Of a stretch of 64,000 nucleotides of DNA, positions 1-64,000 are shown one piece after another (within the stretch, counting starts at the first letter, position 1; each line of letters begins with the position of its first letter). The notes beneath the pieces are model-generated. The model was not told the DNA's origin and did no database searches. It saw only the letters and a list, made by a program, of their open reading frames with translations. The translations under genes were made by a program, and so were the position numbers. This DNA comes from Methylosarcina fibrata AML-C10 (GTDB taxonomy: Bacteria > Pseudomonadota > Gammaproteobacteria > Methylococcales > Methylomonadaceae): assembly GCF_000372865.1 (NCBI RefSeq), contig NZ_KB889965.1, positions 4,113,786-4,177,785 of the forward strand. Direction: 5' to 3'.

Positions 1-1
1 T

Positions 2-358
2 TTGATCGTGAATCAGATCATCCGCTTCGGCAAGATTCAAAGAGGGCAGTTGGGCATTCAGATCCAGGATCTGACGCCCGCTTTAGCCAGCGCGTTTAAT
101 ATCGATCGGCAGCAGGGCGCGGTGATCGCCGGTGTGATTCCGGGGTCGGCCGCGGAACAGGCGGGCATCCAGAGAGGGGACGTGGTTGTTGCCGTCAATG
201 GCCAGTCGGTAGACTCCGCGACCAAACTGTATCGTCATATTGCCTTGATGCAGGTCGGCGATATGGTCAGTCTGGACATCCTGCGAGGCGGCAAGGAACG
301 AACCATTAAGGCACGTATTTCCAAACCCATCGCAGTCAGGCGGGTTCAGCCTTATTAA
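2..358 (+). CDS. C-terminal PDZ domain of a Deg/Do-type periplasmic serine protease (5' partial)
   Basis: Only the last ~118 codons are in the window. The frame is open at the left edge, so the protease domain lies upstream. What is visible is one PDZ domain: a carboxylate-binding loop RGQLGIQIQDL (about residues 13-23 of the fragment) and the core AGIQRGDVVVAVNGQSV. The protein ends about 15 residues after this PDZ, so there is no second PDZ. That matches the one-PDZ DegS/AlgW architecture rather than DegP/DegQ. Such proteases handle misfolded envelope proteins or cleave RseA-type anti-sigma factors. The stop is TAA and the next gene is convergent. The family is clear; the subtype is inferred from PDZ number only. 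Confidence 0.85.
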   Translation: MIVNQIIRFGKIQRGQLGIQIQDLTPALASAFNIDRQQGAVIAGVIPGSAAEQAGIQRGDVVVAVNGQSVDSATKLYRHIALMQVGDMVSLDILRGGKERTIKARISKPIAVRRVQPY

Positions 359-380
359 GAAAAACGGAGCCCCGGTGGAC

Positions 381-1886
381 TCAGGTTCCTGCATGCACCC
401 GGTTGCGGCCGGCGCGCTTGGCGCTGTACAGGCGCTCGTCGGCCAGATTGATGAAGTCTTCGCGGCTCTGAAAGTGCGGCTCGAACATCGCTACGCCGAA
501 ACTCATGGTGACCTGAATCGTCCGTCCGTCGTTCAGGCGGATGGGCGTCTGCTCAAGCCGGCTCCGGATACGTTCCGCGATGAGAGCCCCCGCCTGGGCA
601 TTGGCCACCTGGCAAACGACGATGAATTCTTCTCCTCCGGTGCGCGCCAGAATGTCGCCGGTGCGCAGGCAGTCGGACATCAGCAGCGCCGTCTTTTTCA
701 GCACCGTATCGCCGATGCCGTGGCCGTAGGTGTCGTTGACCCGTTTAAAATGATCGATGTCGCCGGCTATGATCGACAGAGGACGTTGATTGCGCCTGGC
801 GTCGGCCATTCTCTTGTCCACCATTTCGTAAAGGAAACGCCGGTTATACACGCCTGTTAGAGGGTCCTTGAGCGCAATTTCCAGCAGCTTGCGATTGGCT
901 TCTTCCAGTTTCGTCGCCAAGCGGTCCGTTTTTTCTTTTTCTTCCTTCAGATGGCGCAGCAATTCTTCGTAGCTCAGGTTTATCGAGACCAATTTTTCAT
1001 TGACTTTTTGCAGGATATCGAAATAGGAAGGAAAATTATCGGGATGGAAACCGAAAAGCTCGGCGACTTCCTTCACTTTACTGCTGATGCTGACGAAGAT
1101 GTGATCGATGTCTTTGGGAGGCAGTTCCAGGATTTCTTCGAGTTCCTGCTTCAGCGTGCAGCCGGTTTTGGTGTCCTGATAAAACAAAGCGGTGATGCCG
1201 GCGGCCGCATAAACGACTTGGCACATCAGCAAGGTGCTTGGCTCGTAAGCCTTGGTCGGAATATGTTGGGTATGATGATATTCGACCGGTTTGATCAACA
1301 GTGGCGGTATCCTGGCTTGGCGCAGCAGCAAAGCCGAGATTTCGGCATGGGTCAAGCCGAAGTACTCCATCTCCAGGCTCAAGCGATCGGTCTCGCTGAT
1401 TCCGGGCTGCATGAGTGCGTTGTATTCCTCCGGGAAATGCCGGTAAAGAAACATGTAGCTGATGTCGGTCAGCAAGCCTGAAACAAAACATTCTTCCTGC
1501 TCGGGGACGCCTCTTTTTTCGGCGAGCAGTCGGGCGGCCACGGCAGTAAAGAACGAACGTTCCCAGCGTTGATAGAGTTCCTGGCTGCCTTTGGATTTAC
1601 TGATCTCGCTGAGCAGCGAAATGGACAAAGCAAGGGTGGCCACCGCTTTGAGTCCTAGTACGGCGACGGCCCGGTCTACGCTCGATACTTGCCCGTTGAT
1701 GGAAAAGTAGCTTGAATTGGCTACCTGCAAAATTTTTGTCGTCAGTGACGGAGAAACTTTGATGACCTCGGCCAGATCGTTCAGCGTGGCGCTTTCCTGA
1801 TTGATGATCTCGAGTACTTTCAACGTGATCGTCGGCAGTTCGGCAATCAGTCCTTTTTCGGCAATGTAGCGTTGAATGTCAATCAT
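381..1886 (-). CDS. HDOD domain - GGDEF diguanylate cyclase
   Basis: This 501-residue soluble signalling protein has no membrane segment. Residues ~15-260 form an HDOD domain, an HD-related fold lacking the phosphohydrolase signature and common in chemotaxis and c-di-GMP proteins. Residues ~295-335 are a charged coiled-coil linker. Residues ~335-501 are a GGDEF domain with the active-site loop GGEEF (in ARTGGEEFIVVC), so c-di-GMP synthesis is expected. The preceding DPLTGVYNRRFL motif is also canonical. The upstream I-site RxxD was not recognised. The gene is convergent with the protease gene and appears monocistronic. The first ATG fits the start of the HDOD fold (MIDIQRYIAEKG). Confidence 0.9.
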   Translation of the reverse strand: MIDIQRYIAEKGLIAELPTITLKVLEIINQESATLNDLAEVIKVSPSLTTKILQVANSSYFSINGQVSSVDRAVAVLGLKAVATLALSISLLSEISKSKGSQELYQRWERSFFTAVAARLLAEKRGVPEQEECFVSGLLTDISYMFLYRHFPEEYNALMQPGISETDRLSLEMEYFGLTHAEISALLLRQARIPPLLIKPVEYHHTQHIPTKAYEPSTLLMCQVVYAAAGITALFYQDTKTGCTLKQELEEILELPPKDIDHIFVSISSKVKEVAELFGFHPDNFPSYFDILQKVNEKLVSINLSYEELLRHLKEEKEKTDRLATKLEEANRKLLEIALKDPLTGVYNRRFLYEMVDKRMADARRNQRPLSIIAGDIDHFKRVNDTYGHGIGDTVLKKTALLMSDCLRTGDILARTGGEEFIVVCQVANAQAGALIAERIRSRLEQTPIRLNDGRTIQVTMSFGVAMFEPHFQSREDFINLADERLYSAKRAGRNRVHAGT

Positions 1887-2337
1887 GATAATTTCCGTTT
1901 GCCCGCACCATCAGTAAGTTTTTGGTCATAATCGCCTTAATCGGGAAGTAGATCGGGATGCCGATGAGTTAAAAAAATTATTGATCTATCGGTAAAGTAG
2001 GTATTAGAGCAGGTGTTAGATTTTTGGAATATGTCGGATCATATTGAAATTTCTATATATTTTTGAAGATTTGTGTTGGAGTTAATCATAGAAGATTCCT
2101 TCTTTTCTGGCAAATCCGTAGAGAAGAAAATGGCGCTGCGCCGCTCCGTCCGCAGGCCGGCTCTCACGCTGCCGGTCCATTCGGGAGAGAAGGCCGCAAG
2201 GATGGAAGGTAGAATGCCGCCGGAACGGCGGATTTGTATGGCCGGCGTAAGCGGCCTGGAGCAAGCACGCCGGACTACGCAAGACAGGCAAAATTTTGGT
2301 AAAATATCAATCTTTTACATATCGATCGATTAACTCC
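1887..2337. other. Intergenic region, no gene recognised
   Basis: About 450 bp lie between two divergent genes. The first 190 bp are AT-rich and likely carry the promoter of the HDOD-GGDEF gene. The middle part, around 2121-2280, is GC-rich with short open frames on both strands, none with a recognisable protein signature or good ribosome-binding site. A small perfect hairpin sits near 2218-2232 (CCGCC-GGAAC-GGCGG). Nothing else stood out. Confidence 0.4.
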
Positions 2338-2937
2338 ATGTCCAAGACAATTCGCATTGAAAGATTTAGCGGCAAGGCAATAGAGCGATACATTCCGGAA
2401 CTTGCGCGGCTTAGAATCCAGGTGTTCCGTGAGTTTCCGTATCTGTACGACGGCACCTACGAATATGAAGAAAAATATCTGCAAACGTATTTGAACTGCC
2501 CGCAAAGCGTGATTGTGATCGCATTCGACGGCGATAAAATCGTCGGCGCCTCGACTGCGATTCCGATGAAATTCGAGACCGAAGAACTGCAGAAACCGTT
2601 TATCGAACACGGCTACGATCTGAACGAAGTGTTTTATTGCAGCGAATCGGTGCTGGACAAAAATTACCGTGGATTGGGTATCGGCGTGCGTTTTTTCGAA
2701 GAAAGAGAGGCGCATGCACAGGAGCTGGGCGGCTTCAAGCACGTCACCTTCTGCTGCGTCGAACGGCCTGTGGATCATCCGCGCCGCCCGGCCGATTATG
2801 TGCCGCTCGACAAATTCTGGAACAAGCGCGGCTACGTCAAGCACCCCGAGCTTAAAACCACGTATCTCTGGAAAGACCTCGACGACGAAACGGAAACCCC
2901 GAAACCCATGACCTTCTGGCTGAAACATGAAAGTTAA
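2338..2937 (+). CDS. GNAT-family N-acetyltransferase
   Basis: This is a 199-residue single-domain protein of the Gcn5-related N-acetyltransferase fold, predicted to transfer an acyl group from acyl-CoA. The central motif ESVLDKNYRGLGIGVRFFEERE (about residues 102-123) holds the acetyl-CoA pyrophosphate loop RGLGIG. The ATG at 2338 (MSKTIRIERF) is preferred to an upstream in-frame GTG because the fold begins there. The gene overlaps the following nitrilase-family gene by 11 bp, so the two are translationally coupled. GNAT-nitrilase pairs and fusions recur in bacteria, which suggests a joint amide/acyl reaction. The substrate is unknown. Confidence 0.85.
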   Translation: MSKTIRIERFSGKAIERYIPELARLRIQVFREFPYLYDGTYEYEEKYLQTYLNCPQSVIVIAFDGDKIVGASTAIPMKFETEELQKPFIEHGYDLNEVFYCSESVLDKNYRGLGIGVRFFEEREAHAQELGGFKHVTFCCVERPVDHPRRPADYVPLDKFWNKRGYVKHPELKTTYLWKDLDDETETPKPMTFWLKHES

Positions 2938-3793
2938 GATAGCAGCGGCTCAATACGATATCGGCTTTTTCGACAACTGGCAGCGCTATCGGCAAAAGAT
3001 CGAACGCTGGGTGGCCGATGCCGCCCGTTCGGAGGCGAGAATTCTGCTGTTTCCTGAATACGCCAGCATGGAGCTGGCCTCGCTGTTCGGACGGGATGTG
3101 TATTCGTCGCTGAGCCGGCAACTGACGGCGCTGCAGTCGGTGCTGGACGACTATCTCGCTTTGTTTCAGGGATTGGCCAGGCAGCACGGCTGCTACATCC
3201 AATCCGGCACGTTTCCGGTCAAAATGAAGGACGGCACCTACCGCAACCGGGCTTTTCTATTCATGCCCGGCGGTCAGGTCGATTATCAGGACAAATTGAT
3301 GATGACCCGGTTTGAAAACGAACAATGGCTCATTCATCGCGGAGAGGAAATCAAGTGCTTCGATACGGACTTCGGAAAAATCGCCATCAATATCTGTTAC
3401 GACAGCGAATTTCCTTTTTTGGCCCGGCAACAGGTCGAAGCGGGGGCCAACCTGATTCTGGTGCCCAGTTGCACCGACACGCTGGCGGGTTATCATCGGG
3501 TCCGGATCGGCTGCCAGGCCAGAGCGCTGGAGAATCAATGTTTTGTCGTGCAGTCGCCGACGGTGGGTTCGGCGCCCTGGTCGGAGGCCGTCGACGTCAA
3601 CATCGGTGCGGCCGCCATTTATACGCCGGTGGATTATGGATTTCCGGACAATGGCGTGCTTGCCGTCGGCGAACTCAATGCGACGCAGTGGGTGATGGCG
3701 GAAATCTCGCTGGATGAAATCGAGACGGTGCGTGAACAGGGACAGGTCTTCAATTATCGGGACTGGCCGATGCAGTTTTTGTCGGTTAATTGA
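2927..3793 (+). CDS. Carbon-nitrogen hydrolase (nitrilase superfamily)
   Basis: This 288-residue enzyme hydrolyses a non-peptide C-N bond such as an amide or N-carbamoyl group. The catalytic triad is visible as Glu44 (LLFPEYAS), Lys123 (YQDKLMM) and Cys157 ([10 protein letters not shown]), all in the expected order. Length is normal for a single-domain member. It starts inside the end of the GNAT gene (11-bp overlap). Its 3' end overlaps the 3' end of convergent rpoS by 8 bp, so there is no room for a terminator between them. The exact substrate cannot be read from sequence. An omega-amidase-like or carbamoyl hydrolase role is possible. Confidence 0.92.
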
Positions 3794-4769
3794 ATATTGT
3801 TTCGAACGAGTAGCCGTTGAAGTGGAGAATCTCTTTCAGGCGTTTTAAACCGTCCATCTGAATCTGCCGGACGCGCTCGCGGGTCACGTTCAACTCCTGA
3901 GCCACTTCTTCGAGGGTTTCGCATTCGTACCCGCACAGTCCGTAGCGCCGGCAGATAACTTCCCGCTGCTTTTCGGGCAACTGGAAAACCCAACTGGAAA
4001 TGCTTTCCCGAATGCCGTTTTCCTGTATCTGCTCGTCGGCGGACAGGCTGTCCTCGTCCGAAATCGATTCGACCAGCGGCTTGTCCATGTCCTTGCCGGT
4101 GGGCACGTCGACCGAAGTGACGCGCTCGTTGAGTTTGAGCATTTTTTCGACTTTGCTGACCGGCTTGTTCAGATGCTGAGCGATTTCCTCGGGAGTCGGC
4201 TCGTGATCGAGCACTTGCGCCAGATGGCGTTGCGCCTTCAGGTAGATGTTCATTTCCTTGACGATATGAATCGGCAGCCGGATCGTCCGGGTCTGATTCA
4301 TGATGGCCCGCTCGATCGTCTGCCGGATCCACCAGGTGGCATAGGTCGAAAAGCGGAATCCCCGATCAGGATCGAATTTTTCCACCGCCCGGATCAATCC
4401 CAGATTGCCTTCTTCGATCAGATCGAGCAGCGGCAGTCCGCGGTTGAGGTAGCGTCTGGAAATTTTCACGACTAGGCGCAAATTGCTTTCGATCATGACC
4501 TTACGGGCATCGGGATCGCCCCGCAAGGCTTTCGCGCCGTAGTGCTTTTCCTGGTCGGCCGTCAACAATTTCGACCGGCCCAGCTCGTTCAGATAAACCC
4601 GGGTCGCATCCAGATGATCGTCCCGCGATTTGACCGACGGCATATCGTCCAGATCCAGCATGTCGTTCAAGTCGGCTTTTGCGTCAAAGTCGTCTTCTTC
4701 AAAAAACAGGTCATCCTCAAAAGGGAGATTAATATCATCTTCAGAGGGATCTATTAATTCTTCTTTCAT
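3786..4769 (-). CDS. rpoS: RNA polymerase sigma factor RpoS (sigma-38)
   Basis: This 327-residue group 2 sigma factor directs stationary-phase and general-stress transcription. An acidic N-terminus (~1-50) is followed by region 1.2 ([18 protein letters not shown]), region 2 with the -10-recognition block [17 protein letters not shown], region 3, and region 4.2 with the helix-turn-helix [19 protein letters not shown]. Lack of an extended region 1.1 and the neighbouring nlpD-like gene support RpoS over RpoD. A GGGGAG ribosome-binding site lies about 6 nt before the ATG. In Escherichia coli the main rpoS promoter lies inside nlpD. The 40-bp gap here suggests the same arrangement, though no promoter was proven. 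Confidence 0.96.
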
Positions 4770-4809
4770 ATTAACTCCCCGGTTTTCAGGCTATCTATAT
4801 TGATGCGAT

Positions 4810-5808
4810 TCATTTGTCTGGCAACAAGGAAAGCGGGTTGACCGACTTTCCGTTTTTTCTAATTTCAAAATGCAGCACGGGCTTTTTCGATACCGCCGCG
4901 CCGAGTCTGGCGATATCCTGGCCTCTTCGTACTTTCTGTCCTTCTTTGACCATCAGGCTGCTGTTGTTGGCGTAGGCGCTCAAATAGTCGTTATTGTGTT
5001 TGATGATCAGTAAATTACCGAATCCAATGAGGCCTTGTCCGCTGTAAACGACTTTTCCGGCTTCCGAAGCCTTTACCGTCTGTCCGCGAGTGCCGAGGAT
5101 GTCGATGCCTTTACTATCGGTTTGGGAAAAATTTTTTTTAATTTTTCCTTTTAGCGGCCATTGAAAGCTTAACATTAGCATATTTTTACTATCAATTGAA
5201 ATGGCTGAATTTTTTTTCAATTTGATGCGTTTTTCCGACGAGACGGCCTTTTCCTCGGTAGGGGATCGCCGGACGGTTTTTTTGCTTCTGCGGGTGGAAT
5301 TGGTCGAGATCGCAGCCGCCGGCTTTGTCTTGCCGTTTCGTGTTCCGGAGGGATCGTCCGTCAGGGGACGGCTGGGCCTGTTGCCGTGCTTTCCATCCGG
5401 CGGCTGAGGCGGCGGTGCCGGATGACGGTTCGCGATCGGCACGTCCGGCCGATCGCCTGGAAGTTCAACGGCATGGGGCAGGGCGCCGGGTGATTCGACC
5501 GTCTGAAGTTTCGTCCCGGACGGTATCGGTGCGGCTCCGGAATGATTCGATTTTCGGCTCTTTTCTTCCGGCCGGCCGCTATTATCAACCTTATTTTTAG
5601 CGCCGTCGACCTGATTTTGTTCGGTGGCCGCAGTCGTTTCACGACCCGGCAAGCCATTCCGGTATGGGCTTTCCGTTTCCTGGGTGAAGCTGCTGAAACG
5701 CTGATTGTGCACGACGACCGGAGCGAGATCCGCGCGAGGCGTACAGCCGGACGTCAGCAACAGAAACGACGCCGAAATCAATCGGAAAAAGCAGGGGTTT
5801 AAATCCAT
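4810..5808 (-). CDS. nlpD: NlpD-like lipoprotein with degenerate M23 (LytM) domain, no LysM
   Basis: This 332-residue lipoprotein starts with a signal peptide and a lipobox LTSGC (Cys22). Residues ~30-205 are a low-complexity Pro/Lys/Ser/Asn-rich linker. Residues ~215-330 form an M23/LytM domain. The metal-binding residues are degenerate: GIDILG retains Asp but the HxH motif reads SAYANN, as in non-catalytic E. coli NlpD, which activates amidase AmiC. The LysM peptidoglycan-binding domain usual for NlpD is not visible. The gene lies 6 bp after the membrane DnaJ gene and upstream of rpoS, the classic nlpD position. Confidence 0.85.
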   Translation of the reverse strand: MDLNPCFFRLISASFLLLTSGCTPRADLAPVVVHNQRFSSFTQETESPYRNGLPGRETTAATEQNQVDGAKNKVDNSGRPEEKSRKSNHSGAAPIPSGTKLQTVESPGALPHAVELPGDRPDVPIANRHPAPPPQPPDGKHGNRPSRPLTDDPSGTRNGKTKPAAAISTNSTRRSKKTVRRSPTEEKAVSSEKRIKLKKNSAISIDSKNMLMLSFQWPLKGKIKKNFSQTDSKGIDILGTRGQTVKASEAGKVVYSGQGLIGFGNLLIIKHNNDYLSAYANNSSLMVKEGQKVRRGQDIARLGAAVSKKPVLHFEIRKNGKSVNPLSLLPDK

Positions 5809-5814
5809 GGCGCG

Positions 5815-6309
5815 TTATTTTTTTAACAAAATCTTTTTGGCCAAATTGATTTTGGCCGCCAGATAATCCGATCCGCCTCGGTCGGGATGTATTTTTTGCA
5901 TCAATCTTCGGTGAGCGGCAAGGATTTCCTGCTCGGAGGCGCCGGCTTTGAGCCCCAGGACTTCATAGGCCTCGGCAATCGTCATGCCGTCCTTTACGCC
6001 GGGAGGGCGCTGATAGCCCCGTTTGCGCTGATTGGCGGCCGTCCACTCCAGCCACAACCGGTGCAATTGGGGGGCGTATTGGAGAAGAACCGGGAGCAGC
6101 CTGAACAGGGTGGCCATGACGACCCCTGCGAGAGCAGCGAGCCAGCCCAGCCATCCGGCGAAAGCGGAATACAGAAAGGCGAGCAATGCCATGATCAGCA
6201 GCAGGGATTTGAAGTGGCGAGCCAGAACCGCCGGCGACGTTTTCAAAAAGGTCCGCAAACCATAAAATGCGACGACGAGCAGAAAAAGAATCAAAACGAT
6301 ACGGATCAA
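5815..6309 (-). CDS. Membrane-anchored J-domain protein (DjlC/Tim14-like)
   Basis: This is a 164-residue protein with two or three N-terminal hydrophobic segments (~1-20 and ~35-75) and a C-terminal J domain (~110-164). The J domain has AYEVLGLKAGAS, the essential HPD tripeptide (KIHPDRGGSDYLA) and the terminal NLAKKILL helix, as in Tim14/Pam18-type co-chaperones. It should recruit DnaK to the membrane. The only start matching the hydrophobic N-terminus is TTG at 6309, preceded by GGAG at about 8 nt. There is no ATG until well into the second hydrophobic stretch. It is likely the first gene of a DnaJ-nlpD(-rpoS) transcript. Confidence 0.85.
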   Translation of the reverse strand: MIRIVLILFLLVVAFYGLRTFLKTSPAVLARHFKSLLLIMALLAFLYSAFAGWLGWLAALAGVVMATLFRLLPVLLQYAPQLHRLWLEWTAANQRKRGYQRPPGVKDGMTIAEAYEVLGLKAGASEQEILAAHRRLMQKIHPDRGGSDYLAAKINLAKKILLKK

Positions 6310-6417
6310 TGCTTACTCCGGTATTATACATGTCCAGAACGCTCTTCACATGGTACTAGGATAAATAATACCTTAGAATAGGGCGTCCTCCGCTAACCAA
6401 CCCATGTTTTACTCGAT

Positions 6418-6942
6418 ATGAAAAATGTTCTCGTCCCTGTTTTGGGTTTTGCCGCCGCCAGCGGTACCGGGAAGACCACGTTGCTGGAGCAACTCATTCC
6501 CATGTTGAGACAACGGGGATTGAAGGTCGGTTTAATCAAACACAGCCATCACAGCTTTGACATCGACCATCCGGGAAAAGACAGCTTCCGCTTGCGTGCA
6601 GCCGGAGCGTCTCCGGTGATGCTGATATCGCGGAAGAGGCGCGCCATCATAACCGAATTTGCCGCTCAAGACGAACCCCGGCTGGACGACCAGCTCAAGG
6701 CGTTCGACCAGACCGGCCTGGACCTTATTCTGGTGGAAGGATTCAAGTCGGAACCGATTCCCAAAATCGAGCTGCACAGAGAAGCTCTGAATCGGCCGAT
6801 GCTTTATCCCGAAGATCCCCATATCTTCGCGGTTGCCAGCGACAGTCCTTTAGCCTTGCCGGGCCGTCTGGTCCGGCTGGACATCAATCAGCCGAGGCTG
6901 ATCGCCGAATTCGTTTTGAACTGGAGCGCGAGCCGTCAATGA
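6418..6942 (+). CDS. mobB: Molybdopterin-guanine dinucleotide biosynthesis adaptor MobB
   Basis: This 174-residue P-loop GTPase-like protein has a Walker A at residues ~13-20 (AASGTGKTT). The family signature follows: LKVGLIKHSHH, then FDIDHPGKDSFRLRAAGA, then DLILVEGFK. MobB assists MobA in attaching GMP to molybdopterin. The gene overlaps moeA through an ATGA junction, giving a tightly coupled pair for late molybdenum cofactor synthesis. This implies molybdoenzymes such as nitrate reductase or formate dehydrogenase elsewhere. mobA itself is not in the window. Confidence 0.95.
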   Translation: MKNVLVPVLGFAAASGTGKTTLLEQLIPMLRQRGLKVGLIKHSHHSFDIDHPGKDSFRLRAAGASPVMLISRKRRAIITEFAAQDEPRLDDQLKAFDQTGLDLILVEGFKSEPIPKIELHREALNRPMLYPEDPHIFAVASDSPLALPGRLVRLDINQPRLIAEFVLNWSASRQ

Positions 6943-8183
6943 AGGATCGTTGCAGCCTGGAACCGAACCCGCTTCTGTCCGTCGAGGAAGCGAGAGAGAA
7001 CATAGTCGCCGCGGTCGAGTCCGTGGCGGGACGGGAAAAAACCTCTTTGAACGAGGCGCTCGGGCGCATCCTTTCGCAAACCGTTTATTCGCCGATCGAC
7101 ATTCCCTGCGACAGGAACTCGGCGATGGACGGCTATGCCTTCAGCAGCCGCGACATCATGCCGGGGCAGCCTTTCAGCTTGCGCCTGGCCGGCAGCTCGT
7201 GGGCGGGCCGGCCGTTCGACGGTCAATTGCAGGCAGGCGAATGCATCCGGATCTTTACCGGAGCCGTGGTGCCGCCGGCGGCCGATTCCGTCGTCATGCA
7301 GGAAGCGGTGGCCGCCGAAGACCAAAACATTCTTTTTCCGGCCGATACCGCAGCCCGTCAAAACATCCGGGAGGCGGGCGAGGACGTTGAGCAGGGCGGC
7401 CTGCTGGTGACCGAAGGCAAAAAACTGACGCCCATGGACATCGCTTTACTGGCGGCCGCCGGTATTGTCGAGGTTGACGTGAAGCGGCGCCTGCGCATCG
7501 CTTATTTTTCGACCGGGGACGAGTTGACCGCGCTCGGTCGTCCTCTGGAACCCGGCAAGATTTACGACAGCAACCGTTACGGACTGGGCGGATTATTGAA
7601 GGATCCTGCATACAGCATCGCCGATCTGGGCCGCATCCCCGACAACAGAGAGCGACTTGCCGCCTGCCTGCTTGAAGCGGCAAGAAATTTCGACGTCCTC
7701 ATTACGACGGGCGGCGTTTCGGTGGGAGAAGCCGATTACATGAAGGAGTTGCTGGCCGAACTCGGCCGGGTCCATTTGTGGAAAGTCGCGATCAAGCCCG
7801 GAAAACCCCTGGCGTTCGGCATGATCGACCGATGCTGTTATTTCGGCTTGCCGGGCAACCCGGTTTCCGTATTCGTCACCTTCCATCAACTGGTCGAGCC
7901 GGCGTTGAGACGGCTTTCGGGTACGCATCCGGGCCAGCGTTTGCGGATCAAGGCGGTTTGCACTTCCAGGCTGAAAAAAGCGCCTGGCAGGCAGGAGTTC
8001 CAGCGCGGCATTCTTGCCCAGAATGCGGACGGCGATTATTTTGTGTCGGCGGCGGGCGGCCAGGGCTCTCACCGGTTGGAACCGATGAGCCGAAGCCAGT
8101 GTTACATCGTGCTGCCGGCCGATTGCCGGGGAGTGCAGCCCGGCGAAACGGTTCTGGTCGAGCCGTTCGGTCTGTTTCTGTAA
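6939..8183 (+). CDS. moeA: Molybdopterin molybdenumtransferase MoeA
   Basis: This 414-residue enzyme inserts molybdate into adenylated molybdopterin. Characteristic stretches are IPCDRNSAMDGYAF (residues ~53-66), EDVEQGG, the GEPHN/MogA-like domain with TTGGVSVGEADYMKE (~250-264) and KPGKPLAFG, and a C-terminal beta barrel. Length matches MoeA (about 400-410). The start codon sits in the mobB stop (ATGA). No moaA-E genes are nearby. Codon use looks like that of its neighbours. Confidence 0.95.
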   Translation: MKDRCSLEPNPLLSVEEARENIVAAVESVAGREKTSLNEALGRILSQTVYSPIDIPCDRNSAMDGYAFSSRDIMPGQPFSLRLAGSSWAGRPFDGQLQAGECIRIFTGAVVPPAADSVVMQEAVAAEDQNILFPADTAARQNIREAGEDVEQGGLLVTEGKKLTPMDIALLAAAGIVEVDVKRRLRIAYFSTGDELTALGRPLEPGKIYDSNRYGLGGLLKDPAYSIADLGRIPDNRERLAACLLEAARNFDVLITTGGVSVGEADYMKELLAELGRVHLWKVAIKPGKPLAFGMIDRCCYFGLPGNPVSVFVTFHQLVEPALRRLSGTHPGQRLRIKAVCTSRLKKAPGRQEFQRGILAQNADGDYFVSAAGGQGSHRLEPMSRSQCYIVLPADCRGVQPGETVLVEPFGLFL

Positions 8184-8263
8184 GGCCGGCGGTTTTTGAT
8201 CCGGCGACAGAAAAATTCGCCGATGGCTTTTAGAGAAATAAAGCCGTTTTTATCCCGGCAGCC

Positions 8264-8447
8264 TGTGTATAACTTTGTGGATAAGGTCTAGACAACTTGT
8301 TCAGAATCGGCCATTGGCTTCTTCTTCGGTCGATCGGTATAAAAAATCTTATATTATAATCAATGAGATAATTCTAATTGGCTGATGAATTCCACAGCGC
8401 ATGGCGAATAAACAAGGCTTGGCCGCTTCAATTAATTCTGTGCATAA
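8264..8447. promoter_or_regulatory. Intergenic cluster of three DnaA-box-like 9-mers (region 8184-8533)
   Basis: The 350-bp gap after moeA has three perfect matches to the loose DnaA box TTATNCACA, all in the same orientation as TGTGNATAA: 8264-8272 (TGTGTATAA), 8276-8284 (TGTGGATAA) and 8439-8447 (TGTGCATAA). Two are only 12 bp apart, start to start. An AT-rich segment lies between (8338-8385). By simple base counting about two such 9-mers are expected in the whole 64 kb. No dnaA, dnaN, mnmG or rpmH is nearby, so a DnaA-titration or regulatory site is as likely as an origin. Confidence 0.45.
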
Positions 8448-8533
8448 TCATGTTGCGCTAAGCTTATGATTATGATGTCGATCACGCTGGGCCGAATCCC
8501 CGGTATTTATTTACATTATTTCCCGGACTCTTC

Positions 8534-9034
8534 ATGTTGCTATTCATCGCTGCCAGTCTCGCTTTAAGTTTTATTGTGCAAACGGAGAGTCCTTTGCGGG
8601 ACATTCTGGCTTCGCCCGTTTTTATTTATATCGGTTTGTCGGGAGCCGTGCTCGCGATTGTCGGCATGATGCTAAAAAGAGGAGCGCAGCGGCTCTGGTA
8701 CGAATTCTTTTTCATCAGCAGTCTTATCACCTGGTACGCTTATTGGCAGCCCATTTTCGGGCGGGACTCTCCGATGTTCTTTTTCTTCCCGATTTTTTTT
8801 GCCGGCATGACCGTTTTCGTTTCGCTGGTTTTCATCAATCAACGCGACAAGCTCGATCAGGACACGTTGCATCGGATGCGCCTGTTATCCGGGCAGGCCG
8901 GATTGCAGCCCTGGATTCTGATGATTTGCGTTTTGGCCAGTCTGGAACTGCAGGACCATTATCTGGTTTATCCGATTCTGACGACGATATTGCTGCTGAG
9001 ATTCAGTTTGTCGAGTTGCTGCGAGGCGCTTTAG
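8534..9034 (+). CDS. Hypothetical multi-pass membrane protein
   Basis: This 166-residue protein was not matched to a family. It has about four hydrophobic segments: residues ~1-17, ~25-46, ~60-73 with ~82-105, and ~135-162. The connecting loops are short and charged (KRGAQRLWYE, NQRDKLDQDTLHRMRLL), consistent with an inner-membrane protein. Start is the ATG at 8534; the ribosome-binding site is weak. It follows the DnaA-box-bearing intergenic region and precedes a convergent carboxypeptidase gene. No catalytic motif is evident. Confidence 0.6.
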   Translation: MLLFIAASLALSFIVQTESPLRDILASPVFIYIGLSGAVLAIVGMMLKRGAQRLWYEFFFISSLITWYAYWQPIFGRDSPMFFFFPIFFAGMTVFVSLVFINQRDKLDQDTLHRMRLLSGQAGLQPWILMICVLASLELQDHYLVYPILTTILLLRFSLSSCCEAL

Positions 9035-9167
9035 CGGGACGGCAGGCCGGGCGTGAAGAGGGTATTGCCGTTAAGTCAAGGAGTTCCGCAGCCAGGACAA
9101 GTTTATCCCGGGCCTATCGAGGTGCGCAGCGCATCCGGCGGCAGCGTTCGTCGGGGATATCTTCGGC

Positions 9168-10433
9168 TTAGCCGGGGCGGTGATAATGCTTGCTCTTTCC
9201 CGTCCCGGTGCTGGCCAGTTTTTTACTTCCGGACTTGCCGGCGATTTTTTTAGCCTTCACCGTTTTCGATGACTTCCCGGCCGAGGCAAGACGGGTTTTG
9301 CCGGACTTGGCGAGTTTGGTTTTGGCGGCGCCGGACCGGGCTTTTTTGCTGCCGGCGGCCTTTATCCTGGTGCTTGCGTTTTTACTCCTGGCGGCTACCC
9401 ATTTTTTACTGCCATATTTTCGTTTGCCGGCCAGTTGGGCTTTTTGAACCTTGCTGTAACGCTTGGTACTCTTGCCGGCCGATCTTGTCTTTAGATATCG
9501 TGGCTTGAGATCTTCGTTTTGGGCCAGGGACGACACCGGAGAGTTTCTGGCGCCTTTGCCGCAGTCGAGCTGATAAGGCGGTTCGCCGCCGTAGCCGGCC
9601 GGGATGGCATCGATGTTCCGCCCGGCATCGGCCGTATACCGGTTGCTGAAGCCGTTATCCATCATATTCATCATGAGTTGATAACGCTCGGCGCTGGTCA
9701 TCCCCCCCAATACTACGCCGATCAGATGCTTGCCGTTTTGATGGGCGGCGCCGATCAGATTGAAACCGGAGCCGCAGGTAAAGCCTGTCTTCATTCCTTC
9801 CGCGCCGGGATAGCGGGCGGTAAACTTGTTGATTCCGCGCAACTCCCTACCTTTATAAAAAAAACTGTGGCTGGAAAAATAAGGATAGTATTCCGGGAAA
9901 TGGCGTTGAATTTTCCACGCGAGGATGGCCATGTCGCGGGAGGTCGTCACTTGCTGTTCGTTGGGAAGACCGGTCGCATTCATGAAGCGGGAGCTGTGCA
10001 TGCCCAGCAAGCGCGCCTTGGCGGTCATTTTGCGCGCGAAATTTTCCTCGGTGCCGCCCAGATGTTCGGCCAGGACGACCGCGGCATCGTTCGCGGAACG
10101 GGTGATCAATGCCAGAATGGCGTCTTCGACGGTCAGTGTTTCTCCTGCCCTCAAACCCAGCTTGCTGGTCGGCTGGCGGGAGGCATGGGCGGAGGCGGTC
10201 ATGTTGTCGTACAACTGGATCTGTCCCGTATTGAGCGCTTCGAAAGTCATATAAAGCGTCATGACTTTGGTTAACGACGCCGGATACCAGGGCTGCGTCG
10301 CCTCCACCTCATGCAGGACGTTGCCGGTGTCCGCATCGATCATGATCGCGGCATAACGTCCATAACTGGCTCCCGACATGAACAACAGCCAGAGCGGCAG
10401 CAAAATAAAAAGAATCGATTTCGATTTAAGCAT
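9168..10433 (-). CDS. D-alanyl-D-alanine carboxypeptidase (PBP5/6-like, S11) with basic C-terminal tail
   Basis: This 421-residue peptidase S11 enzyme trims the terminal D-Ala from peptidoglycan pentapeptides in the periplasm. All three active-site motifs are present: SxxK at Ser53-Lys56 (PASLTKVM), SxN at Ser113-Asn115 (SANDAA) and KTG at 215-217 (MKTGFTCGSG). An N-terminal signal or anchor occupies residues ~1-24. The usual C-terminal amphipathic membrane anchor was not recognised. Instead residues ~325-421 are a Lys/Ser/Ala/Gly-rich tail (AGKSSKTVKAKKIAGKSGSK) resembling histone-H1-like repeats. The tail may bind acidic wall polymers. Confidence 0.9.
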   Translation of the reverse strand: MLKSKSILFILLPLWLLFMSGASYGRYAAIMIDADTGNVLHEVEATQPWYPASLTKVMTLYMTFEALNTGQIQLYDNMTASAHASRQPTSKLGLRAGETLTVEDAILALITRSANDAAVVLAEHLGGTEENFARKMTAKARLLGMHSSRFMNATGLPNEQQVTTSRDMAILAWKIQRHFPEYYPYFSSHSFFYKGRELRGINKFTARYPGAEGMKTGFTCGSGFNLIGAAHQNGKHLIGVVLGGMTSAERYQLMMNMMDNGFSNRYTADAGRNIDAIPAGYGGEPPYQLDCGKGARNSPVSSLAQNEDLKPRYLKTRSAGKSTKRYSKVQKAQLAGKRKYGSKKWVAARSKNASTRIKAAGSKKARSGAAKTKLAKSGKTRLASAGKSSKTVKAKKIAGKSGSKKLASTGTGKSKHYHRPG

Positions 10434-10732
10434 TAAACGGGCTTCTCAAAATTTATTATTAAAGTTATACGGTTGAAAACGAGCACAGCTTTCAGACTCT
10501 ATGTGCATGAGCGCAGAGTTGAATTGAGCAATCGGCTGTGTTCAGAGAGTTTCGGTTTTTAATACGACGGCAAGACGTTCATAAAAACCGGGAATTTGCT
10601 TTAAACAATAGTGTAGACGTTTTTTAATCGATAATGAGTTTACCTCAAACGTCTGGCCGGACTTATTTGAGCAATTTATAAAGAGTCAACCTCAAAGTAT
10701 TCTAATTATATAGTATTTTGCCTAAGCCATGA
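10434..10732. other. Intergenic, AT-rich, no gene
   Basis: About 300 bp upstream of the carboxypeptidase gene. The sequence is AT-rich with TATAAT-like stretches (for example around 10703-10714), as expected for its promoter. No open frame with a plausible start and no RNA gene was seen. Confidence 0.4.
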
Positions 10733-10762
10733 TAGAAACAACTCGGCCGGGCCCCGGCCGGC
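10733..10762 (-). terminator. Probable terminator of the GH17 gene
   Basis: Immediately after the GH17 stop codon, on the minus strand, there is a very GC-rich near-perfect palindrome at 10744-10760 (CGGCCGG arms). It is followed by a moderately T-rich run (AGTTGTTTCT). The U-tract is imperfect, so efficiency is uncertain. Confidence 0.5.
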
Positions 10763-11794
10763 TTATTTCTTCGGGGAGTGTTTTCCCGGAGCCGACAGGC
10801 CTGGCATGCAGGCATAAGGCGGCTGGCCTTCGCAGATTCCCCAGGCGCCTCCGAACGAGCCTTCACTGCCGGACTTCCAGTTTTCCGAAAATGCTTCGAA
10901 AACGGTCCCGGACCAGCCTTTTTCCGCCAGTTTCCGGAAGGTGGACCGGATCACCTGTTGCTGATTCTTGCGGCCGGCGATGCCGCACCGCTCTCCGGTA
11001 TGGATATTGGTTTCCGTGCCTCCTTCGGGACTGTGAGGCCAGCCGAATTCGGTCAGAATGACTTCCTTGCCGGGATAGGTGCGTCTGATTTCCGAAAGCC
11101 GTTCGATATGAAACTCGGCCGCTTTTTCGGCCGGCGTACAGGAATGGACGCCGGCGTGCTTGTTTTCCCACCACGGAAAAACATTGACTCCCACCCAGTC
11201 CACGGAGCGCGCGAACACCGTTTGTTGGCAGGGAGATGAGCGGTTACACCATTCCCACCAGATGTCGATCGTGGTGACGGGCTGAGTGACCCGAGCTTCC
11301 CGGAGCGCATCGAGGCAGCGGCTGATTTCGCCGTCGTACCGGTTGCCGTGGCGTGTTCTGACTTCCGAACCGCAACTGAGCCGGACGATTGTTTCTGGAA
11401 AAGCCCTGGCGACTTCGATCCCTTTGGCGATCGATTGCGAATTGGTGGCAACGTCTTTGTCGATCCAGAGAATGGCGACGACTTTAAGATGCCTTGCTTT
11501 CGCTTCCGGAAAAATAACGTCCAGACCGTTTAAGACGCCGTAGGTCATGATGCAGCGGAACGGAGTTTCCCGGACGATGGTATCCAGCAGTTGCCGGATC
11601 AACTCCGGCGAGGGAGGAGGCCCGTAATCCGGAGTCAGGCCGCCGACATAAGGGCTGAAGGCGACGCACTGCAGCGCGGATTGGCTCGGAGCGGGTTTGT
11701 CGACCGGCGGGCGTTCCGGTTTAAGTTCGCGTGCGGACAGAGTCTGGCAGGCCAGAATGAATAGGGCGAGAATCGGCAGCAGACCTTGTTTCAT
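10763..11794 (-). CDS. Secreted glycoside hydrolase family 17 (beta-1,3-glucanase-like) protein
   Basis: This 343-residue exported protein has an N-terminal hydrophobic segment (~1-21) with a possible lipobox ILAC at Cys16. GH17 features are visible: FSPYVGGLTPDYGP near the N-terminus, VDWVGVNVFPWW (~205), the nucleophile block VILTEFGWPHS (~250) and a C-terminal VFEAFSENWK. GH17 enzymes act on beta-1,3-glucans by hydrolysis or transglycosylation. Bacterial members are often tied to cyclic glucan or exopolysaccharide metabolism. An AGGGGA ribosome-binding site lies 5 nt before the ATG. Substrate is not deducible from sequence. Confidence 0.8.
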   Translation of the reverse strand: MKQGLLPILALFILACQTLSARELKPERPPVDKPAPSQSALQCVAFSPYVGGLTPDYGPPPSPELIRQLLDTIVRETPFRCIMTYGVLNGLDVIFPEAKARHLKVVAILWIDKDVATNSQSIAKGIEVARAFPETIVRLSCGSEVRTRHGNRYDGEISRCLDALREARVTQPVTTIDIWWEWCNRSSPCQQTVFARSVDWVGVNVFPWWENKHAGVHSCTPAEKAAEFHIERLSEIRRTYPGKEVILTEFGWPHSPEGGTETNIHTGERCGIAGRKNQQQVIRSTFRKLAEKGWSGTVFEAFSENWKSGSEGSFGGAWGICEGQPPYACMPGLSAPGKHSPKK

Positions 11795-11971
11795 AAATCC
11801 CCTGAGAACGGCTCGATGGCGGCAGTAAAAAGAATGACGACTTATGATAATGGATTCCGGCGGAGCCTGTGTATCCCGGACCGATGACTCGAAGGCTGCC
11901 GGCCGTTTTGCTTACGCCGAAACGAAAAGGAAAAGCCGGGTTGATACCAAGGAACTATGGCGTTTCCATGC

Positions 11972-13642
11972 TCAGATATCGAGCTCAAGATCGGAAGCGG
12001 CGGTGCTCGAGCAGGTATAAACAAAACCGGCTTTGCGGGTTTTTTCGTCGATTTCGCAATGAGGGCCGATGCTGACCTGGCCTCGGCATTTGACTTCGCA
12101 TTCGCCGCAACTGCCGCTGCGGCAACTGTAATCGATCTCGATGCCGTGCGCTTCGGCCAGTTCCAGAAGCGTGGTGTGTTCATCGGTGTCGACCGTTATG
12201 CCGGACTTGACAAAACGGACTTTGTGCAGAGTGCCTCTGAGCTGCGCAATTCCGCCGGTCTTGGCGGCAGGCGGGGCGGAGCGTCCCGAGCCGAAACTTT
12301 CCGTGTGATACCGCGACATGTCATAGCCCATGTCCCGCAAAATGCCGCTGAGAGATTGCGCAAACGGATCGGGGCCGCACAGAAAGACGTCGCGTTCAAT
12401 AAGATCGGGTACGAACAAGTTCAGCATGGGGGCATTAATACGCCCGGTAAACCCGGTCCAATGCTCGGTTCCCGACCAGCTCGAGGTCAGCGTAAACGCG
12501 ACCTGAAAGCGGCCGGTGCGCGCCGACAGCATCTCCAGCTCTTTGCGGAAAATAATCTCCTGCGGCGATTTGAAGGACGCCAGCAATTTGACGTCGACTT
12601 CCGCAGCGGTGTCCGCGATCCAGCGCAACATCGAAAGAATGGGGACGATGCCGCTGCCGGCCCCGATAAACAGCAGTTTTCGGGACGAGGATGCGAAACA
12701 GGTGAAATGACCCAAAGGTCCGGTTACGGTCAGCTCGTCACCCGGTTTGATCTGATTGCAGAACCAGTTGGACACCAGCCCGTCCGGTACTCTCTTGACG
12801 GTGATTTCCAGTAAATGGGGGCGCGAGGGACTGGACGACAGGCTGTAGGAACGTCTGACTTCCCGGCCGTTGACGTTCAGTATGAAGGTGACGTACTGGC
12901 CCGGTTTGTAGCAAAACAGGAGCGGCTGCACCGGCATCAGGCGAAAGGTTTTGCAATCGTGGGTTTCGTCGAGGATATCGACGACCCGTAACCGGGTAAG
13001 GCCCGGATTCCATGTTTTCAAACGCTCCAGGTTTTCGATCAGATGGATCCGCAGGGGAGTGGGCGCCACCGGCGGTGAATAAAAAAAGTCGGGGACGGCG
13101 TCGGGTTCCGATAAAGGCTGATTCTCTTCGCCGACAGGCGGTGCGCCGGCCAGTGAAAACGCCAGTCGATAGCCCGGCAGGTCTATGAGAATTCCGTCGT
13201 ATAACTGAATCCGTTTTTTTAGCGGCAGTTTTTTTCTGTTCAGGTAAAGGCCGTTTTCGGCATCCAGGCTTTCCAGATAGAACTTTCCGGAGTCGTGGAG
13301 GATGACGGCGTGATAGGGCGCCATTTTATTGGATTCGAGCCGTAAATCGGCGCTCCGGTGTCGGCCGATCAGCGTGACCGGCGCCAGTCCCCGCACAGGA
13401 ATTTCCAGGACGATCCTGCCTTTTTTGAATACCCTCATCACGTCGCCGGGTTGCTGATTCGGACCGATGCCGGCAAACAGCCGATTCAGCCAGTATTCGC
13501 TGGAATCCGTAAGGCCGGGGTGTTCCTTCGGTGCGTCGTTTCGGGTCGGGTGTGAAGGGGGCGCGGCTAAATCCTTGCCGGCAAAGAAGGATTTTTGCCA
13601 GAATAATTTACCGATGGCTTCGGCTTCATTTTTTGTCTTCAT
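11972..13642 (-). CDS. FHA domain - FAD/NAD(P)H reductase - 2Fe-2S ferredoxin fusion
   Basis: This 556-residue cytosolic redox protein has three modules. Residues ~68-165 are a forkhead-associated domain (VTLIGRHRSADLRL, then YHAVIL; the usual Ser before the conserved His appears to be replaced). Residues ~215-450 are a ferredoxin-NADP reductase-type module with FAD motif RRSYSLSS (263-270), nucleotide loop IGAGSGIVPILSM (326-338) and CGPDPF. Residues ~470-556 are a plant-type 2Fe-2S domain with ligands Cys507, Cys512, Cys515 and Cys544. The reductase/ferredoxin part resembles hybrid-cluster-protein reductase and flavohaemoglobin reductase. The AAGGGGA ribosome-binding site is 5 nt from the ATG. 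It follows the PPOX-globin gene by 119 bp, probably in one operon. Confidence 0.88.
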   Translation of the reverse strand: MKTKNEAEAIGKLFWQKSFFAGKDLAAPPSHPTRNDAPKEHPGLTDSSEYWLNRLFAGIGPNQQPGDVMRVFKKGRIVLEIPVRGLAPVTLIGRHRSADLRLESNKMAPYHAVILHDSGKFYLESLDAENGLYLNRKKLPLKKRIQLYDGILIDLPGYRLAFSLAGAPPVGEENQPLSEPDAVPDFFYSPPVAPTPLRIHLIENLERLKTWNPGLTRLRVVDILDETHDCKTFRLMPVQPLLFCYKPGQYVTFILNVNGREVRRSYSLSSSPSRPHLLEITVKRVPDGLVSNWFCNQIKPGDELTVTGPLGHFTCFASSSRKLLFIGAGSGIVPILSMLRWIADTAAEVDVKLLASFKSPQEIIFRKELEMLSARTGRFQVAFTLTSSWSGTEHWTGFTGRINAPMLNLFVPDLIERDVFLCGPDPFAQSLSGILRDMGYDMSRYHTESFGSGRSAPPAAKTGGIAQLRGTLHKVRFVKSGITVDTDEHTTLLELAEAHGIEIDYSCRSGSCGECEVKCRGQVSIGPHCEIDEKTRKAGFVYTCSSTAASDLELDI

Positions 13643-13761
13643 GGTGTCCCCTTTTTTATAGTTGTCGTTATTAAACCGGGGTGATGGTAAAAAGCGATGC
13701 GTTCCATCCTGCGTTCGCTCAATTTGCCGTTGAGCCTGAACATTGCGGCGACGTTTTTCGG

Positions 13762-15027
13762 TTACCGGTTCAAAACCGACTCGCGCGTGCCTTCCAGAAT
13801 CTTCATTATTTCTTCTACCTGATCGGGCGGAATATTCACTTCGGTCACCGTTTCCCGAAAGAGCTCACAGACCCGATCGAAATGCACGTCGGACAGTCCG
13901 TATTGATCCACCAGGCGTTTGTGACTTGTCCTGAGATCGGCGCCGGTGTACTGGTAAGGCCCGCCGAAGGCCATAGTCAGGAAGGATTTCTGTTTCAGGC
14001 GCTGTTTTTCCATATCGACGTCCTGAAAAAAACGCCCGACCAGTTTGTCATGCAATACTTTCCGGTAAAACAGATCGGTACAGATCTCCAAGGCCTTGTC
14101 GCCGCCGATCCGATCGTACAGCGGAAGCTGCATCAGTTGAAAATAATCGCCGCCCTTGGCGGCGACGTCGTCGGTGCCCCATTCGATTTTCTTGTCCAGT
14201 TTTTTCATCAGGGGGATGTGTTTCGAACATTGAATGTAGGCTTCTTCCACCTCCACCATGACCCAGCGTTCCGGGCATTTCTTTCCTTCCTGATGAATTT
14301 CCTCGATGACGTCCTCGCTCAGCTTGTCCCGGCACTCGAGCAGTTCTTCGTTGCTGACGATCCGGACCTTGCCGTTGACGTGAAGCCCTACCGTATCCTG
14401 AGTGAAATCGATCATCAGCAGGGCAATATGAGGATTTTCCATCATGTTGCCGGTATTGGCGAACACGCCGTTGCCCCGATATTCCGGATAGATCAAGTGT
14501 TTGTCGCTCAGTACCCGGATAAAGCCGGGCTTGCCGAATTTCGACGTGCAATCGCACTCGCCGTGGCGGTCCGCCGTGGCGACGAACAGGAATTCCTGGC
14601 GCTGGATGAATTCCTGCATTTTGGGAGCCAGAAAATCCAGCACCTGCTTATGGTAGAAATTACAGGCGCGGTCCTGGGTTTGCCATTGTTCCTGAAGCCG
14701 GTGCTCGGCAGCGCAGCCGGGCAGGAGAGGCGGTTTTTCTTGAGCGGGTGCGCCTTCCTGTTTTGTCTTTCTTTTAGGTTCAGTGGCATTTTCGGACAAA
14801 AAAAGATCGTTTCCGGGTGGGCGGGCCGTCCTGAACCGGTGTTTGAAAAAAGCAAATTTTTCGGGCGTTGTCCAGGAAGGGCCTTCCTTGACTCCGGATG
14901 CGGCTGCCGCCAGGTTGATTTCTTCGTATGAGGTTGAGGAGTCGGATGGCTGGGGCGGGAGCTCATGCGAGGCTGAAGCTTTTGCCGTTCTGTTTTTATT
15001 TGGTTTTTTGAAAATAAATCTGCCCAT
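13762..15027 (-). CDS. PPOX flavin-binding domain - truncated haemoglobin fusion
   Basis: This 421-residue cytosolic protein has an ATG at 15027 (MGRFIFKKPN), 6 nt after AAGGAG; an upstream in-frame ATG lacks such a site. Residues ~1-125 are a polar, probably disordered leader. Residues ~130-280 are a pyridoxamine-phosphate-oxidase-like split barrel (EFLFVATADRHGECD, FANTGNMMENPHIALL) expected to bind a flavin. Residues ~300-415 are a group I truncated haemoglobin: LYDRIGG, FFQDVDMEKQRLKQKSF, LTMAFGGPYQYTG, and HFDRV with the likely proximal His. Globin plus partner reductase downstream points to NO or O2 chemistry. The domain combination is unusual. Confidence 0.88.
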   Translation of the reverse strand: MGRFIFKKPNKNRTAKASASHELPPQPSDSSTSYEEINLAAAASGVKEGPSWTTPEKFAFFKHRFRTARPPGNDLFLSENATEPKRKTKQEGAPAQEKPPLLPGCAAEHRLQEQWQTQDRACNFYHKQVLDFLAPKMQEFIQRQEFLFVATADRHGECDCTSKFGKPGFIRVLSDKHLIYPEYRGNGVFANTGNMMENPHIALLMIDFTQDTVGLHVNGKVRIVSNEELLECRDKLSEDVIEEIHQEGKKCPERWVMVEVEEAYIQCSKHIPLMKKLDKKIEWGTDDVAAKGGDYFQLMQLPLYDRIGGDKALEICTDLFYRKVLHDKLVGRFFQDVDMEKQRLKQKSFLTMAFGGPYQYTGADLRTSHKRLVDQYGLSDVHFDRVCELFRETVTEVNIPPDQVEEIMKILEGTRESVLNR

Positions 15028-15539
15028 GATCTTCTCCTTAAAAATGACAACAGGATGAGGGCTCATTTTACGGACGGGGTACGTCCTGGGTTGCAAACCT
15101 CGGCGACAGGCAATCCCGGCCGGCTAGCCATTTTCATTATTTTTTGTATGACAATTGTAACAATAATTTTATTTAACAGCTAAGATCATTTACTTAAGCA
15201 ACGAATTTGGCTTCAAAACTTGTATTGACAAGGCCGGGCACACAGGAAAGAACGGCATCTCCAGCGTTTTTCCTCAGCTTGATGCCGGTTTTGGGTTTTG
15301 AAATTTTACGCAGACTCTGCGGATGAATGTGCGTCGATCTATCGGTAAAGAGCTTCTCGGGGCGGACTTCCAAAGCATTTCGGTTCGCGTGCAGGGGCGG
15401 GCAAATTCACTCGTGCCCTTAGGGTATTCGCCCGGATTGGGCGTCGAAGGCGAATAAATTCACCCTGCAATATGAAAGCACTCTAGCCGTCCGTGCCAGG
15501 CCGCCGAAGCCGGCGATCTGCCACTACGGCTTGCCGTTT
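15028..15539. other. Intergenic region with probable globin-operon promoter
   Basis: This 510-bp gap lies between glgB and the PPOX-globin gene. On the minus strand, about 130-165 bp upstream of the globin start, there is a plausible sigma-70 promoter (TTGTTA - 16 nt - AATAAT). Its spacer contains a small palindrome ACAATTGT (around 15160-15167) that could be an operator. From about 15390 to 15480 there are degenerate motifs (GCAAATTCACTCGTGCCC, then GAATAAATTCACCC) that look like an eroded dispersed repeat. No gene was recognised. Confidence 0.35.
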
Positions 15540-17771
<2,232 letters not shown>

Positions 17772-18141
17772 CGGAAGGCCTCAAGGTCGAAGGATAGGTG
17801 GCCCATGGTATCAAATTCGTTCGGGAAGCGGAGTGTAATCTGCAAACGGCCGTCATTTTAGTTATTTCTTTCAGGGAATTATTGATATAACTCATTGTTT
17901 TTTCAATATAAGTCTGAGTGTGGGGGCTTTGGCCGGCTGCCGTCCAAGCGGCGCCGGCTGCGGATTCCGGTCGGTCTCCGGCGGCCGCCGGTTCGGGCTA
18001 TTTACATGGGGAAACGAAACGCTTTACCATGTCTTGAACAACCCAAGGGTTGCCGACAAAGTCTTCGCTGTTTCGCGGACAAAAGAAGGCGGATTTTCCG
18101 AAGACCTTTCCGTCATTTTACAGTGAGCTTATTTCCTAACG
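17772..18141. other. Intergenic between divergent glgB and dipeptidase gene
   Basis: This 370-bp stretch separates two divergent genes and should hold both promoters. The first 120 bp are AT-rich. The rest is GC-rich with a 68-codon open frame from a GTG near 17920 that resembles no known protein. No RNA gene was recognised. Confidence 0.35.
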
Positions 18142-18810
18142 ATGCGCCGGTTCACTCTTACCTTTGCGCTGCTTTTCTTACTTTTCGGCGGACGAGTCGA
18201 AGCCGCCGCCTTGCCTGCCGATTTTGTCTATTTGTCCGACGTTGCGCCGTCGATCGTGCTCGACATACGTTACGCCCGGACCGATAATTTCGTCGGCCGG
18301 CCGATCGACGGCTACGTCAGGCCGACGGCCGTCACGACGCTGGCCACGGCCGAGGCGCTCAAAAAAGTGCAGGCGGATCTTCAGCGTTTCGGGCTCGGAC
18401 TGAAAGTGTTCGATGCCTATCGTCCCCAGAAGGCGGTCGACCATTTCGTCCGCTGGGCAAAAGACGAGCGCGACGTCCGGATGCAATCGAAATATTATCC
18501 GCGCGTAGCGAAGCGGGATTTGTTCCGGGAAGAATACATTGCCGCGCAATCCGGCCATTCGAGGGGCAGCACCGTGGACGTCACGCTGGTTTACCGCGAG
18601 GCCGGCGGTTTCTCCATCGAGCTGGACATGGGCAGTTCCTTCGATTTTTTCGATCCTCGCTCCTGGCCCGATTACCCGGATTTGACGGGCTGGCAGCGCG
18701 CCAACCGGATGCTGTTGCAAACGGTGATGGAAAAACACGGCTTCAAGCCTTATCCGAAGGAATGGTGGCATTTTACCTTGAACCACGAGCCCCATCCCGA
18801 AACCTACTAG
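18142..18810 (+). CDS. ddpX: D-Ala-D-Ala dipeptidase (VanX/DdpX family), 3' end truncated by an IS630 element
   Basis: This 222-residue exported peptidase M15D has a signal peptide (~1-22). Zinc and catalytic residues match VanX: SGHSRGSTVD (His139, Asp146) and KEWWHFTL (Glu207, His210). It cleaves free D-Ala-D-Ala in the periplasm. The TAG stop at 18808-18810 is formed by the TA target duplicate plus the first base of the inserted element. Reading across the precise empty site (18807 joined to 20013) adds eight codons, Y-Y-F-N-F-D-V-E, before a native TAG at 20037-20039. Relatives typically end in a similar aromatic/Asp tail. All catalytic residues remain, so the protein may still work. Confidence 0.88.
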   Translation: MRRFTLTFALLFLLFGGRVEAAALPADFVYLSDVAPSIVLDIRYARTDNFVGRPIDGYVRPTAVTTLATAEALKKVQADLQRFGLGLKVFDAYRPQKAVDHFVRWAKDERDVRMQSKYYPRVAKRDLFREEYIAAQSGHSRGSTVDVTLVYREAGGFSIELDMGSSFDFFDPRSWPDYPDLTGWQRANRMLLQTVMEKHGFKPYPKEWWHFTLNHEPHPETY

Positions 18811-18814
18811 TCAG

Positions 18815-19462
18815 TCACGAAGAAACACAAGGATACAGGCGAGCCAGTTTACGTCGTGCCTGTTGCGTCGTAAATCGCCAATTGACGGGCGTCGCCTTGG
18901 TGTTGCGCGGTAGGATATTGGCTTCGACCTCACGCCGGAGGCTCTCTGTGTCCGGTATCCGCTGTGATAAACACATGTTCGACAAGACGGCCAGTTCGAT
19001 CTCAGCGATGTTTAGCCAACTGCCATGCTTGGGCGTGTAGTGGAACTCCAGCCGTCGCGCCAATTCACGGGCTTGCTCTGCTGGAAAGGCTTCATACAAA
19101 GACGCCATTTTATGGGTATTCAGATTGTCCAGCACCACCCGGATCACCGCCGCGTCCGGATAAAGTTCAGCGATATGCTTCATGCTGTGCGCGAATTCGA
19201 TTTTGGTCCGCCGCGCGGTGATGTCCACCTGCCGAAAACCGCGTTTAGGTTCGCAGATCATCATCAAATCGCAGACGCCTTTCCGTTCATAGCCGGTGTC
19301 ATAGCGGGCCGGTTGACCGGGCTCAGGCGGGAGAGGTTGGCGGACTTCCGCAATGAGTTGCTTCGGACTTTCGTCGAAACACACAACCGGGCGCAACGGA
19401 TCGTAGGGTTCTTCATAAAGGTCCAGCACGTCTTCCATCGCCGCGACAAATTCAGCACTCAC
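18815..19462 (-). CDS. IS630 transposase, C-terminal frame (DDE catalytic part)
   Basis: This part encodes the RNase-H-like DDE domain: first Asp in VVCFDESPKQL, second Asp in VIRVVLDNLNTHK and the Glu in HGSWLNIAEIELAVLS. All three catalytic residues are present. The first in-frame GTG/ATG-like codon lies at the 11-bp overlap with the N-terminal frame. It is more likely translated as a fusion through slippage at the upstream A7 tract than independently. The stop TGA lies 5 bp inside the left end of the element. Confidence 0.85.
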   Translation of the reverse strand: MSAEFVAAMEDVLDLYEEPYDPLRPVVCFDESPKQLIAEVRQPLPPEPGQPARYDTGYERKGVCDLMMICEPKRGFRQVDITARRTKIEFAHSMKHIAELYPDAAVIRVVLDNLNTHKMASLYEAFPAEQARELARRLEFHYTPKHGSWLNIAEIELAVLSNMCLSQRIPDTESLRREVEANILPRNTKATPVNWRFTTQQARRKLARLYPCVSS

Positions 19463-19928
19463 CTCGGGAATGCACCACTCTTGCTTCTGCCAGGGTTTGA
19501 GAGTGTTTTTTTAAAAGCTGACGGATGGTTTCATAGCTGCAACGGTCGGCATACGCTAATTCCACCACTTTGTCCGCCAACAACCGCAAGGTCCAGTGAT
19601 CATGCCCTGTCGGCGCCTCACTACAAGCCAAGGCGATAATATGGGCGGCCTGCTTCTCCGTCAGTTTTGGGGCACGTCCTGGACGGGGGCGTTCTTTCAG
19701 GGCGGCTTCCGGGCCTTCTTCCACACACCGTTGGCGCGTCGTCAACACCATTGATTCCGAGACACCCAAAGCTTGGATAATGTCTTTATCCTGAATACCC
19801 GCTGCCGCTTTTAATAAAATTCGCGCGCGTGTCAGATGGCGTGCCGCGGCTTTTCCTTTGTTGATCATGGCTTCCAAGCCACGCTTTTCGTCTTCAGTCA
19901 GATTGACTTTGTATTTAAGAGCTGGCAT
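19452..19928 (-). CDS. IS630 transposase, N-terminal frame (DNA-binding part)
   Basis: This 158-residue product carries the helix-turn-helix part of an IS630 transposase: LTRARILLKAAAGIQDKDI, then the winged-helix region ALGVSESMVLTTRQRCVEEG. A GAGG ribosome-binding site precedes the ATG. In its last 20 codons the frame diverges from the family: after a seven-A tract (complement of 19506-19512) it reads KHSQTLAEAR. Shifting frame by +1 or -2 restores NTLKPWQKQEWCIPE and joins the DDE part. Either slippage at the A7 tract is used for expression or the gene is disabled. Confidence 0.85.
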   Translation of the reverse strand: MPALKYKVNLTEDEKRGLEAMINKGKAAARHLTRARILLKAAAGIQDKDIIQALGVSESMVLTTRQRCVEEGPEAALKERPRPGRAPKLTEKQAAHIIALACSEAPTGHDHWTLRLLADKVVELAYADRCSYETIRQLLKKHSQTLAEARVVHSRGEC

Positions 19929-20077
19929 TGCTTGACCTCAATCAGTAACCATCAATGCCACTATAGAGTGACTTACAAGCCCAATATATCCTTTTGATTT
20001 AAATTGACTGACTACTACTTCAACTTCGACGTCGAGTAGTTGACACGGAAAGATGCCCGTAGGGCGGGGGTAAAGGC

Positions 20078-20881
20078 TTATTGAGGAACTACGGTGGCGA
20101 TGATTCGAAGCGGCGCGCCACTGCCTCCGGCGATTTTCATCGGCAGGGCGACGACGTAGAGGTTTGTCGCCGGCAACTGCTCCAGATTGGCCAGGTTTTC
20201 GAAACCCGCCTTGTTGTGGCCCAATAAGATCCGGTGCGTCAGAAACTCCCTGGATTGGCCGTAATCGATACTGGGCGTATCGAGGCCCAGAGCCTTGATC
20301 TTTCTCTGTTCGACCAGCCACTCTGTTGCCGCCGGCAGCACGCCGGGAAAATGCAGCTCCGGTATTGCCGCCTGTCCGGTTTTAGCGGTGCCGAAATAGC
20401 GTTCGCGGTCGGGATAAAACCGTCCGTAGCCGGTTCTGAACAGAATGATCGTATCGTCGGGTATCCTGCCGTGTGCTTGTTCCCACTGTTCGACGTCTTC
20501 CCGTTTGATCTGATAATCGCGGTCGGCCAGGGCCTTGCCGCTGACGTCGATCACCACGGCCGCGCCGGTCAGACTGGCTAAAGGCAGTTGATCGACGGTC
20601 AATTTGTTTTCCGCGAAATGAATCGGCGCATCGAGATGCGTACCGCCGTGCTCCGGCGTGCACAGGCTGTAGGAAGAATAATAATAGCCCAAAGGGGTTT
20701 GGCCTTCGGCTTCGGTCGTGTGTTCGAATCCGCGCTTGTTGTTGGGCCAGTACAGGGTCTTGCCGTCGTAGCGATGGCTGAGATCGATCCAGTGAATCTC
20801 GTTCGACGACACGACCGGATGTGGCGTTTGGGAACAGGCGGAGGCGATGCAGATAACGAAAATAAACGGCAGCTTGTTCAT
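20078..20881 (-). CDS. Cyclase-family (kynurenine formamidase-like) metal-dependent hydrolase, lipoprotein
   Basis: This 267-residue protein carries the signature HGGTHLDAPIHF, giving metal ligands His78, His82, Asp84 and His88 of the cyclase/KynB superfamily. Members hydrolyse N-formylkynurenine or related amides and lactones. The first ~16 residues are a signal peptide ending ASAC (Cys16), so it is probably a periplasmic lipoprotein, unlike cytosolic KynB. The ligand set and a C-terminal GGSGAPLRIIATV are typical. It lies just beyond the IS630 element, whose insertion separated it from the dipeptidase gene. Substrate is unknown; no kyn genes are nearby. Confidence 0.82.
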   Translation of the reverse strand: MNKLPFIFVICIASACSQTPHPVVSSNEIHWIDLSHRYDGKTLYWPNNKRGFEHTTEAEGQTPLGYYYSSYSLCTPEHGGTHLDAPIHFAENKLTVDQLPLASLTGAAVVIDVSGKALADRDYQIKREDVEQWEQAHGRIPDDTIILFRTGYGRFYPDRERYFGTAKTGQAAIPELHFPGVLPAATEWLVEQRKIKALGLDTPSIDYGQSREFLTHRILLGHNKAGFENLANLEQLPATNLYVVALPMKIAGGSGAPLRIIATVVPQ

Positions 20882-20935
20882 GGGCGGCTCAATGGTAACA
20901 ATGGATGGCGAATGTGGACTTTATACACAAACTTG

Positions 20936-21149
20936 TTATTTTTCACCAGATCCATCTGTTTTTCGCAGGGATTCCGCGATCATTTTACCTAAAGAAGATT
21001 TACCTATACCCCAGCTTCCTGGTACTCCGATAAACAGCGGTTGTCCATCAGAGTGTCGAATAAGTCGAGCTGCCGTATCGGCGGCAATAGAAAAAACGAG
21101 TAGGTCGGTCGACGTGTTGACGTCACGTCACATGGACATCCTCTGGCAT
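20936..21149 (-). pseudogene. Remnant of a KAP-family P-loop NTPase (N-terminal fragment)
   Basis: On the minus strand a broken reading frame encodes about 60 residues with STDLLVFSIAADTAARLIR, a Walker A loop GSWGIGKSS and GKMIAESLRKTDGSGEK. This is the start of KAP NTPases, which are often linked to phage exclusion. A plausible ATG at 21149 (MPEDVHVT) is out of frame with the rest because of an extra base near a repeated GTGAC. The frame ends in TAA at 20936-20938, exactly where homologues would continue into the next strand. The rest of the gene is missing, so this is a decayed copy at the edge of the defence island. Confidence 0.72.
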
Positions 21150-21208
21150 TGTAAGTGTTAATACCTGATCAAATTCACGATTCCAACAAATTTTTTCGAT
21201 TTCGAAAT

Positions 21209-23908
21209 TTACCATCCTCCTATCAACATTTTCCGCCGATCTTCGGCATCCAGCACCTTACTGCAACTCTCCCAGTCAATATCGGCAACCTGGCTGTAGC
21301 GTTCGTCAAAGGGGTGACGCTTGGGAATGCTGCGGATTTTACGTTGTGCCTCCTGCACGTCGCCCAGGGCTATGTCCACCCAGGCATCTTCAAGGATGTC
21401 CGGCACCTGACCAAACAATTCAAAAATATCCTCCAAACGTTCCGATAACAACTCATGCACCCGGTCTTCAACAGAGCCCCGGTAACGCATGTTATAAAGC
21501 AATACCTCATCACGAATTTGACCGATGCGCTGAATACGTCCTTTGCGTTGTTCCAGTCGCGTTGGGTTCCACGGTAAATCGAGGTTGATTAAGGTGCCCA
21601 GGCGTTGCAGATTAAGGCCTTCGCTGGCCGCATCGGTGCCTAGCACTAAACGCAACTCCCCGGTACGAACCAAGCGTTTGATTTCATCGCGAGGCAACCG
21701 CTTGAATTGACCATTTGTTAATATCCCTGAACGATTGCTCCCCGCATAAATTGCAATCTGTTCGTCGGGAACATGATGTTCGGATAGTTGATTGGCCAGC
21801 CACCATACTGAGTCATAGTATTGCGAAAAAATGATGCAGCCTAGTTCCAGCCAGCCTTTATCAAACAAATAATCCACTACTTTCTGATACTTGGGATCAT
21901 TTTCATGATCGGATTCCAATGCGCTTAGACATTGCTGCAATAACTTGATTTCGAGTGCAGTCAGGTCTTTCATGGTTTCGGCGGCGAGACTTTCCGTATC
22001 GTCTTCATCTTCCGACGCTATCAGGTCGCTATCGGCATCGGTGTTCCATTCATTCAGCAATTTTTCGATGGTTTTGTGGCCTGCATACATCGTGCTACCG
22101 ATACGTCTCAAAAGCAGCGTTTTAAAAAAACCGGCGCCTTTGACCCTTTTACTGAGCTCAGTACAAAACTCTTCAGCCAAGGTGTAAGCGCGTTGAAAAT
22201 AAAACGGCAAAGCGATCGACTCATGGGCTTGCTCGCCAAACAACCTGACCTTTACCGGTTGCAGATAGGGCTCGCCCGTTGCAGGATCGATGGTGTGTTC
22301 AAGATAGGCGCGAGTTCGGCGAATTATATGCAAAATGAAAGGATTAAACTCTCGGCCATAGTTGCCAAGTACACGCCGGATTTGAGTTTTATCAGGCCCT
22401 GACAACTGGTTGTAGCTTTCCGCGGAGGCAATGTAATCACTCGGTTTTAAACCCAAACGGCGGCGCAGCAATTTAAAACTGGCGTGCTCGCGTTCGTGGG
22501 GCAACGGATTTCGTATCCATTCCCACGCGAGGGCTTCCGAATTCAAGAATGATGTTTCGCCCATTACCAAGGGCACGGTGTTTTCGGCATTGCGCCAAGG
22601 ACTCCAGGTATCGCCCAAGACTTGATCATTGCCTTGGGCCAACACGCTTAATAAATCGAAGGCCTCGATAGGATGCAACTGCACGGGCGTCGCCGTTGCC
22701 AACAGCAGGCTTTTGGTTTTCACCGCTATTTTCAGCAAAAAAGCCATCAAATTATTCGGCTCGGCTTTTTCTTCAATAGACTTGTCGCTCACCTTACGTC
22801 GACGTGAGCGATGCGCCTCATCAACAATCACGCATTCATACTGCAAATCCAACAGAAAATCGGCAACATTGGAGCCTGAAGTAATCAAGCCTTGCGAGAC
22901 AATGCCTAATTTACGCGGACATTTGGTAATACTCTCAAGTCCAGTGGCAGGCCAAACAATTCCTTGCTCGTCAATCCAGTTTTTCCCTGTCCAAATGGCC
23001 GATGGCAAAGCCAGCAATTCCATCAATTCATCCTGCCATTGCAGCAATAAAGGCTTCGGCGCCAGAACTAATACCGGCTTGTTGCCGGTCATTGCCATCA
23101 ACATGCCGGCCAGGGCTAACTGAACCGTTTTACCCAACCCTACTTGATCGGCCAATACATAACGCGCGCCGCCTTGCTGATGATCGGCAAAAGCGCGTTG
23201 CACAAAAAACTTCTGGTGCGGCCACAAGCCTAACTCTTTTCGATAAACCGGGGTTTCTACAATGGCTTGTTCAGGTGCCGGATAAGCCTGCCACTCTATC
23301 GTTCCGACAGTCTCGCGCTCGGCAATACGCTTGATGTCGGCAATCACAAAATCGCTTAAAGGGACGGCATGATGATGATTCCACAAGGTGTCGAATTCGT
23401 GCTGAACCCACTCCACGGCATCGGGGGAATCATCCTCCCATAACAGCTCATAATTCAGCTTCCATGCCGTCAGCGATTCGTTAATACTGCCTAGAAAACA
23501 GGTTTTAGAGCCGTCCTTTAAAGTGATAACGCCCGCTTTGCCATGGACCAAACCGAACGTGGCATCGGGCAATACCCGTATTTGCAATTTACCCGAGATC
23601 AAATAATCGTACAGTTTGCGGAAACGCTCCCGATTCGCTTCCGGCAGCAATTCCGGCTCGCCTGCGCACCATGATTTACGCAACGCTTGTTGCGCGGCCT
23701 TGGCGGTACTGACATCGATAGCGTCTAAATCGGAATTGCAAATAACACGAATTTTACCGCTGACTGAGTCCAACGCTTCGCCCGCCACTTCAAAAATGCT
23801 CGATCTGAAGTAACCGGCAATACGGTCATAGGACTCTGCGTTTTGCAGTTTTTGATTTAAAAAACTGCCGTCTAAAGGAGTTTGGCGGGAAGAGTAGCGG
23901 GTAATCAT
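21209..23908 (-). CDS. PLD-nuclease / SNF2-helicase fusion, anti-phage system component
   Basis: This 899-residue protein combines two modules. Residues ~1-190 form a phospholipase-D-like nuclease domain with one HxK motif (LVHGKAGVITLKDG) followed by FLGSINES. Residues ~225-880 are a SNF2/RapA-type superfamily 2 helicase: motif I DQVGLGKTVQLAL, DEAH box VDEAHRSRR, motif III TATPVQLHP, and motifs V-VI GTDAASEGLNLQ and RKGRIQRIGQ. PLD-helicase proteins of this type accompany DUF499, DUF1156 and DUF3780 genes in anti-phage loci. It is the last of the four core genes here and starts only 9 bp after a VapC stop codon. The expected role is recognition or destruction of foreign DNA. Confidence 0.9.
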   Translation of the reverse strand: MITRYSSRQTPLDGSFLNQKLQNAESYDRIAGYFRSSIFEVAGEALDSVSGKIRVICNSDLDAIDVSTAKAAQQALRKSWCAGEPELLPEANRERFRKLYDYLISGKLQIRVLPDATFGLVHGKAGVITLKDGSKTCFLGSINESLTAWKLNYELLWEDDSPDAVEWVQHEFDTLWNHHHAVPLSDFVIADIKRIAERETVGTIEWQAYPAPEQAIVETPVYRKELGLWPHQKFFVQRAFADHQQGGARYVLADQVGLGKTVQLALAGMLMAMTGNKPVLVLAPKPLLLQWQDELMELLALPSAIWTGKNWIDEQGIVWPATGLESITKCPRKLGIVSQGLITSGSNVADFLLDLQYECVIVDEAHRSRRRKVSDKSIEEKAEPNNLMAFLLKIAVKTKSLLLATATPVQLHPIEAFDLLSVLAQGNDQVLGDTWSPWRNAENTVPLVMGETSFLNSEALAWEWIRNPLPHEREHASFKLLRRRLGLKPSDYIASAESYNQLSGPDKTQIRRVLGNYGREFNPFILHIIRRTRAYLEHTIDPATGEPYLQPVKVRLFGEQAHESIALPFYFQRAYTLAEEFCTELSKRVKGAGFFKTLLLRRIGSTMYAGHKTIEKLLNEWNTDADSDLIASEDEDDTESLAAETMKDLTALEIKLLQQCLSALESDHENDPKYQKVVDYLFDKGWLELGCIIFSQYYDSVWWLANQLSEHHVPDEQIAIYAGSNRSGILTNGQFKRLPRDEIKRLVRTGELRLVLGTDAASEGLNLQRLGTLINLDLPWNPTRLEQRKGRIQRIGQIRDEVLLYNMRYRGSVEDRVHELLSERLEDIFELFGQVPDILEDAWVDIALGDVQEAQRKIRSIPKRHPFDERYSQVADIDWESCSKVLDAEDRRKMLIGGW

Positions 23909-23917
23909 TCGATGCTA

Positions 23918-24337
23918 TCAAGCCGTTGTTGCGGGGTATAACTTGATAGGCAAGTGTCGCTGATAAAATCCAAAATCCTTATCGGTCGTAAAGTTGGGCA
24001 CGCTTAACCGCACTGCAACCGCGCAGATCAGCAAATCGATGTGCGATCCTTGAACGCCTTTTTGACGACATTCATTGTAGAAATTAGCGGCATTAATATA
24101 ATCTTCGTCCAGAACGGCTGTGTTCTCGAAATAACTCAACTTAGTTTTTAAGACCTCAAACTTGCTCGGATCACTATAACCCGACAAGATTTCCTGCCGA
24201 ATAGGGCCAATTATCAGCACGCGCTGATCTGAGATTAAAGTTTCCAAGCTCTTTACCTGAGCTTCGAATTCCGGTTTTTTAGAACGGAGTGCGTGCGACC
24301 AGATGCAGGTATCGACCAATACTTTCAAGAAAGCCAC
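23918..24337 (-). CDS. VapC-type PIN-domain toxin (module 1)
   Basis: This 139-residue PIN ribonuclease has acidic residues in the expected order: VDTCIWSH (first Asp), RQEILSGY (Glu), GSHIDLLICAVA (Asp) and FTTDKDFG (Asp). VapC toxins cleave tRNA or rRNA when freed from VapB. The gene overlaps its antitoxin by 13 bp and ends 9 bp before the PLD-helicase gene. The TA pair is therefore packed inside the defence operon with no room for a separate terminator. Confidence 0.88.
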   Translation of the reverse strand: MAFLKVLVDTCIWSHALRSKKPEFEAQVKSLETLISDQRVLIIGPIRQEILSGYSDPSKFEVLKTKLSYFENTAVLDEDYINAANFYNECRQKGVQGSHIDLLICAVAVRLSVPNFTTDKDFGFYQRHLPIKLYPATTA

Positions 24338-24522
24338 CCCTTCTTATAATCATAATCTGGGTCTGGATCGAAATGACCGAAGAGGTCAATAATTTCCAAT
24401 TGCTTACGGCGGTTGATAAATTCTTTTAGCGCCGTCACTACGGTATCTTCCTTCGTTTTGAAATGGCCGAGGGTTAGTGCCTCATTAATTAATTCATCAT
24501 CAATAGCAAGATGTGTTGTCAT
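24325..24522 (-). CDS. VapB-type antitoxin (module 1)
   Basis: This 65-residue antitoxin of the DUF2191/VapB type begins TTHLAIDDELINEAL, a ribbon-helix-helix DNA-binding start, and ends with an acidic/aromatic toxin-binding tail (FGHFDPDPDYDYKKGW). The ATG at 24522 is preferred because GGAGG lies 9 nt upstream. It starts 19 bp after the DUF1156 stop and overlaps its toxin. It resembles the antitoxin of module 2 in its first 25 residues, suggesting related modules. Confidence 0.85.
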   Translation of the reverse strand: MTTHLAIDDELINEALTLGHFKTKEDTVVTALKEFINRRKQLEIIDLFGHFDPDPDYDYKKGWLS

Positions 24523-24541
24523 AATATTTTGCCTCCACACG

Positions 24542-27500
24542 TTAGGCGTTGAAGTTTTCTATCGCTCCCGCCAGGGTTTGTGCCGCTTCCGCATCCACTT
24601 CCCAATGCGGCATGTGATCGATATGGGCAAGACGATTCAAATAACGCAAAATTTCGATGATTTTCTTGCGGTTGCCCCAAAAATCGGAGATTTCTGTCCT
24701 CAAGTAGTTGACGCCTTCTCGTGCATTCTCTTTAGTGACCGTTTCATGCAAGGCGAACAGCACGTGCCGCATTAACGATCCAGCAAAGTTATCGCCGCCG
24801 AGATTGGCGCGTTTAAATTCCGTGCCGGTTTTAAAGCGTACTTCATTGGCCTTGGTTTTGGCAAACATGAACGCATATTCGCGCACGCCAAAGCCCTTGG
24901 CGAGTTCCTGATAGGCGCCGGCACGTAATTCGCCATGTTTTTCCAGCTCCAGGCCTTTTAAATAAAGCCGTTCGGATGCCGACAAGCCTTTCCATTGAAA
25001 TTCGTCAAAGCTCTTCGGTATTAAGTAATTGCAGGCAATCTCAACGGCTTGGTCAATCAGTTTTTCGAATGCGGATTTTTGGTTTTTTTGTCTTTCGCGA
25101 AAAAGCTCGTTCTCGATGTTGATGCCTTCGATGGTCGAGAATCGGGTCATCACCCTGAGCGCTGCGGCATAAGCGGCCAATTGATAGTCGGTATCGCCGA
25201 AATTGGGTTCATCTTTATCGTCCAGCGCCGTCATTTCATCGAGTTGCACGCGGACTTCATCCTCAATCAGGTTGGGCAATTCGTCGGGAAAAACTTCTTC
25301 ATGGTGAAGACGTTTTCGTAATACCAGCAATACCGTGCCCTGAACATAATTGCCTTTTTTAAGAGAGGATGACGTTTCAGTCGCAATGGTCCAGGCCGAA
25401 CTGACGTGAAGACCGGCCGCCCACAAAATCATGCCTAAATCCGCCCAAACAGCAGGGTCTTGATGGGTGAATTGGACCATTTGCAAACCGTTGTCGGGCA
25501 TGTGTTTGGCTAGGTTGGAATAAATTTCAACCATCACTTGTTTAAATTCACTCCCTGCTCCTTTAACCGCTAGAGTGGCTTTTGTTGCAGAGGACCAGCC
25601 GGGGAAGACGGTTGAGCTATTTTTTTCAATCCATGATAAAGGAAATTCAGTCAACTCGTGATAATGGACAGCATCGGCGTAGGGAGGATCCGTTATCCAT
25701 ACGTCATTAATGTTATTGATGAGTCTTGCATCAATTGCTTTAATAATGCTTTTTTTTGTTTCTGCCGAGTCAGGAAATCGTATAAACCAAGACCGACCAA
25801 GAGCTAAAAGCCCTCTGGAGGCGAAGCTGTACATAGTATTTAATGCTTGATTTGAGAAAGTTTGAGCCACTTTCTCATTTGCAGGGCTAGAATCCCAGCG
25901 GCATAACCGACTGTTCCAGTCGGCACATCGTGTTATTCCGAGAAGCCCGGCGGTCTTTTCCTCGGTTACTTCGAATTTTAAATTGGCAAATTCATTCAGC
26001 CATCCAGTCATCAGTAATTGTCTTGGCGTAAACAAATGATGCCAATAACTCCAGCCTCTTGTTCTTATCGGCTCTTCAGTTTTATCACCGCCTCGCTCAA
26101 TTTCTCGACTGGGAATATAGCCTTTTTCCTGCCAGTCCACGAAACGCTCTGTTAACAAATCTAAAACCAGTTTTTCTCGTGCCAAATCCTCTTCAGTCAC
26201 CGAACAATAATGACGGCGCGTTTTTTTCACCGACTCACCTTGGGGATTGGTGGTCCAATAAGTTTCTAACCAACGCACACAATAAAGGCGTTCTTGAAAC
26301 GTATCGCCAGGACGCGGCACCAAATCTTCATTTTCCCAAAGCCGCAAGCCATACACAGTTTTCCCATCAATTCTCTTATCGCCCCGAAGTTCCGGAATAG
26401 AAAAACTTTCGCCCGTTTCAGGGCAAATCATGCGTCCATTTTGAATGGTTCCTTTTTTTGCTTTAGCAAAGGTTTCCTGATCGGCATCGACGACGATTTC
26501 AATATCGTAACGTTTATTGGTCGTATCCGCTTTGAGCACAGCGCAGACTTTATACTTTTCGCTAATAATCCAACTGGGCGCTAAAGGTAATAAGAATCCG
26601 GTTGCCGGACACACGGCTTCGACGCAATACAGATAAGCATCGGCCCGCCATCCCTTATCGTTATGCTCGATGCCCCAATCGATGATTTGTTTGTCGGCGG
26701 CGGCGAAAGCGGCTTCTTGAGCTGACCGTACCTTTTCCTGTACTTTTTTGCCGCCGCCAATTAAATGAATACTGGCCCAGGTCAGCAAGGCGGCCACCGG
26801 ATTCAGATCGGAGCCGTAGGCTTCACAACCGATGCGCGCGGCTTCGAACGGAATCGAGCCGCCGCCGCAAAACGCATCTCCGACTCTGGGCGTATGGCCA
26901 AAACGTTTCTTGCCGAGCTGATCTATCAATTCTTGAATGTTGTTCGCTGTCGTATCTAAATGCGCGTTGATGTCTTGCCATGCCGTTTCACTTGGGCCTT
27001 CGATTTGCTCGGGACGGTCGCAGTATTCGAGTTTTTCGTCGTAACTTAAGTGGTCAAAATAGCGGCGGGTAATTTCATCCTTTGTTGTTTGATCCAAGCC
27101 TTTTGCCCATCGGACGCCACCCCGATTATCTTCTTCAAACCATTGTCCGGCCGGTAGAGCCGGTAGGCTGGGATGGAGCGGCAGCGCAATCCCGGCATAA
27201 GGGAGCACGAAATGCCGGGATTCGCGTTGCTCATCCCAGCCTACCTCATGGTTATTTTGCCGTAACCATTCGTAGAGCGTTTGTGCTGAAATGGCTTTGG
27301 CGCGTCGTTGCCAGAGACCGTTTGCATCCATCGTCAGGATCTTTAAAAAAATCTCCCGGTCTTTTTGCGGATTGCTGCCGGCCGGCATCAACATGCCCAG
27401 AATCGAGGCTCGAATTAATATTAGCGGTTTACGACCCCACCATTTGCCTAGGCCGGTTAATGTTTGGCTATTATTCGCTTTACGTTCTTTATAGGATTCT

Positions 27501-27559
27501 TTGGAGATTAACGAGACGGGAAACTGCGTTTCAATAAAGGTTTTATCGGTTTGCGGCAT
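24542..27559 (-). CDS. DUF1156-type DNA methyltransferase of an anti-phage system
   Basis: This 1005-residue predicted DNA modification enzyme begins QFPVSLISKESYKERKA with GKWWGRKPL nearby, a DUF1156 hallmark. The AdoMet-binding motif I reads VGDAFCGGGSIPFEAARIG (~226-244) and is followed by SDLNPVAALL. The catalytic DPPY motif is in VWITDPPYADAVHYHEL (~637). DPPY indicates an N6-adenine or N4-cytosine methyltransferase. It probably marks self DNA, or acts jointly with the DUF499 ATPase and PLD-helicase. Codons 106-133 come from an inserted palindromic repeat. The gene is flanked by VapBC modules on both sides (32 bp upstream, 19 bp downstream). Confidence 0.9.
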   Translation of the reverse strand: MPQTDKTFIETQFPVSLISKESYKERKANNSQTLTGLGKWWGRKPLILIRASILGMLMPAGSNPQKDREIFLKILTMDANGLWQRRAKAISAQTLYEWLRQNNHEVGWDEQRESRHFVLPYAGIALPLHPSLPALPAGQWFEEDNRGGVRWAKGLDQTTKDEITRRYFDHLSYDEKLEYCDRPEQIEGPSETAWQDINAHLDTTANNIQELIDQLGKKRFGHTPRVGDAFCGGGSIPFEAARIGCEAYGSDLNPVAALLTWASIHLIGGGKKVQEKVRSAQEAAFAAADKQIIDWGIEHNDKGWRADAYLYCVEAVCPATGFLLPLAPSWIISEKYKVCAVLKADTTNKRYDIEIVVDADQETFAKAKKGTIQNGRMICPETGESFSIPELRGDKRIDGKTVYGLRLWENEDLVPRPGDTFQERLYCVRWLETYWTTNPQGESVKKTRRHYCSVTEEDLAREKLVLDLLTERFVDWQEKGYIPSREIERGGDKTEEPIRTRGWSYWHHLFTPRQLLMTGWLNEFANLKFEVTEEKTAGLLGITRCADWNSRLCRWDSSPANEKVAQTFSNQALNTMYSFASRGLLALGRSWFIRFPDSAETKKSIIKAIDARLINNINDVWITDPPYADAVHYHELTEFPLSWIEKNSSTVFPGWSSATKATLAVKGAGSEFKQVMVEIYSNLAKHMPDNGLQMVQFTHQDPAVWADLGMILWAAGLHVSSAWTIATETSSSLKKGNYVQGTVLLVLRKRLHHEEVFPDELPNLIEDEVRVQLDEMTALDDKDEPNFGDTDYQLAAYAAALRVMTRFSTIEGINIENELFRERQKNQKSAFEKLIDQAVEIACNYLIPKSFDEFQWKGLSASERLYLKGLELEKHGELRAGAYQELAKGFGVREYAFMFAKTKANEVRFKTGTEFKRANLGGDNFAGSLMRHVLFALHETVTKENAREGVNYLRTEISDFWGNRKKIIEILRYLNRLAHIDHMPHWEVDAEAAQTLAGAIENFNA
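27163..27244. repeat. Palindromic repeat element inside the DUF1156 coding sequence
   Basis: An 82-bp element has outer arms GTAGGCTGGGATG (27163-27175) and CATCCCAGCCTAC (27232-27244), perfect over 13 bp. The inner arms match over 11 bp (27188-27198 with 27212-27222). It reads through in frame on the minus strand and encodes about 28 residues (VGWDEQRESRHF, then VLPYAGIALPLHPSL). A half copy of the same repeat lies at 29044-29080 and a weaker one at 29117-29148. This is a mobile-type dispersed repeat tolerated within a gene. Confidence 0.8.
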
Positions 27560-27591
27560 GAATGGTTAAAAAAGAAGAAAGTAAAAACCGG

Positions 27592-27987
27592 CTATCGCCA
27601 GAGTTGCTCATGCAAGGGGCGTATTTGATGGATGACGGTGAAATCCTTGTCGTTATGCAGCAGCAAACAATCGTTTTCCAACGCCAGTTGGGCAATGCAG
27701 CAATCGATGGGGCTCCGCACCGTCAGGCCCTGGCGGCGCAAATCAAAATAGATTCGCGCGGCTGCCTGCCATGTTGACGGGATTGCCTCGACATAGGTTT
27801 GGCCTTCAAGATGGCTGGACAGCAATTGCCATTCCTTGTCGTCCCGACAGCCTTGCAGAAGTTCCAACTGATTAAATTGGGTCAAGACCACTTCGCGGCC
27901 GTCCAGCCATGCTTGTATCCGTTCCGCTTCCGTGCCGGTTTCATCCTTAAAAACCGGAATCCAGACCGAGGTATCAATCAAAATCAT
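27592..27987 (-). CDS. VapC-type PIN-domain toxin (module 2)
   Basis: This 131-residue PIN ribonuclease begins MILIDTSVWIPVF (catalytic Asp5). It has Glu in FNQLELLQGC, Asp in VRSPIDCCIAQLA and Asp in LLHNDKDF, so the acidic centre looks intact. The ATG at 27987 fits the PIN start better than an upstream in-frame ATG. It overlaps its antitoxin by 14 bp and stops 32 bp before the DUF1156 start, placing it between DUF3780 and DUF1156 in the same direction. Confidence 0.9.
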   Translation of the reverse strand: MILIDTSVWIPVFKDETGTEAERIQAWLDGREVVLTQFNQLELLQGCRDDKEWQLLSSHLEGQTYVEAIPSTWQAAARIYFDLRRQGLTVRSPIDCCIAQLALENDCLLLHNDKDFTVIHQIRPLHEQLWR

Positions 27988-28186
27988 GACGCAGGCTGCG
28001 AGCCGATTTATGATCAAAATCTTCCCTGAATTCTATTTTTCCGGCCAGTTTGAACAAGTCCTTTTTTTTACGGTTTTGCACCAGTTCTTTCAGAGCCAGG
28101 TTAACCAATTCCCGTTTGGTGTGAATCCCGGTCAAACGGATGGCTTCGTTTATTAATTCATCGTCTATGACAATATGGGCGCGCAT
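27974..28186 (-). CDS. VapB-type antitoxin (module 2)
   Basis: This 70-residue DUF2191-type antitoxin begins MRAHIVIDDELINEAI followed by GIHTKRELVNLALKELVQ, a ribbon-helix-helix start. Its charged C-terminal tail should neutralise the PIN toxin. A longer reading from 28228 is rejected: the first 14 codons run through the putative operator and lack the family pattern. An inverted repeat just upstream is a likely autoregulatory site. Confidence 0.88.
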   Translation of the reverse strand: MRAHIVIDDELINEAIRLTGIHTKRELVNLALKELVQNRKKKDLFKLAGKIEFREDFDHKSARSLRHDFD

Positions 28187-28204
28187 GATGACATTTACCT
28201 GTGG

Positions 28205-28227
28205 TGTATGTTGATACACATCATACA
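28205..28227. promoter_or_regulatory. Candidate operator of TA module 2
   Basis: A perfect 6-bp inverted repeat TGTATG (28205-28210) / CATACA (28222-28227), 11 bp apart, lies about 20-40 bp upstream of the vapB start codon. This is the position expected for VapBC autorepression. It is short, so support is moderate. Confidence 0.5.
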
Positions 28228-28275
28228 AGCACCTGAGACGCTATTAAAGTTAATTCAAATGAAATTATGCGGCCT

Positions 28276-28707
28276 TCATTCAGCTTGTTCAAACCAGTTT
28301 TGTAAGGCCAAGTTTCGGAAATTCCCAAAATCCAGGGTGTTGCGAGTCACTAAAATTAATTGTTGAGTCGCGGCAATCGCGGCGATTTCTCCGTCAGCAT
28401 AAGCACAGGTCAGTCCATGGCGCTGTAATCTGGCCCGCTCTTTTGCGTACCAATCCGCGGCGGCTTGGTCATACGGTAAAACAATCAAGCCATTGGCCAA
28501 TAACATCGCTAAATAGGATTGTAATTGTTTTTTCCTTTTCGACACGGCCAGTAACTCACAGCCATAGGCCAGCTCATGCCAGACAATCGCCGCCGTTGCA
28601 TATTCGCCATCGTGATCGGCAAGCTGTTGCAACACCTTGTCGTCGGGCTTTAATCGCGCGGGTTCGGACAGGATGTTACTGTCCAGCAGATAGCTTATTC
28701 GTCCCAT
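28276..28707 (-). CDS. PIN-domain toxin, VapC/FitB-like (module 3)
   Basis: This 143-residue PIN-domain ribonuclease starts MGRISYLLDSNILSEP (catalytic Asp9). It has Glu in VWHELAYGC, Asp in YADGEIAAIA and the C-terminal block LVTRNTLDFGNF. The latter pattern, with TRN-x-DF, is typical of FitB/VapC toxins paired with Phd/YefM antitoxins. It overlaps the antitoxin gene by 13 bp. It is encoded between DUF3780 and module 2, in the same direction. Confidence 0.88.
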   Translation of the reverse strand: MGRISYLLDSNILSEPARLKPDDKVLQQLADHDGEYATAAIVWHELAYGCELLAVSKRKKQLQSYLAMLLANGLIVLPYDQAAADWYAKERARLQRHGLTCAYADGEIAAIAATQQLILVTRNTLDFGNFRNLALQNWFEQAE

Positions 28708-28973
28708 GAAAACTTCCGTTCCTGACCGGAGGCGCGTAACTGTTTAAGTTCGGCTTCAGTCAACGCGCTGTCCTCATCCAGTTGATCGCGCCATTGCTGG
28801 ATGGCCTGAAACAAGCCCTTATTTTTTTGGGTAAGCTTTTGATAATTCGCCTCTGACAGCATCACGGCAACGGGCTTGCCATGACGGGTAAGATGAATCG
28901 CTCCATCGGATTCAAGCTGATGGATCAATTTCGACAGGTTGTTTTTTGCCTCGGCTATGGTGCTGGTTTTCAT
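28695..28973 (-). CDS. Phd/YefM-family antitoxin (module 3)
   Basis: This 92-residue protein begins MKTSTIAEAKNNLSKLIHQL and continues HLTRHGKPVAVMLSEANYQ, the Phd/YefM DNA-binding fold. A C-terminal charged tail (LRASGQERKFSWDE) would wrap the toxin. Pairing with a FitB-like PIN toxin is standard. An 11-bp perfect inverted repeat sits just upstream of the ATG and is a strong operator candidate. Confidence 0.9.
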   Translation of the reverse strand: MKTSTIAEAKNNLSKLIHQLESDGAIHLTRHGKPVAVMLSEANYQKLTQKNKGLFQAIQQWRDQLDEDSALTEAELKQLRASGQERKFSWDE

Positions 28974-28983
28974 CGGCGGCTAT

Positions 28984-29015
28984 CTTATTATGGCTATAAT
29001 TTTGGCCATAATAAG
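28984..29015. promoter_or_regulatory. Operator/promoter of TA module 3
   Basis: A perfect 11-bp inverted repeat CTTATTATGGC (28984-28994) / GCCATAATAAG (29005-29015) with a 10-bp AT-rich spacer lies 10 bp upstream of the antitoxin ATG. Position and symmetry fit Phd/YefM autorepression. The AT-rich spacer could hold part of the -10 region. Confidence 0.7.
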
Positions 29016-29050
29016 GCCTTTCATGTTTGTTATCAAGCTTCGATTGCCGG

Positions 29051-29186
29051 GATTACGCTGCGCTCCATCCCAGCCTACGGTTTTTGCGGCATGAGCGACA
29101 GTTCAAACACCGCTCGGCGATTGCGCTGCGCTCCATCCCGGTCTACGGTTTGCCCGACATTAACGACAGCTCGAACTCCGCTCGGC
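29051..29186. repeat. 68-bp tandem duplication at the 3' end of the DUF3780 gene
   Basis: Two adjacent 68-bp units (29051-29118 and 29119-29186) differ at about 12 positions by my count. The unit closer to the gene covers its last ~14 codons and stop. The outer unit would encode the equivalent RRAVFELSLMPQKP plus stop but is untranslated. Each unit also contains CTGCGCTCCATCCC, part of the palindromic repeat found in the DUF1156 gene. A third unit start (GATTACGC) appears at 29187. Confidence 0.8.
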
Positions 29187-29775
29187 GATTACGCAACACG
29201 CCTTCCAGCACCGGGTTTTCGGTTAACGCAAAGCGAACGGCTTTACGCCAGCCTTTATTGCGGCCATTGATTGCGTGTCCGGTCGCGGCGTTGGTCATCG
29301 TGTAAAGCCACCAGCGTTCCTCAGGCACCAGGCCCAGCCAGTTATGCACGGCGGTGACTGCAAGTTCCGGGTCGGCATCTTCCAAGGCCCAGGCTAATAA
29401 AGTAAGCTCCTTACCCAAGGTACGGTCCACCGGTATCTGGCCCTTTTTAAGCCATTGCCCGGTTTTGGTGCCCAGGCTGCGCAAGCGGCGATTGAACTCC
29501 GCTTTAACGTGCTCTTCTATCTGTTCCCAGGTATGGCGGTTTAAGACGGCCTTTAATTGTGCATCCACATCGTTAAAAGTGGGATGCATTTCCTGTCCTT
29601 TTTCCGGTTTAATCCAATGGAAATGCTCGGAAATAAGCACCTTGGCGTCTCTCGCTTTCGAGATCGGCACCGTTACGATAAAGCAATGATCGGTTTGTTC
29701 CGGATCGAAGCCGAAACCCAAGAGTTGCGATTTCTTTGCTGGTGTTCGCCTTTCTGCGGGTGCTGCAGGACTCAT
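29143..29775 (-). CDS. DUF3780 anti-phage-associated protein
   Basis: This is a 210-residue protein of the DUF3780 type, found next to DUF499 and DUF1156 genes in anti-phage loci. Its molecular function is not known to me. Visible features are a basic N-terminus, a beta-rich first half (LLGFGFDPEQTDHCFIVTVP) and a Trp-rich helical second half (HNWLGLVPEERWWLYTMTNAATG, residues ~145-167). The start codon overlaps the DUF499 stop in an ATGA junction, so the two are coupled. The 3' end is involved in a 68-bp tandem duplication. Family assignment rests mainly on context plus remembered sequence style. Confidence 0.75.
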   Translation of the reverse strand: MSPAAPAERRTPAKKSQLLGFGFDPEQTDHCFIVTVPISKARDAKVLISEHFHWIKPEKGQEMHPTFNDVDAQLKAVLNRHTWEQIEEHVKAEFNRRLRSLGTKTGQWLKKGQIPVDRTLGKELTLLAWALEDADPELAVTAVHNWLGLVPEERWWLYTMTNAATGHAINGRNKGWRKAVRFALTENPVLEGVLRNRRAEFELSLMSGKP

Positions 29776-32700
29776 TGGCGCACTTCGCCGGGTTGAAGCT
29801 GACGGCCGACTTCCGCCAGCCAGTCGGTCAATTGTTGGCCGCGTTGAAATTTGACTTCTTCGACACTGATGCTGACCTGGCTGCCTTTCATCACGCCTTG
29901 CAATTTTGCCAATACCGTTTTAATTTCTTCCCCCGTGTATTTGGTAGAGCCTTCGGTGCTATAGGTGAGCGAGGCCGATTCATCGTTGGCGAACACATCG
30001 ATAATCACGCCTTGAACCGTGCCTTCGTACTTGACGAGCCGTTCGATGAAATCAAAAGCCGCTTTTGCGGATAAGGTGCCTTGTTGTTGGGTATGCCATG
30101 TTAACGGTTTCGAGGGTTCTATAACGACTTTTTTATCCCGATACTGGTCCATATCGATTTTTTCGAGCCGCGAACGTATGCCTTCTTTGATTGCAATGGC
30201 TTGTACGAACCGGCAGGAAGCCGAGACCTCGAACGGACTGTGGTAGCTTGCCCCCAAACTGCCAGGGTCGGAACCGTCGGTGGTGTAGCGTATTTCCGCA
30301 CCGCCGGGTACCGCTTTCAATTCAACCAGCCATTTATCGCCTTGTTGGATCACTTCGTGTTTAAGTTGCAGGGTATTTTCCCAAACAGTGACACTGCCCT
30401 GGTCATGTTCGCCCCGGCTATCGACGCATAAAAAAGAAACACGCATGTCGCTTGTGCTGAACCTTGAATACCCGCCCTCGGTTTCAGCGACGTCCATCGA
30501 TGCGGAACTGGGCAAACTATTGCCCGGTTCATAGAGTACTTTGTCGCCATTGACGGGTGTAATTTTTAAATTGACCTCGCCGGTTTCGGAATTGCGGCTT
30601 AACACTTGAATGTTGACCTGAGTTTCCGGTTTGGGAGGATCCCGGTTGATAATGCCGCCGTCGTCGACCCAAGCGGATTGATCGAGCATTTTTAACTTGA
30701 GTGCCTCGAGCGCCTTGGGGTCGTGAAAATTCCATTCCGTATTGGTTGCAGCGGCCCGGAGCACTTCGTTCCACTGGGATTTCTGCTGGTTACGGAATAA
30801 ACGGGCTTCCACTTTTTTACGAAAAGTGTCGCTGCTGATATCGGTGGTGAATTTGCCTTTTTGTTCCAGAGTGTCTCTGATCAGTTTTTCACCGTCGAAT
30901 TGATTGTTTTCGAAGTGAATCCGGTAATCGGTGACGCGCAGCGCATTGTCCCTGCCTGGGTAAACCAACGTCGTAAAGGTTTCTTGCAGGGCGCTGCGCA
31001 AACTGAGCATGATTTTGTCTTGGGAATTTTCGGCGTCACGATATTGCTGATCGCTGCTGGCCATGCGTTCGGCATTGAATTCCGCCAAAATGTCATTGAT
31101 CGCTTTGTATTGCCGCGTTTGTTCCAGCAGTCGGCCCATGTTGCGGTGGCTACCGGTTAAAAACAGTACCCGGTTTTTAAAGTCGGCGCTGTCAAAGAAT
31201 TTTTGCCATTCCTCGCTGAGTTTGCTGTTTTGCACAGGATTGGTCGCGGGTTGGGTAATAATTAAAGTGACCCGGTCCATCTTTAGTTCAACCTCGTCCA
31301 ATGCCGGGAGCACCCGAATATCCTGATAGCAATCGCGGCTATGCGGGGTAAATAGACCCTCGACATATTTACGCAATTCTTTTAAACAGCTTTCTTCGTT
31401 ATAGGAATTGGCCTGACTGTGGAGTTTGGCCGCTAAATTCTGGATGTTCTTAAAAAACAAACGCCCATCGACGCTCCGATGTAAATACCAAGCTTGCGTG
31501 GGCAAGTAATCGATGACGTTTTTTTTAACGGCTGAAATATCACGGCCCGGCGCACATAAAAAGCTGACAATGTCACTGTCGCGTAAGCCGTGGGTTGCGC
31601 CCGGAATTGCCGCTAATGAAGCGACCAGGATGAGTTTGGCTACGTCTTGCGCATCGTCGGTTGTGCCCAGGCGGATATCCAGCTCTTCGGCTATCGAATG
31701 TCCGTCTTTGGCGATGTCGTGGGTAATGGCTTCTGTTAAAGAAGGGTTAATTCCACGGATTTCCGACTGTATTTCTACATTGTTAAGATTAAAGTCATAA
31801 GGATGAACTAATTTAACGTGGTCTGCACGGCGGACGCCTTTGTTATTTGTTGTGTAAATATCGGCAACGATGACTCGCATTAAGCGAATTAAACCGCGTG
31901 CTTGCTGGAAGCCAGGGTTTTCTTTAAAACGCGCGTAGAGATCGCGGATGGAAAAATGAAAAGGGTAGGATTCAACGAGCTGCGCCGCAAAGGATTCGGG
32001 CGTCGCATTGGTAATATCCATTTGCCTGGCTTTGCGGACGGCCTCGGCATAGTCCTGAGCGATCTCCCGAACCGTTTCATTATCGGGTAGTTCAGAAAAT
32101 AAGCGGGTCCGCAGAATGTGATACAGCTCGTCTCCCTGAGGATTTACCGGCTCTAATCGCAATGATGACCGGTTCGCTTCGTTGGCAAGGTTGTCCAAGG
32201 CTTGGTTAAGTTCGTTTGAGCCATCCCCATAAGTTGCGCGAAGATCGGAAATTATCACGCAAACATTAGATAATTCTGGACGGTCTACCGCGACCATCAA
32301 ATTGGACAAAGCGGTGGTGGTGACATGCGCCAGTGTAGTTTCACCAATTTCTTTGGCTTTAGCGTTAGATAAATAAGGCGGCAATTCATCGAGAAAGATG
32401 ATTGTTGGTTCACCTTTTAATAACTTTATCCATGCTGTTGTTCCAGGAGCGCTTAAAGGCGAATAAAGGTCACGAAAAACTTCTTTTTTTCCCAACTGTT
32501 CGGCAAGTTCTCCCCATATGCCAAACGCAGCATCGGACTCACGGCCATCAAAACCGATTACTCGAACCGTGCCTAAACGGGAACCTCGGCCATTGTTGCC
32601 CAGAATTTTTGACCGCAGCACAGGATTTTTAGCCAATAGGCCCAAGGCGATCATGTTGTGCGTTTTGCCTCCGCCCATCGCCTGACTGAGCAGGAACGTG

Positions 32701-32900
32701 CTTGCCTGATTGCTGTGCCCTTCCAGTCGCTCAAAGACTTTATCCAGTAAAGTCTGCATACCCGACGTAATAAAATTCTCATCAAAAAACCGACCAGGAT
32801 TGATACGGTCTTTCAGCAGGTCATCAATATTTAAAACAACATCTCTACGGGAACGATCAAAAACACTTTGACGAGGTTTACAGGCATTGCTTAGGTTCAT
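29772..32900 (-). CDS. DUF499-type AAA-like ATPase, anti-phage system component
   Basis: This 1042-residue protein is the first gene of the four-gene core. The N-terminal ATPase has Walker A QAMGGGKTHNMIALG (~72-86), Walker B TIIFLDELPPYLS (~165-177) and an arginine-containing sensor region further on. A central helical region and a C-terminal tail with beta structure (~800-1042) follow. DUF499 ATPases occur with DUF1156 methyltransferases and helicases in phage-defence islands. A TATAAT-type -10 (complement of 32965-32970) lies about 65 bp upstream of the ATG and may drive the whole operon. The ribosome-binding site is weak. Confidence 0.88.
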   Translation of the reverse strand: MNLSNACKPRQSVFDRSRRDVVLNIDDLLKDRINPGRFFDENFITSGMQTLLDKVFERLEGHSNQASTFLLSQAMGGGKTHNMIALGLLAKNPVLRSKILGNNGRGSRLGTVRVIGFDGRESDAAFGIWGELAEQLGKKEVFRDLYSPLSAPGTTAWIKLLKGEPTIIFLDELPPYLSNAKAKEIGETTLAHVTTTALSNLMVAVDRPELSNVCVIISDLRATYGDGSNELNQALDNLANEANRSSLRLEPVNPQGDELYHILRTRLFSELPDNETVREIAQDYAEAVRKARQMDITNATPESFAAQLVESYPFHFSIRDLYARFKENPGFQQARGLIRLMRVIVADIYTTNNKGVRRADHVKLVHPYDFNLNNVEIQSEIRGINPSLTEAITHDIAKDGHSIAEELDIRLGTTDDAQDVAKLILVASLAAIPGATHGLRDSDIVSFLCAPGRDISAVKKNVIDYLPTQAWYLHRSVDGRLFFKNIQNLAAKLHSQANSYNEESCLKELRKYVEGLFTPHSRDCYQDIRVLPALDEVELKMDRVTLIITQPATNPVQNSKLSEEWQKFFDSADFKNRVLFLTGSHRNMGRLLEQTRQYKAINDILAEFNAERMASSDQQYRDAENSQDKIMLSLRSALQETFTTLVYPGRDNALRVTDYRIHFENNQFDGEKLIRDTLEQKGKFTTDISSDTFRKKVEARLFRNQQKSQWNEVLRAAATNTEWNFHDPKALEALKLKMLDQSAWVDDGGIINRDPPKPETQVNIQVLSRNSETGEVNLKITPVNGDKVLYEPGNSLPSSASMDVAETEGGYSRFSTSDMRVSFLCVDSRGEHDQGSVTVWENTLQLKHEVIQQGDKWLVELKAVPGGAEIRYTTDGSDPGSLGASYHSPFEVSASCRFVQAIAIKEGIRSRLEKIDMDQYRDKKVVIEPSKPLTWHTQQQGTLSAKAAFDFIERLVKYEGTVQGVIIDVFANDESASLTYSTEGSTKYTGEEIKTVLAKLQGVMKGSQVSISVEEVKFQRGQQLTDWLAEVGRQLQPGEVRQ

Positions 32901-33759
32901 GTTGCTTCGCTTTCGTTTTAATAATTAACAGTGTTCTTCAGTTAAAGGGCTCTGGCAAATAGAAATTATAAATAGAGGATGACTGGTTGGAGGATTTTCT
33001 TTGGAGCATCAAGAAAACTTTCCATGTTAAGCTTTTGCCCCAGACATAATTGTTTCTCCCAATGGAAAGAATTCCTTCCATTTGAGCATCGGCCAAAGTG
33101 CCAGACTGATAAGCTTGAGCGTCGGACAGACTGGGGGAAGAGCACGGGATGAATATTAAACGAGTCGGTATCGATTTGGCAAAGCCGGTTTTTCATGTGC
33201 ACGGCGTTGATGCCCAGGAAAGGGCGGTGTGACGCAAACAATTCCGCAGAGCGCAGCTCCTGTTCTACTTTAGGGAACTGCCATCCCCCACAGACGAAAT
33301 TTGGATTGCTATGACTCGCTCTGTGTTGAATCGTCTAGCTTGAAGCGGGAATTTCCAAGCAACCTTTTATAAAAATTGCTTCGGGATTGGAATAACGCCG
33401 GTGGTTTGGTCAAAGCAGCCCCGGCGCGTCTTCCTTTTTCGGTAACCGTCTGCGGGTCCCGTTGGAGACAGAGGTGATCCTTTTTGGTGCGGACAGCCTG
33501 ATTCGTTTCGACTGCGTCTTAATGGACGGGGCCCCGTCTGCCGATGAAACAGGCCGCCGAAAGAAGTTGAGCGGCCTTCCCGAAGTCATACGGTTGACTT
33601 AATGGCTCGGTATAAATTGGCGTAATTATTGCTGGATTTTAAGGTTATCATAGAAGGTTTTTGGGCTGGGCAGCCGGGGTGCCGTGCGCTGCCGGAAGCG
33701 TCCAGGCCCGGATTTTTCGATATTTACCCAACGCCTGTTTCCGAATGAGGCTTCATGCC
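32901..33759. other. Intergenic region bordering the defence island
   Basis: About 860 bp lie between the divergent DUF499 and phosphorylase-kinase-like genes. They hold the probable DUF499 promoter, an IS110-family remnant (33149-33300, listed separately) and a perfect 14-bp palindrome GACGGGGCCCCGTC (33525-33538) with no T-run. An AT-rich stretch (33588-33660) probably contains the promoter of the downstream plus-strand gene. No intact gene was seen. Confidence 0.4.
33149..33300 (+). pseudogene. Remnant of an IS110/IS1111-family transposase N-terminus
   Basis: The plus strand encodes MNIKRVGIDLAKPVFHVHGV, DAQERAV, an in-frame TGA, then RKQFRRAQLLFYFRELPSP. The first block, with the DEDD-transposase Asp in GIDLAK, is the characteristic start of IS110/IS1111 transposases. 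After about 48 codons the similarity ends. Only the N-terminal tip remains, with an internal stop, so the element is dead. It marks old transposition activity at this island border. Confidence 0.75.
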
Positions 33760-36700
33760 ATGAACTCGACTCCCAACGATAAATTAGACGCTTATTTTCG
33801 CCAGGTACAGGACATTATTCTGAGCCGCCAGGACTGGGTGACCGGCCTGTTGCCCGCGAGCACGGCGGTGACCGTGCACGGCAATTACACCGACGCCTGG
33901 GTCCGGGATAACGTCTACAGCATTCTGGCCGCCTGGGGATTGTCCCTGGCTTACCGGCGCGCGGGCGGCGGAAGCGGCCGGGCGTATCTGCTCGAACAAA
34001 GCGTCGTCAAATTGATGCGCGGATTGCTGACCGCGATGATGCGCCAGGCGCCGAAAGTGGAAAGATTCAAGCATACCCAGAATCCGATGGACGCGCTTCA
34101 CGCCAAATACGACACCAAGACCGGTTTCGCCGTGGTCGGGGATCACGAATGGGGGCATCTGCAATTGGACGCGACCTCCCTGTTTTTGCTGATGCTGGCG
34201 CAAATGACGGCTTCCGGTTTGCGCATCGTGTTCACCCTGGACGAAGTCAATTTTGTGCAGAACCTGGTCCATTACGTCAGTCGGACTTATCGCACGCCCG
34301 ATTACGGCATCTGGGAGCGCGGCAATAAAATCAACCACGGCATCGCCGAACTCAACGCGAGCTCCATCGGCATGGCCAAGGCAGCTCTCGAAGCCTTGTC
34401 GGAATTCAATCTGTTCGGCCGGGACGGCGGCCAGGCGTCCGTGATCCACGTGATCAGCGACGACGTCGCCCGCTCCCGGATTACGCTGGAGTCGCTGCTG
34501 CCGCGGGAGTCGACGTCCAAGGAAGTCGACTCGGCCGTGCTGAGCATTACCGGTTTTCCGGCTTTTGCCGTCGATAACGAGGCCGTCCGCAGTAAAACCG
34601 AAGCGCTGATTCTGGAAAAGCTGGAAGGCCGCTACGGCTGCAAGCGATTCTTGCTGGACGGCCATCAGACCGTCATCGAAGACCATCATCGCCTGTATTA
34701 CGATCCCCACGAATTGAAACAGTTCATGGACGTCGAATGCGAATGGCCGCTGTTCTTCTGCTATTTACTGTTGAATCATCTGTTTGCCGGAAACCTGGAA
34801 GCGGCGGCGAACTACCGCGGCAAACTGGAAAGCCTGCTGGTCGAACGGGACGGACAATTCCTGCTGCCCGAACTGTATCTTGTCCCGAAGGACGCCGTCG
34901 CGGCGGAAAAAGCCCGGCCGCACAGCCAGCTTCGCGTTCCGAACGAGAATATCCCGCTGGTCTGGGCGCAGAGTCTGTTCCTGCTGGGTTGTCTGATTCA
35001 GGACGGTCTGCTGACGATCGAAGACGTCGATCCTCTGGGCCGGCACAAGGCGGTCCGGAAGCCTTGCAGCCGCCTGCAGATGGCGCTTTTAGCCCAGGAC
35101 GAGGCGGTGCAGAAGGACTTGCTCGAGTGCGGCATTCAAGCGCAAACGCTGGCGGAAATTCCGGCCATCCAGATCAGGGAAGCGGACGAGCTGGCCGATG
35201 CCTATACCCAGGTCGGCCGCAACGACCGTATCGGCTTGACCGGACGGCCGCTTCGCATGCTGCGCACGCTGGCGACTTCCAAGCTGTACATCCTGTCCGG
35301 CCGGCAACTGGCGTTCTTCCCGCAGTCCCTCAACCAGAAAGGCTTTTATCTGGCCATGGACAACCGCTTGCTGATTCAGCGCCTGCGGCTGGAACTGGCC
35401 TACATCCATCGGCACTGGGACCGGGCGGGCCATCCTCTGATCGTCATCGGCATCAAACAGAACATGTTGCAGGCGGACAATCGGGACGTGCTGATCGAAT
35501 TCATCCGAGAGTTACAGCAAGGCACGGTCAACCGCATTCCCGTTCGTCTGGGCAATTTGAGCGAGTTTACCGGCAGCTCCAGCCACGAAAAGATCGACTA
35601 CCTGCACGACTTCGAATTCTCGAAAGTCTCCCGTGAAGAGACGGAGCGGCCTTTCTTTCAGGCCCTGCCTTACGATGCCGCGCCGTCCGCCCCGCTGGAC
35701 ACCCTGTTGTCGAGCGAGTGGGAAATCAGCGACGATCAGGTGCTGATTGAGCAACTGAAAGTCAATGCCAATCTCTACGTGCAACTGGAAGCTTTGAGTC
35801 AACTGGAGCATCGGCACGGTCTCGACCACGGCATCGATTTGCCGGCGCCGGACGGCGGACACTGCACCGTGCGCGACCTGCTGGAAGAAGTGTATCGGCG
35901 GGCCGGGGATCAGCATGCCTGGTATCCGGTCCGGCGTTGCGCCGGTCTGCTCGGCAAATACGACATCAACCTGGAGCAGGCGGCGACCGACATTCTGGTG
36001 CGCCAGCATCTGTTGACGGTCGGGCGCGCCTACAGCGGCCGGGCCACCTTGACGCGTCCGACCGATTCCTCGGAAATTCTGCAGATCATCCGCGCCTTCA
36101 ACAATAACAATCCCAACGAAATCATCATCGTTCAGGAGTTGATCCTGTATCTGGGCATGCTGATCAAGGCCAAGCCGGAATTGTTCGACGACATGCACAC
36201 GGTCCGAGTGGGGCAAATACTTCAGTTGATGCTGGCCCGGCAACAGCGCGAGACGGGTTGCACGATGGACCAGGCCTTTAACGACATCCTGTTTCTGTCG
36301 CCGTACCAACTGTCGAAAAGAGTCGAGGAAACGCTGGCCAATTACAGCCATACGAAGCATCAGTTGGGACAGATGGAAACGATGCAGTACGAAGGAGAAT
36401 TTCAGGACCTCGACGGCGCGCGTTTTTCCAAGGCCCTGGATGCCGCCATGCCCGGCGAAACGGCGGACTGGTACGACTGGCGCGAACAGCAGGGCAGCGT
36501 CGGCCGGGAAAACGACGCTTTCTTCGCCAGCGTCTGGAAAATTCTGCATCACTGCAAAGGGCTGATGATCGGCGACAAGCTGAACAGCAAACGGCGCCTG
36601 GACAGCGATACGATCCTGTCGCACATGACGTCGGGGGAACGATCCTTCAAATTGCACGTCAACCATTTACTCAATAAAATTCAGGCTCCGGTCTATCGCC

Positions 36701-36993
36701 AGTTGACGGTGGAGGCGATCGGAGCGATCGCCTCGCTTTTTCGGGACAATACGGTCCATATCGATGATACTCTGGTCATCGACGTGATCATCGGGCATGC
36801 GGTCCGGATTTGCTGGCTGGAATCGCATCCCGAGTATAATGATCATTATGAAGAGCAGATCTCGATTGCGTGGCAGGCTTTCTATCAATTGCCGCCGCAT
36901 CGGGTCGCCAACGGCATCCAGGATGCCCTGGTTCATTTATTAAACAACAGCAACACGAGGAAAAGAGAGGTTGAGTATGATTCTAGCAGGTGA
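33760..36993 (+). CDS. Phosphorylase-kinase alpha/beta-like protein (GH15 fold)
   Basis: This 1077-residue cytosolic protein has an N-terminal half resembling glucoamylase-fold domains of eukaryotic phosphorylase kinase alpha/beta subunits. The block VTGLLPASTAVTVHG, then YTDAWVRDNVYSILAAWGL (~25-60) and RLYYDPHELKQFMDVECEWPLF (~308) are typical. Residues beyond ~650 form a long, mostly helical region (QILQLMLARQQRETGCT). Bacterial homologues exist but their role is unsettled. Start is ATG 33760 (MNSTPNDKL), since upstream in-frame codons do not fit the fold. The gene overlaps glucokinase by 17 bp, tying it to glucose or glycogen metabolism. Confidence 0.82.
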   Translation: MNSTPNDKLDAYFRQVQDIILSRQDWVTGLLPASTAVTVHGNYTDAWVRDNVYSILAAWGLSLAYRRAGGGSGRAYLLEQSVVKLMRGLLTAMMRQAPKVERFKHTQNPMDALHAKYDTKTGFAVVGDHEWGHLQLDATSLFLLMLAQMTASGLRIVFTLDEVNFVQNLVHYVSRTYRTPDYGIWERGNKINHGIAELNASSIGMAKAALEALSEFNLFGRDGGQASVIHVISDDVARSRITLESLLPRESTSKEVDSAVLSITGFPAFAVDNEAVRSKTEALILEKLEGRYGCKRFLLDGHQTVIEDHHRLYYDPHELKQFMDVECEWPLFFCYLLLNHLFAGNLEAAANYRGKLESLLVERDGQFLLPELYLVPKDAVAAEKARPHSQLRVPNENIPLVWAQSLFLLGCLIQDGLLTIEDVDPLGRHKAVRKPCSRLQMALLAQDEAVQKDLLECGIQAQTLAEIPAIQIREADELADAYTQVGRNDRIGLTGRPLRMLRTLATSKLYILSGRQLAFFPQSLNQKGFYLAMDNRLLIQRLRLELAYIHRHWDRAGHPLIVIGIKQNMLQADNRDVLIEFIRELQQGTVNRIPVRLGNLSEFTGSSSHEKIDYLHDFEFSKVSREETERPFFQALPYDAAPSAPLDTLLSSEWEISDDQVLIEQLKVNANLYVQLEALSQLEHRHGLDHGIDLPAPDGGHCTVRDLLEEVYRRAGDQHAWYPVRRCAGLLGKYDINLEQAATDILVRQHLLTVGRAYSGRATLTRPTDSSEILQIIRAFNNNNPNEIIIVQELILYLGMLIKAKPELFDDMHTVRVGQILQLMLARQQRETGCTMDQAFNDILFLSPYQLSKRVEETLANYSHTKHQLGQMETMQYEGEFQDLDGARFSKALDAAMPGETADWYDWREQQGSVGRENDAFFASVWKILHHCKGLMIGDKLNSKRRLDSDTILSHMTSGERSFKLHVNHLLNKIQAPVYRQLTVEAIGAIASLFRDNTVHIDDTLVIDVIIGHAVRICWLESHPEYNDHYEEQISIAWQAFYQLPPHRVANGIQDALVHLLNNSNTRKREVEYDSSR

Positions 36994-37978
36994 CATAGGT
37001 GGAACCAAAACGGTGCTGGCGCTGTTGACCAGGGAAACGGACGGAACCTGGATTTCCCATCGGGAGCAGTCTTTCGTAAGCCGGGATTTTCTCAACTTTT
37101 ACGACATTCTCGCGGCGTTTTTGCCGGCCGGGCTTCCGGTCGATTTCGCCTGTTTCGGCGTCGCGGGGCCGGTCGTCAACCAGCGCTGCCATACCACCAA
37201 TCTGCCCTGGGTGCTGGATGCGGCCGAGCTCCGGCAGACGCTTGCGATTCCCAGGGTAAAATTGCTCAACGATCTGGAAGCGATGGCGGCCGGAATGCTC
37301 TATTTGCCGGAAAAGGATCTGCTTGAACTGAACCCCAATGCGCAGAGCCAGCCCGGCAACAAGGCCGTGATTGCCGCCGGCACCGGTTTGGGCGAAGCCA
37401 TACTGTACTGGGACGGCGGACGCCATCATCCGATCGCGACGGAAGGCGGGCATTGCGATTTCGCGCCGCTGACGCCTCAACAGGACCAGTTGCTGGCCTA
37501 TCTCAGAACGATCTTTCCGGACCACGTCAGTTGCGAGCGCATCATTTCGGGTGACGGGTTCGGCCATTTGTACGACTTTCTTTGCGCTCGGCAGGGGACG
37601 GCGCCTTGCCCCGCCGTGCCGTCCGGAGCCGGCAGCGGCGAAATCGATCGCAACGCCGTCATTTCCAGGCTCGGCGTCCATGGCGAAGATCCGGTATGCG
37701 CCGAAGCGGTCAGGCTGTTCACCGAACTCTACGGCGCCGAAACGGGCAATCTGGCGTTGAAATCTCTGGCCCTCGGCGGCGTTTTCATCGGCGGCGGCAT
37801 TGCCGAAAAGATCCTGCCGGCGATGCGTCAGGGCGCCTTTATCGAGGCTTTTAAAGCAAAAGGGCGGTTTTTCCCGATGCTCGACAAGATGTCGGTCAAA
37901 ATATCCTTGAATCCCAGGACGCCGCTGTTGGGCGCGATCCATTATTTCGACGTCCAGGGCCAGCCTCTGGCGGCATGA
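36977..37978 (+). CDS. glk: Glucokinase (Glk family)
   Basis: This 333-residue enzyme phosphorylates glucose with ATP. The phosphate-binding start MILAGDIGGTKTVLALL and GTGLGEAILYWDG are conserved. The sugar-binding ATEGGHCDFAP and C-terminal LALGGVFIGGGIAEKILP also match. ATG 36977 is used rather than a TTG two codons earlier; AGAGAGG lies 9-10 nt upstream. The 17-bp overlap with the phosphorylase-kinase-like gene indicates coupling. A strong terminator follows at 38060-38087. It would recycle glucose freed from glycogen or other glucans. Confidence 0.94.
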   Translation: MILAGDIGGTKTVLALLTRETDGTWISHREQSFVSRDFLNFYDILAAFLPAGLPVDFACFGVAGPVVNQRCHTTNLPWVLDAAELRQTLAIPRVKLLNDLEAMAAGMLYLPEKDLLELNPNAQSQPGNKAVIAAGTGLGEAILYWDGGRHHPIATEGGHCDFAPLTPQQDQLLAYLRTIFPDHVSCERIISGDGFGHLYDFLCARQGTAPCPAVPSGAGSGEIDRNAVISRLGVHGEDPVCAEAVRLFTELYGAETGNLALKSLALGGVFIGGGIAEKILPAMRQGAFIEAFKAKGRFFPMLDKMSVKISLNPRTPLLGAIHYFDVQGQPLAA

Positions 37979-38059
37979 CGAAATCCGCCGCCGGAGACCG
38001 ACGCCGGGTTCGTCCGGAGGGCCGTCGGAATTTCAAGTTCCGGAGGGATGCTCTCGACA

Positions 38060-38087
38060 GGCTTTCCGCAACGAAAGCCGGTTTTTT
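38060..38087 (+). terminator. Rho-independent terminator after glk
   Basis: A 7-bp perfect stem GGCTTTC (38060-38066) / GAAAGCC (38073-38079) with a 6-nt loop is followed by GG and six T (38082-38087), about 80 bp after the glucokinase stop. Confidence 0.85.
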
Positions 38088-38106
38088 ATGATCCCCTGTC
38101 AGGGAA

Positions 38107-38140
38107 AAATTCCGCCGAGTAAACCCGATCGGCGGAATTT
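38107..38140. repeat. Perfect 11-bp inverted repeat downstream of glk
   Basis: AAATTCCGCCG (38107-38117) pairs with CGGCGGAATTT (38130-38140) across a 12-nt spacer. It lies 20 bp after the glk terminator and could be a second terminator hairpin or a protein-binding site. It has no clear T-run. The rest of 38141-38385 shows nothing recognisable. Confidence 0.6.
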
Positions 38141-38385
38141 GGTCTTATGCTCATGGCCTGCTCTGGTTTTGAAGAAGGTCTTCCATTCGTCCCGGACCAG
38201 GCTCGGCCGGCTTGCCGCGTTGCAGAGTGGTTTTTTTGCAGGATAAGGTGTATGTTTTATACGCGCGGTATTTTGAATGAGCTACGGCTTTTCGGCCAGG
38301 CAGTTTGTGCCCGTAGGGCTGTAACTGTTTCAATCCATCAGGAATGATCCGGCAGGTAATAAAAACAATTATAAAGGAGTCCATT

Positions 38386-38871
38386 ATGAAAAGAGGATTA
38401 TTCTATCTTGTTCCGCTTCTGACGCTTTACTGTCATACGGTAAAAGCGGGTACTTTCGAAGAAGCGATGACATTATATGAAAAGGGACAATTCGAACAGG
38501 CCGCCCAGATGTTCCGCCCCCTGGCCGAGAAGGGCAATTCGGCGGCTCAAGACAATCTTGGCCAGATGTATCAGCAAGGCGAAGGCGTCTCCCAGGATTA
38601 TCAGGCAGCGCTCAAATGGTATCGCCTCAGCGCAAGCCGTGGCAATGCCGTGGCCCAATATCATCTTGGGCAACTGTATGAACAGGGGCTGGGCGTCAAT
38701 CAGAGCTATGTGCGTGCGCATATGTGGTACAACCTGGCTGCGGCGCAGAATTTAAACGTGGCTAAAAGCAATCGGGATTATCTGGCTCAACAGATGATGC
38801 CCGAGCAAATCATCGAAGCGCAGGCATTGGCGCGAGAATGCAAGGCGGCCCATTATCAAAACTGCGATTAA
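38386..38871 (+). CDS. Exported Sel1-repeat (TPR-like) protein
   Basis: This 161-residue protein starts with a signal peptide (~1-20, MKRGLFYLVPLLTLYCHTVK). Residues ~45-125 hold two clear Sel1-like repeats: NLGQMYQQGEGVSQDYQAAL and HLGQLYEQGLGVNQSYVRA, plus flanking partial units. Sel1 proteins act as adaptors in envelope signalling or assembly. The ATG at 38386 is preceded by AAAGGAG at about 8 nt. An upstream in-frame ATG would bury the signal peptide. The partner is unknown. Confidence 0.85.
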   Translation: MKRGLFYLVPLLTLYCHTVKAGTFEEAMTLYEKGQFEQAAQMFRPLAEKGNSAAQDNLGQMYQQGEGVSQDYQAALKWYRLSASRGNAVAQYHLGQLYEQGLGVNQSYVRAHMWYNLAAAQNLNVAKSNRDYLAQQMMPEQIIEAQALARECKAAHYQNCD

Positions 38872-38942
38872 CGAGGAATGGCGGTGCGGAAACAGAATGG
38901 ATCCCGGGCACAGAGGCTTTCCTTACATCTTTTACCGGGCTC

Positions 38943-40436
38943 CTAATGCCTGCACTCATAGACTTGAACAACCGAGTTGTTCTCGTTGACCGTTTCAAGG
39001 CACACGTCGAAGCCCCAAAGCCTGACGACGTGCTTCAACACTTCATTGATGCTTTTATCCAGCGGCATGCGGTGATGTTGCGTGTGCCGCAAGGTCAGCG
39101 TCCGGTCTCCTTTCAGATCGACGTCGTAAATCTGGATGTTGGGTTCGTTGCTGCCCAGATTGTACTGCTCGGATAGAATGTTCCGGATGTATTGATAGCC
39201 GTTGTCGTTGTGGATGGAAGTAACTTCGACGTCGCTTTTCTCGTAATCGTCGAAAATCGAGAACAGTTTGAAGTCACGGATGACTTTGGGCGACAGGTAC
39301 TGGCCGATGAAGCTTTCGTCCTTGAAATTCTGCATCGCGAAATGCAGGGTTTTATTCCAGTCGCTGCCGGCGATGTCCGGAAACCAGCGCCGGTCTTCCT
39401 CGGTCGGATCTTCGCAGATGCGGCGAATGTCGGACATCATCGCGAAACCGAGAGCGTAAGGGTTGATGCCGGAATAATGTTTGCTATGGAACGGCGGTTG
39501 ATAGACGACGTTCGTGTGCGACTGCAGGAATTCGATCATGAAGCCGTCCGTGACCAGACCTTCCGCATACAACTGGTTCAGCAGCGTGTAATGCCAGAAA
39601 GTGGCCCAGCCTTCGTTCATCACCTGCGTTTGCCGCTGCGGATAAAAATACTGGGCAATTTTCCGCACGATCCGGACGATTTCCCGTTGCCAGGGCTCGA
39701 GGAAAGGCGCGTTTTTTTCCAGGAAATACAGAATGTTTTCCTGCGGCTCCTTCGGAAACTGAAAGTCTTTCTTGTCGCTCGGGGCGACGGCTTTCGCCGG
39801 AATCGTCCGCCATAATTCGTTGACCTGGGATTGCATGTATTCTTCGCGCGCCTTCTGCCGGGCTTCCTCGTCCTGAAGCGACAAGCGGGAAGGGCGTTTG
39901 TATCGGTCCACGCCGTAGTTTCTCAAGGCATGGCAGGAATCGAGAATTTCCTCGACCTGCTGCTCTCCATAGCGCTCTTCGCATTGCGCGATGTAGTTTT
40001 TGGCAAACACCAGATAATCGATAATGGAGTCCGCGCTGGTCCAGGTAGTGAATAAATAATTGTTTTTGAAAAACGAATTATGCCCGTAAGCGGCATGGGC
40101 GATGACCAGGGCCTGCATCGTCATGCTGTTTTCTTCCATTAGATAGGCGATGCACGGATTCGAGTTGATCACGATTTCGTAGGCCAGGCCCATTTGTCCC
40201 TTCTTATAGCGGGCTTCGTTCATGACGAATTCCTTGCCAAACGACCAGTGGCTGTAAACGATCGGCATGCCGACCGCGGCATAGGCATCCATCATTTGTT
40301 CGGCCGTGATGATTTCGAGCTGCACGGGATACGTGTCCAGGCCGAAATTTCCGGCGATGCGGGCGATTTCCTTATGGTATTTTTCTATCAGCTCAAAAGT
40401 CCATTCGGAGGTTTCTGATAGAGGTTTGTTGGTCAT
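38943..40436 (-). CDS. SpoVR family protein (YcgB-like)
   Basis: This 497-residue cytosolic protein of the SpoVR/YcgB family has SEWTFELIEKYHKEIARIA at the start, HWSFGKEFVMNEARYKKGQMG and VMNEGWATFWHYTLLN, the last with a metal-site-like HxxxxN pattern. Its biochemical role is unknown. In Bacillus it affects spore cortex. In proteobacteria it is co-encoded with prkA and yeaH as here, overlapping yeaH by 4 bp (ATGA). It is the last gene of the three-gene operon. Confidence 0.93.
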   Translation of the reverse strand: MTNKPLSETSEWTFELIEKYHKEIARIAGNFGLDTYPVQLEIITAEQMMDAYAAVGMPIVYSHWSFGKEFVMNEARYKKGQMGLAYEIVINSNPCIAYLMEENSMTMQALVIAHAAYGHNSFFKNNYLFTTWTSADSIIDYLVFAKNYIAQCEERYGEQQVEEILDSCHALRNYGVDRYKRPSRLSLQDEEARQKAREEYMQSQVNELWRTIPAKAVAPSDKKDFQFPKEPQENILYFLEKNAPFLEPWQREIVRIVRKIAQYFYPQRQTQVMNEGWATFWHYTLLNQLYAEGLVTDGFMIEFLQSHTNVVYQPPFHSKHYSGINPYALGFAMMSDIRRICEDPTEEDRRWFPDIAGSDWNKTLHFAMQNFKDESFIGQYLSPKVIRDFKLFSIFDDYEKSDVEVTSIHNDNGYQYIRNILSEQYNLGSNEPNIQIYDVDLKGDRTLTLRHTQHHRMPLDKSINEVLKHVVRLWGFDVCLETVNENNSVVQVYECRH

Positions 40437-41704
40437 GCGGATTTTTTCTCGAATAGTTTGCGGAATACCGGATAAATGTCTTTTACTGTTTCAATCCCTT
40501 GCATGGCGAAATTACTCCATTGCTCCTTGAGCGAGGTGTATTCGTACCAGAGGATCTGATGCCGGCCTTCGGTAATTTCGATATAAGCATAATATTGCAC
40601 GTAAGGCATGATTTTTTCGGACAGGATGTGAGTGCACTGTTTCGAATCGTTCTCCCAGTTATCTCCGTCCGAAGCCTGAGCGGCGTAAATGTTCCATTCC
40701 GAGGTCGGAAAGCGTTGCTGAATGACGTCGCTCATTAGATTGAGCGCGCTGGAAACGACCGTGCCTCCGGTTTCCCTGGAATAAAAGAAGGTTTCCTCAT
40801 CCACTTCGCGGGCCTCGGTATGGTGGGAGATGAAAACAACCTGGATTCTTTCGTAAGTCTTGGTAAGAAAAAGATACAGCAGCATGAAAAAGCGTTTGGC
40901 GATGTCTTTTTTATCGGCTCCCATCGATCCGGAGACGTCCATGATGCAAAACATGACGGCCTGAGTAATCGACTTGGGCCGGTCGATACGGTTATCGTAT
41001 CTCAGATCGAAGGTATCGATAAACGGGATATGGGCGATTTTTTTCTTGAGCTCTTCGATTTCCTTACGCAGCAGGATGACGGGGATATCCGTTTCCTTAT
41101 AGATTTTGAGCAGTTCCTCCAGTTGTTTTTCGGCTGCGATCAAACTTTCGCTGTAGGGCGCGCGCAGGGCGATCCTTCGCCCCAACGCGTTTCTCAGCGA
41201 CCGGATGACGTTGATGTTGGTCGGAATGCCGTCGCTGGTATGTCCGGCCCGGATTTTTTTGGTTTCATTGATTGCCGCGAGTTGGGTCTTCACCAGATTG
41301 GGCAGCTCAAGATCCTCGAAGAAGAAGTTGAGAAACTCTTCGCGCGTCAATTCGAAGACAAATTCATCCTGACCTTCGCCGCTGTCCGAGGCCTGATTGC
41401 CTTGCGCGGAGCCTCCTCCCTGAGGCTTGGCGATTTTATCGCCCTGTTGGAATTCTTTGTTGCCGGGATGAACGCGCTCCCGGAATCCCCCTTGGCCATG
41501 ATGAAAAAAAGGTTCGGAAGTGTCTTTGGCCGGAATGGAGATTTTTTCGCCTTTATCCAGATCCGTGACGCTGCGCTTGTTGACCGCTTCCGCCACCGCT
41601 TTTTTAATTTGCGAGCGAAAACGGTGGATGAATTTCCGCCGATTGACGGCGCTTTTGTTTTTCCCGTTCAGACGTCGGTCTACGATTTGTACCACATTAT
41701 TCAC
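40433..41704 (-). CDS. yeaH: YeaH/YhbH family protein (DUF444, VWA-like)
   Basis: This 423-residue protein of the DUF444 family has a basic N-terminus (VDRRLNGKNKSAVNRRKFIH) and a Gly/Gln-rich linker (~80-110). Its C-terminal von Willebrand A-like domain carries the MIDAS motif FCIMDVSGSMGADKK (~255). It lies 6 bp after prkA and overlaps spoVR. The set responds to nitrogen and stress signals in E. coli, where yeaGH is RpoS-dependent. Here it probably forms a PrkA-containing complex, but the function is inferred from linkage. Confidence 0.93.
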   Translation of the reverse strand: MNNVVQIVDRRLNGKNKSAVNRRKFIHRFRSQIKKAVAEAVNKRSVTDLDKGEKISIPAKDTSEPFFHHGQGGFRERVHPGNKEFQQGDKIAKPQGGGSAQGNQASDSGEGQDEFVFELTREEFLNFFFEDLELPNLVKTQLAAINETKKIRAGHTSDGIPTNINVIRSLRNALGRRIALRAPYSESLIAAEKQLEELLKIYKETDIPVILLRKEIEELKKKIAHIPFIDTFDLRYDNRIDRPKSITQAVMFCIMDVSGSMGADKKDIAKRFFMLLYLFLTKTYERIQVVFISHHTEAREVDEETFFYSRETGGTVVSSALNLMSDVIQQRFPTSEWNIYAAQASDGDNWENDSKQCTHILSEKIMPYVQYYAYIEITEGRHQILWYEYTSLKEQWSNFAMQGIETVKDIYPVFRKLFEKKSA

Positions 41705-41710
41705 CCGGGG

Positions 41711-43633
41711 TTAAGAGGATTTGCGTACTCTCAGATACCATTCGCTGAGTAAACGCACCTGTTTTTCGGTATAGCCTTTTTCCACCATGCGGTCGATGAA
41801 TTCCTCGTGCTTTTTCTGATCGTCGGGAGACGCTTTGGCGTTAAAGGAAATCACGGGCAATAAATCTTCCGTCGTGGAAAACATTTTCTTTTCGATCACG
41901 ACCCGCAGCTTTTCATAGCTGGTCCAGGCCGGATTCTTGCCTTCGTGTTTTGCGCGGGCGCGCAGCACAAAATTGACGATCTCGTTGCGGAAATCCTTGG
42001 GATTACTAATGCCGGCCGGCTTTTCGATCTTTTCCAGCTCGTCGTTCAGCGCGCCCCGGTCGAACATTTCGCCGGTATCCGGATCGCGGTAATTGGTATC
42101 CTGGATCCAGTAGTCGGCATAAGTGACGTAGCGGTCGAAGATGTTCTGTCCGTATTCGGAATAGGATTGCAGATAGGCGGTCTGGATTTCCTTGCCGATG
42201 AAATCGATGTAACGCTGGGTTAAATAGCCTTTCAGATACGACAAATATTTTTCCTCGACGTCGGCGGAAAATTGCTCGCGTTCGATCTGCTGCTCCAGCA
42301 CGTACAACAGATGCACCGGATTGGCCGCCACTTCGGTGTTGTCGAAGTTGAAGACCTTGGACAGAATCTTGAAGGCAAAACGGGTCGACAAGCCGGTCAT
42401 GCCTTCGTCGACGCCGGCATAGTCCCGGTATTCCTGAAACGACTTGGCATGAGGGTCGGTGTCTTTCAGATTTTCCCCGTTATAGATCCTCATCTTGGAA
42501 AAGATGTTGGAATTTTCCGGTTCTTTCAAACGCGACAACACCGCAAATTGCGCCATCATTTTCAACGTGCCCGGAGCGCAAGGCGCCGCATAGAGGGAGC
42601 TGTTCTCCAGCAGTTTTTTGTAAATTTTGATCTCTTCGGACACCCTCAGGCAGTAAGGCACTTTAACGATGTAAATCCGGTCGAGAAAGGCTTCGTTGTT
42701 TTTATTGTTTTTGAACGCCTGCCATTCCGATTCGTTGGAGTGCGCGAGAATAACTCCTTGAAACGGAATCGCCGGAAATCCCTCGGTGCCTTTGTAGTTG
42801 CCTTCCTGCGTGGCGGTCAGCAAGGGATGCAGTACTTTAATGGGCGCCTTGAACATTTCCACGAATTCGAGCAAGCCCTGGTTGGCCCGGCACAGGCCGC
42901 CGGAATAGCTGTACGCGTCCGGATCGTCCTGCGAATATTTTTCCAGTTTGCGAATGTCCACCTTGCCGACCAGCGAGGAAATGTCCTGATTGTTTTCGTC
43001 GCCCGGTTCCGTTTTGGTAACGGCAATCTGCTTCAATATCGACGGCCGCAGCTTGACTACCTTGAATTGCCGGATGTCGCCGTTGTATTCGTAAAGGCGC
43101 TTGGTCGCCCAAGGCGACATGATGGTGTTCAGATACCGCTTGGGTATCCCGTAATCCTTCTCCAGAATGTCGCCGTCTTCGTAGACATTGAACAAACCCA
43201 GCGGAGATTCGAACACGGGGGAATCCTTGATCGCGTAAAAAGGCGTCTTTTCCATCAGCGACTTCAATTTTTCCGCCAGCGACGATTTGCCGCCGCCGAC
43301 CGGACCCAGCAGATAAAGAATCTGCTTTTTTTCTTCCAGACCCTGGGCGGCGTGTTTGAAAAAGGAGACGATTTGTTCGATAACGTCCTCCATTCCGTAA
43401 AATTCGCGAAATGCAGGATAAATTTTAATGACCTTGTTCAAGAACAGTCTGCTGAGCCGGGGGTCATTGTGCGTATCCAACAATTCCGGCTCGCCTATCG
43501 CATGAAGCATACGCTCGGCCGGACTCGCATAGGCAAGAGGATCTTTTCTGCATAAGTCCAGGTATTCCTGAAGCGTCAGCTCCTCTTCCTTCAGTTCGTC
43601 GAATTTCGATCTATAGTGCTCAAATATACTCAT
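41711..43633 (-). CDS. prkA: PrkA family serine protein kinase / AAA protein (YeaG)
   Basis: This 640-residue protein has an N-terminal AAA-type P-loop domain with LLGPVGGGKSSLAEKL (~107-122) and a C-terminal domain with remote kinase similarity. YeaG/PrkA phosphorylates itself and modulates stress and nitrogen-starvation responses. Sequence features such as VILAHSNESEWQAF and YAGVDEGMTGLSTRFAF (~410) are conserved in the family. It is first in the prkA-yeaH-spoVR operon, transcribed toward lower coordinates. The long upstream region (43634-44430) likely contains its promoter. Confidence 0.94.
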   Translation of the reverse strand: MSIFEHYRSKFDELKEEELTLQEYLDLCRKDPLAYASPAERMLHAIGEPELLDTHNDPRLSRLFLNKVIKIYPAFREFYGMEDVIEQIVSFFKHAAQGLEEKKQILYLLGPVGGGKSSLAEKLKSLMEKTPFYAIKDSPVFESPLGLFNVYEDGDILEKDYGIPKRYLNTIMSPWATKRLYEYNGDIRQFKVVKLRPSILKQIAVTKTEPGDENNQDISSLVGKVDIRKLEKYSQDDPDAYSYSGGLCRANQGLLEFVEMFKAPIKVLHPLLTATQEGNYKGTEGFPAIPFQGVILAHSNESEWQAFKNNKNNEAFLDRIYIVKVPYCLRVSEEIKIYKKLLENSSLYAAPCAPGTLKMMAQFAVLSRLKEPENSNIFSKMRIYNGENLKDTDPHAKSFQEYRDYAGVDEGMTGLSTRFAFKILSKVFNFDNTEVAANPVHLLYVLEQQIEREQFSADVEEKYLSYLKGYLTQRYIDFIGKEIQTAYLQSYSEYGQNIFDRYVTYADYWIQDTNYRDPDTGEMFDRGALNDELEKIEKPAGISNPKDFRNEIVNFVLRARAKHEGKNPAWTSYEKLRVVIEKKMFSTTEDLLPVISFNAKASPDDQKKHEEFIDRMVEKGYTEKQVRLLSEWYLRVRKSS

Positions 43634-44430
43634 TACAACCCCACCATGATTTGGTTACATCTCTTTATTAGCATAGACCATGCATTTACGCGGAATGTCC
43701 CGATTCCCGAAAAATCCTGAACCGCTACGGTTTCCGGCCATTATGGAGATTGTTCCCGCTACTGTAAATCATTGAATGCTCCGGAAATTTGTTATTGATG
43801 AAAATAACGGGCAGGAGCATTGTTTACCGAGTAGCCGGGGCGTCAATCTCTTAATCGAGCGCATGTTCCGCTATCACTGACAGAGACTAAACAGCGGTGG
43901 CTTAGTTTCACCGAAAGCGGAAGAAAAAATAATCAGGCTTGCCCTGTGAAATGACGGTCGATGGCTCTCTAAGCGTGATTTGAATTTAACAGTTTCAGCT
44001 TGTGTCGGTTGAGGTATTTTTCAGCAGCCGGTCCGAGATGTTGCCGATCGATTGTCTTGACGCCGACGTCAGCCCTATCCGATATCAAAAAAGCTATGGA
44101 AGCCGGAAATTATTCAGAACAATCCGCTTGCCCCAGGCATAGGGGACAGACCCATCGGATCTTTTTCCAAGATTCTGCACGAAACAAGGCATTTTTTCCA
44201 GAGAGAAATATAAAGCACTCATGGCTTTTCGCTGAAAACGGAGGCTGCCGATCACGGAGAAACAACGGACGAGTCCGTCTTAAGGAAGCTTCGAACAAAC
44301 GGAAAAACTCTCTTCTTTTGAAGAAAGGAGCCGATCGGATTTTTTTTCCATGGTATTGCCCTGATAAAGAAAATGTTTATCATTAAATTCAACGGCATTC
44401 CGGCTTTTTTCTTTTTTCACGGAGATCAGC
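43634..44430. other. Long intergenic region, no gene recognised
   Basis: About 800 bp lie between divergent prkA and a lipoprotein hydrolase gene. A 128-codon open frame from 44000 on the plus strand has no family resemblance and poor coding character. Small hairpins exist (for example GGACGAGTCC near 44266-44275) but none is convincing as a known RNA. The AT-rich part near 44370-44400 is likely promoter DNA for the hydrolase gene. Confidence 0.35.
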
Positions 44431-45741
44431 ATGAAAACGAAAACCCAATTTCCCGGATGGGCTCTACTCTCGGTAATCGTCCTATTGGCGGCCGGCTGCG
44501 CATCGGATGAGATCTACCGAAGTGTTTATCAGACTTGCACCGTTTCTCCCACCGATGCCTGCGACCGAAACTCCCTGCACGTATACAACAAAGGCGCCGA
44601 GGATGAATACACGCTGGGTTTCGTCGAAATCGACGATCAGGGCCAGATGCGCGACCGCAGGCAGATGCAGGCTTTACTGGACATGCTGTACCGGAAAGCC
44701 GCCGAAGAAAGCCTTTTGATGACCGTGCTCGTGCACGGCTGGCATCACAATGCCCGGCCGGGCGATCCAAACATCGAGAGTTTCAAGGATAACCTGGCCA
44801 AACTCAGCGCGATCGAAACCCGACTCAGCAAAAAACTGGGACGTCCAGCCCGCAAGATTGCCGGCATTTACGTCGGCTGGCGCGGCGAATCGATCGATCT
44901 GCCGCCGTTCAATTATCTGACCTTCTGGGATCGTAAAAACACCGCTCAGGACGTCGGCTATCTCGGCATCACCGAACTCCTGGTCAAACTGGAAGAAATC
45001 GCCAACGTGCGCAATTCGCTGCTGCCGCCGATCCGTAGCCGTCTGGTCGTGATCGGCCACAGCTTCGGCGGCGCGGTGGTCTACAGCGCGACTTCGCAAC
45101 TCTTGGCGAGCCGCTTCGTCGATAGCCGGAAAGGCAAAAGCTACACCGATACCGCCAAGGGTTTCGGCGATCTGATCGTCCTGCTGAATCCGGCCTTCGA
45201 AGCGCTGCGTTACGTGCCTTTCTACGATTTGTCCCAGGCGCGCTGCAGCTACTTCCCGGAACAGGTGCCGCGCCTGGCGATTCTGACTTCGGAAGCCGAC
45301 GGCGCCACCGGCACCCTGTTTCCTCTGGGACGCATCTTTTCGACCGTGTTCGAGACGCATGACGATATTGTCCGCACCGATTGCAAACATACGCTGGAAC
45401 TGGACGAAGGCGAAGCCGACCGGCATACGGTAGGCCATTATCTGCCGTTGGTCAGCCATACCTTGACGCCTCTGGATGACGGAAAGAATCTGCGCGCCGC
45501 GACTTACGACAACATGAAAAACATCTGGAGCACGCAAACGCCGGGCGGCTCCACCCGGTTCGGCGAAACCGTACTGACGCATCTGAACAAGACCAATCCG
45601 CAAAACCCTTATCTGAACATCCGGGTCGACGGCGAAATCATCACCGATCACAACGACGTTTTCAACGAGAAGGTCATGGAGTTTGTTCGCTTGCTGATAG
45701 AGCTTTCGACCGTCGGCGTCGATAATGATGACGACAAATGA
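44431..45741 (+). CDS. Lipoprotein with alpha/beta-hydrolase (esterase/lipase-like) domain
   Basis: This 436-residue protein has a lipoprotein signal ending LLAAGC (Cys23). The hydrolase core begins with LLMTVLVHGWHHNA (oxyanion region, ~90-103) and carries the nucleophile elbow VIGHSFGGAVV (Ser211). Likely acid and His residues lie further on but are not assigned with certainty. A GGAG ribosome-binding site precedes the ATG by ~7 nt. It is probably anchored in the envelope and acts on an ester or amide substrate. No operon partner is evident. Confidence 0.82.
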   Translation: MKTKTQFPGWALLSVIVLLAAGCASDEIYRSVYQTCTVSPTDACDRNSLHVYNKGAEDEYTLGFVEIDDQGQMRDRRQMQALLDMLYRKAAEESLLMTVLVHGWHHNARPGDPNIESFKDNLAKLSAIETRLSKKLGRPARKIAGIYVGWRGESIDLPPFNYLTFWDRKNTAQDVGYLGITELLVKLEEIANVRNSLLPPIRSRLVVIGHSFGGAVVYSATSQLLASRFVDSRKGKSYTDTAKGFGDLIVLLNPAFEALRYVPFYDLSQARCSYFPEQVPRLAILTSEADGATGTLFPLGRIFSTVFETHDDIVRTDCKHTLELDEGEADRHTVGHYLPLVSHTLTPLDDGKNLRAATYDNMKNIWSTQTPGGSTRFGETVLTHLNKTNPQNPYLNIRVDGEIITDHNDVFNEKVMEFVRLLIELSTVGVDNDDDK

Positions 45742-45967
45742 ATGGAGAGCCATGACGAGTGTCCGGAAAATAGCGGAAACGATCAGAGAACGGGTGAACG
45801 AAGAGAGGAATCGCCATTATCTTAATCTTCCATAAGCAATGACAATCCGCAATTATTAGTGGCTGCCGTGGTTATTCGAGGCCATGGATTTTTTGCCATG
45901 TCCGACCGGCGTCAGTCGAAAGTAGATAACTTTCGGTTTATAAATAATTTTTAGTTTTTAATGGGAA

Positions 45968-45984
45968 TTGGCACAACCGTTGCA
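45968..45984 (+). promoter_or_regulatory. Sigma-54 (RpoN) promoter of the DUF1003/outer-membrane gene pair
   Basis: TTGGCAC-AACCG-TTGCA is a near-perfect -24/-12 element, with GG and GC separated by exactly 10 nt as required for RpoN. It lies 92 bp before the ATG at 46077, so the transcript would have an ~80-nt leader. A 7-bp hairpin CGAAAGT/ACTTTCG (45917-45935) lies just upstream and could be an activator site or the end of the preceding transcript. Confidence 0.75.
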
Positions 45985-46076
45985 AGCTGCATCACGACAA
46001 CGGTCAACGCTGCATTTTCCGCTGCCGTTATCATCGCGGCGCAGATGATCATTCGATACACGCTCGGGAGAATACC

Positions 46077-46631
46077 ATGAACACCACCCTGAATCCTGCT
46101 CAAGAAATAGGCGTCGAATCTTTGCCCGTCACCGCCGGGGCGAACGCACCGGAATCGGCACTGCTCTGTCCGGCCTGCGGCGGTGAAAATCCGCTGGATG
46201 CGGTATTTTGCGGCAATCCGTCCTGCCATAAGGCACTCGGCGAATTCCGCTACGTACTGGAAGAAATCGGGGCGCAGAAAAACTGGCTGGAACGCCTGGC
46301 CGACCGCGTCGCGCTGTTCGTCAGCAAGCCTCATTTCATCATTTTTCACGTGGCCTGGTTTACGCTCTGGATCATGCTTAATCAGGGGTGGATCGGACCG
46401 CTTGCCGGATTCGACGACTATCCATACGACCTGCTCAGCTTTATCCTGGCGATCGAGGCGATTCTGGTCACCGGCTTTCTGCTGATCAGCCAGAATTATC
46501 AGTACGAATATTCGGAAAAGCGCGCCGAACTGGATTACGAAATCAACATTCGCTCTTATCGTAAATTACTGGAACTGGAAAAACGCCTGGACGCCCTGAG
46601 CGCGAGTGAATCGCGCGTGAACCGGCCGTAA
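46077..46631 (+). CDS. DUF1003 membrane protein with N-terminal zinc ribbon
   Basis: This 184-residue inner-membrane protein has two parts. Residues ~30-52 have a four-cysteine zinc-ribbon-like pattern (CPACGGENPLDAVFCGNPSC). The DUF1003 core (~75-165) includes WLERLADRVALFVSKPHFII, two transmembrane helices (~93-110 and ~125-145) and a C-terminal coiled coil (LLELEKRLDALSASE). Function is unknown. GGGAG precedes the ATG by ~8 nt. A sigma-54-type promoter lies 92 bp upstream, so expression is probably signal-dependent. The next gene follows after 62 bp. Confidence 0.88.
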   Translation: MNTTLNPAQEIGVESLPVTAGANAPESALLCPACGGENPLDAVFCGNPSCHKALGEFRYVLEEIGAQKNWLERLADRVALFVSKPHFIIFHVAWFTLWIMLNQGWIGPLAGFDDYPYDLLSFILAIEAILVTGFLLISQNYQYEYSEKRAELDYEINIRSYRKLLELEKRLDALSASESRVNRP

Positions 46632-46693
46632 ACCCTCCTTCGAACAGCAGCCAGGCGGGCGCGGAATGATGAAAGCGGTGATGGCGTACGCTT

Positions 46694-47509
46694 ATGGTCA
46701 CGGGTATGAACGAAAGGCGGTTAAAAGCCGGAAATTGCTCCGTGATCTCGTTTGCGCTCAGCGCGCTGGTATGGGCAGCGCTGCCGAACGCCGTTGCCGC
46801 CGAACGGACGATGATGAATGCCGGCATGGCGACTTCCATGCGCAATGCGTTTCCGCCGGCAGAACGCACACTGCAAGTCGAGACGGTGTTCCGCAGTGAA
46901 GACATCGAAGGGGCGGACAGCCTTTATCGGCTCGAACCGCAACTGCTCTGGGGAATTATCCCGCAGGGCTTCATCGCGGTCGGCACTTCGCTCGCATTCG
47001 CGAACCGCGAAGCGGAAGACTCCGGCAACGTCAATGTGCAAGCCCTGTATAATTTCGCTTCGGAAGGCCGCCGGCTTCCGGCCGCCGCTCTGATGTTCGG
47101 CACGGACCTGCCGACAGGGTCGGATGCGAATCGCTGGGGCGTGCATGCGATGGTCATTTTGACGAAGCGGATCCGGAAGGCGGAAATCAGTTTCAATGCC
47201 GAAATCGGCAAAAACGCTTTCCAGGGCGCAGACGGACGCGATTTCATTTACCGGCTGGGGCTCGGCGCGGATTATCCGCTGGACTTCCTGCCGGTGCCGG
47301 CCGGCGGATCTGCCCTGTTGCGCACTGCCATCATTCTGGAGCAACAGGAAGATCGCAGAGCCAGCCCGGTCTGGCAGTGGGAGGGCGGCGTGTTTTTCCC
47401 GCTCGATGCCGCTGCGGCGGTGGCTATCGGCGCCCATTTTGCACTGGCGCGTGAGCAGCCGGGGTTCGAATTATTTCTCGGGTATCAGCAGATGTTTCAA
47501 GGATGGTGA
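46694..47509 (+). CDS. Outer-membrane beta-barrel-like exported protein
   Basis: This 271-residue protein has a signal peptide (~10-36, ending AVAA). The mature part alternates polar and hydrophobic residues with glycine turns (LQVETVFRSEDIEG, FIAVGTSLAFANREAED, FELFLGYQQMF) and ends in an aromatic residue (Trp), all typical of small outer-membrane barrels. The exact start is uncertain: ATGs at 46694 and 46706 are both possible and neither has a strong ribosome-binding site. It likely shares the sigma-54-driven transcript with DUF1003. No specific family was recognised. Confidence 0.65.
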   Translation: MVTGMNERRLKAGNCSVISFALSALVWAALPNAVAAERTMMNAGMATSMRNAFPPAERTLQVETVFRSEDIEGADSLYRLEPQLLWGIIPQGFIAVGTSLAFANREAEDSGNVNVQALYNFASEGRRLPAAALMFGTDLPTGSDANRWGVHAMVILTKRIRKAEISFNAEIGKNAFQGADGRDFIYRLGLGADYPLDFLPVPAGGSALLRTAIILEQQEDRRASPVWQWEGGVFFPLDAAAAVAIGAHFALAREQPGFELFLGYQQMFQGW

Positions 47510-47728
47510 AACGATGGAACCGAAACTGGACCGAGTGACTTTATATTAATATGCCGAAAGTTTCGGGAATGACGGATGTTTGTGGTGTGGGGCGAGTTCC
47601 GCCAATAACGCTCAGAGTGTTGAATTACCGTTCAAAAAGTGTTAGAAATGGCCGAGCTTTTCATAAGATCGTGCCTGACGAAGGCGCAGACCTTTTCTAC
47701 CCCGTCCGGACCTCGAAATGCGGCCTTG

Positions 47729-47753
47729 GGCCGATGCCCATCGGCCGCTTTTT
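47729..47753 (+). terminator. Rho-independent terminator
   Basis: GGCCGAT (47729-47735) / ATCGGCC (47740-47746) with a GCCC loop is followed by GC and five T. It lies 220 bp after the outer-membrane gene and just before the propeller gene. The remainder of 47510-47825 shows no gene. Confidence 0.65.
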
Positions 47754-47825
47754 CAAGACTGGCCGCTTGCCGCCGGGCAAGCCCCTGGATCCGGGGAGTT
47801 GACCATCAATCACAGGAGTTGGCCC

Positions 47826-50800
47826 ATGAAACGGCACTATCCCTGGCAGAGCGCCTTGCTGTGCCTTCTTATTTCCGGTATCGCGGGCAGCGCGGTCGGA
47901 CCGGAACCCCTTGCCCCGGAGCCCGTCCGGATCAGTGCCGATGCCGATGGCCGGGACGGTGACCGCGACAGCGATCTTTCCGGAACCGGCGCTTCTCGCT
48001 GGAGCGGCGATGGCCGCTACCTGGTGTTCCAATCCCGGGCGTCCAATCTCAATGCCGGCGACGGCGATGCTCATTCCGACGTCTACCTGTACGACGGGGA
48101 TAACCGTTCTCTGCAATTGCTCAGCCGTGCCGGTGCCTCGGGCAGCAAGGCCAATCACGATTCCTTTGCGCCGGCCCTCAGCCTGGATGGACGCTTGATT
48201 GCCTTTGTTTCCCGGGCTTCCAATCTGGACAGCGCCGACACCGATTCCCGGGCCGACATTTATCTGTACGACCGAGCCGGAGACTCGCTGACGCTGATCA
48301 GCCGCGCCGGCGAGCGAAGCGAGCGGAGCGAGCAAGGCGCAAAGGGCAACGGAGATTCCACCGAGCCGGCCCTCAGCGCCGACGGCCGCTTTATCGCCTT
48401 CGCCACTCGCGCCTCGAACCTCGGCGACGGCGACGACGATACCGTGTCCGACATTCATCTCTTCGACCGCCGGAGCGGCACCCTGGAACTGATCAGCCGG
48501 GCCGGAGCCGGCAGCGTCAAAGGCAATGGCGATTCCAGGCATCCGGTGCTCAGCGCCGACGGCGGCAAGGTGGCGTTTTTTTCGAAGGCTTCCAATCTTG
48601 GCAGCGGCCGTGACGACAGCGGTCCCGGGCTCTACGTCTACGACCGGCCGAGCGGTTCCCTCCGATCGATCGTGCGTCTTGGCGCCGACGAAAGCGGGGA
48701 AGAGCGGAAATTGTCGGGACCGTCGCTCAGCGCCGACGGACGTTATCTGGCCTACAGCGCCATCGCCTCCGATCCCGGCAGCGGCGAGGCCGAGTCGTTC
48801 GCCGACGTCTTCGTATACGATCTGCAAACCGGGACCGAGGAACGGATCGGCCGGGCCGGCACCGGCGGCGTGCCCTGGAACGGCGATTCGGTCGAGCCGG
48901 TGCTCAGCGCCGACGGCCGCTACGTGGTTTTCAAAAGTTTCGCCGACAACCTGGGCGACGGCGATACCGACGATTTGCCCGATATTCACGTCTACGACCG
49001 GCAACGCGGCGTTCTTCAATGGTTGAGCCGGTCTTCCGGAAACCGCCGCGAGCTGACCGGCATCGCCTCTCCGGCTCCGAGTGCCGACGGCAGCCGGCTG
49101 GCCTTCAGCGCTTATGCCGGGCTGCCGGACGAATCGGGATGCTGCCGGCAGATCTTTGTTCAGACCACCGGCCTGGACGTTTCCAGCGTGACGGGTGTCA
49201 ACGCCGCGCAAGCCGTTTCGAGCGCCGGGATGGCCGGTGACGAATTCGCCGTCTCGGCCAATGCGTTGAGCGCCGAGCCGGTGAATGCGGCCGCGCTGGT
49301 CAGTTACGAGCCCAGCCGGGATATTTCTAAATCGAACGTGTCGTTGAACGGTTCGCCCCGGCCTACCACCTACTGGGGTGCGGTGAGCGACGACACCGAC
49401 AACACCTGGGTCGATACCGCGTCCCGAGCGACCCGGGCGAACGTGACTTTCGGTTATCCGGACGTCGGCATACTCAACAACGGGCAAGTCACCGTCCATT
49501 ACCGTTTTCTGGCGGGCACCTCTTCCAGAAGCAATGTTTCGGTTACGGTGACCCTGTTGAACGGCAGCACGACGCTGGGCACGAGTCTGGCGAGGACCGT
49601 CACCGAAGGCACGACGGCGTTCGACTACAGCGAGACCTTCACCGGGTTGACGCTGACGAGCGGCGCCGACTTGCGCACCCGGCTGTCCTGGACGCGAACG
49701 GCGTCGACTCAATCCGCCCAGCTCAAGGAAGTCGATCTCGACGTGGACACGGGCGCTCCCTGCACGCCCGAAACCGATGCCGAGTTCTGTGCAAGGCTGG
49801 CCAAGAGCTGCGGCGAGGTAACGGGAACGGATAACTGCGGCACTGCCCGGACGGTAAGTTCCTGCGGCGAATGCACCAGTCCCGAGACCTGCTCTACGGC
49901 GAATGTCTGCACGATTCCGGGCCAGACGGCGCCGGGCTCCTGGCAGATCCCGGTAACGACCGGCAGCCCCGGCCATACCACCAATGTTGCGCTGGTCATC
50001 TTCGGTCACAGTACCGCCGATCAGGGCAATTTTCCCGACAAGCTGGCGGCCGCGCTTAACGCCAATACCGCGGACAATCGGCATTATGTCGTGCTCAGGG
50101 CCATCTTTCCGGGCGACGGCGGCCTATTCTGGACCAAATTGAAATTCGCTCAAAACGACGTCAATTATCAACGGGTTAAGGCCGGCACCGAAAACAAGCA
50201 ATGGTGCACGCCGGCGGGCAGTACCGACCGCTGGAGCTGCCGGCGGCTGAATTTCGAAAAGGCCTTCAATAACGGCACGGCGCCGGCCGGGGCCAACGAA
50301 TGTGCGACCGACAATACCTCCGGTCCCGAATGCAGCACGCTTGACACCGCCCTGACCAACGTCAGCGATTGCAGCTATTACTCGGGCTCGGCGGTCAAAG
50401 GCGCGGGAGGGGCCAAAACCTCGCTGTTAAACGCCTCGTTCAGAACTTGTCTCGACAAGATGGACGTCAAGATTGCGCTGTTTATGGATACCACCAGCCC
50501 GAGCTGGGTGGTGGACGATTACAATCTCGACGGCGACATCACCGATGCCGACGTGTTCGATAAGGATAATTTGACCAACGCCAGCTTGTCGCCTTGGCAG
50601 TGTCCGTCGAGCTCGGGCCTGGTCGGCACCGATAAGGTCGACTGGGATTGCGACGGAGGCTCGACTAACGATCCGGGCGACAATCCGGCCAAGGTCTACG
50701 CCGGCTGGCTGAAAAGCTTTGCGACCGAGTTGATCTCTTCGTCGTATGGTTTTGATTTTGTCGTGTTTTCCCAGAAACCGGTCGAGCGGTTCAAAAAGTC

Positions 50801-51215
50801 GTCGCAGTTTCCGAACGAAGTGCCGCATCCCCACAATCAGCGAACCCCGACGCCGTCCCGGCCGTTCGTGCAGTTCTACAATCCCGGCGTTTACTGGGAG
50901 CACAAGGGACTGCTTGAACTATCGGCCGATCCTGCGCTCGATTCGAGAATCCGCGTGCTTTCGCCCCTGGACCCGCAGAGTATGTGGAACAAGAGCGCAG
51001 CCTGTTACGAATCCGGCATGACCAGTACCTCCTGGTCGATTCCTTTGAGCGTGATCGACGATAAATACGAAGTGCTAAGCGCCGACCGGAACGAAACGGA
51101 TGCCGCTCCCGAGACAGGGTGTTTCAAGTATATCGATCATACTCACGCTTACGATGCCGGCGCCTGGATGATAGCGGACGTCTGGTATAACGGACTGCAT
51201 CCGTATCTTTGGTAG
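47826..51215 (+). CDS. Large secreted seven-bladed propeller protein with Cys-rich linker and SGNH-like C-terminal region
   Basis: This 1129-residue protein has a signal peptide (~1-25). Seven ~50-60-residue PD40/TolB-like repeats (~40-450) share SADGRYxxFxSxASNL and DIHVYDRxxG patterns, giving a seven-bladed propeller. Residues ~490-640 are a beta-sandwich-like domain. Residues ~645-695 are a cysteine-rich module (10 Cys, for example TDNCGTARTVSSCGECTSPE). The last ~430 residues are unassigned but contain VIFGHSTADQGNFPDKL near the start and DHTHAYDAGAWMIADVWY at the end, reminiscent of SGNH esterase blocks I and V. AGGAG precedes the ATG at 47826. An upstream in-frame ATG lacks a signal peptide. 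Confidence 0.75.
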   Translation: MKRHYPWQSALLCLLISGIAGSAVGPEPLAPEPVRISADADGRDGDRDSDLSGTGASRWSGDGRYLVFQSRASNLNAGDGDAHSDVYLYDGDNRSLQLLSRAGASGSKANHDSFAPALSLDGRLIAFVSRASNLDSADTDSRADIYLYDRAGDSLTLISRAGERSERSEQGAKGNGDSTEPALSADGRFIAFATRASNLGDGDDDTVSDIHLFDRRSGTLELISRAGAGSVKGNGDSRHPVLSADGGKVAFFSKASNLGSGRDDSGPGLYVYDRPSGSLRSIVRLGADESGEERKLSGPSLSADGRYLAYSAIASDPGSGEAESFADVFVYDLQTGTEERIGRAGTGGVPWNGDSVEPVLSADGRYVVFKSFADNLGDGDTDDLPDIHVYDRQRGVLQWLSRSSGNRRELTGIASPAPSADGSRLAFSAYAGLPDESGCCRQIFVQTTGLDVSSVTGVNAAQAVSSAGMAGDEFAVSANALSAEPVNAAALVSYEPSRDISKSNVSLNGSPRPTTYWGAVSDDTDNTWVDTASRATRANVTFGYPDVGILNNGQVTVHYRFLAGTSSRSNVSVTVTLLNGSTTLGTSLARTVTEGTTAFDYSETFTGLTLTSGADLRTRLSWTRTASTQSAQLKEVDLDVDTGAPCTPETDAEFCARLAKSCGEVTGTDNCGTARTVSSCGECTSPETCSTANVCTIPGQTAPGSWQIPVTTGSPGHTTNVALVIFGHSTADQGNFPDKLAAALNANTADNRHYVVLRAIFPGDGGLFWTKLKFAQNDVNYQRVKAGTENKQWCTPAGSTDRWSCRRLNFEKAFNNGTAPAGANECATDNTSGPECSTLDTALTNVSDCSYYSGSAVKGAGGAKTSLLNASFRTCLDKMDVKIALFMDTTSPSWVVDDYNLDGDITDADVFDKDNLTNASLSPWQCPSSSGLVGTDKVDWDCDGGSTNDPGDNPAKVYAGWLKSFATELISSSYGFDFVVFSQKPVERFKKSSQFPNEVPHPHNQRTPTPSRPFVQFYNPGVYWEHKGLLELSADPALDSRIRVLSPLDPQSMWNKSAACYESGMTSTSWSIPLSVIDDKYEVLSADRNETDAAPETGCFKYIDHTHAYDAGAWMIADVWYNGLHPYLW

Positions 51216-51244
51216 AAAATCGGGAGGAGTCGGGCAGAAGGCGG

Positions 51245-51270
51245 GGCCGCGTTCGGCGGCCGTCCTTTTT
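51245..51270 (+). terminator. Rho-independent terminator of the propeller gene
   Basis: GGCCGC (51245-51250) / GCGGCC (51256-51261) with a GTTCG loop is followed by GTCC and five T. It ends inside the stop codon of convergent pgsA. Confidence 0.75.
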
Positions 51271-51847
51271 ATCTCGGCTCCATGTCCAACGGACGGCGCG
51301 ACCAGAGATCGGCATTGCGGATAAAAATCATCGCCATCGAAATATAGCCCGAAGCCAAAGCCAGGATCAGGCTGACCAAAGCGACCGGGGCGGCAATGCT
51401 CTCAAGGTTTTTCCAGCCCAGGCCGGCCAGGACCGCACCGGCGGCGACCAGTTGAAACAGGGTCTTGAGCTTGCTCAACAGCTCGGTCCGTATCACGACT
51501 CCCAGACAGGGCGCCATGCTGCGGAAGCCTTGTACGGCGAATTCGCGCGCCAGCAAAAGCAGCACCATCCATAGTGAAATCCAGGCCGGATAGCGGCAGG
51601 CCAGAAATACCAGAAGGACGTTCGACATGATTTTGTCAGCCAGAGGATCGAGAAAAGCGCCGACGTTGCTGACGCAGTGCCAGCGCCTGGCCGCCCAGCC
51701 GTCCACCAGATCGGTCAAGGCCGCAATCAAAAACAGGCCGAAAGCCAACTGAAAGGTAATCGTATTCTCCGCCTCTGCCAACATGCCCATGACCGGCAGC
51801 AAAAGCAGGATGCGTGAAAGTGTTAAAAAATTGGGAAGCCAGGTCAT
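51269..51847 (-). CDS. pgsA: CDP-diacylglycerol-glycerol-3-phosphate 3-phosphatidyltransferase
   Basis: This 192-residue integral membrane enzyme makes phosphatidylglycerol phosphate. The CDP-alcohol phosphotransferase signature is complete: DGWAARRW, eight-residue spacing, then GAFLDPLADKI. The usual LPNFLTLSRILL start and four or five membrane helices are present. ATG at 51847 is used (GGAG ~8 nt upstream). It is convergent with the propeller gene. pgsA is often next to uvrC, which is not seen here. Confidence 0.92.
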   Translation of the reverse strand: MTWLPNFLTLSRILLLLPVMGMLAEAENTITFQLAFGLFLIAALTDLVDGWAARRWHCVSNVGAFLDPLADKIMSNVLLVFLACRYPAWISLWMVLLLLAREFAVQGFRSMAPCLGVVIRTELLSKLKTLFQLVAAGAVLAGLGWKNLESIAAPVALVSLILALASGYISMAMIFIRNADLWSRRPLDMEPR

Positions 51848-52457
51848 CAATCAGTCTCCGGGCAGCGGGCGCTGCCGTCAACCGGCGGAATACAAGTTGC
51901 CGATTGCCGGGTAAAGCAGCCGTATGTTAAGTTATTTAAAATTCATCATTGTCAGCGTCGGCTTGTTTACGCCCATAAATACTAGATTTTTTTCGGAACT
52001 TTAACAACAAGGCCGCCGGTAAATTCTGACGCCGTTCGGCATCGGATACCTGTGACTTCCGCTATTTTAAAAGAATGGATTTATAATCATGCCGCCTGGA
52101 AAGATTCGGTTTTAGAGATCGAACAGGGCCATATTCCAACTTGTCTTGCGAACGGAGCGGTTCCGGTCGAAAAGTCCTTTCAGCCGTTCGGATCTACCTT
52201 GCACGGCTCCGGAAAACCTGAAGCGAACCGATAAAAACTTACCGTTTATGGCAAGGCCGGCTAATCTTGAGAGATAAAACTGCGCCCGGTTTTTTGAATG
52301 TTTAATAATTTGAAATGATAAATATAAAAAATCTCAGTCATCTTTTCTTGATTGTTTGAAGGCGGATACGTGACAGCTATTTATTGCCGGATAATGGTGT
52401 GAACGTTCGCCGTTGTCATTTTGGAACGGCCATACTCTATGGGCGTCCTTACTTCAC
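51848..52457. other. Intergenic region, no gene recognised
   Basis: About 610 bp lie between divergent pgsA and the MASE1 protein gene. A 60-codon frame from a GTG near 52052 has no recognisable features. AT-rich DNA at 52260-52400 probably contains the promoter of the signalling gene. No RNA structure was recognised. Confidence 0.35.
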
Positions 52458-55400
52458 ATGAGCGCAAACGACGCATTGATAGCCAATAAATTGAAAATGC
52501 CGGGCCACGTTATCGATCTGCTTAAACAATCGGGCATTGTTTCGCTTTATGTGTTTTTCGGCTACCTCGGTCATGACCGTTTCGGGTACGGCGGAATCGC
52601 TGATGTCATCGGCTGGGGAAACGGATTGTCCTTGGCGGCTTTGCTGCTCGGAGGCAGACGTTATTTATGGGGAGTATTACTGGGTGTTCTGATTTCCAAC
52701 GTTTTGATTAAAGACTCGGTGCCGGGAGCGATAAGCAGCAGTCTGGCCAGTCTTGTGGAAGCTTTGGTCGGTTTTGGGCTTCTTAATTGCAATAGGAAAT
52801 TTTCACCTTCACTGGTCACCTTGCCGGATTACCTCCGGCTGATTCTTCTGGGGGGCGGCGTTGCCAGCATGTTCGGTGCCGCTACCGGCATTTTTTCATT
52901 ACAAATCGCAGGACTGATCAGTTCCGCCCATTTTTGGGAATATGCCTCGCTTTGGTGGATGGGTGATACGTTGGGAATTGTGTTGGCCGTACCATTCATT
53001 ATAGCGTGGCAAAGGAAAAAACCGGATCGACTCAACCTCAAGAGACTGTTGGAAGAATCGTTGCTGATCGGCATGACGTTCATGGCCGGACAAGTCGTTT
53101 TTCTCGGCTGGTTCAACGAGAATCTTGTTTTTGCGCCCAAAGCTTTCATCATGTTCTTGTTCATAACCTGGATTGCCATCCGGTTGGGCATGCAAGCGAC
53201 CACCTTCGCCCTGAACATGGTTGCCATCCAGGCACTGTTGGGAGCTTGCCTGAAAGTCGGCTATTTTGCCGATGAGAACATGCTGTCCGGATATCATAAT
53301 TACTGGATTTACATGGTTATCCTGTCGCTGATAGGCATCGTCGTGGCGGCCTACGTCAACGACATCAGGCAGAAAGAGGTCCATCTCAGAAACAGCGAAA
53401 ACCACTTGCGGCTGTGCCAGATCAATGGCGGCATCGGTACCTGGGAAGCGGATCTGCTCACCCACAAGGAAAAATGGTCGGACAGTTGCAGCTCTTTGCT
53501 CGGCTTTCCCGATCTGAAAGAGCCGACCTGGGAAGACTTTCTGGATGCGATCCATCCGGAAGACCGCTACCGGGTCGTCGAAACCGTGCAATCCCATCTT
53601 ACTTTGGGCGTCAAACTTGATTTGGAATACCGTATTGCAACCTCGAAAGGCATCCGCTGGATGCGTTCGGCAGGGCAGGCGGAAGAAGGACCGGATGGCC
53701 GGCTCACCATCATGCGGGGCATTGTGCAGGATGTTACCGAGCGTATCCAGGCGGAAGAAGCCTTGCGCGAAAGCGAAACCTTGCTCAGGGAAGCGCAAAC
53801 GATTGCGGGTTTGGGCAGTTACATTCTGGATATTGCCACCGGTATCTGGAAAAGCTCGCCGGTGTTGGACAAGATCTTCGGCATTGACGAAGCCTGTGAA
53901 CATTCCATGGCAGAATGGTTTGGGCTGATTCATCCCGAGGATCTTGAGAAGATGGAACATTATTTTAGAAACGATATTCTGGAGCAGGGCAGGAGTTTCG
54001 ACAAGGAATATCGAATTCTCCGCCCTGAAGACCGCGTCTTACGTTGGGTCCATGGCCTGGGCAAACTGGAATTCGACGCTCGGGAGCGGCCCGCGAAAAT
54101 GCACGGGACTGTTCAGGATATTACCGAGCGCAAAATGATCGAAGAAAGTCTCCGGCAAAACGAAGAGAAAATGCGGGCTTATCTGGATAATATCTCCGAT
54201 ACCATCTGGCTGATCGGTTCCGGTTTGAATGTGCTCTACGTCTCGCCCAATGTCGAACGTTTACTGGGCTTTCCGCAGGGAGAATTAATCGGCCGGCCAA
54301 GCGCTTGGGTGATTCATCCCGAGGACATGGCTATCGTCGATGCAGCCCATCGTTATACGCTGGAGCATCCGGGCCAGCCGCATACGGTCCAGTACCGGGT
54401 GGGCCATAAGGAAGGGCAGTGGATTGACGTCGAAAGCACCGGGATAAACTTCCTGGACAATCCGGAAATCAAAGGCGTACTCGTCTCCATGCGGAACGTC
54501 ACCGAACGCAAGCAGGCCGAGAACGATCTTCGCATCGCTGCGACAGCCTTTGAATCCCAGGAAGGCATATTCATCACCGATGCGGATAGCGTCATTCTCC
54601 GGGTGAATAGGGCCTTCACGGCCATCACCGGGTATACTGCGGAAGAAGCCATCGGCAAAAAGCCGACTCTGCTTAAATCCGGCCGCCAGAATTCCGGTTT
54701 TTATGCTGCGATGTGGACGAGTCTGCGGCAAACGGGAGCCTGGCAAGGCGAAATCTGGAATCGCCGCAAGCAGGGAGAAATTTATCCGCAGCATCTGACG
54801 ATCACCGCTGTTAAAGATTCCGGCGGCCTCGTAACCAATTATGTCGCTACCCTGACCGATATTACTCAGCAGAAGGCGGCGGCGGACAAAATTGAACGTC
54901 TGGCCTTATACGACAGCCTGACCGGCCTGCCCAACCGGCAGCTTCTTCGGGACCGTTTGATTTCGGCACTGGCGTCCAGCAGTCGCAGCGGAAGAAAGGG
55001 CGCATTGCTGTTCATTGATCTGGATAATTTCAAGACGCTGAACGACACTCTCGGCCATGACATGGGCGATGCCCTGTTGCAGCAAGTGGCTCAGCGGCTG
55101 GAAGCCTGTGTGCGCGAAGGCGATACGGTCGCCCGTCTGGGCGGCGACGAGTTCGTGGTGATGCTGGAAGATCTGAGCGAACACGCTTTTGAAGCGGCCG
55201 CCCGGACGGAAGCGATCGGCGGCAAGATTCTGGATAGCCTGACCCGGCCTTATTCGCTGGCCCAGCAGGAATATTACAGTTCGTCCAGTATCGGCGCCAC
55301 CTTGTTCAACGGGCACGAGCAGGCCGTCGACGAATTGCTGAAACAAGCCGATATCGCCATGTATCAAGCCAAGACATCGGGACGTAACGCCATGCATTTT

Positions 55401-56192
55401 TTTGATGTGCAAATGCAGGCTCGTATCAACGCACGCGTCCGAATGGAGGCCGACTTGCGCCTTGCCTTGTCGGAGATTCAATTCAAGCTTTACTATCAGC
55501 CGCAGGTTTGCCACGATAATCGGATTCTCGGCGCCGAAGCGTTGATTCGCTGGCAACATCCGCAGCAAGGGTTAGTGCCGCCGGGCGATTTTATTCCGGT
55601 CGCCGAAGAAACCGGTTTAATCATACCCATGGGGCTCTGGATTCTGGAGACGGCTTGCGCCCAGATCAAAGCCTGGGAAGGCAATGCCCTGTATTCCCAT
55701 TTACAAGTTGCCGTTAACGTCAGTGCCCGCCAGTTCCGTCAGGCAGACTTTGTAGACCAGGTTTGCCGGATTCTCGGGCGTACCGGGATCAATCCCGACA
55801 GGCTCAAACTCGAACTGACCGAAAGTCTGCTGCTTGACGATATCGGCGATTGTATCCGTAAAATGAACACGCTTCGCGAAGCCGGAGTGTTCTTTTCGAT
55901 GGACGACTTCGGAACCGGCCACTCATCATTGTCCTATCTGACCCAGCTTCCTCTCGATCAGCTCAAGATCGATAAATCGTTCATTCATAACATTGATGAA
56001 AAAGAGGCCGATGCCGTCATCGTCCAGACGATTATCGGCATGTCCAAAAATCTGGGCATGCAGGTCATTGCCGAAGGCGTCGAGACCGAATCCCAGCGGG
56101 CTTTTCTGGAGCAGCTCGACTGCCCGATTTATCAAGGTTATCTATTCAGCGAACCGCTGCCGGTCGAACGATTTGAATCCTTGTTTGAATAA
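52458..56192 (+). CDS. MASE1 - multi-PAS - GGDEF - EAL signalling protein
   Basis: This 1244-residue membrane-bound c-di-GMP enzyme has an N-terminal MASE1 sensory region (~15-300) with about eight membrane helices (for example GNGLSLAALLLGGRRYLWG). Four PAS/PAC units follow (~315-800), three ending in ERK/ERI-type PAC motifs. The GGDEF domain contains ARLGGDEFVVML (motif near 894) and the EAL domain GAEALIRWQHP (near 1027), with DDFGTGHSSLSYL and a terminal GYLFSEPLP. Both catalytic signatures are intact, so it may be bifunctional. The first good ATG is 52458; an upstream TTG is less likely. Confidence 0.93.
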   Translation: MSANDALIANKLKMPGHVIDLLKQSGIVSLYVFFGYLGHDRFGYGGIADVIGWGNGLSLAALLLGGRRYLWGVLLGVLISNVLIKDSVPGAISSSLASLVEALVGFGLLNCNRKFSPSLVTLPDYLRLILLGGGVASMFGAATGIFSLQIAGLISSAHFWEYASLWWMGDTLGIVLAVPFIIAWQRKKPDRLNLKRLLEESLLIGMTFMAGQVVFLGWFNENLVFAPKAFIMFLFITWIAIRLGMQATTFALNMVAIQALLGACLKVGYFADENMLSGYHNYWIYMVILSLIGIVVAAYVNDIRQKEVHLRNSENHLRLCQINGGIGTWEADLLTHKEKWSDSCSSLLGFPDLKEPTWEDFLDAIHPEDRYRVVETVQSHLTLGVKLDLEYRIATSKGIRWMRSAGQAEEGPDGRLTIMRGIVQDVTERIQAEEALRESETLLREAQTIAGLGSYILDIATGIWKSSPVLDKIFGIDEACEHSMAEWFGLIHPEDLEKMEHYFRNDILEQGRSFDKEYRILRPEDRVLRWVHGLGKLEFDARERPAKMHGTVQDITERKMIEESLRQNEEKMRAYLDNISDTIWLIGSGLNVLYVSPNVERLLGFPQGELIGRPSAWVIHPEDMAIVDAAHRYTLEHPGQPHTVQYRVGHKEGQWIDVESTGINFLDNPEIKGVLVSMRNVTERKQAENDLRIAATAFESQEGIFITDADSVILRVNRAFTAITGYTAEEAIGKKPTLLKSGRQNSGFYAAMWTSLRQTGAWQGEIWNRRKQGEIYPQHLTITAVKDSGGLVTNYVATLTDITQQKAAADKIERLALYDSLTGLPNRQLLRDRLISALASSSRSGRKGALLFIDLDNFKTLNDTLGHDMGDALLQQVAQRLEACVREGDTVARLGGDEFVVMLEDLSEHAFEAAARTEAIGGKILDSLTRPYSLAQQEYYSSSSIGATLFNGHEQAVDELLKQADIAMYQAKTSGRNAMHFFDVQMQARINARVRMEADLRLALSEIQFKLYYQPQVCHDNRILGAEALIRWQHPQQGLVPPGDFIPVAEETGLIIPMGLWILETACAQIKAWEGNALYSHLQVAVNVSARQFRQADFVDQVCRILGRTGINPDRLKLELTESLLLDDIGDCIRKMNTLREAGVFFSMDDFGTGHSSLSYLTQLPLDQLKIDKSFIHNIDEKEADAVIVQTIIGMSKNLGMQVIAEGVETESQRAFLEQLDCPIYQGYLFSEPLPVERFESLFE

Positions 56193-56431
56193 AACGGGCA
56201 GCTAATTTTGACCCCTAATCAGTCAAAGTGCGTGCGAACCGGAAGATCCAATCACTATTTCAAATTTTCGCAGGCCGGTCGGAAACGACATGAGGGCTTT
56301 AAACGGCCCGCGCCGGCCGTCTGCCAACTGACGAGTATTGTGCGGAGAACGGCCGGTTCAGTTTCGAATCAATTTGATTAAACTCCAGAAAGGGCAGGGG
56401 GTTGGAAGCTATTACGACAATTTAATGACAG

Positions 56432-56480
56432 GGTTATCCACAATTTTTGGGGATAACCGAAGCCCGGCGGTTATCCTTTT
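56432..56480 (+). promoter_or_regulatory. Triple-arm hairpin region with DnaA-box-like site; possible terminator
   Basis: Three alternating arms occur: GGTTATCC (56432-56439), GGATAACC (56451-56458) and GGTTATCC (56469-56476). The middle arm can pair with either neighbour. Pairing of arms 2 and 3 gives a 9-bp stem (GGATAACCG/CGGTTATCC) followed by TTTT, a plausible terminator for the upstream signalling gene. Pairing of arms 1 and 2 would prevent it. Arm 1 overlaps TTATCCACA (56434-56442), a perfect DnaA box. The rest of 56193-56509 shows no gene. Confidence 0.5.
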
Positions 56481-56509
56481 GCACAGTATTCGCCGAATTG
56501 TCCGGCCTC

Positions 56510-58429
56510 TTAAAGCGGCGGCCTTACCCGCAGTTCCGGTTCCGGAATCGCTTTAAAAGCGCTTTGTGCTTCCGATGTGCCGAGGGTTTCCATCAATTGC
56601 TTCAAGGCGTCCATTGCTTTCCGAAGCGCTTCGGCCTGCTTTTCTGTAAGCGGCTCTTCGAAGCCGGGAGGAAGAGCCTGATCGGAGTTGTCGTTGCCAT
56701 CGGGCCGCACGGCATTGGCGATAAGCCGGTCAAAGTCGGTCGCATAAGGCCAGCCGGGACTCATGGCGCGCAGGATTCCGGGACTTCGCGCTTCGAGCAT
56801 TTTCAGCAGGGTGCACAAGCGGATGAACCGTTGATCGTCCCAGCCTTTGGCTTGGGCGCCGTCGGTACGGGCCGTGAGATAGTAGGATATGAGTGCGCCG
56901 GCCGCGTCTTCGCCCCGCGCAACGATACGCTCGATAATGGCCTGTTCCATGTCCAGATTGAGACCGCCTTCGTTGTCGTTGAGTCTCAGCCGTACAATCC
57001 GGTCGCGTACGCCCGGCATTCTCGACAGCGTGTTGTCGTTCCAGTTTTGCATGGTCGAAAGGATCGCCGACAGGAATCCGCCGAACCTGGCGGCCGAGGG
57101 CGTTTTGTCGTCGAAGAGATTCCAGCGTTCTCCATAGCCCTTACTGTAGTCCTGGGGTAGATAGAACGGATCGTCTCGATCATCGATTTTCGGTTCCAGA
57201 TTGATGCCGAATGTCGGCCAAAGCGGCAGTAATCCGTCGAACAGATGAATGGGAAAATTCGAGCTGATGCCGCCGTCCGAGAACCAGCAGCGGCGAAAAT
57301 CGATTTCCTCCGCAGGAACTTCGTAATTATCGATCGCCCACATCGGCACGGCGGAGAGCAGGAACGGAAAACTGAGGCTCATGCGGGCTGCCAGCAATAC
57401 CGGAAAATTTCTCGGCTCCGGAATCTCCTTAAGCCCTCTTTGTTCAGCCGCTAGCAAATAAGGATCGGTTTTTTTCTGACTTTCATCGATCTTGCCTTTC
57501 CCGGCGTGTTTTTCCATCCAGTCCAGCACCTCATCCGGCAGATAAGGTTCCAGTTCCTCCGGTTTGAAAAAAAGCCGGTCGGGATCCGGGAACCGCGTAT
57601 GCTCGTCCTTGGCAACCGCGAAGGGAAATAGGTAAGGACGCCCATGGGCCAGATTGGTCGAGAACATCTGCAAATCGATGGAACGAACCGTGCTTTTGGA
57701 TTGTTTTATCCACTCCTCAGGAATTCCCTTCACGTCCCAAAGCAGGCCGAAAGTCAGCGGCTTGTCGTGCGGGAGCCCGGCGGCGTTCTGGATCAGCGAG
57801 TGCAGCCAGGGCGTCAGCGCTTCTTGTTTCACATCCTTTTCCGACATGCCGTTGCACAATCCGAAACCGTTGCTCACCGTATTGCGGGTGATATCGAGAT
57901 AGACCCAGACGCCGATCGCAACGGCCAGCAGAACCACCAGCAGAAGTGCGGCCGTGATCCAGCCGGAACCAAAGAGGCCGACGGCCAATGCCGCGGCCAC
58001 GCTCGCCAGTGTGGCCGGCCAATAGGCGAACAAGAAACCGCTCAGAATCGCGAGAATGCGCCGGTAGGTGCCTTTGCGATTCAGTGAGTTGACCAGTACG
58101 GAGAACAGGCGCCGCGTCGATCTCTGAGGCTGGAACAGACTCAGCAGCCGGCTGCGGCCGGTGTCGGGCAATCTTGCCTGGAGTTCCTCGGGAAGCTTGT
58201 CCAATAGGTCGAAGCCCTGACGCGAACCGTTCTCCCTGCGGCGGAACTCGGCGGCGGCCGTAACCGCGGCTGCGATGGCGCCGGCGGAAGTGCCGCCGAT
58301 GTTCTTGAAATGGTAGTGATGAGATAAGCGGGTGATCGCTTTGGGGTAGACGATGCCGCTGGTGATGCCCCCTTTCATCACGAGATCGCAAAAGCGATAG
58401 TCGGGAGGTTCTTTGGTATTTTCCGTCAT
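56510..58429 (-). CDS. Patatin-like phospholipase with internal membrane segments
   Basis: This 639-residue patatin-domain lipid hydrolase starts MTENTKEPPDYRFCDLVMKG with the oxyanion loop KGGITSGIVYP. The nucleophile is Ser48 in IGGTSAGAI and the catalytic Asp is in FSDGGISSNFP. Between ~115 and ~170 two strongly hydrophobic helices (WPATLASVAAALAVGLFG; ALLLVVLLAVAIGVWVYL) interrupt the domain and should anchor it in the membrane. ATG 58429 is chosen because AGGGGA lies 8-9 nt upstream; earlier in-frame codons lack coding character. Substrate is unknown. Confidence 0.88.
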   Translation of the reverse strand: MTENTKEPPDYRFCDLVMKGGITSGIVYPKAITRLSHHYHFKNIGGTSAGAIAAAVTAAAEFRRRENGSRQGFDLLDKLPEELQARLPDTGRSRLLSLFQPQRSTRRLFSVLVNSLNRKGTYRRILAILSGFLFAYWPATLASVAAALAVGLFGSGWITAALLLVVLLAVAIGVWVYLDITRNTVSNGFGLCNGMSEKDVKQEALTPWLHSLIQNAAGLPHDKPLTFGLLWDVKGIPEEWIKQSKSTVRSIDLQMFSTNLAHGRPYLFPFAVAKDEHTRFPDPDRLFFKPEELEPYLPDEVLDWMEKHAGKGKIDESQKKTDPYLLAAEQRGLKEIPEPRNFPVLLAARMSLSFPFLLSAVPMWAIDNYEVPAEEIDFRRCWFSDGGISSNFPIHLFDGLLPLWPTFGINLEPKIDDRDDPFYLPQDYSKGYGERWNLFDDKTPSAARFGGFLSAILSTMQNWNDNTLSRMPGVRDRIVRLRLNDNEGGLNLDMEQAIIERIVARGEDAAGALISYYLTARTDGAQAKGWDDQRFIRLCTLLKMLEARSPGILRAMSPGWPYATDFDRLIANAVRPDGNDNSDQALPPGFEEPLTEKQAEALRKAMDALKQLMETLGTSEAQSAFKAIPEPELRVRPPL

Positions 58430-58649
58430 GGTGCGGTCCCCTAAGTTCTCAGGTGGAAATACCTTATTACTCTTTTTAATCCGGTTGTCAAGAATCATTT
58501 TAAATACTAGGGTCTGTTTGATGGAGTTCGGCTCGGCGAGAAAAGCGTATGTTTTATGCAAAAATTGAAAGAATGCAGAATTTAGTTTGAGTGATAGAGA
58601 GAAGGCCAGAACTTGGCGAGAAAATGGGTAAAACATCGATACAGGATAG

Positions 58650-58684
58650 TTATTCACAATAACTGTGGATAACCCTGTGGAGAA
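58650..58684. promoter_or_regulatory. DnaA-box cluster beside AT-rich DNA
   Basis: TTATTCACA (58650-58658) and TGTGGATAA (58664-58672) are perfect matches to TTATNCACA on opposite strands, and TGTGGAGAA (58676-58684) has one mismatch. They are followed by a strongly AT-rich stretch (about 58700-58800). Boxes plus AT-rich DNA resemble an origin or DnaA-regulated promoter. No replication gene is nearby. Confidence 0.5.
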
Positions 58685-59362
58685 GTTCGAGATAAGTCTT
58701 CCCAGGCCCTGTAATTGTTAAGTTTGAGTTAAATTGTACGATTTTTATTCAAATAAAAACTATTTAAAATCAATGAATTATAAAATAACTTTAAAAATGG
58801 CCAATAAATTCTGACCGTGAGTAATTTCTACGATTAATTGTGCATAAAGTGAAAATAAATTTGGCAATGAGCTTGTATTTTTCTCATTTTGAACTATCGC
58901 CATTAACAAGTCGGCAATTCGTTTCGTGATTAATCCGGGGCTGAGTCGTAGCGGCGGAGACAATCGGGCGAGATTGCGCAAGACGGCCGTCGCAGGAGCC
59001 AGGTTGTGCCCGCCAAACTCAGGTAACCGGAATGCCGGTCGGGTCGTACCGGCTCTTGCCTCGTGGATGAGCGGGCACCGGTCAGAATGCAGGATATCGT
59101 GCAGCGGGAAGACTTCCTTTGCCATCAGGCGGCCTTGCCTTCGGACGACAGGGGCCATGCTCATGGCGCACGAGTGAGGCGTTACGATGCGGTTCACCCG
59201 GTAGTCCTTGGTCATCCTGCCGTCGTTCTCGAAACCTGCGGCGAGCAATGATAATCCGCATTCGGAAATTTTATCCGTTATATTGTGGTTTATTCTGATG
59301 AGCTCTTGTCCGGCAGAGCCCAGATCGCGTCGGGGACCGGGTCAGGGCGAAGGTTGCGCTCC
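58685..59362. other. Gene-poor region with one doubtful open frame
   Basis: After an AT-rich start (58700-58800) the sequence changes to GC-rich around 58930. A minus-strand frame (58778-59248, up to 156 codons) includes TKDYRVNRIVTPHSCAMS and ends in an AT-rich hydrophobic stretch. It matches no family I recognise. It may be decayed coding sequence from the accessory DNA that follows. No RNA gene was seen. Confidence 0.3.
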
Positions 59363-59784
59363 ATGGCTTCCCGGAACAGCCTGACGACCGGCCACGGGCG
59401 GGCAAAGCCACCAGCCCGGACGGCAAGATCAACCTCGACCTTTCCCCGCCCGGTTCAAACGGCCCCGGCACCAACCCGGAACAGTTGTTCGGGGCCGGCT
59501 ACTCGGCCTGCTTCGGCGGCGCGATCGGGGCAGCCGCAGGCCTCGCGAAGATTGTGCTGAAGCCCGGCAACGTCAAGGTCACCGCGACGGTGAACCTGAA
59601 TCAGGACGAGAGCGGCTTTTTCCTGGACGTGACCTTGAACGCCGAGCTGCAAGGCATCTCCCAGGCGCAGGCCGAAGCGCTCGTCGCCAAGGCGCATACC
59701 ATCTGCCCTTACTCCAAGGCGACGCGCGGCAACATCGAGGTGAAACTGCAGGCGAACGGTCAGGCGGTGCAGGTAACGGCGTAA
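59363..59784 (+). pseudogene. ohr: Organic hydroperoxide resistance protein (Ohr/OsmC family), 5' end broken
   Basis: From about 59405 onward the frame encodes an Ohr protein: SPDGKINLDLSPPG, GTNPEQLFGAGYSACF (peroxidatic Cys) and HTICPYSKATRGNIEV (resolving Cys). Upstream, this frame has stop codons and no ATG or GTG. The neighbouring frame from ATG 59363 reads LTTGHGRAK, matching the expected TTGGRDGRA-type start, so a one-base shift near 59404-59409 is likely. The catalytic part is intact but no normal start exists. The gene is probably inactive, or the base should be rechecked. It lies next to a CadC-like regulator. Confidence 0.72.
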
Positions 59785-59840
59785 GTGCCTGCGCTGGATT
59801 GAGCGGGGCGAAGCCGGTTCGCAGATTGCACGTGCCGCCG

Positions 59841-61418
59841 TCATTCCGGCAGCCCTGCCTTTCGCAGACCTTCGGAAAACGTGGCAAGATCGGCCGGTCG
59901 GCGGATCGGGAGCCAGTTCCTGAGATTGGAGATGCGGAGCGTGGGATCGAGCCGGCGCAAATGGTTCATCACTCGGCTCGCTTCGTCTTCTCGGCCGGCA
60001 AGCGCATGGCTTGCTGCGATGATACTGACGACCATCAGGAAACTTGGCAAATTCCTGAATGCTTTCTCCGCCCATGACGACGCCGTGTCGAAGCGCCCGG
60101 CGAACAGATGCGCTATCGCCATTCCGGCCTGCATCCGATACATCTCCGGGTCGAGAGGACTCAGACGCATGGCGCGCGTGAAATGCTCTACGGCGATGTC
60201 GGGATCGCCGTGCCAGACCCTCAGGAAGCCGCCGAGGAACCATGCGGCAGCGAGGTTCGGATTGAGCACGAGGGCTCTGTCAATCAGGGCGATGCCGCCA
60301 TCCAGATCGCCGGAAAAGTGGCCGAGCACGGAACCGCTTCTGGAAAGAGCGACGGCATCGTCCCTGCCCAATTCGACCGCCCGCTGCGCCAATCGAACGC
60401 CGTCGGTAATGTCCTGCAGGTGATGGGTCATCCAGCCGTTGGCCTTGCGCCAGAGATGGCACCACGCCGCCATCGCGTGGGCCGACGCGAAATCCGGATC
60501 GCGCTCAATTGCCTTGATGAACAACGACAGAGCCTCGTCGATGGCTTCTCGGGTTCCCTGATGTAAGTTCCCCGTTCCGCGAAGATAGTAATCGTAGGCG
60601 TCGAGACTTTCGGTGGGTTTCCGCTTTGCGCGTTCGATTTCCGCCTGCTCCAGTTGAGGCGCGAGCGTGCCGACGACCCTTTCGGTGATCTGATCCTGCA
60701 GCTCGAAGATATCGTCGAGGTTGCCCTCGAAACGGTCTGCCCAGATGTGCCCCGAAGTCGTCGCGTCGATGAGCTGTTCCGTGATGCGCACCCGTTTCGC
60801 CGATTTCCGCAGGCTGCCCTCCAACACGTAGCGCACGCCCAAGTCGCGGCCCACCTGCTTCACGTCCACCGCCTGGCCCTTGTAGGTGAAGCTCGAGTTG
60901 CGTGCGATGACGAACAGCCAGCGATTGCGCGACAACGCTGTAATGATGTCTTCCACCACGCCATCGGCGAAATAATCTTGTTTGGGGTCTCCGCTCAGGT
61001 TCGTGAAGGGCAGAACGGCGATGGAGGGACGGTCGGGAAAGGCCAGAGCCTCTGCATCGGCTACGTCCGATGGGGTGGCCGTGAAGGACCCGAAGCCGAT
61101 CGGCGTCGGTATCTCCCTGACCTTGCCGATGAACCGGAATCCCTTGCGGGCCACCGTTCGAAGCAGCCGCTGTTCCTGGCCGCTGTCGCCGATCGCCTTG
61201 CGCGCCGAATTAACGTGGCTGGCGAGGGTCGATTCGGAGACGATCCGCCCCTTCCACACCGTTTTCAGGAGGGCGTCCTTGCTGACGACGTGCTCGCGAT
61301 TCTGCACCAGATAGAGCAACAGATCGAAAACTTGCGGCCCGACGGCAATGGCTTCGGATGCGCGCATGAGTTCCCGACGTTCAGGGTCGAGCACGCAATC
61401 TTCAAATAGATACTGCAT
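59841..61418 (-). CDS. CadC-like winged-helix regulator with TolB-like and TPR regions
   Basis: This 525-residue protein has an N-terminal OmpR-type winged helix (~1-95: VFDLLLYLVQNREHVVSK, LRTVARKGFRFIG). A TolB-like segment (~128-250: SIAVLPFTNLSGDPKQDYFA, YVLEGSLRKSAKRVRI) and TPR repeats (~260-500: AIERDPDFASAHAMAAW, ALVLNPNLAAAWFLGG) follow. There is no clear membrane helix. This layout is widespread in alphaproteobacteria and may have been acquired. ATG 61418 follows AAGGAGA by ~6 nt; a longer frame would overlap the next gene and lacks coding character. Target genes are unknown. Confidence 0.85.
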   Translation of the reverse strand: MQYLFEDCVLDPERRELMRASEAIAVGPQVFDLLLYLVQNREHVVSKDALLKTVWKGRIVSESTLASHVNSARKAIGDSGQEQRLLRTVARKGFRFIGKVREIPTPIGFGSFTATPSDVADAEALAFPDRPSIAVLPFTNLSGDPKQDYFADGVVEDIITALSRNRWLFVIARNSSFTYKGQAVDVKQVGRDLGVRYVLEGSLRKSAKRVRITEQLIDATTSGHIWADRFEGNLDDIFELQDQITERVVGTLAPQLEQAEIERAKRKPTESLDAYDYYLRGTGNLHQGTREAIDEALSLFIKAIERDPDFASAHAMAAWCHLWRKANGWMTHHLQDITDGVRLAQRAVELGRDDAVALSRSGSVLGHFSGDLDGGIALIDRALVLNPNLAAAWFLGGFLRVWHGDPDIAVEHFTRAMRLSPLDPEMYRMQAGMAIAHLFAGRFDTASSWAEKAFRNLPSFLMVVSIIAASHALAGREDEASRVMNHLRRLDPTLRISNLRNWLPIRRPADLATFSEGLRKAGLPE

Positions 61419-61665
61419 TCCGGTTCTCCTTGACGCGTGCAGCGGTCGGGACTTGGCCGACACAAGCCGATGCCATCGGTTGGGGCAAGCAGCGTCGGGA
61501 GCATCGTCGTGCCGGGCCGAAGTCGTCGGACACCATTCGTCAGTGGCTTTCTTGGACGAATAATCAAGTGAAATTAAATCATAATTCAAGCTTGCCTCAA
61601 AGAATTTCGCCCGATGGTTCGGTATTCTGTGCCCACGATCAAACACGTCACCTGCCGCCAGGTCA

Positions 61666-61983
61666 TCATTTAGCGATACTCTGAAAAGCGTACATGGCTG
61701 ACCAAACATCCATATATGCCTCATGGCGGTCCGGATCTGAGACTGTCGATTTGAAATTACGGTAATCAATGTTACGGATCGAGTCAGCCATGACTGTAGC
61801 CACCTCTTCACGGTCAATCCGGGCTCGATAGCGATAATCGGTACCGCCGCCAACCTGGATCTTTGCTTCAGGAAAAAGTCGTTCGATGTCTCCCGCGCAG
61901 CGGGCACGAACCAACAAGGTTTTACCGCTGGGATCGCCCTTGTCGACAATGGATAAAAATGAATTATTAGTGAATAGCCACAT
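61666..61983 (-). CDS. Small hypothetical protein next to hsdR
   Basis: This 105-residue protein begins MWLFTNNSFLSIVDKGDPSG and includes VRARCAGDIERLFP and YRYRARIDREEVATVMA. I recall similar small uncharacterised proteins in many proteobacteria, sometimes beside restriction loci. ATG 61983 is preferred (AGGAG ~9 nt upstream) over an earlier in-frame start. It lies 65 bp downstream of hsdR on the same strand and could be co-transcribed. Function is unknown. Confidence 0.7.
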   Translation of the reverse strand: MWLFTNNSFLSIVDKGDPSGKTLLVRARCAGDIERLFPEAKIQVGGGTDYRYRARIDREEVATVMADSIRNIDYRNFKSTVSDPDRHEAYMDVWSAMYAFQSIAK

Positions 61984-62048
61984 TAAGGATGCTCCTGAAG
62001 AGAAAGAGATGTTATACACCCCTGACCAGAATTTCTAAAATTAGTGTT

Positions 62049-64000
62049 TTAATCTTGAATATTAGGAAATCCGCCTCTCACGCTTTGTTGCCACACATGC
62101 TGGAAGACAAGTTCCGCAATGTGGTCCTTGTCGTCAGATGAGTATGGCGGTTCAGGAAGCGTTTGATAGATATGATCAAGAATGAAGGTTTTGACTTCCG
62201 CCTGGGTTTGCTCTTTTTCGGTCCATTGATCGAGTGGTCCCAGCAGGTGCAAAATGTCGGCCAGCAATTCGCGGCTGACTTCTTTGACCTTCTCCCGCTC
62301 CGTTTTTGACAGGTCTCCGCGTCGGATCAGGTCGAAAATGGCTAGCTGTTCTTCGCTCAAACCTTCTTCAACCGTGCGCTGCTGCTCTTGATCCAGGTTC
62401 TGAATTAACTCCATGACCTGGACAAACGTTTCCTCGATGGTGATGCGATCCTTATCCCGGTTGTAGTCGGCGATAATCTCCTGGTATTTTTTATAATAAT
62501 CGATGCGCAGCGGATTCTTGGCGAGCATCTGGGCAAGCTTTTGCTCAAGAATCTCGAAAATGTCCTGTAATGCTGTCGCTTTTCTTTTTACTTTCTTGGC
62601 GAACTCGTCACGCAGTTTTTCCAAGTCGATCTGGCTCAGGTCGTATTGTTTGCTTTCGGTATGATCCTCACCGGCGGTTTCGGCCTGAATAGCCTCATTC
62701 ACGATCCGGTGCAACTCCTTGAGCAAGGAGGTTACGTCCGCCGTATCGCGTCGCTCCAACAGTTTCTTATAGATGGCTTCGATATTGTCATGCCGTTCCG
62801 CATAAGTAACTACCGAAGGTTCCGTCAGCAATGCCTTGAAACGGCTGAATACCACTCTGGCCAATATTTCAAAGCGTCGTTTGGATTCTTTGCCGCCTGT
62901 GCTTGCGTTTTTGCCAGTTTCGATTTCGGATTTTTCAGCGTGAGCTCCTGCATAAATCGATTCGACCGCATCCTTCAGCAAGGCTATCCGGGCAAAACCT
63001 TGACTGCCCAACAAATGCGAAGGGTCAAAGCCAAGGCTTAGCAAATGCGCCTCGGTCACTTCGATCGCTTCCTGTAGTGCCGCCAGACGTTCTTCGATAG
63101 GCGCGATAATATCTTGCTCGCTATTACCCTCATCTCCCAGAGCATATTGCGCCAGCGCTTCCCGCAAGGCTTTCAGCATCCCGTTGTAATCGACGATCAA
63201 CCCGAAATCCTTGCCGGGATAGCGGCGGTTGGCGCGGGCAATGGCTTGCATCAGGGTATGCGCTTTCATCGGTTTATCGATATACAGCGTCGACAGCGAT
63301 TCCACGTCAAAGCCGGTCAGCCACATCGCGCAGACGATGGCCACGCGGAAAGGATGTCCCGGATCTTTGAAGGCCGACTCCACATCCACCCGCTTGCCGT
63401 CCGGCGTTTCAAAACCCAGTTTCATGCACTTCCGATGCGGGATGATGTCGAAATCCCACTTCTTGAAATCGGCAACTTCGTTCTGCGCTTCGCTGATAAT
63501 GATTTCGATCAGGGTCTGCTCGATCCATTTGGCCTTGGCCAACAAGCGGTCGCGTTGCGCATGGAGTTGCTGGCGTGTCACCTCGTCGCTGGCTGCGTTG
63601 ATTTTGGCTAGCTTGGCCTCGGCCTCGGCACGTACCGCAACGGCTTTGGCTTGCCATAGCGGCTCGATCAATTGCAGCATCCGCGCACAGGTGATTTTAT
63701 CGATGCACACCAGCATTGCCTTGCCGGCTTCCCAGCGTGTCGTGCTATGTTCGACGAAATCGTTAGCGATTTTCAACAAGCGGTCATCGGCGGTAATGAC
63801 CTCGTAATCCTTGCCGAGCAATTTTTCCAACAGCGCTTCCTGATCGGGATTGAGTTCGGCTTTTTCGATTGCTGCGGCGATTTTGTCGTTCAAATCCAGC
63901 TTGGCTAATTGCAGCTTCTCGCCCCGGTTTTCATAGACCAGCTTGACCGTGGCGCCGTCTTCCTCGCTGCGCTTGAAGTCATAACGCGACACATAATCGC
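62049..64000 (-). CDS. hsdR: Type I restriction enzyme HsdR, C-terminal part (5' end beyond window)
   Basis: About 650 residues are visible and the frame runs open through the right edge. The start of the fragment (SRYDFKRSEEDGATVKLVYE) is the region after helicase motif III. The RecA2 motor follows: AMWLTGFDVESLSTLYID, then MQAIARANRRYPGKDFG (motif VI) and LIVDYNGMLKALREAL. The C-terminal ~300 residues are a helical region for binding the HsdM/HsdS complex. The endonuclease domain would lie upstream of the window. HsdR translocates and cuts unmodified DNA. hsdM and hsdS are not in the window. Confidence 0.92.
   Translation of the reverse strand, partial: DYVSRYDFKRSEEDGATVKLVYENRGEKLQLAKLDLNDKIAAAIEKAELNPDQEALLEKLLGKDYEVITADDRLLKIANDFVEHSTTRWEAGKAMLVCIDKITCARMLQLIEPLWQAKAVAVRAEAEAKLAKINAASDEVTRQQLHAQRDRLLAKAKWIEQTLIEIIISEAQNEVADFKKWDFDIIPHRKCMKLGFETPDGKRVDVESAFKDPGHPFRVAIVCAMWLTGFDVESLSTLYIDKPMKAHTLMQAIARANRRYPGKDFGLIVDYNGMLKALREALAQYALGDEGNSEQDIIAPIEERLAALQEAIEVTEAHLLSLGFDPSHLLGSQGFARIALLKDAVESIYAGAHAEKSEIETGKNASTGGKESKRRFEILARVVFSRFKALLTEPSVVTYAERHDNIEAIYKKLLERRDTADVTSLLKELHRIVNEAIQAETAGEDHTESKQYDLSQIDLEKLRDEFAKKVKRKATALQDIFEILEQKLAQMLAKNPLRIDYYKKYQEIIADYNRDKDRITIEETFVQVMELIQNLDQEQQRTVEEGLSEEQLAIFDLIRRGDLSKTEREKVKEVSRELLADILHLLGPLDQWTEKEQTQAEVKTFILDHIYQTLPEPPYSSDDKDHIAELVFQHVWQQSVRGGFPNIQD

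What the first reader, a model, noticed from the sequence alone, without database searches (positions are those of the whole stretch)
11972..15027. Split flavohaemoglobin-like operon: PPOX-truncated globin plus FHA-reductase-ferredoxin
Flavohaemoglobin joins a globin to a FAD/NAD reductase in one protein. Here a truncated globin fused to a flavin-binding PPOX domain is followed by a reductase carrying a 2Fe-2S domain and an FHA domain. The parts for an electron path NAD(P)H-FAD-2Fe-2S-(flavin)-haem are all present. The FHA domain could link activity to protein phosphorylation. Likely roles are NO dioxygenation or O2 sensing. The domain combination is unusual to my knowledge.
Basis: partly seen in the sequence, partly recalled or inferred. 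Interest (0 to 1): 0.75.

Follow-up and report, generated by a model that had tools for sequence, protein, structure and literature searches.

The report
Reductase-fed flavin–haemoglobin fusion in methanotrophs
Two neighbouring methanotroph genes encode an NAD(P)H-driven reductase and a flavin-domain–haemoglobin fusion that stay together across relatives and probably handle toxic nitric oxide, although the part that never changes is the flavin domain, because several relatives have lost the globin's haem-holding residue.

Summary
13762-15027(-) encodes a PPOX domain fused to a group I truncated globin (P0002); 11972-13642(-) encodes FHA-FAD-NAD-2Fe-2S (P0001). The pair is conserved: 26 of 151 family genomes carry the fusion (28 loci), and 26 of those loci have an FNR/2Fe-2S reductase next door, in either gene order. 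It also occurs in Bradyrhizobium and Sphingomonas.

"Split flavohaemoglobin" is only partly supported. The window's globin keeps its haem pocket (Tyr321, Gln342, Lys345, Gln346, His369), but a sister clade, Bradyrhizobium, Sphingomonas and a Methylothermaceae MAG replaced or deleted the proximal His while PPOX stayed strongly conserved. The constant core is PPOX plus reductase.

In 20 actinobacterial loci the free-standing PPOX sits beside a true flavohaemoglobin. In two Methylococcaceae MAGs the pair is contiguous with assimilatory nitrate reductase genes; in Bradyrhizobium it lies between nas genes and NarK.

Best reading: a two-protein NAD(P)H-FAD-2Fe-2S-(FMN)-haem system for NO defence, whose globin is sometimes demoted to a non-haem domain. 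Phosphorylation control through FHA is weakly supported. The genome also has a plainer split trHb + reductase pair. No function was measured.

The parts
13762..15027 (-). P0002, 421 aa: PPOX domain fused to group I truncated globin
   Evidence: relatives; AlphaFold model
14743..15027 (-). Residues 1-95 of P0002: low-complexity N-terminal extension, predicted disordered
   Evidence: pLDDT mostly below 55; absent or short in type B relatives
14227..14628 (-). PPOX split-barrel domain of P0002 (residues 134-267); C158, H216, C267, H270 invariant in the wider family
13771..14121 (-). Group I truncated globin domain of P0002 (residues 303-419): Tyr321 B10, Gln342 E7, Lys345 E10, Gln346 E11, His369 F8
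11972..13642 (-). P0001, 556 aa: FHA - FAD - NAD(P) - 2Fe-2S reductase
13472..13492 (-). W51-x3-L55-F56 motif (WLNRLFA) in the N-terminus of P0001, kept in nearly all relatives with or without FHA; possible docking motif
   Evidence: F56 invariant, W51 and L55 nearly invariant
13178..13375 (-). FHA domain of P0001 (residues 90-155); Arg of GR kept, Ser of SxxH replaced by Ala
12704..12985 (-). FAD-binding domain of P0001 (residues 220-313)
12353..12670 (-). NAD(P)-binding domain of P0001 (residues 325-430)
11999..12205 (-). Plant-type 2Fe-2S domain of P0001 (residues 480-548)

Best explanation
The two genes form a two-protein redox unit. P0001 takes hydride from NAD(P)H on FAD and passes electrons through its 2Fe-2S domain to P0002, whose PPOX domain (probably FMN-binding) and globin haem are the acceptors. 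In the window's lineage the most likely job is removal of NO or other reactive nitrogen species: the ferrous-oxy globin converts NO to nitrate and the reductase re-reduces the haem. SHOWN: domain content, conserved pairing, intact haem ligands in this protein, neighbourhood with flavohaemoglobin and nas genes in relatives. INFERRED: cofactors, direction of electron flow, the PPOX step, NO as substrate. The family's constant core is PPOX plus reductase; haem looks usable here but was abandoned in at least two other lineages.
For: The pair stays adjacent in two opposite gene orders and across classes, and the distances of the two proteins correlate (r 0.87, 0 of 2000 permutations). The window globin has Tyr B10, Gln E7, Gln E11, His F8 and a Lys at E10; its nearest structures include Chlamydomonas THB1, a His-Lys truncated haemoglobin with NO dioxygenase activity tied to nitrate assimilation (PMC4304232; PMC7082302). 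Free-standing members of the PPOX family lie beside a flavohaemoglobin in 20 actinobacterial loci. In L074 and L075 the pair is contiguous with NasB/NasA-like genes, and in Bradyrhizobium it lies between NasB/NasC-like genes and NarK; in B. japonicum a haemoglobin plus flavoprotein in such a cluster protect against NO (PMC4724949). PPOX is fused directly to an FNR module elsewhere in the same genome (L061).
Against: The proximal His is lost in a whole sister clade, in Bradyrhizobium, in Sphingomonas and in L084 although PPOX and reductase are kept. The nas linkage is absent in the window. No NO-responsive promoter was found. The PPOX match is below the curated TIGR04025 cut-off (87 against 170 bits), so FMN binding is not established. 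Another trHb-reductase pair could already do this job.
Confidence: 0.45

Rival explanations
1. PPOX is the enzyme and the globin is a regulatory or structural domain. The reductase feeds the PPOX flavin, which acts on an unknown nitrogen-oxide or other substrate; the globin senses NO or O2 where it can bind haem and only docks or dimerises where it cannot.
For: PPOX is the invariant part of the fusion; the globin loses its ligand repeatedly but is still predicted as a confident globin-like fold in a type B protein; free-standing PPOX exists in many phyla without any globin of its own.
Against: The window clade keeps a full haem pocket, which argues that haem matters there. No substrate is known for this PPOX family.
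Confidence: 0.28
2. The PPOX domain handles haem (a HugZ/HupZ/HutZ-like split barrel) and the unit loads, repairs or degrades haem for globins, with electrons from the reductase.
For: The best PPOX structural match in both models is HupZ, with HutZ and a putative haem oxygenase further down; the PPOX lies next to flavohaemoglobins.
Against: By sequence the match is to PNPOx_N and TIGR04025, named as FMN-dependent; the HupZ sequence match is insignificant (E 0.35); FMN and F420 proteins of this fold score almost equally.
Confidence: 0.1
3. The pair mainly serves nitrate assimilation: the reductase donates electrons to the assimilatory nitrate reductase and P0002 is an accessory that clears by-product NO.
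For: Contiguity with NasB/NasA-like genes in L074/L075 and with NasC/NasB/NarK in Bradyrhizobium.
Against: The linkage is seen in two methanotroph MAGs and three Bradyrhizobium only; the window and most relatives have no nas gene nearby. Those nas clusters also carry their own NasB-like flavoprotein.
Confidence: 0.08
4. An O2 carrier or store that supplies methane monooxygenase under low oxygen.
For: Methanotroph truncated haemoglobins have been proposed to carry O2 to methane monooxygenase (PMC11102522).
Against: That needs no PPOX domain or dedicated reductase; the pair also occurs in Bradyrhizobium and Sphingomonas; a sister clade lacks the haem ligand.
Confidence: 0.05

Closest known systems
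Flavohaemoglobin (Hmp)
   Same: Globin plus FAD/NAD reductase modules working together; the PPOX family here is a neighbour of true Hmp in actinobacteria
   Different: Two proteins, a truncated (2/2) globin instead of PF00042, an added PPOX domain, an added 2Fe-2S domain and FHA
Bradyrhizobium japonicum Bjgb-Flp-NasC nitrate assimilation / NO detoxification system (PMC4724949)
   Same: Separate haemoglobin and NAD(P)H flavoprotein, linked to nas and narK genes in some relatives
   Different: Bjgb is a single-domain globin; no PPOX or FHA; the window pair is not next to nas genes
Chlamydomonas THB1 (group I truncated haemoglobin, His-Lys haem)
   Same: Group I fold and a Lys at the E10 position; THB1 has NO dioxygenase activity and is regulated with nitrate assimilation (PMC4304232)
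   Different: THB1 is a free-standing algal globin; no PPOX domain; other electron donors
MSMEG_1061/DR_2398-type PPOX flavoproteins (TIGR04025)
   Same: Recognisable sequence similarity over the barrel (E 9e-25)
   Different: Far below the curated cut-off; here fused to a globin and paired with a reductase
FNR reductases with C-terminal 2Fe-2S (Hcr, PaaE, GbcB type)
   Same: Same FAD-NAD-Fer2 order and best sequence similarity (GbcB 5e-94, Hcr 2e-58)
   Different: Below every curated cut-off; N-terminal FHA and W-x3-LF motif; different partner
Standalone trHb + Fer2-FNR pair of the same family (L060)
   Same: Truncated globin next to a 2Fe-2S flavin reductase
   Different: No PPOX, no FHA, Fer2 at the N-terminus of the reductase, SufR-like regulator beside it

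Membership tests
Flavohaemoglobin (Hmp) | Globin (PF00042) fused to FAD and NAD domains in one chain | tested here: not met
   Globin and reductase are separate genes and the globin is PF01152; no PF00042 gene in the genome
Flavohaemoglobin (Hmp) | NO dioxygenase activity with NAD(P)H | not testable with these tools
   Needs purified protein
Group I truncated haemoglobin | PF01152 match with Tyr B10, Gln E7/E11 and proximal His F8 | tested here: met
   Window protein; not met in type B, Bradyrhizobium, Sphingomonas and L084 relatives
Group I truncated haemoglobin | Binds haem | not testable with these tools
   Ligands present in the window protein only by sequence
PPOX / TIGR04025 FMN flavoprotein | Pfam PNPOx_N above cut-off | tested here: met
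   54.3 bits against 28.1
PPOX / TIGR04025 FMN flavoprotein | TIGR04025 curated cut-off | tested here: not met
   87 bits against 170; free-standing relatives also below
PPOX / TIGR04025 FMN flavoprotein | FMN bound | not testable with these tools
   No structure with ligand; fold matches include FMN, F420 and haem binders
FHA phosphothreonine-binding domain | Fold recognised above cut-off | tested here: met
   46.5 bits against 20.7
FHA phosphothreonine-binding domain | Arg of GR, Ser and His of SxxH, Asn loop | tested here: inconclusive
   Arg, His and an NG pair kept; Ser is Ala in the window protein. Ser/Thr kinases exist elsewhere in the genome
FNR reductase with C-terminal plant-type 2Fe-2S | FAD, NAD and Cx4Cx2C...C 2Fe-2S motifs in this order | tested here: met
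Bjgb-Flp-NasC type system | Linkage to assimilatory nitrate reductase and NarK | tested here: not met
   Not in the window; met in L074, L075 (NasB/NasA-like) and L079-L081

The most novel reading that the evidence does not exclude
The PPOX family carried by P0002 is an undescribed nitrogen-oxide enzyme or partner of haemoglobin systems across bacteria. In methanotrophs it captured a truncated globin and a 2Fe-2S reductase, and in some lineages the captured globin gave up haem binding and now serves as a non-haem domain of a flavin enzyme.
Probability: 0.25. Interest if true: 0.8.

Novelty: new variant of a known kind. Interest (0 to 1): 0.58.

Why it matters
It offers a genetically coherent, testable split version of flavohaemoglobin chemistry in methane oxidisers, where handling of nitrogen oxides bears on growth at low oxygen. 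It points to an overlooked PPOX family that sits beside flavohaemoglobin or nitrate genes in different phyla. It also gives a natural series in which a globin domain is kept with and without its haem ligand, so the role of the globin can be dissected by comparing relatives.

Tried and rejected
Consensus FNR/NNR, DNR and NsrR boxes upstream of the pair and 18 relatives: none clearly better than shuffles. Rfam over 8-20 kb: nothing. Sigma-70 and terminator scan: about chance. Literature searches found no PPOX-globin fusion or FHA-ferredoxin-globin link among open papers; a 2017 paper on trHb domain fusions (doi 10.1002/iub.1630) was not held, so a prior mention cannot be excluded. An MFS gene near the actinobacterial loci looked like a possible NarK but matches DHA2 efflux pumps, so it was dropped as nitrate evidence. 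A CxC metal site in PPOX (C158, C160) was dropped because the second Cys is not conserved in free-standing members. Nitrospira/Nitrospina and Bacilli neighbours (two-component regulators, Tex, tryptophan dioxygenase and others) gave no consistent functional hint. My notebook says 27 family genomes carry the fusion; a recount gives 26 genomes with 28 copies.

Full report
WHAT IS THERE. Two intact ORFs lie on the minus strand at the stated coordinates. P0002 (13762-15027, 421 aa) has a disordered N-terminus, a PPOX split barrel (134-267) and a group I truncated globin (303-419). P0001 (11972-13642, 556 aa) has FHA, FAD, NAD(P) and C-terminal 2Fe-2S domains. All six domains pass Pfam cut-offs. 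AlphaFold gives two confident domains in P0002; Foldseek matches the globin to Chlamydomonas truncated haemoglobins (1dly; THB1, 6cii) and the barrel to HupZ, an F420 reductase and PPOX structures.

IS THE PAIR REAL. Of 151 genomes of the family, 26 carry the fusion, in 28 places. In 26 of the 28 an FNR/2Fe-2S reductase is the immediate neighbour; one copy ends at a contig edge with the start of such a gene, and one is a broken copy (G030, L059) without a reductase. Two layouts exist. In type A, which includes the window, the fusion comes first and the reductase usually carries FHA; some members have an extra Fer2-FNR gene in between. In type B the reductase comes first and usually lacks FHA. 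Crenothrix polyspora (L039 and L054) and genome G120 (L036 and L053) carry one of each. Distances of the two proteins correlate, r 0.87, with 0 of 2000 permutations as high; shared descent contributes to this. In 397 other genomes of the phylum no fusion was found, but a pattern scan of genome contigs found it, with the reductase next door, in three Bradyrhizobium and in Sphingomonas echinoides. The fused PPOX domains form one clade against 51 free-standing ones (100/99 support), which suggests one fusion origin and later transfer.

WHAT IS CONSERVED. The PPOX domain is strongly conserved: C158, H216, C267 and H270 are invariant in 30 sequences. The globin is not. The window clade keeps Tyr321 (B10), Gln342 (E7, Leu in some), Lys345 (E10), Gln346 (E11) and His369 (F8). 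Type B copies, except L047 (His) and L084 (Leu), have Tyr in place of the proximal His, and most have also lost B10 Tyr and E7 Gln. Sphingomonas has Gly, and the Bradyrhizobium copies lack the F-helix segment and have His at B10. On the tree these are at least two independent losses. A type B protein is still predicted as a confident globin-like fold. Haem chemistry is thus likely in the window protein but is not the family's shared function. The numbering of E10 against Synechocystis GlbN rests on the alignments.

WHERE IT SITS ELSEWHERE. Twenty actinobacterial loci with a free-standing PPOX of this family have a flavohaemoglobin (globin-FAD-NAD) as neighbour, mostly divergent and once on the same strand; in the tree 23 such actinobacterial rows form one clade. 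These are relatives picked by a pattern search, so they are not 20 independent events. In two Methylococcaceae MAGs (L074, L075) the pair runs into a NasB-like and a NasA-like gene on the same strand, and in L075 the NasB-like start overlaps the reductase's stop. In Bradyrhizobium the pair is divergent from NasB/NasC-like genes and followed by NarK. In B. japonicum a haemoglobin and a flavoprotein in such a cluster protect against NO (PMC4724949). THB1, a group I globin with a distal Lys and NO dioxygenase activity, is controlled with nitrate assimilation in Chlamydomonas (PMC4304232; PMC7082302).

HOW IT MOST LIKELY WORKS. NAD(P)H to FAD to 2Fe-2S in P0001, then to PPOX flavin and/or haem in P0002, with NO as the likely substrate in this lineage. 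Domain content, pairing and neighbourhoods are shown; cofactors, transfer and substrate are inferred. A PPOX-FNR fusion in the same genome (L061) supports contact between such domains. The main rival makes PPOX the catalyst and the globin a sensor or scaffold; the repeated ligand losses keep it open.

The FHA SxxH Ser is Ala in the window protein and FHA is missing from most type B copies. The genome has an independent, plainer split pair: trHb L060:6842-7252 and Fer2-FNR reductase 7315-8301, with a divergent SufR-like regulator whose homologues share four Cys. A close relative of that reductase occurs in 54 of 61 family genomes; comparing its coordinates with the trHb places listed puts it beside a standalone trHb in about 40 of them. 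A group I trHb is among the ten most transcribed genes in Methyloprofundus (PMC8788690); which of the two kinds that is was not checked.

MEMBERSHIP AND NOVELTY. It works like a split flavohaemoglobin but is not a member of that family (separate genes, different globin family, extra domains). The globin is a true group I truncated haemoglobin by sequence. The PPOX domain passes PNPOx_N but not TIGR04025. No description of the fusion was found in open papers. I rate it a new variant of a known kind.

LIMITS. No expression or biochemical data; no NO-responsive promoter identified; the literature check covered open papers only; the wide scan kept only the best 80 of at least 552 PPOX relatives.

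Noticed in passing
L060:6002-8301 (G000:C1, about 3853000-3855300): Standalone group I trHb next to a Fer2-FNR reductase with a divergent SufR-like regulator that has four conserved Cys; the trHb-reductase pair is near-universal in the family (54 of 61 genomes have the reductase) and is a better candidate for a plain split flavohaemoglobin.
   Followed up: partly
L061:5732-7105 (-): A PPOX-FNR fusion (457 aa, no globin, no Fer2 match) elsewhere in the same genome: the PPOX domain sits where flavohaemoglobin has its globin.
   Followed up: partly
L039, L045, L051, L058 (also L072, L087, L093): SufR-like regulators with four conserved Cys also lie beside some PPOX-globin loci, which suggests an Fe-S (NO or redox) sensing regulator for these genes.
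   Followed up: partly
L105-L143, 20 actinobacterial loci: Free-standing PPOX of the GECD family beside a flavohaemoglobin, mostly divergent; a possible general NO-defence partner.
   Followed up: partly
window 13472-13492 and relatives in alignment A2: Short W-x3-LF motif in the disordered N-terminus of the reductase, duplicated in several FHA-bearing members; a possible docking peptide.
   Followed up: no
Genomes of family f40 (e.g. G183:C6:44494-45373): Tandem pairs of truncated globin genes about 150 bp apart in many genomes of another family of the phylum.
   Followed up: no
window 18815-19928 (-): Two overlapping ORFs that look like an IS630-type transposase, a few kb upstream of the pair.
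   Followed up: no
window 6418-8183 (+): Genes that look like MobB and MoeA (molybdenum cofactor) a few kb from the pair; probably unrelated, not tested.
   Followed up: no
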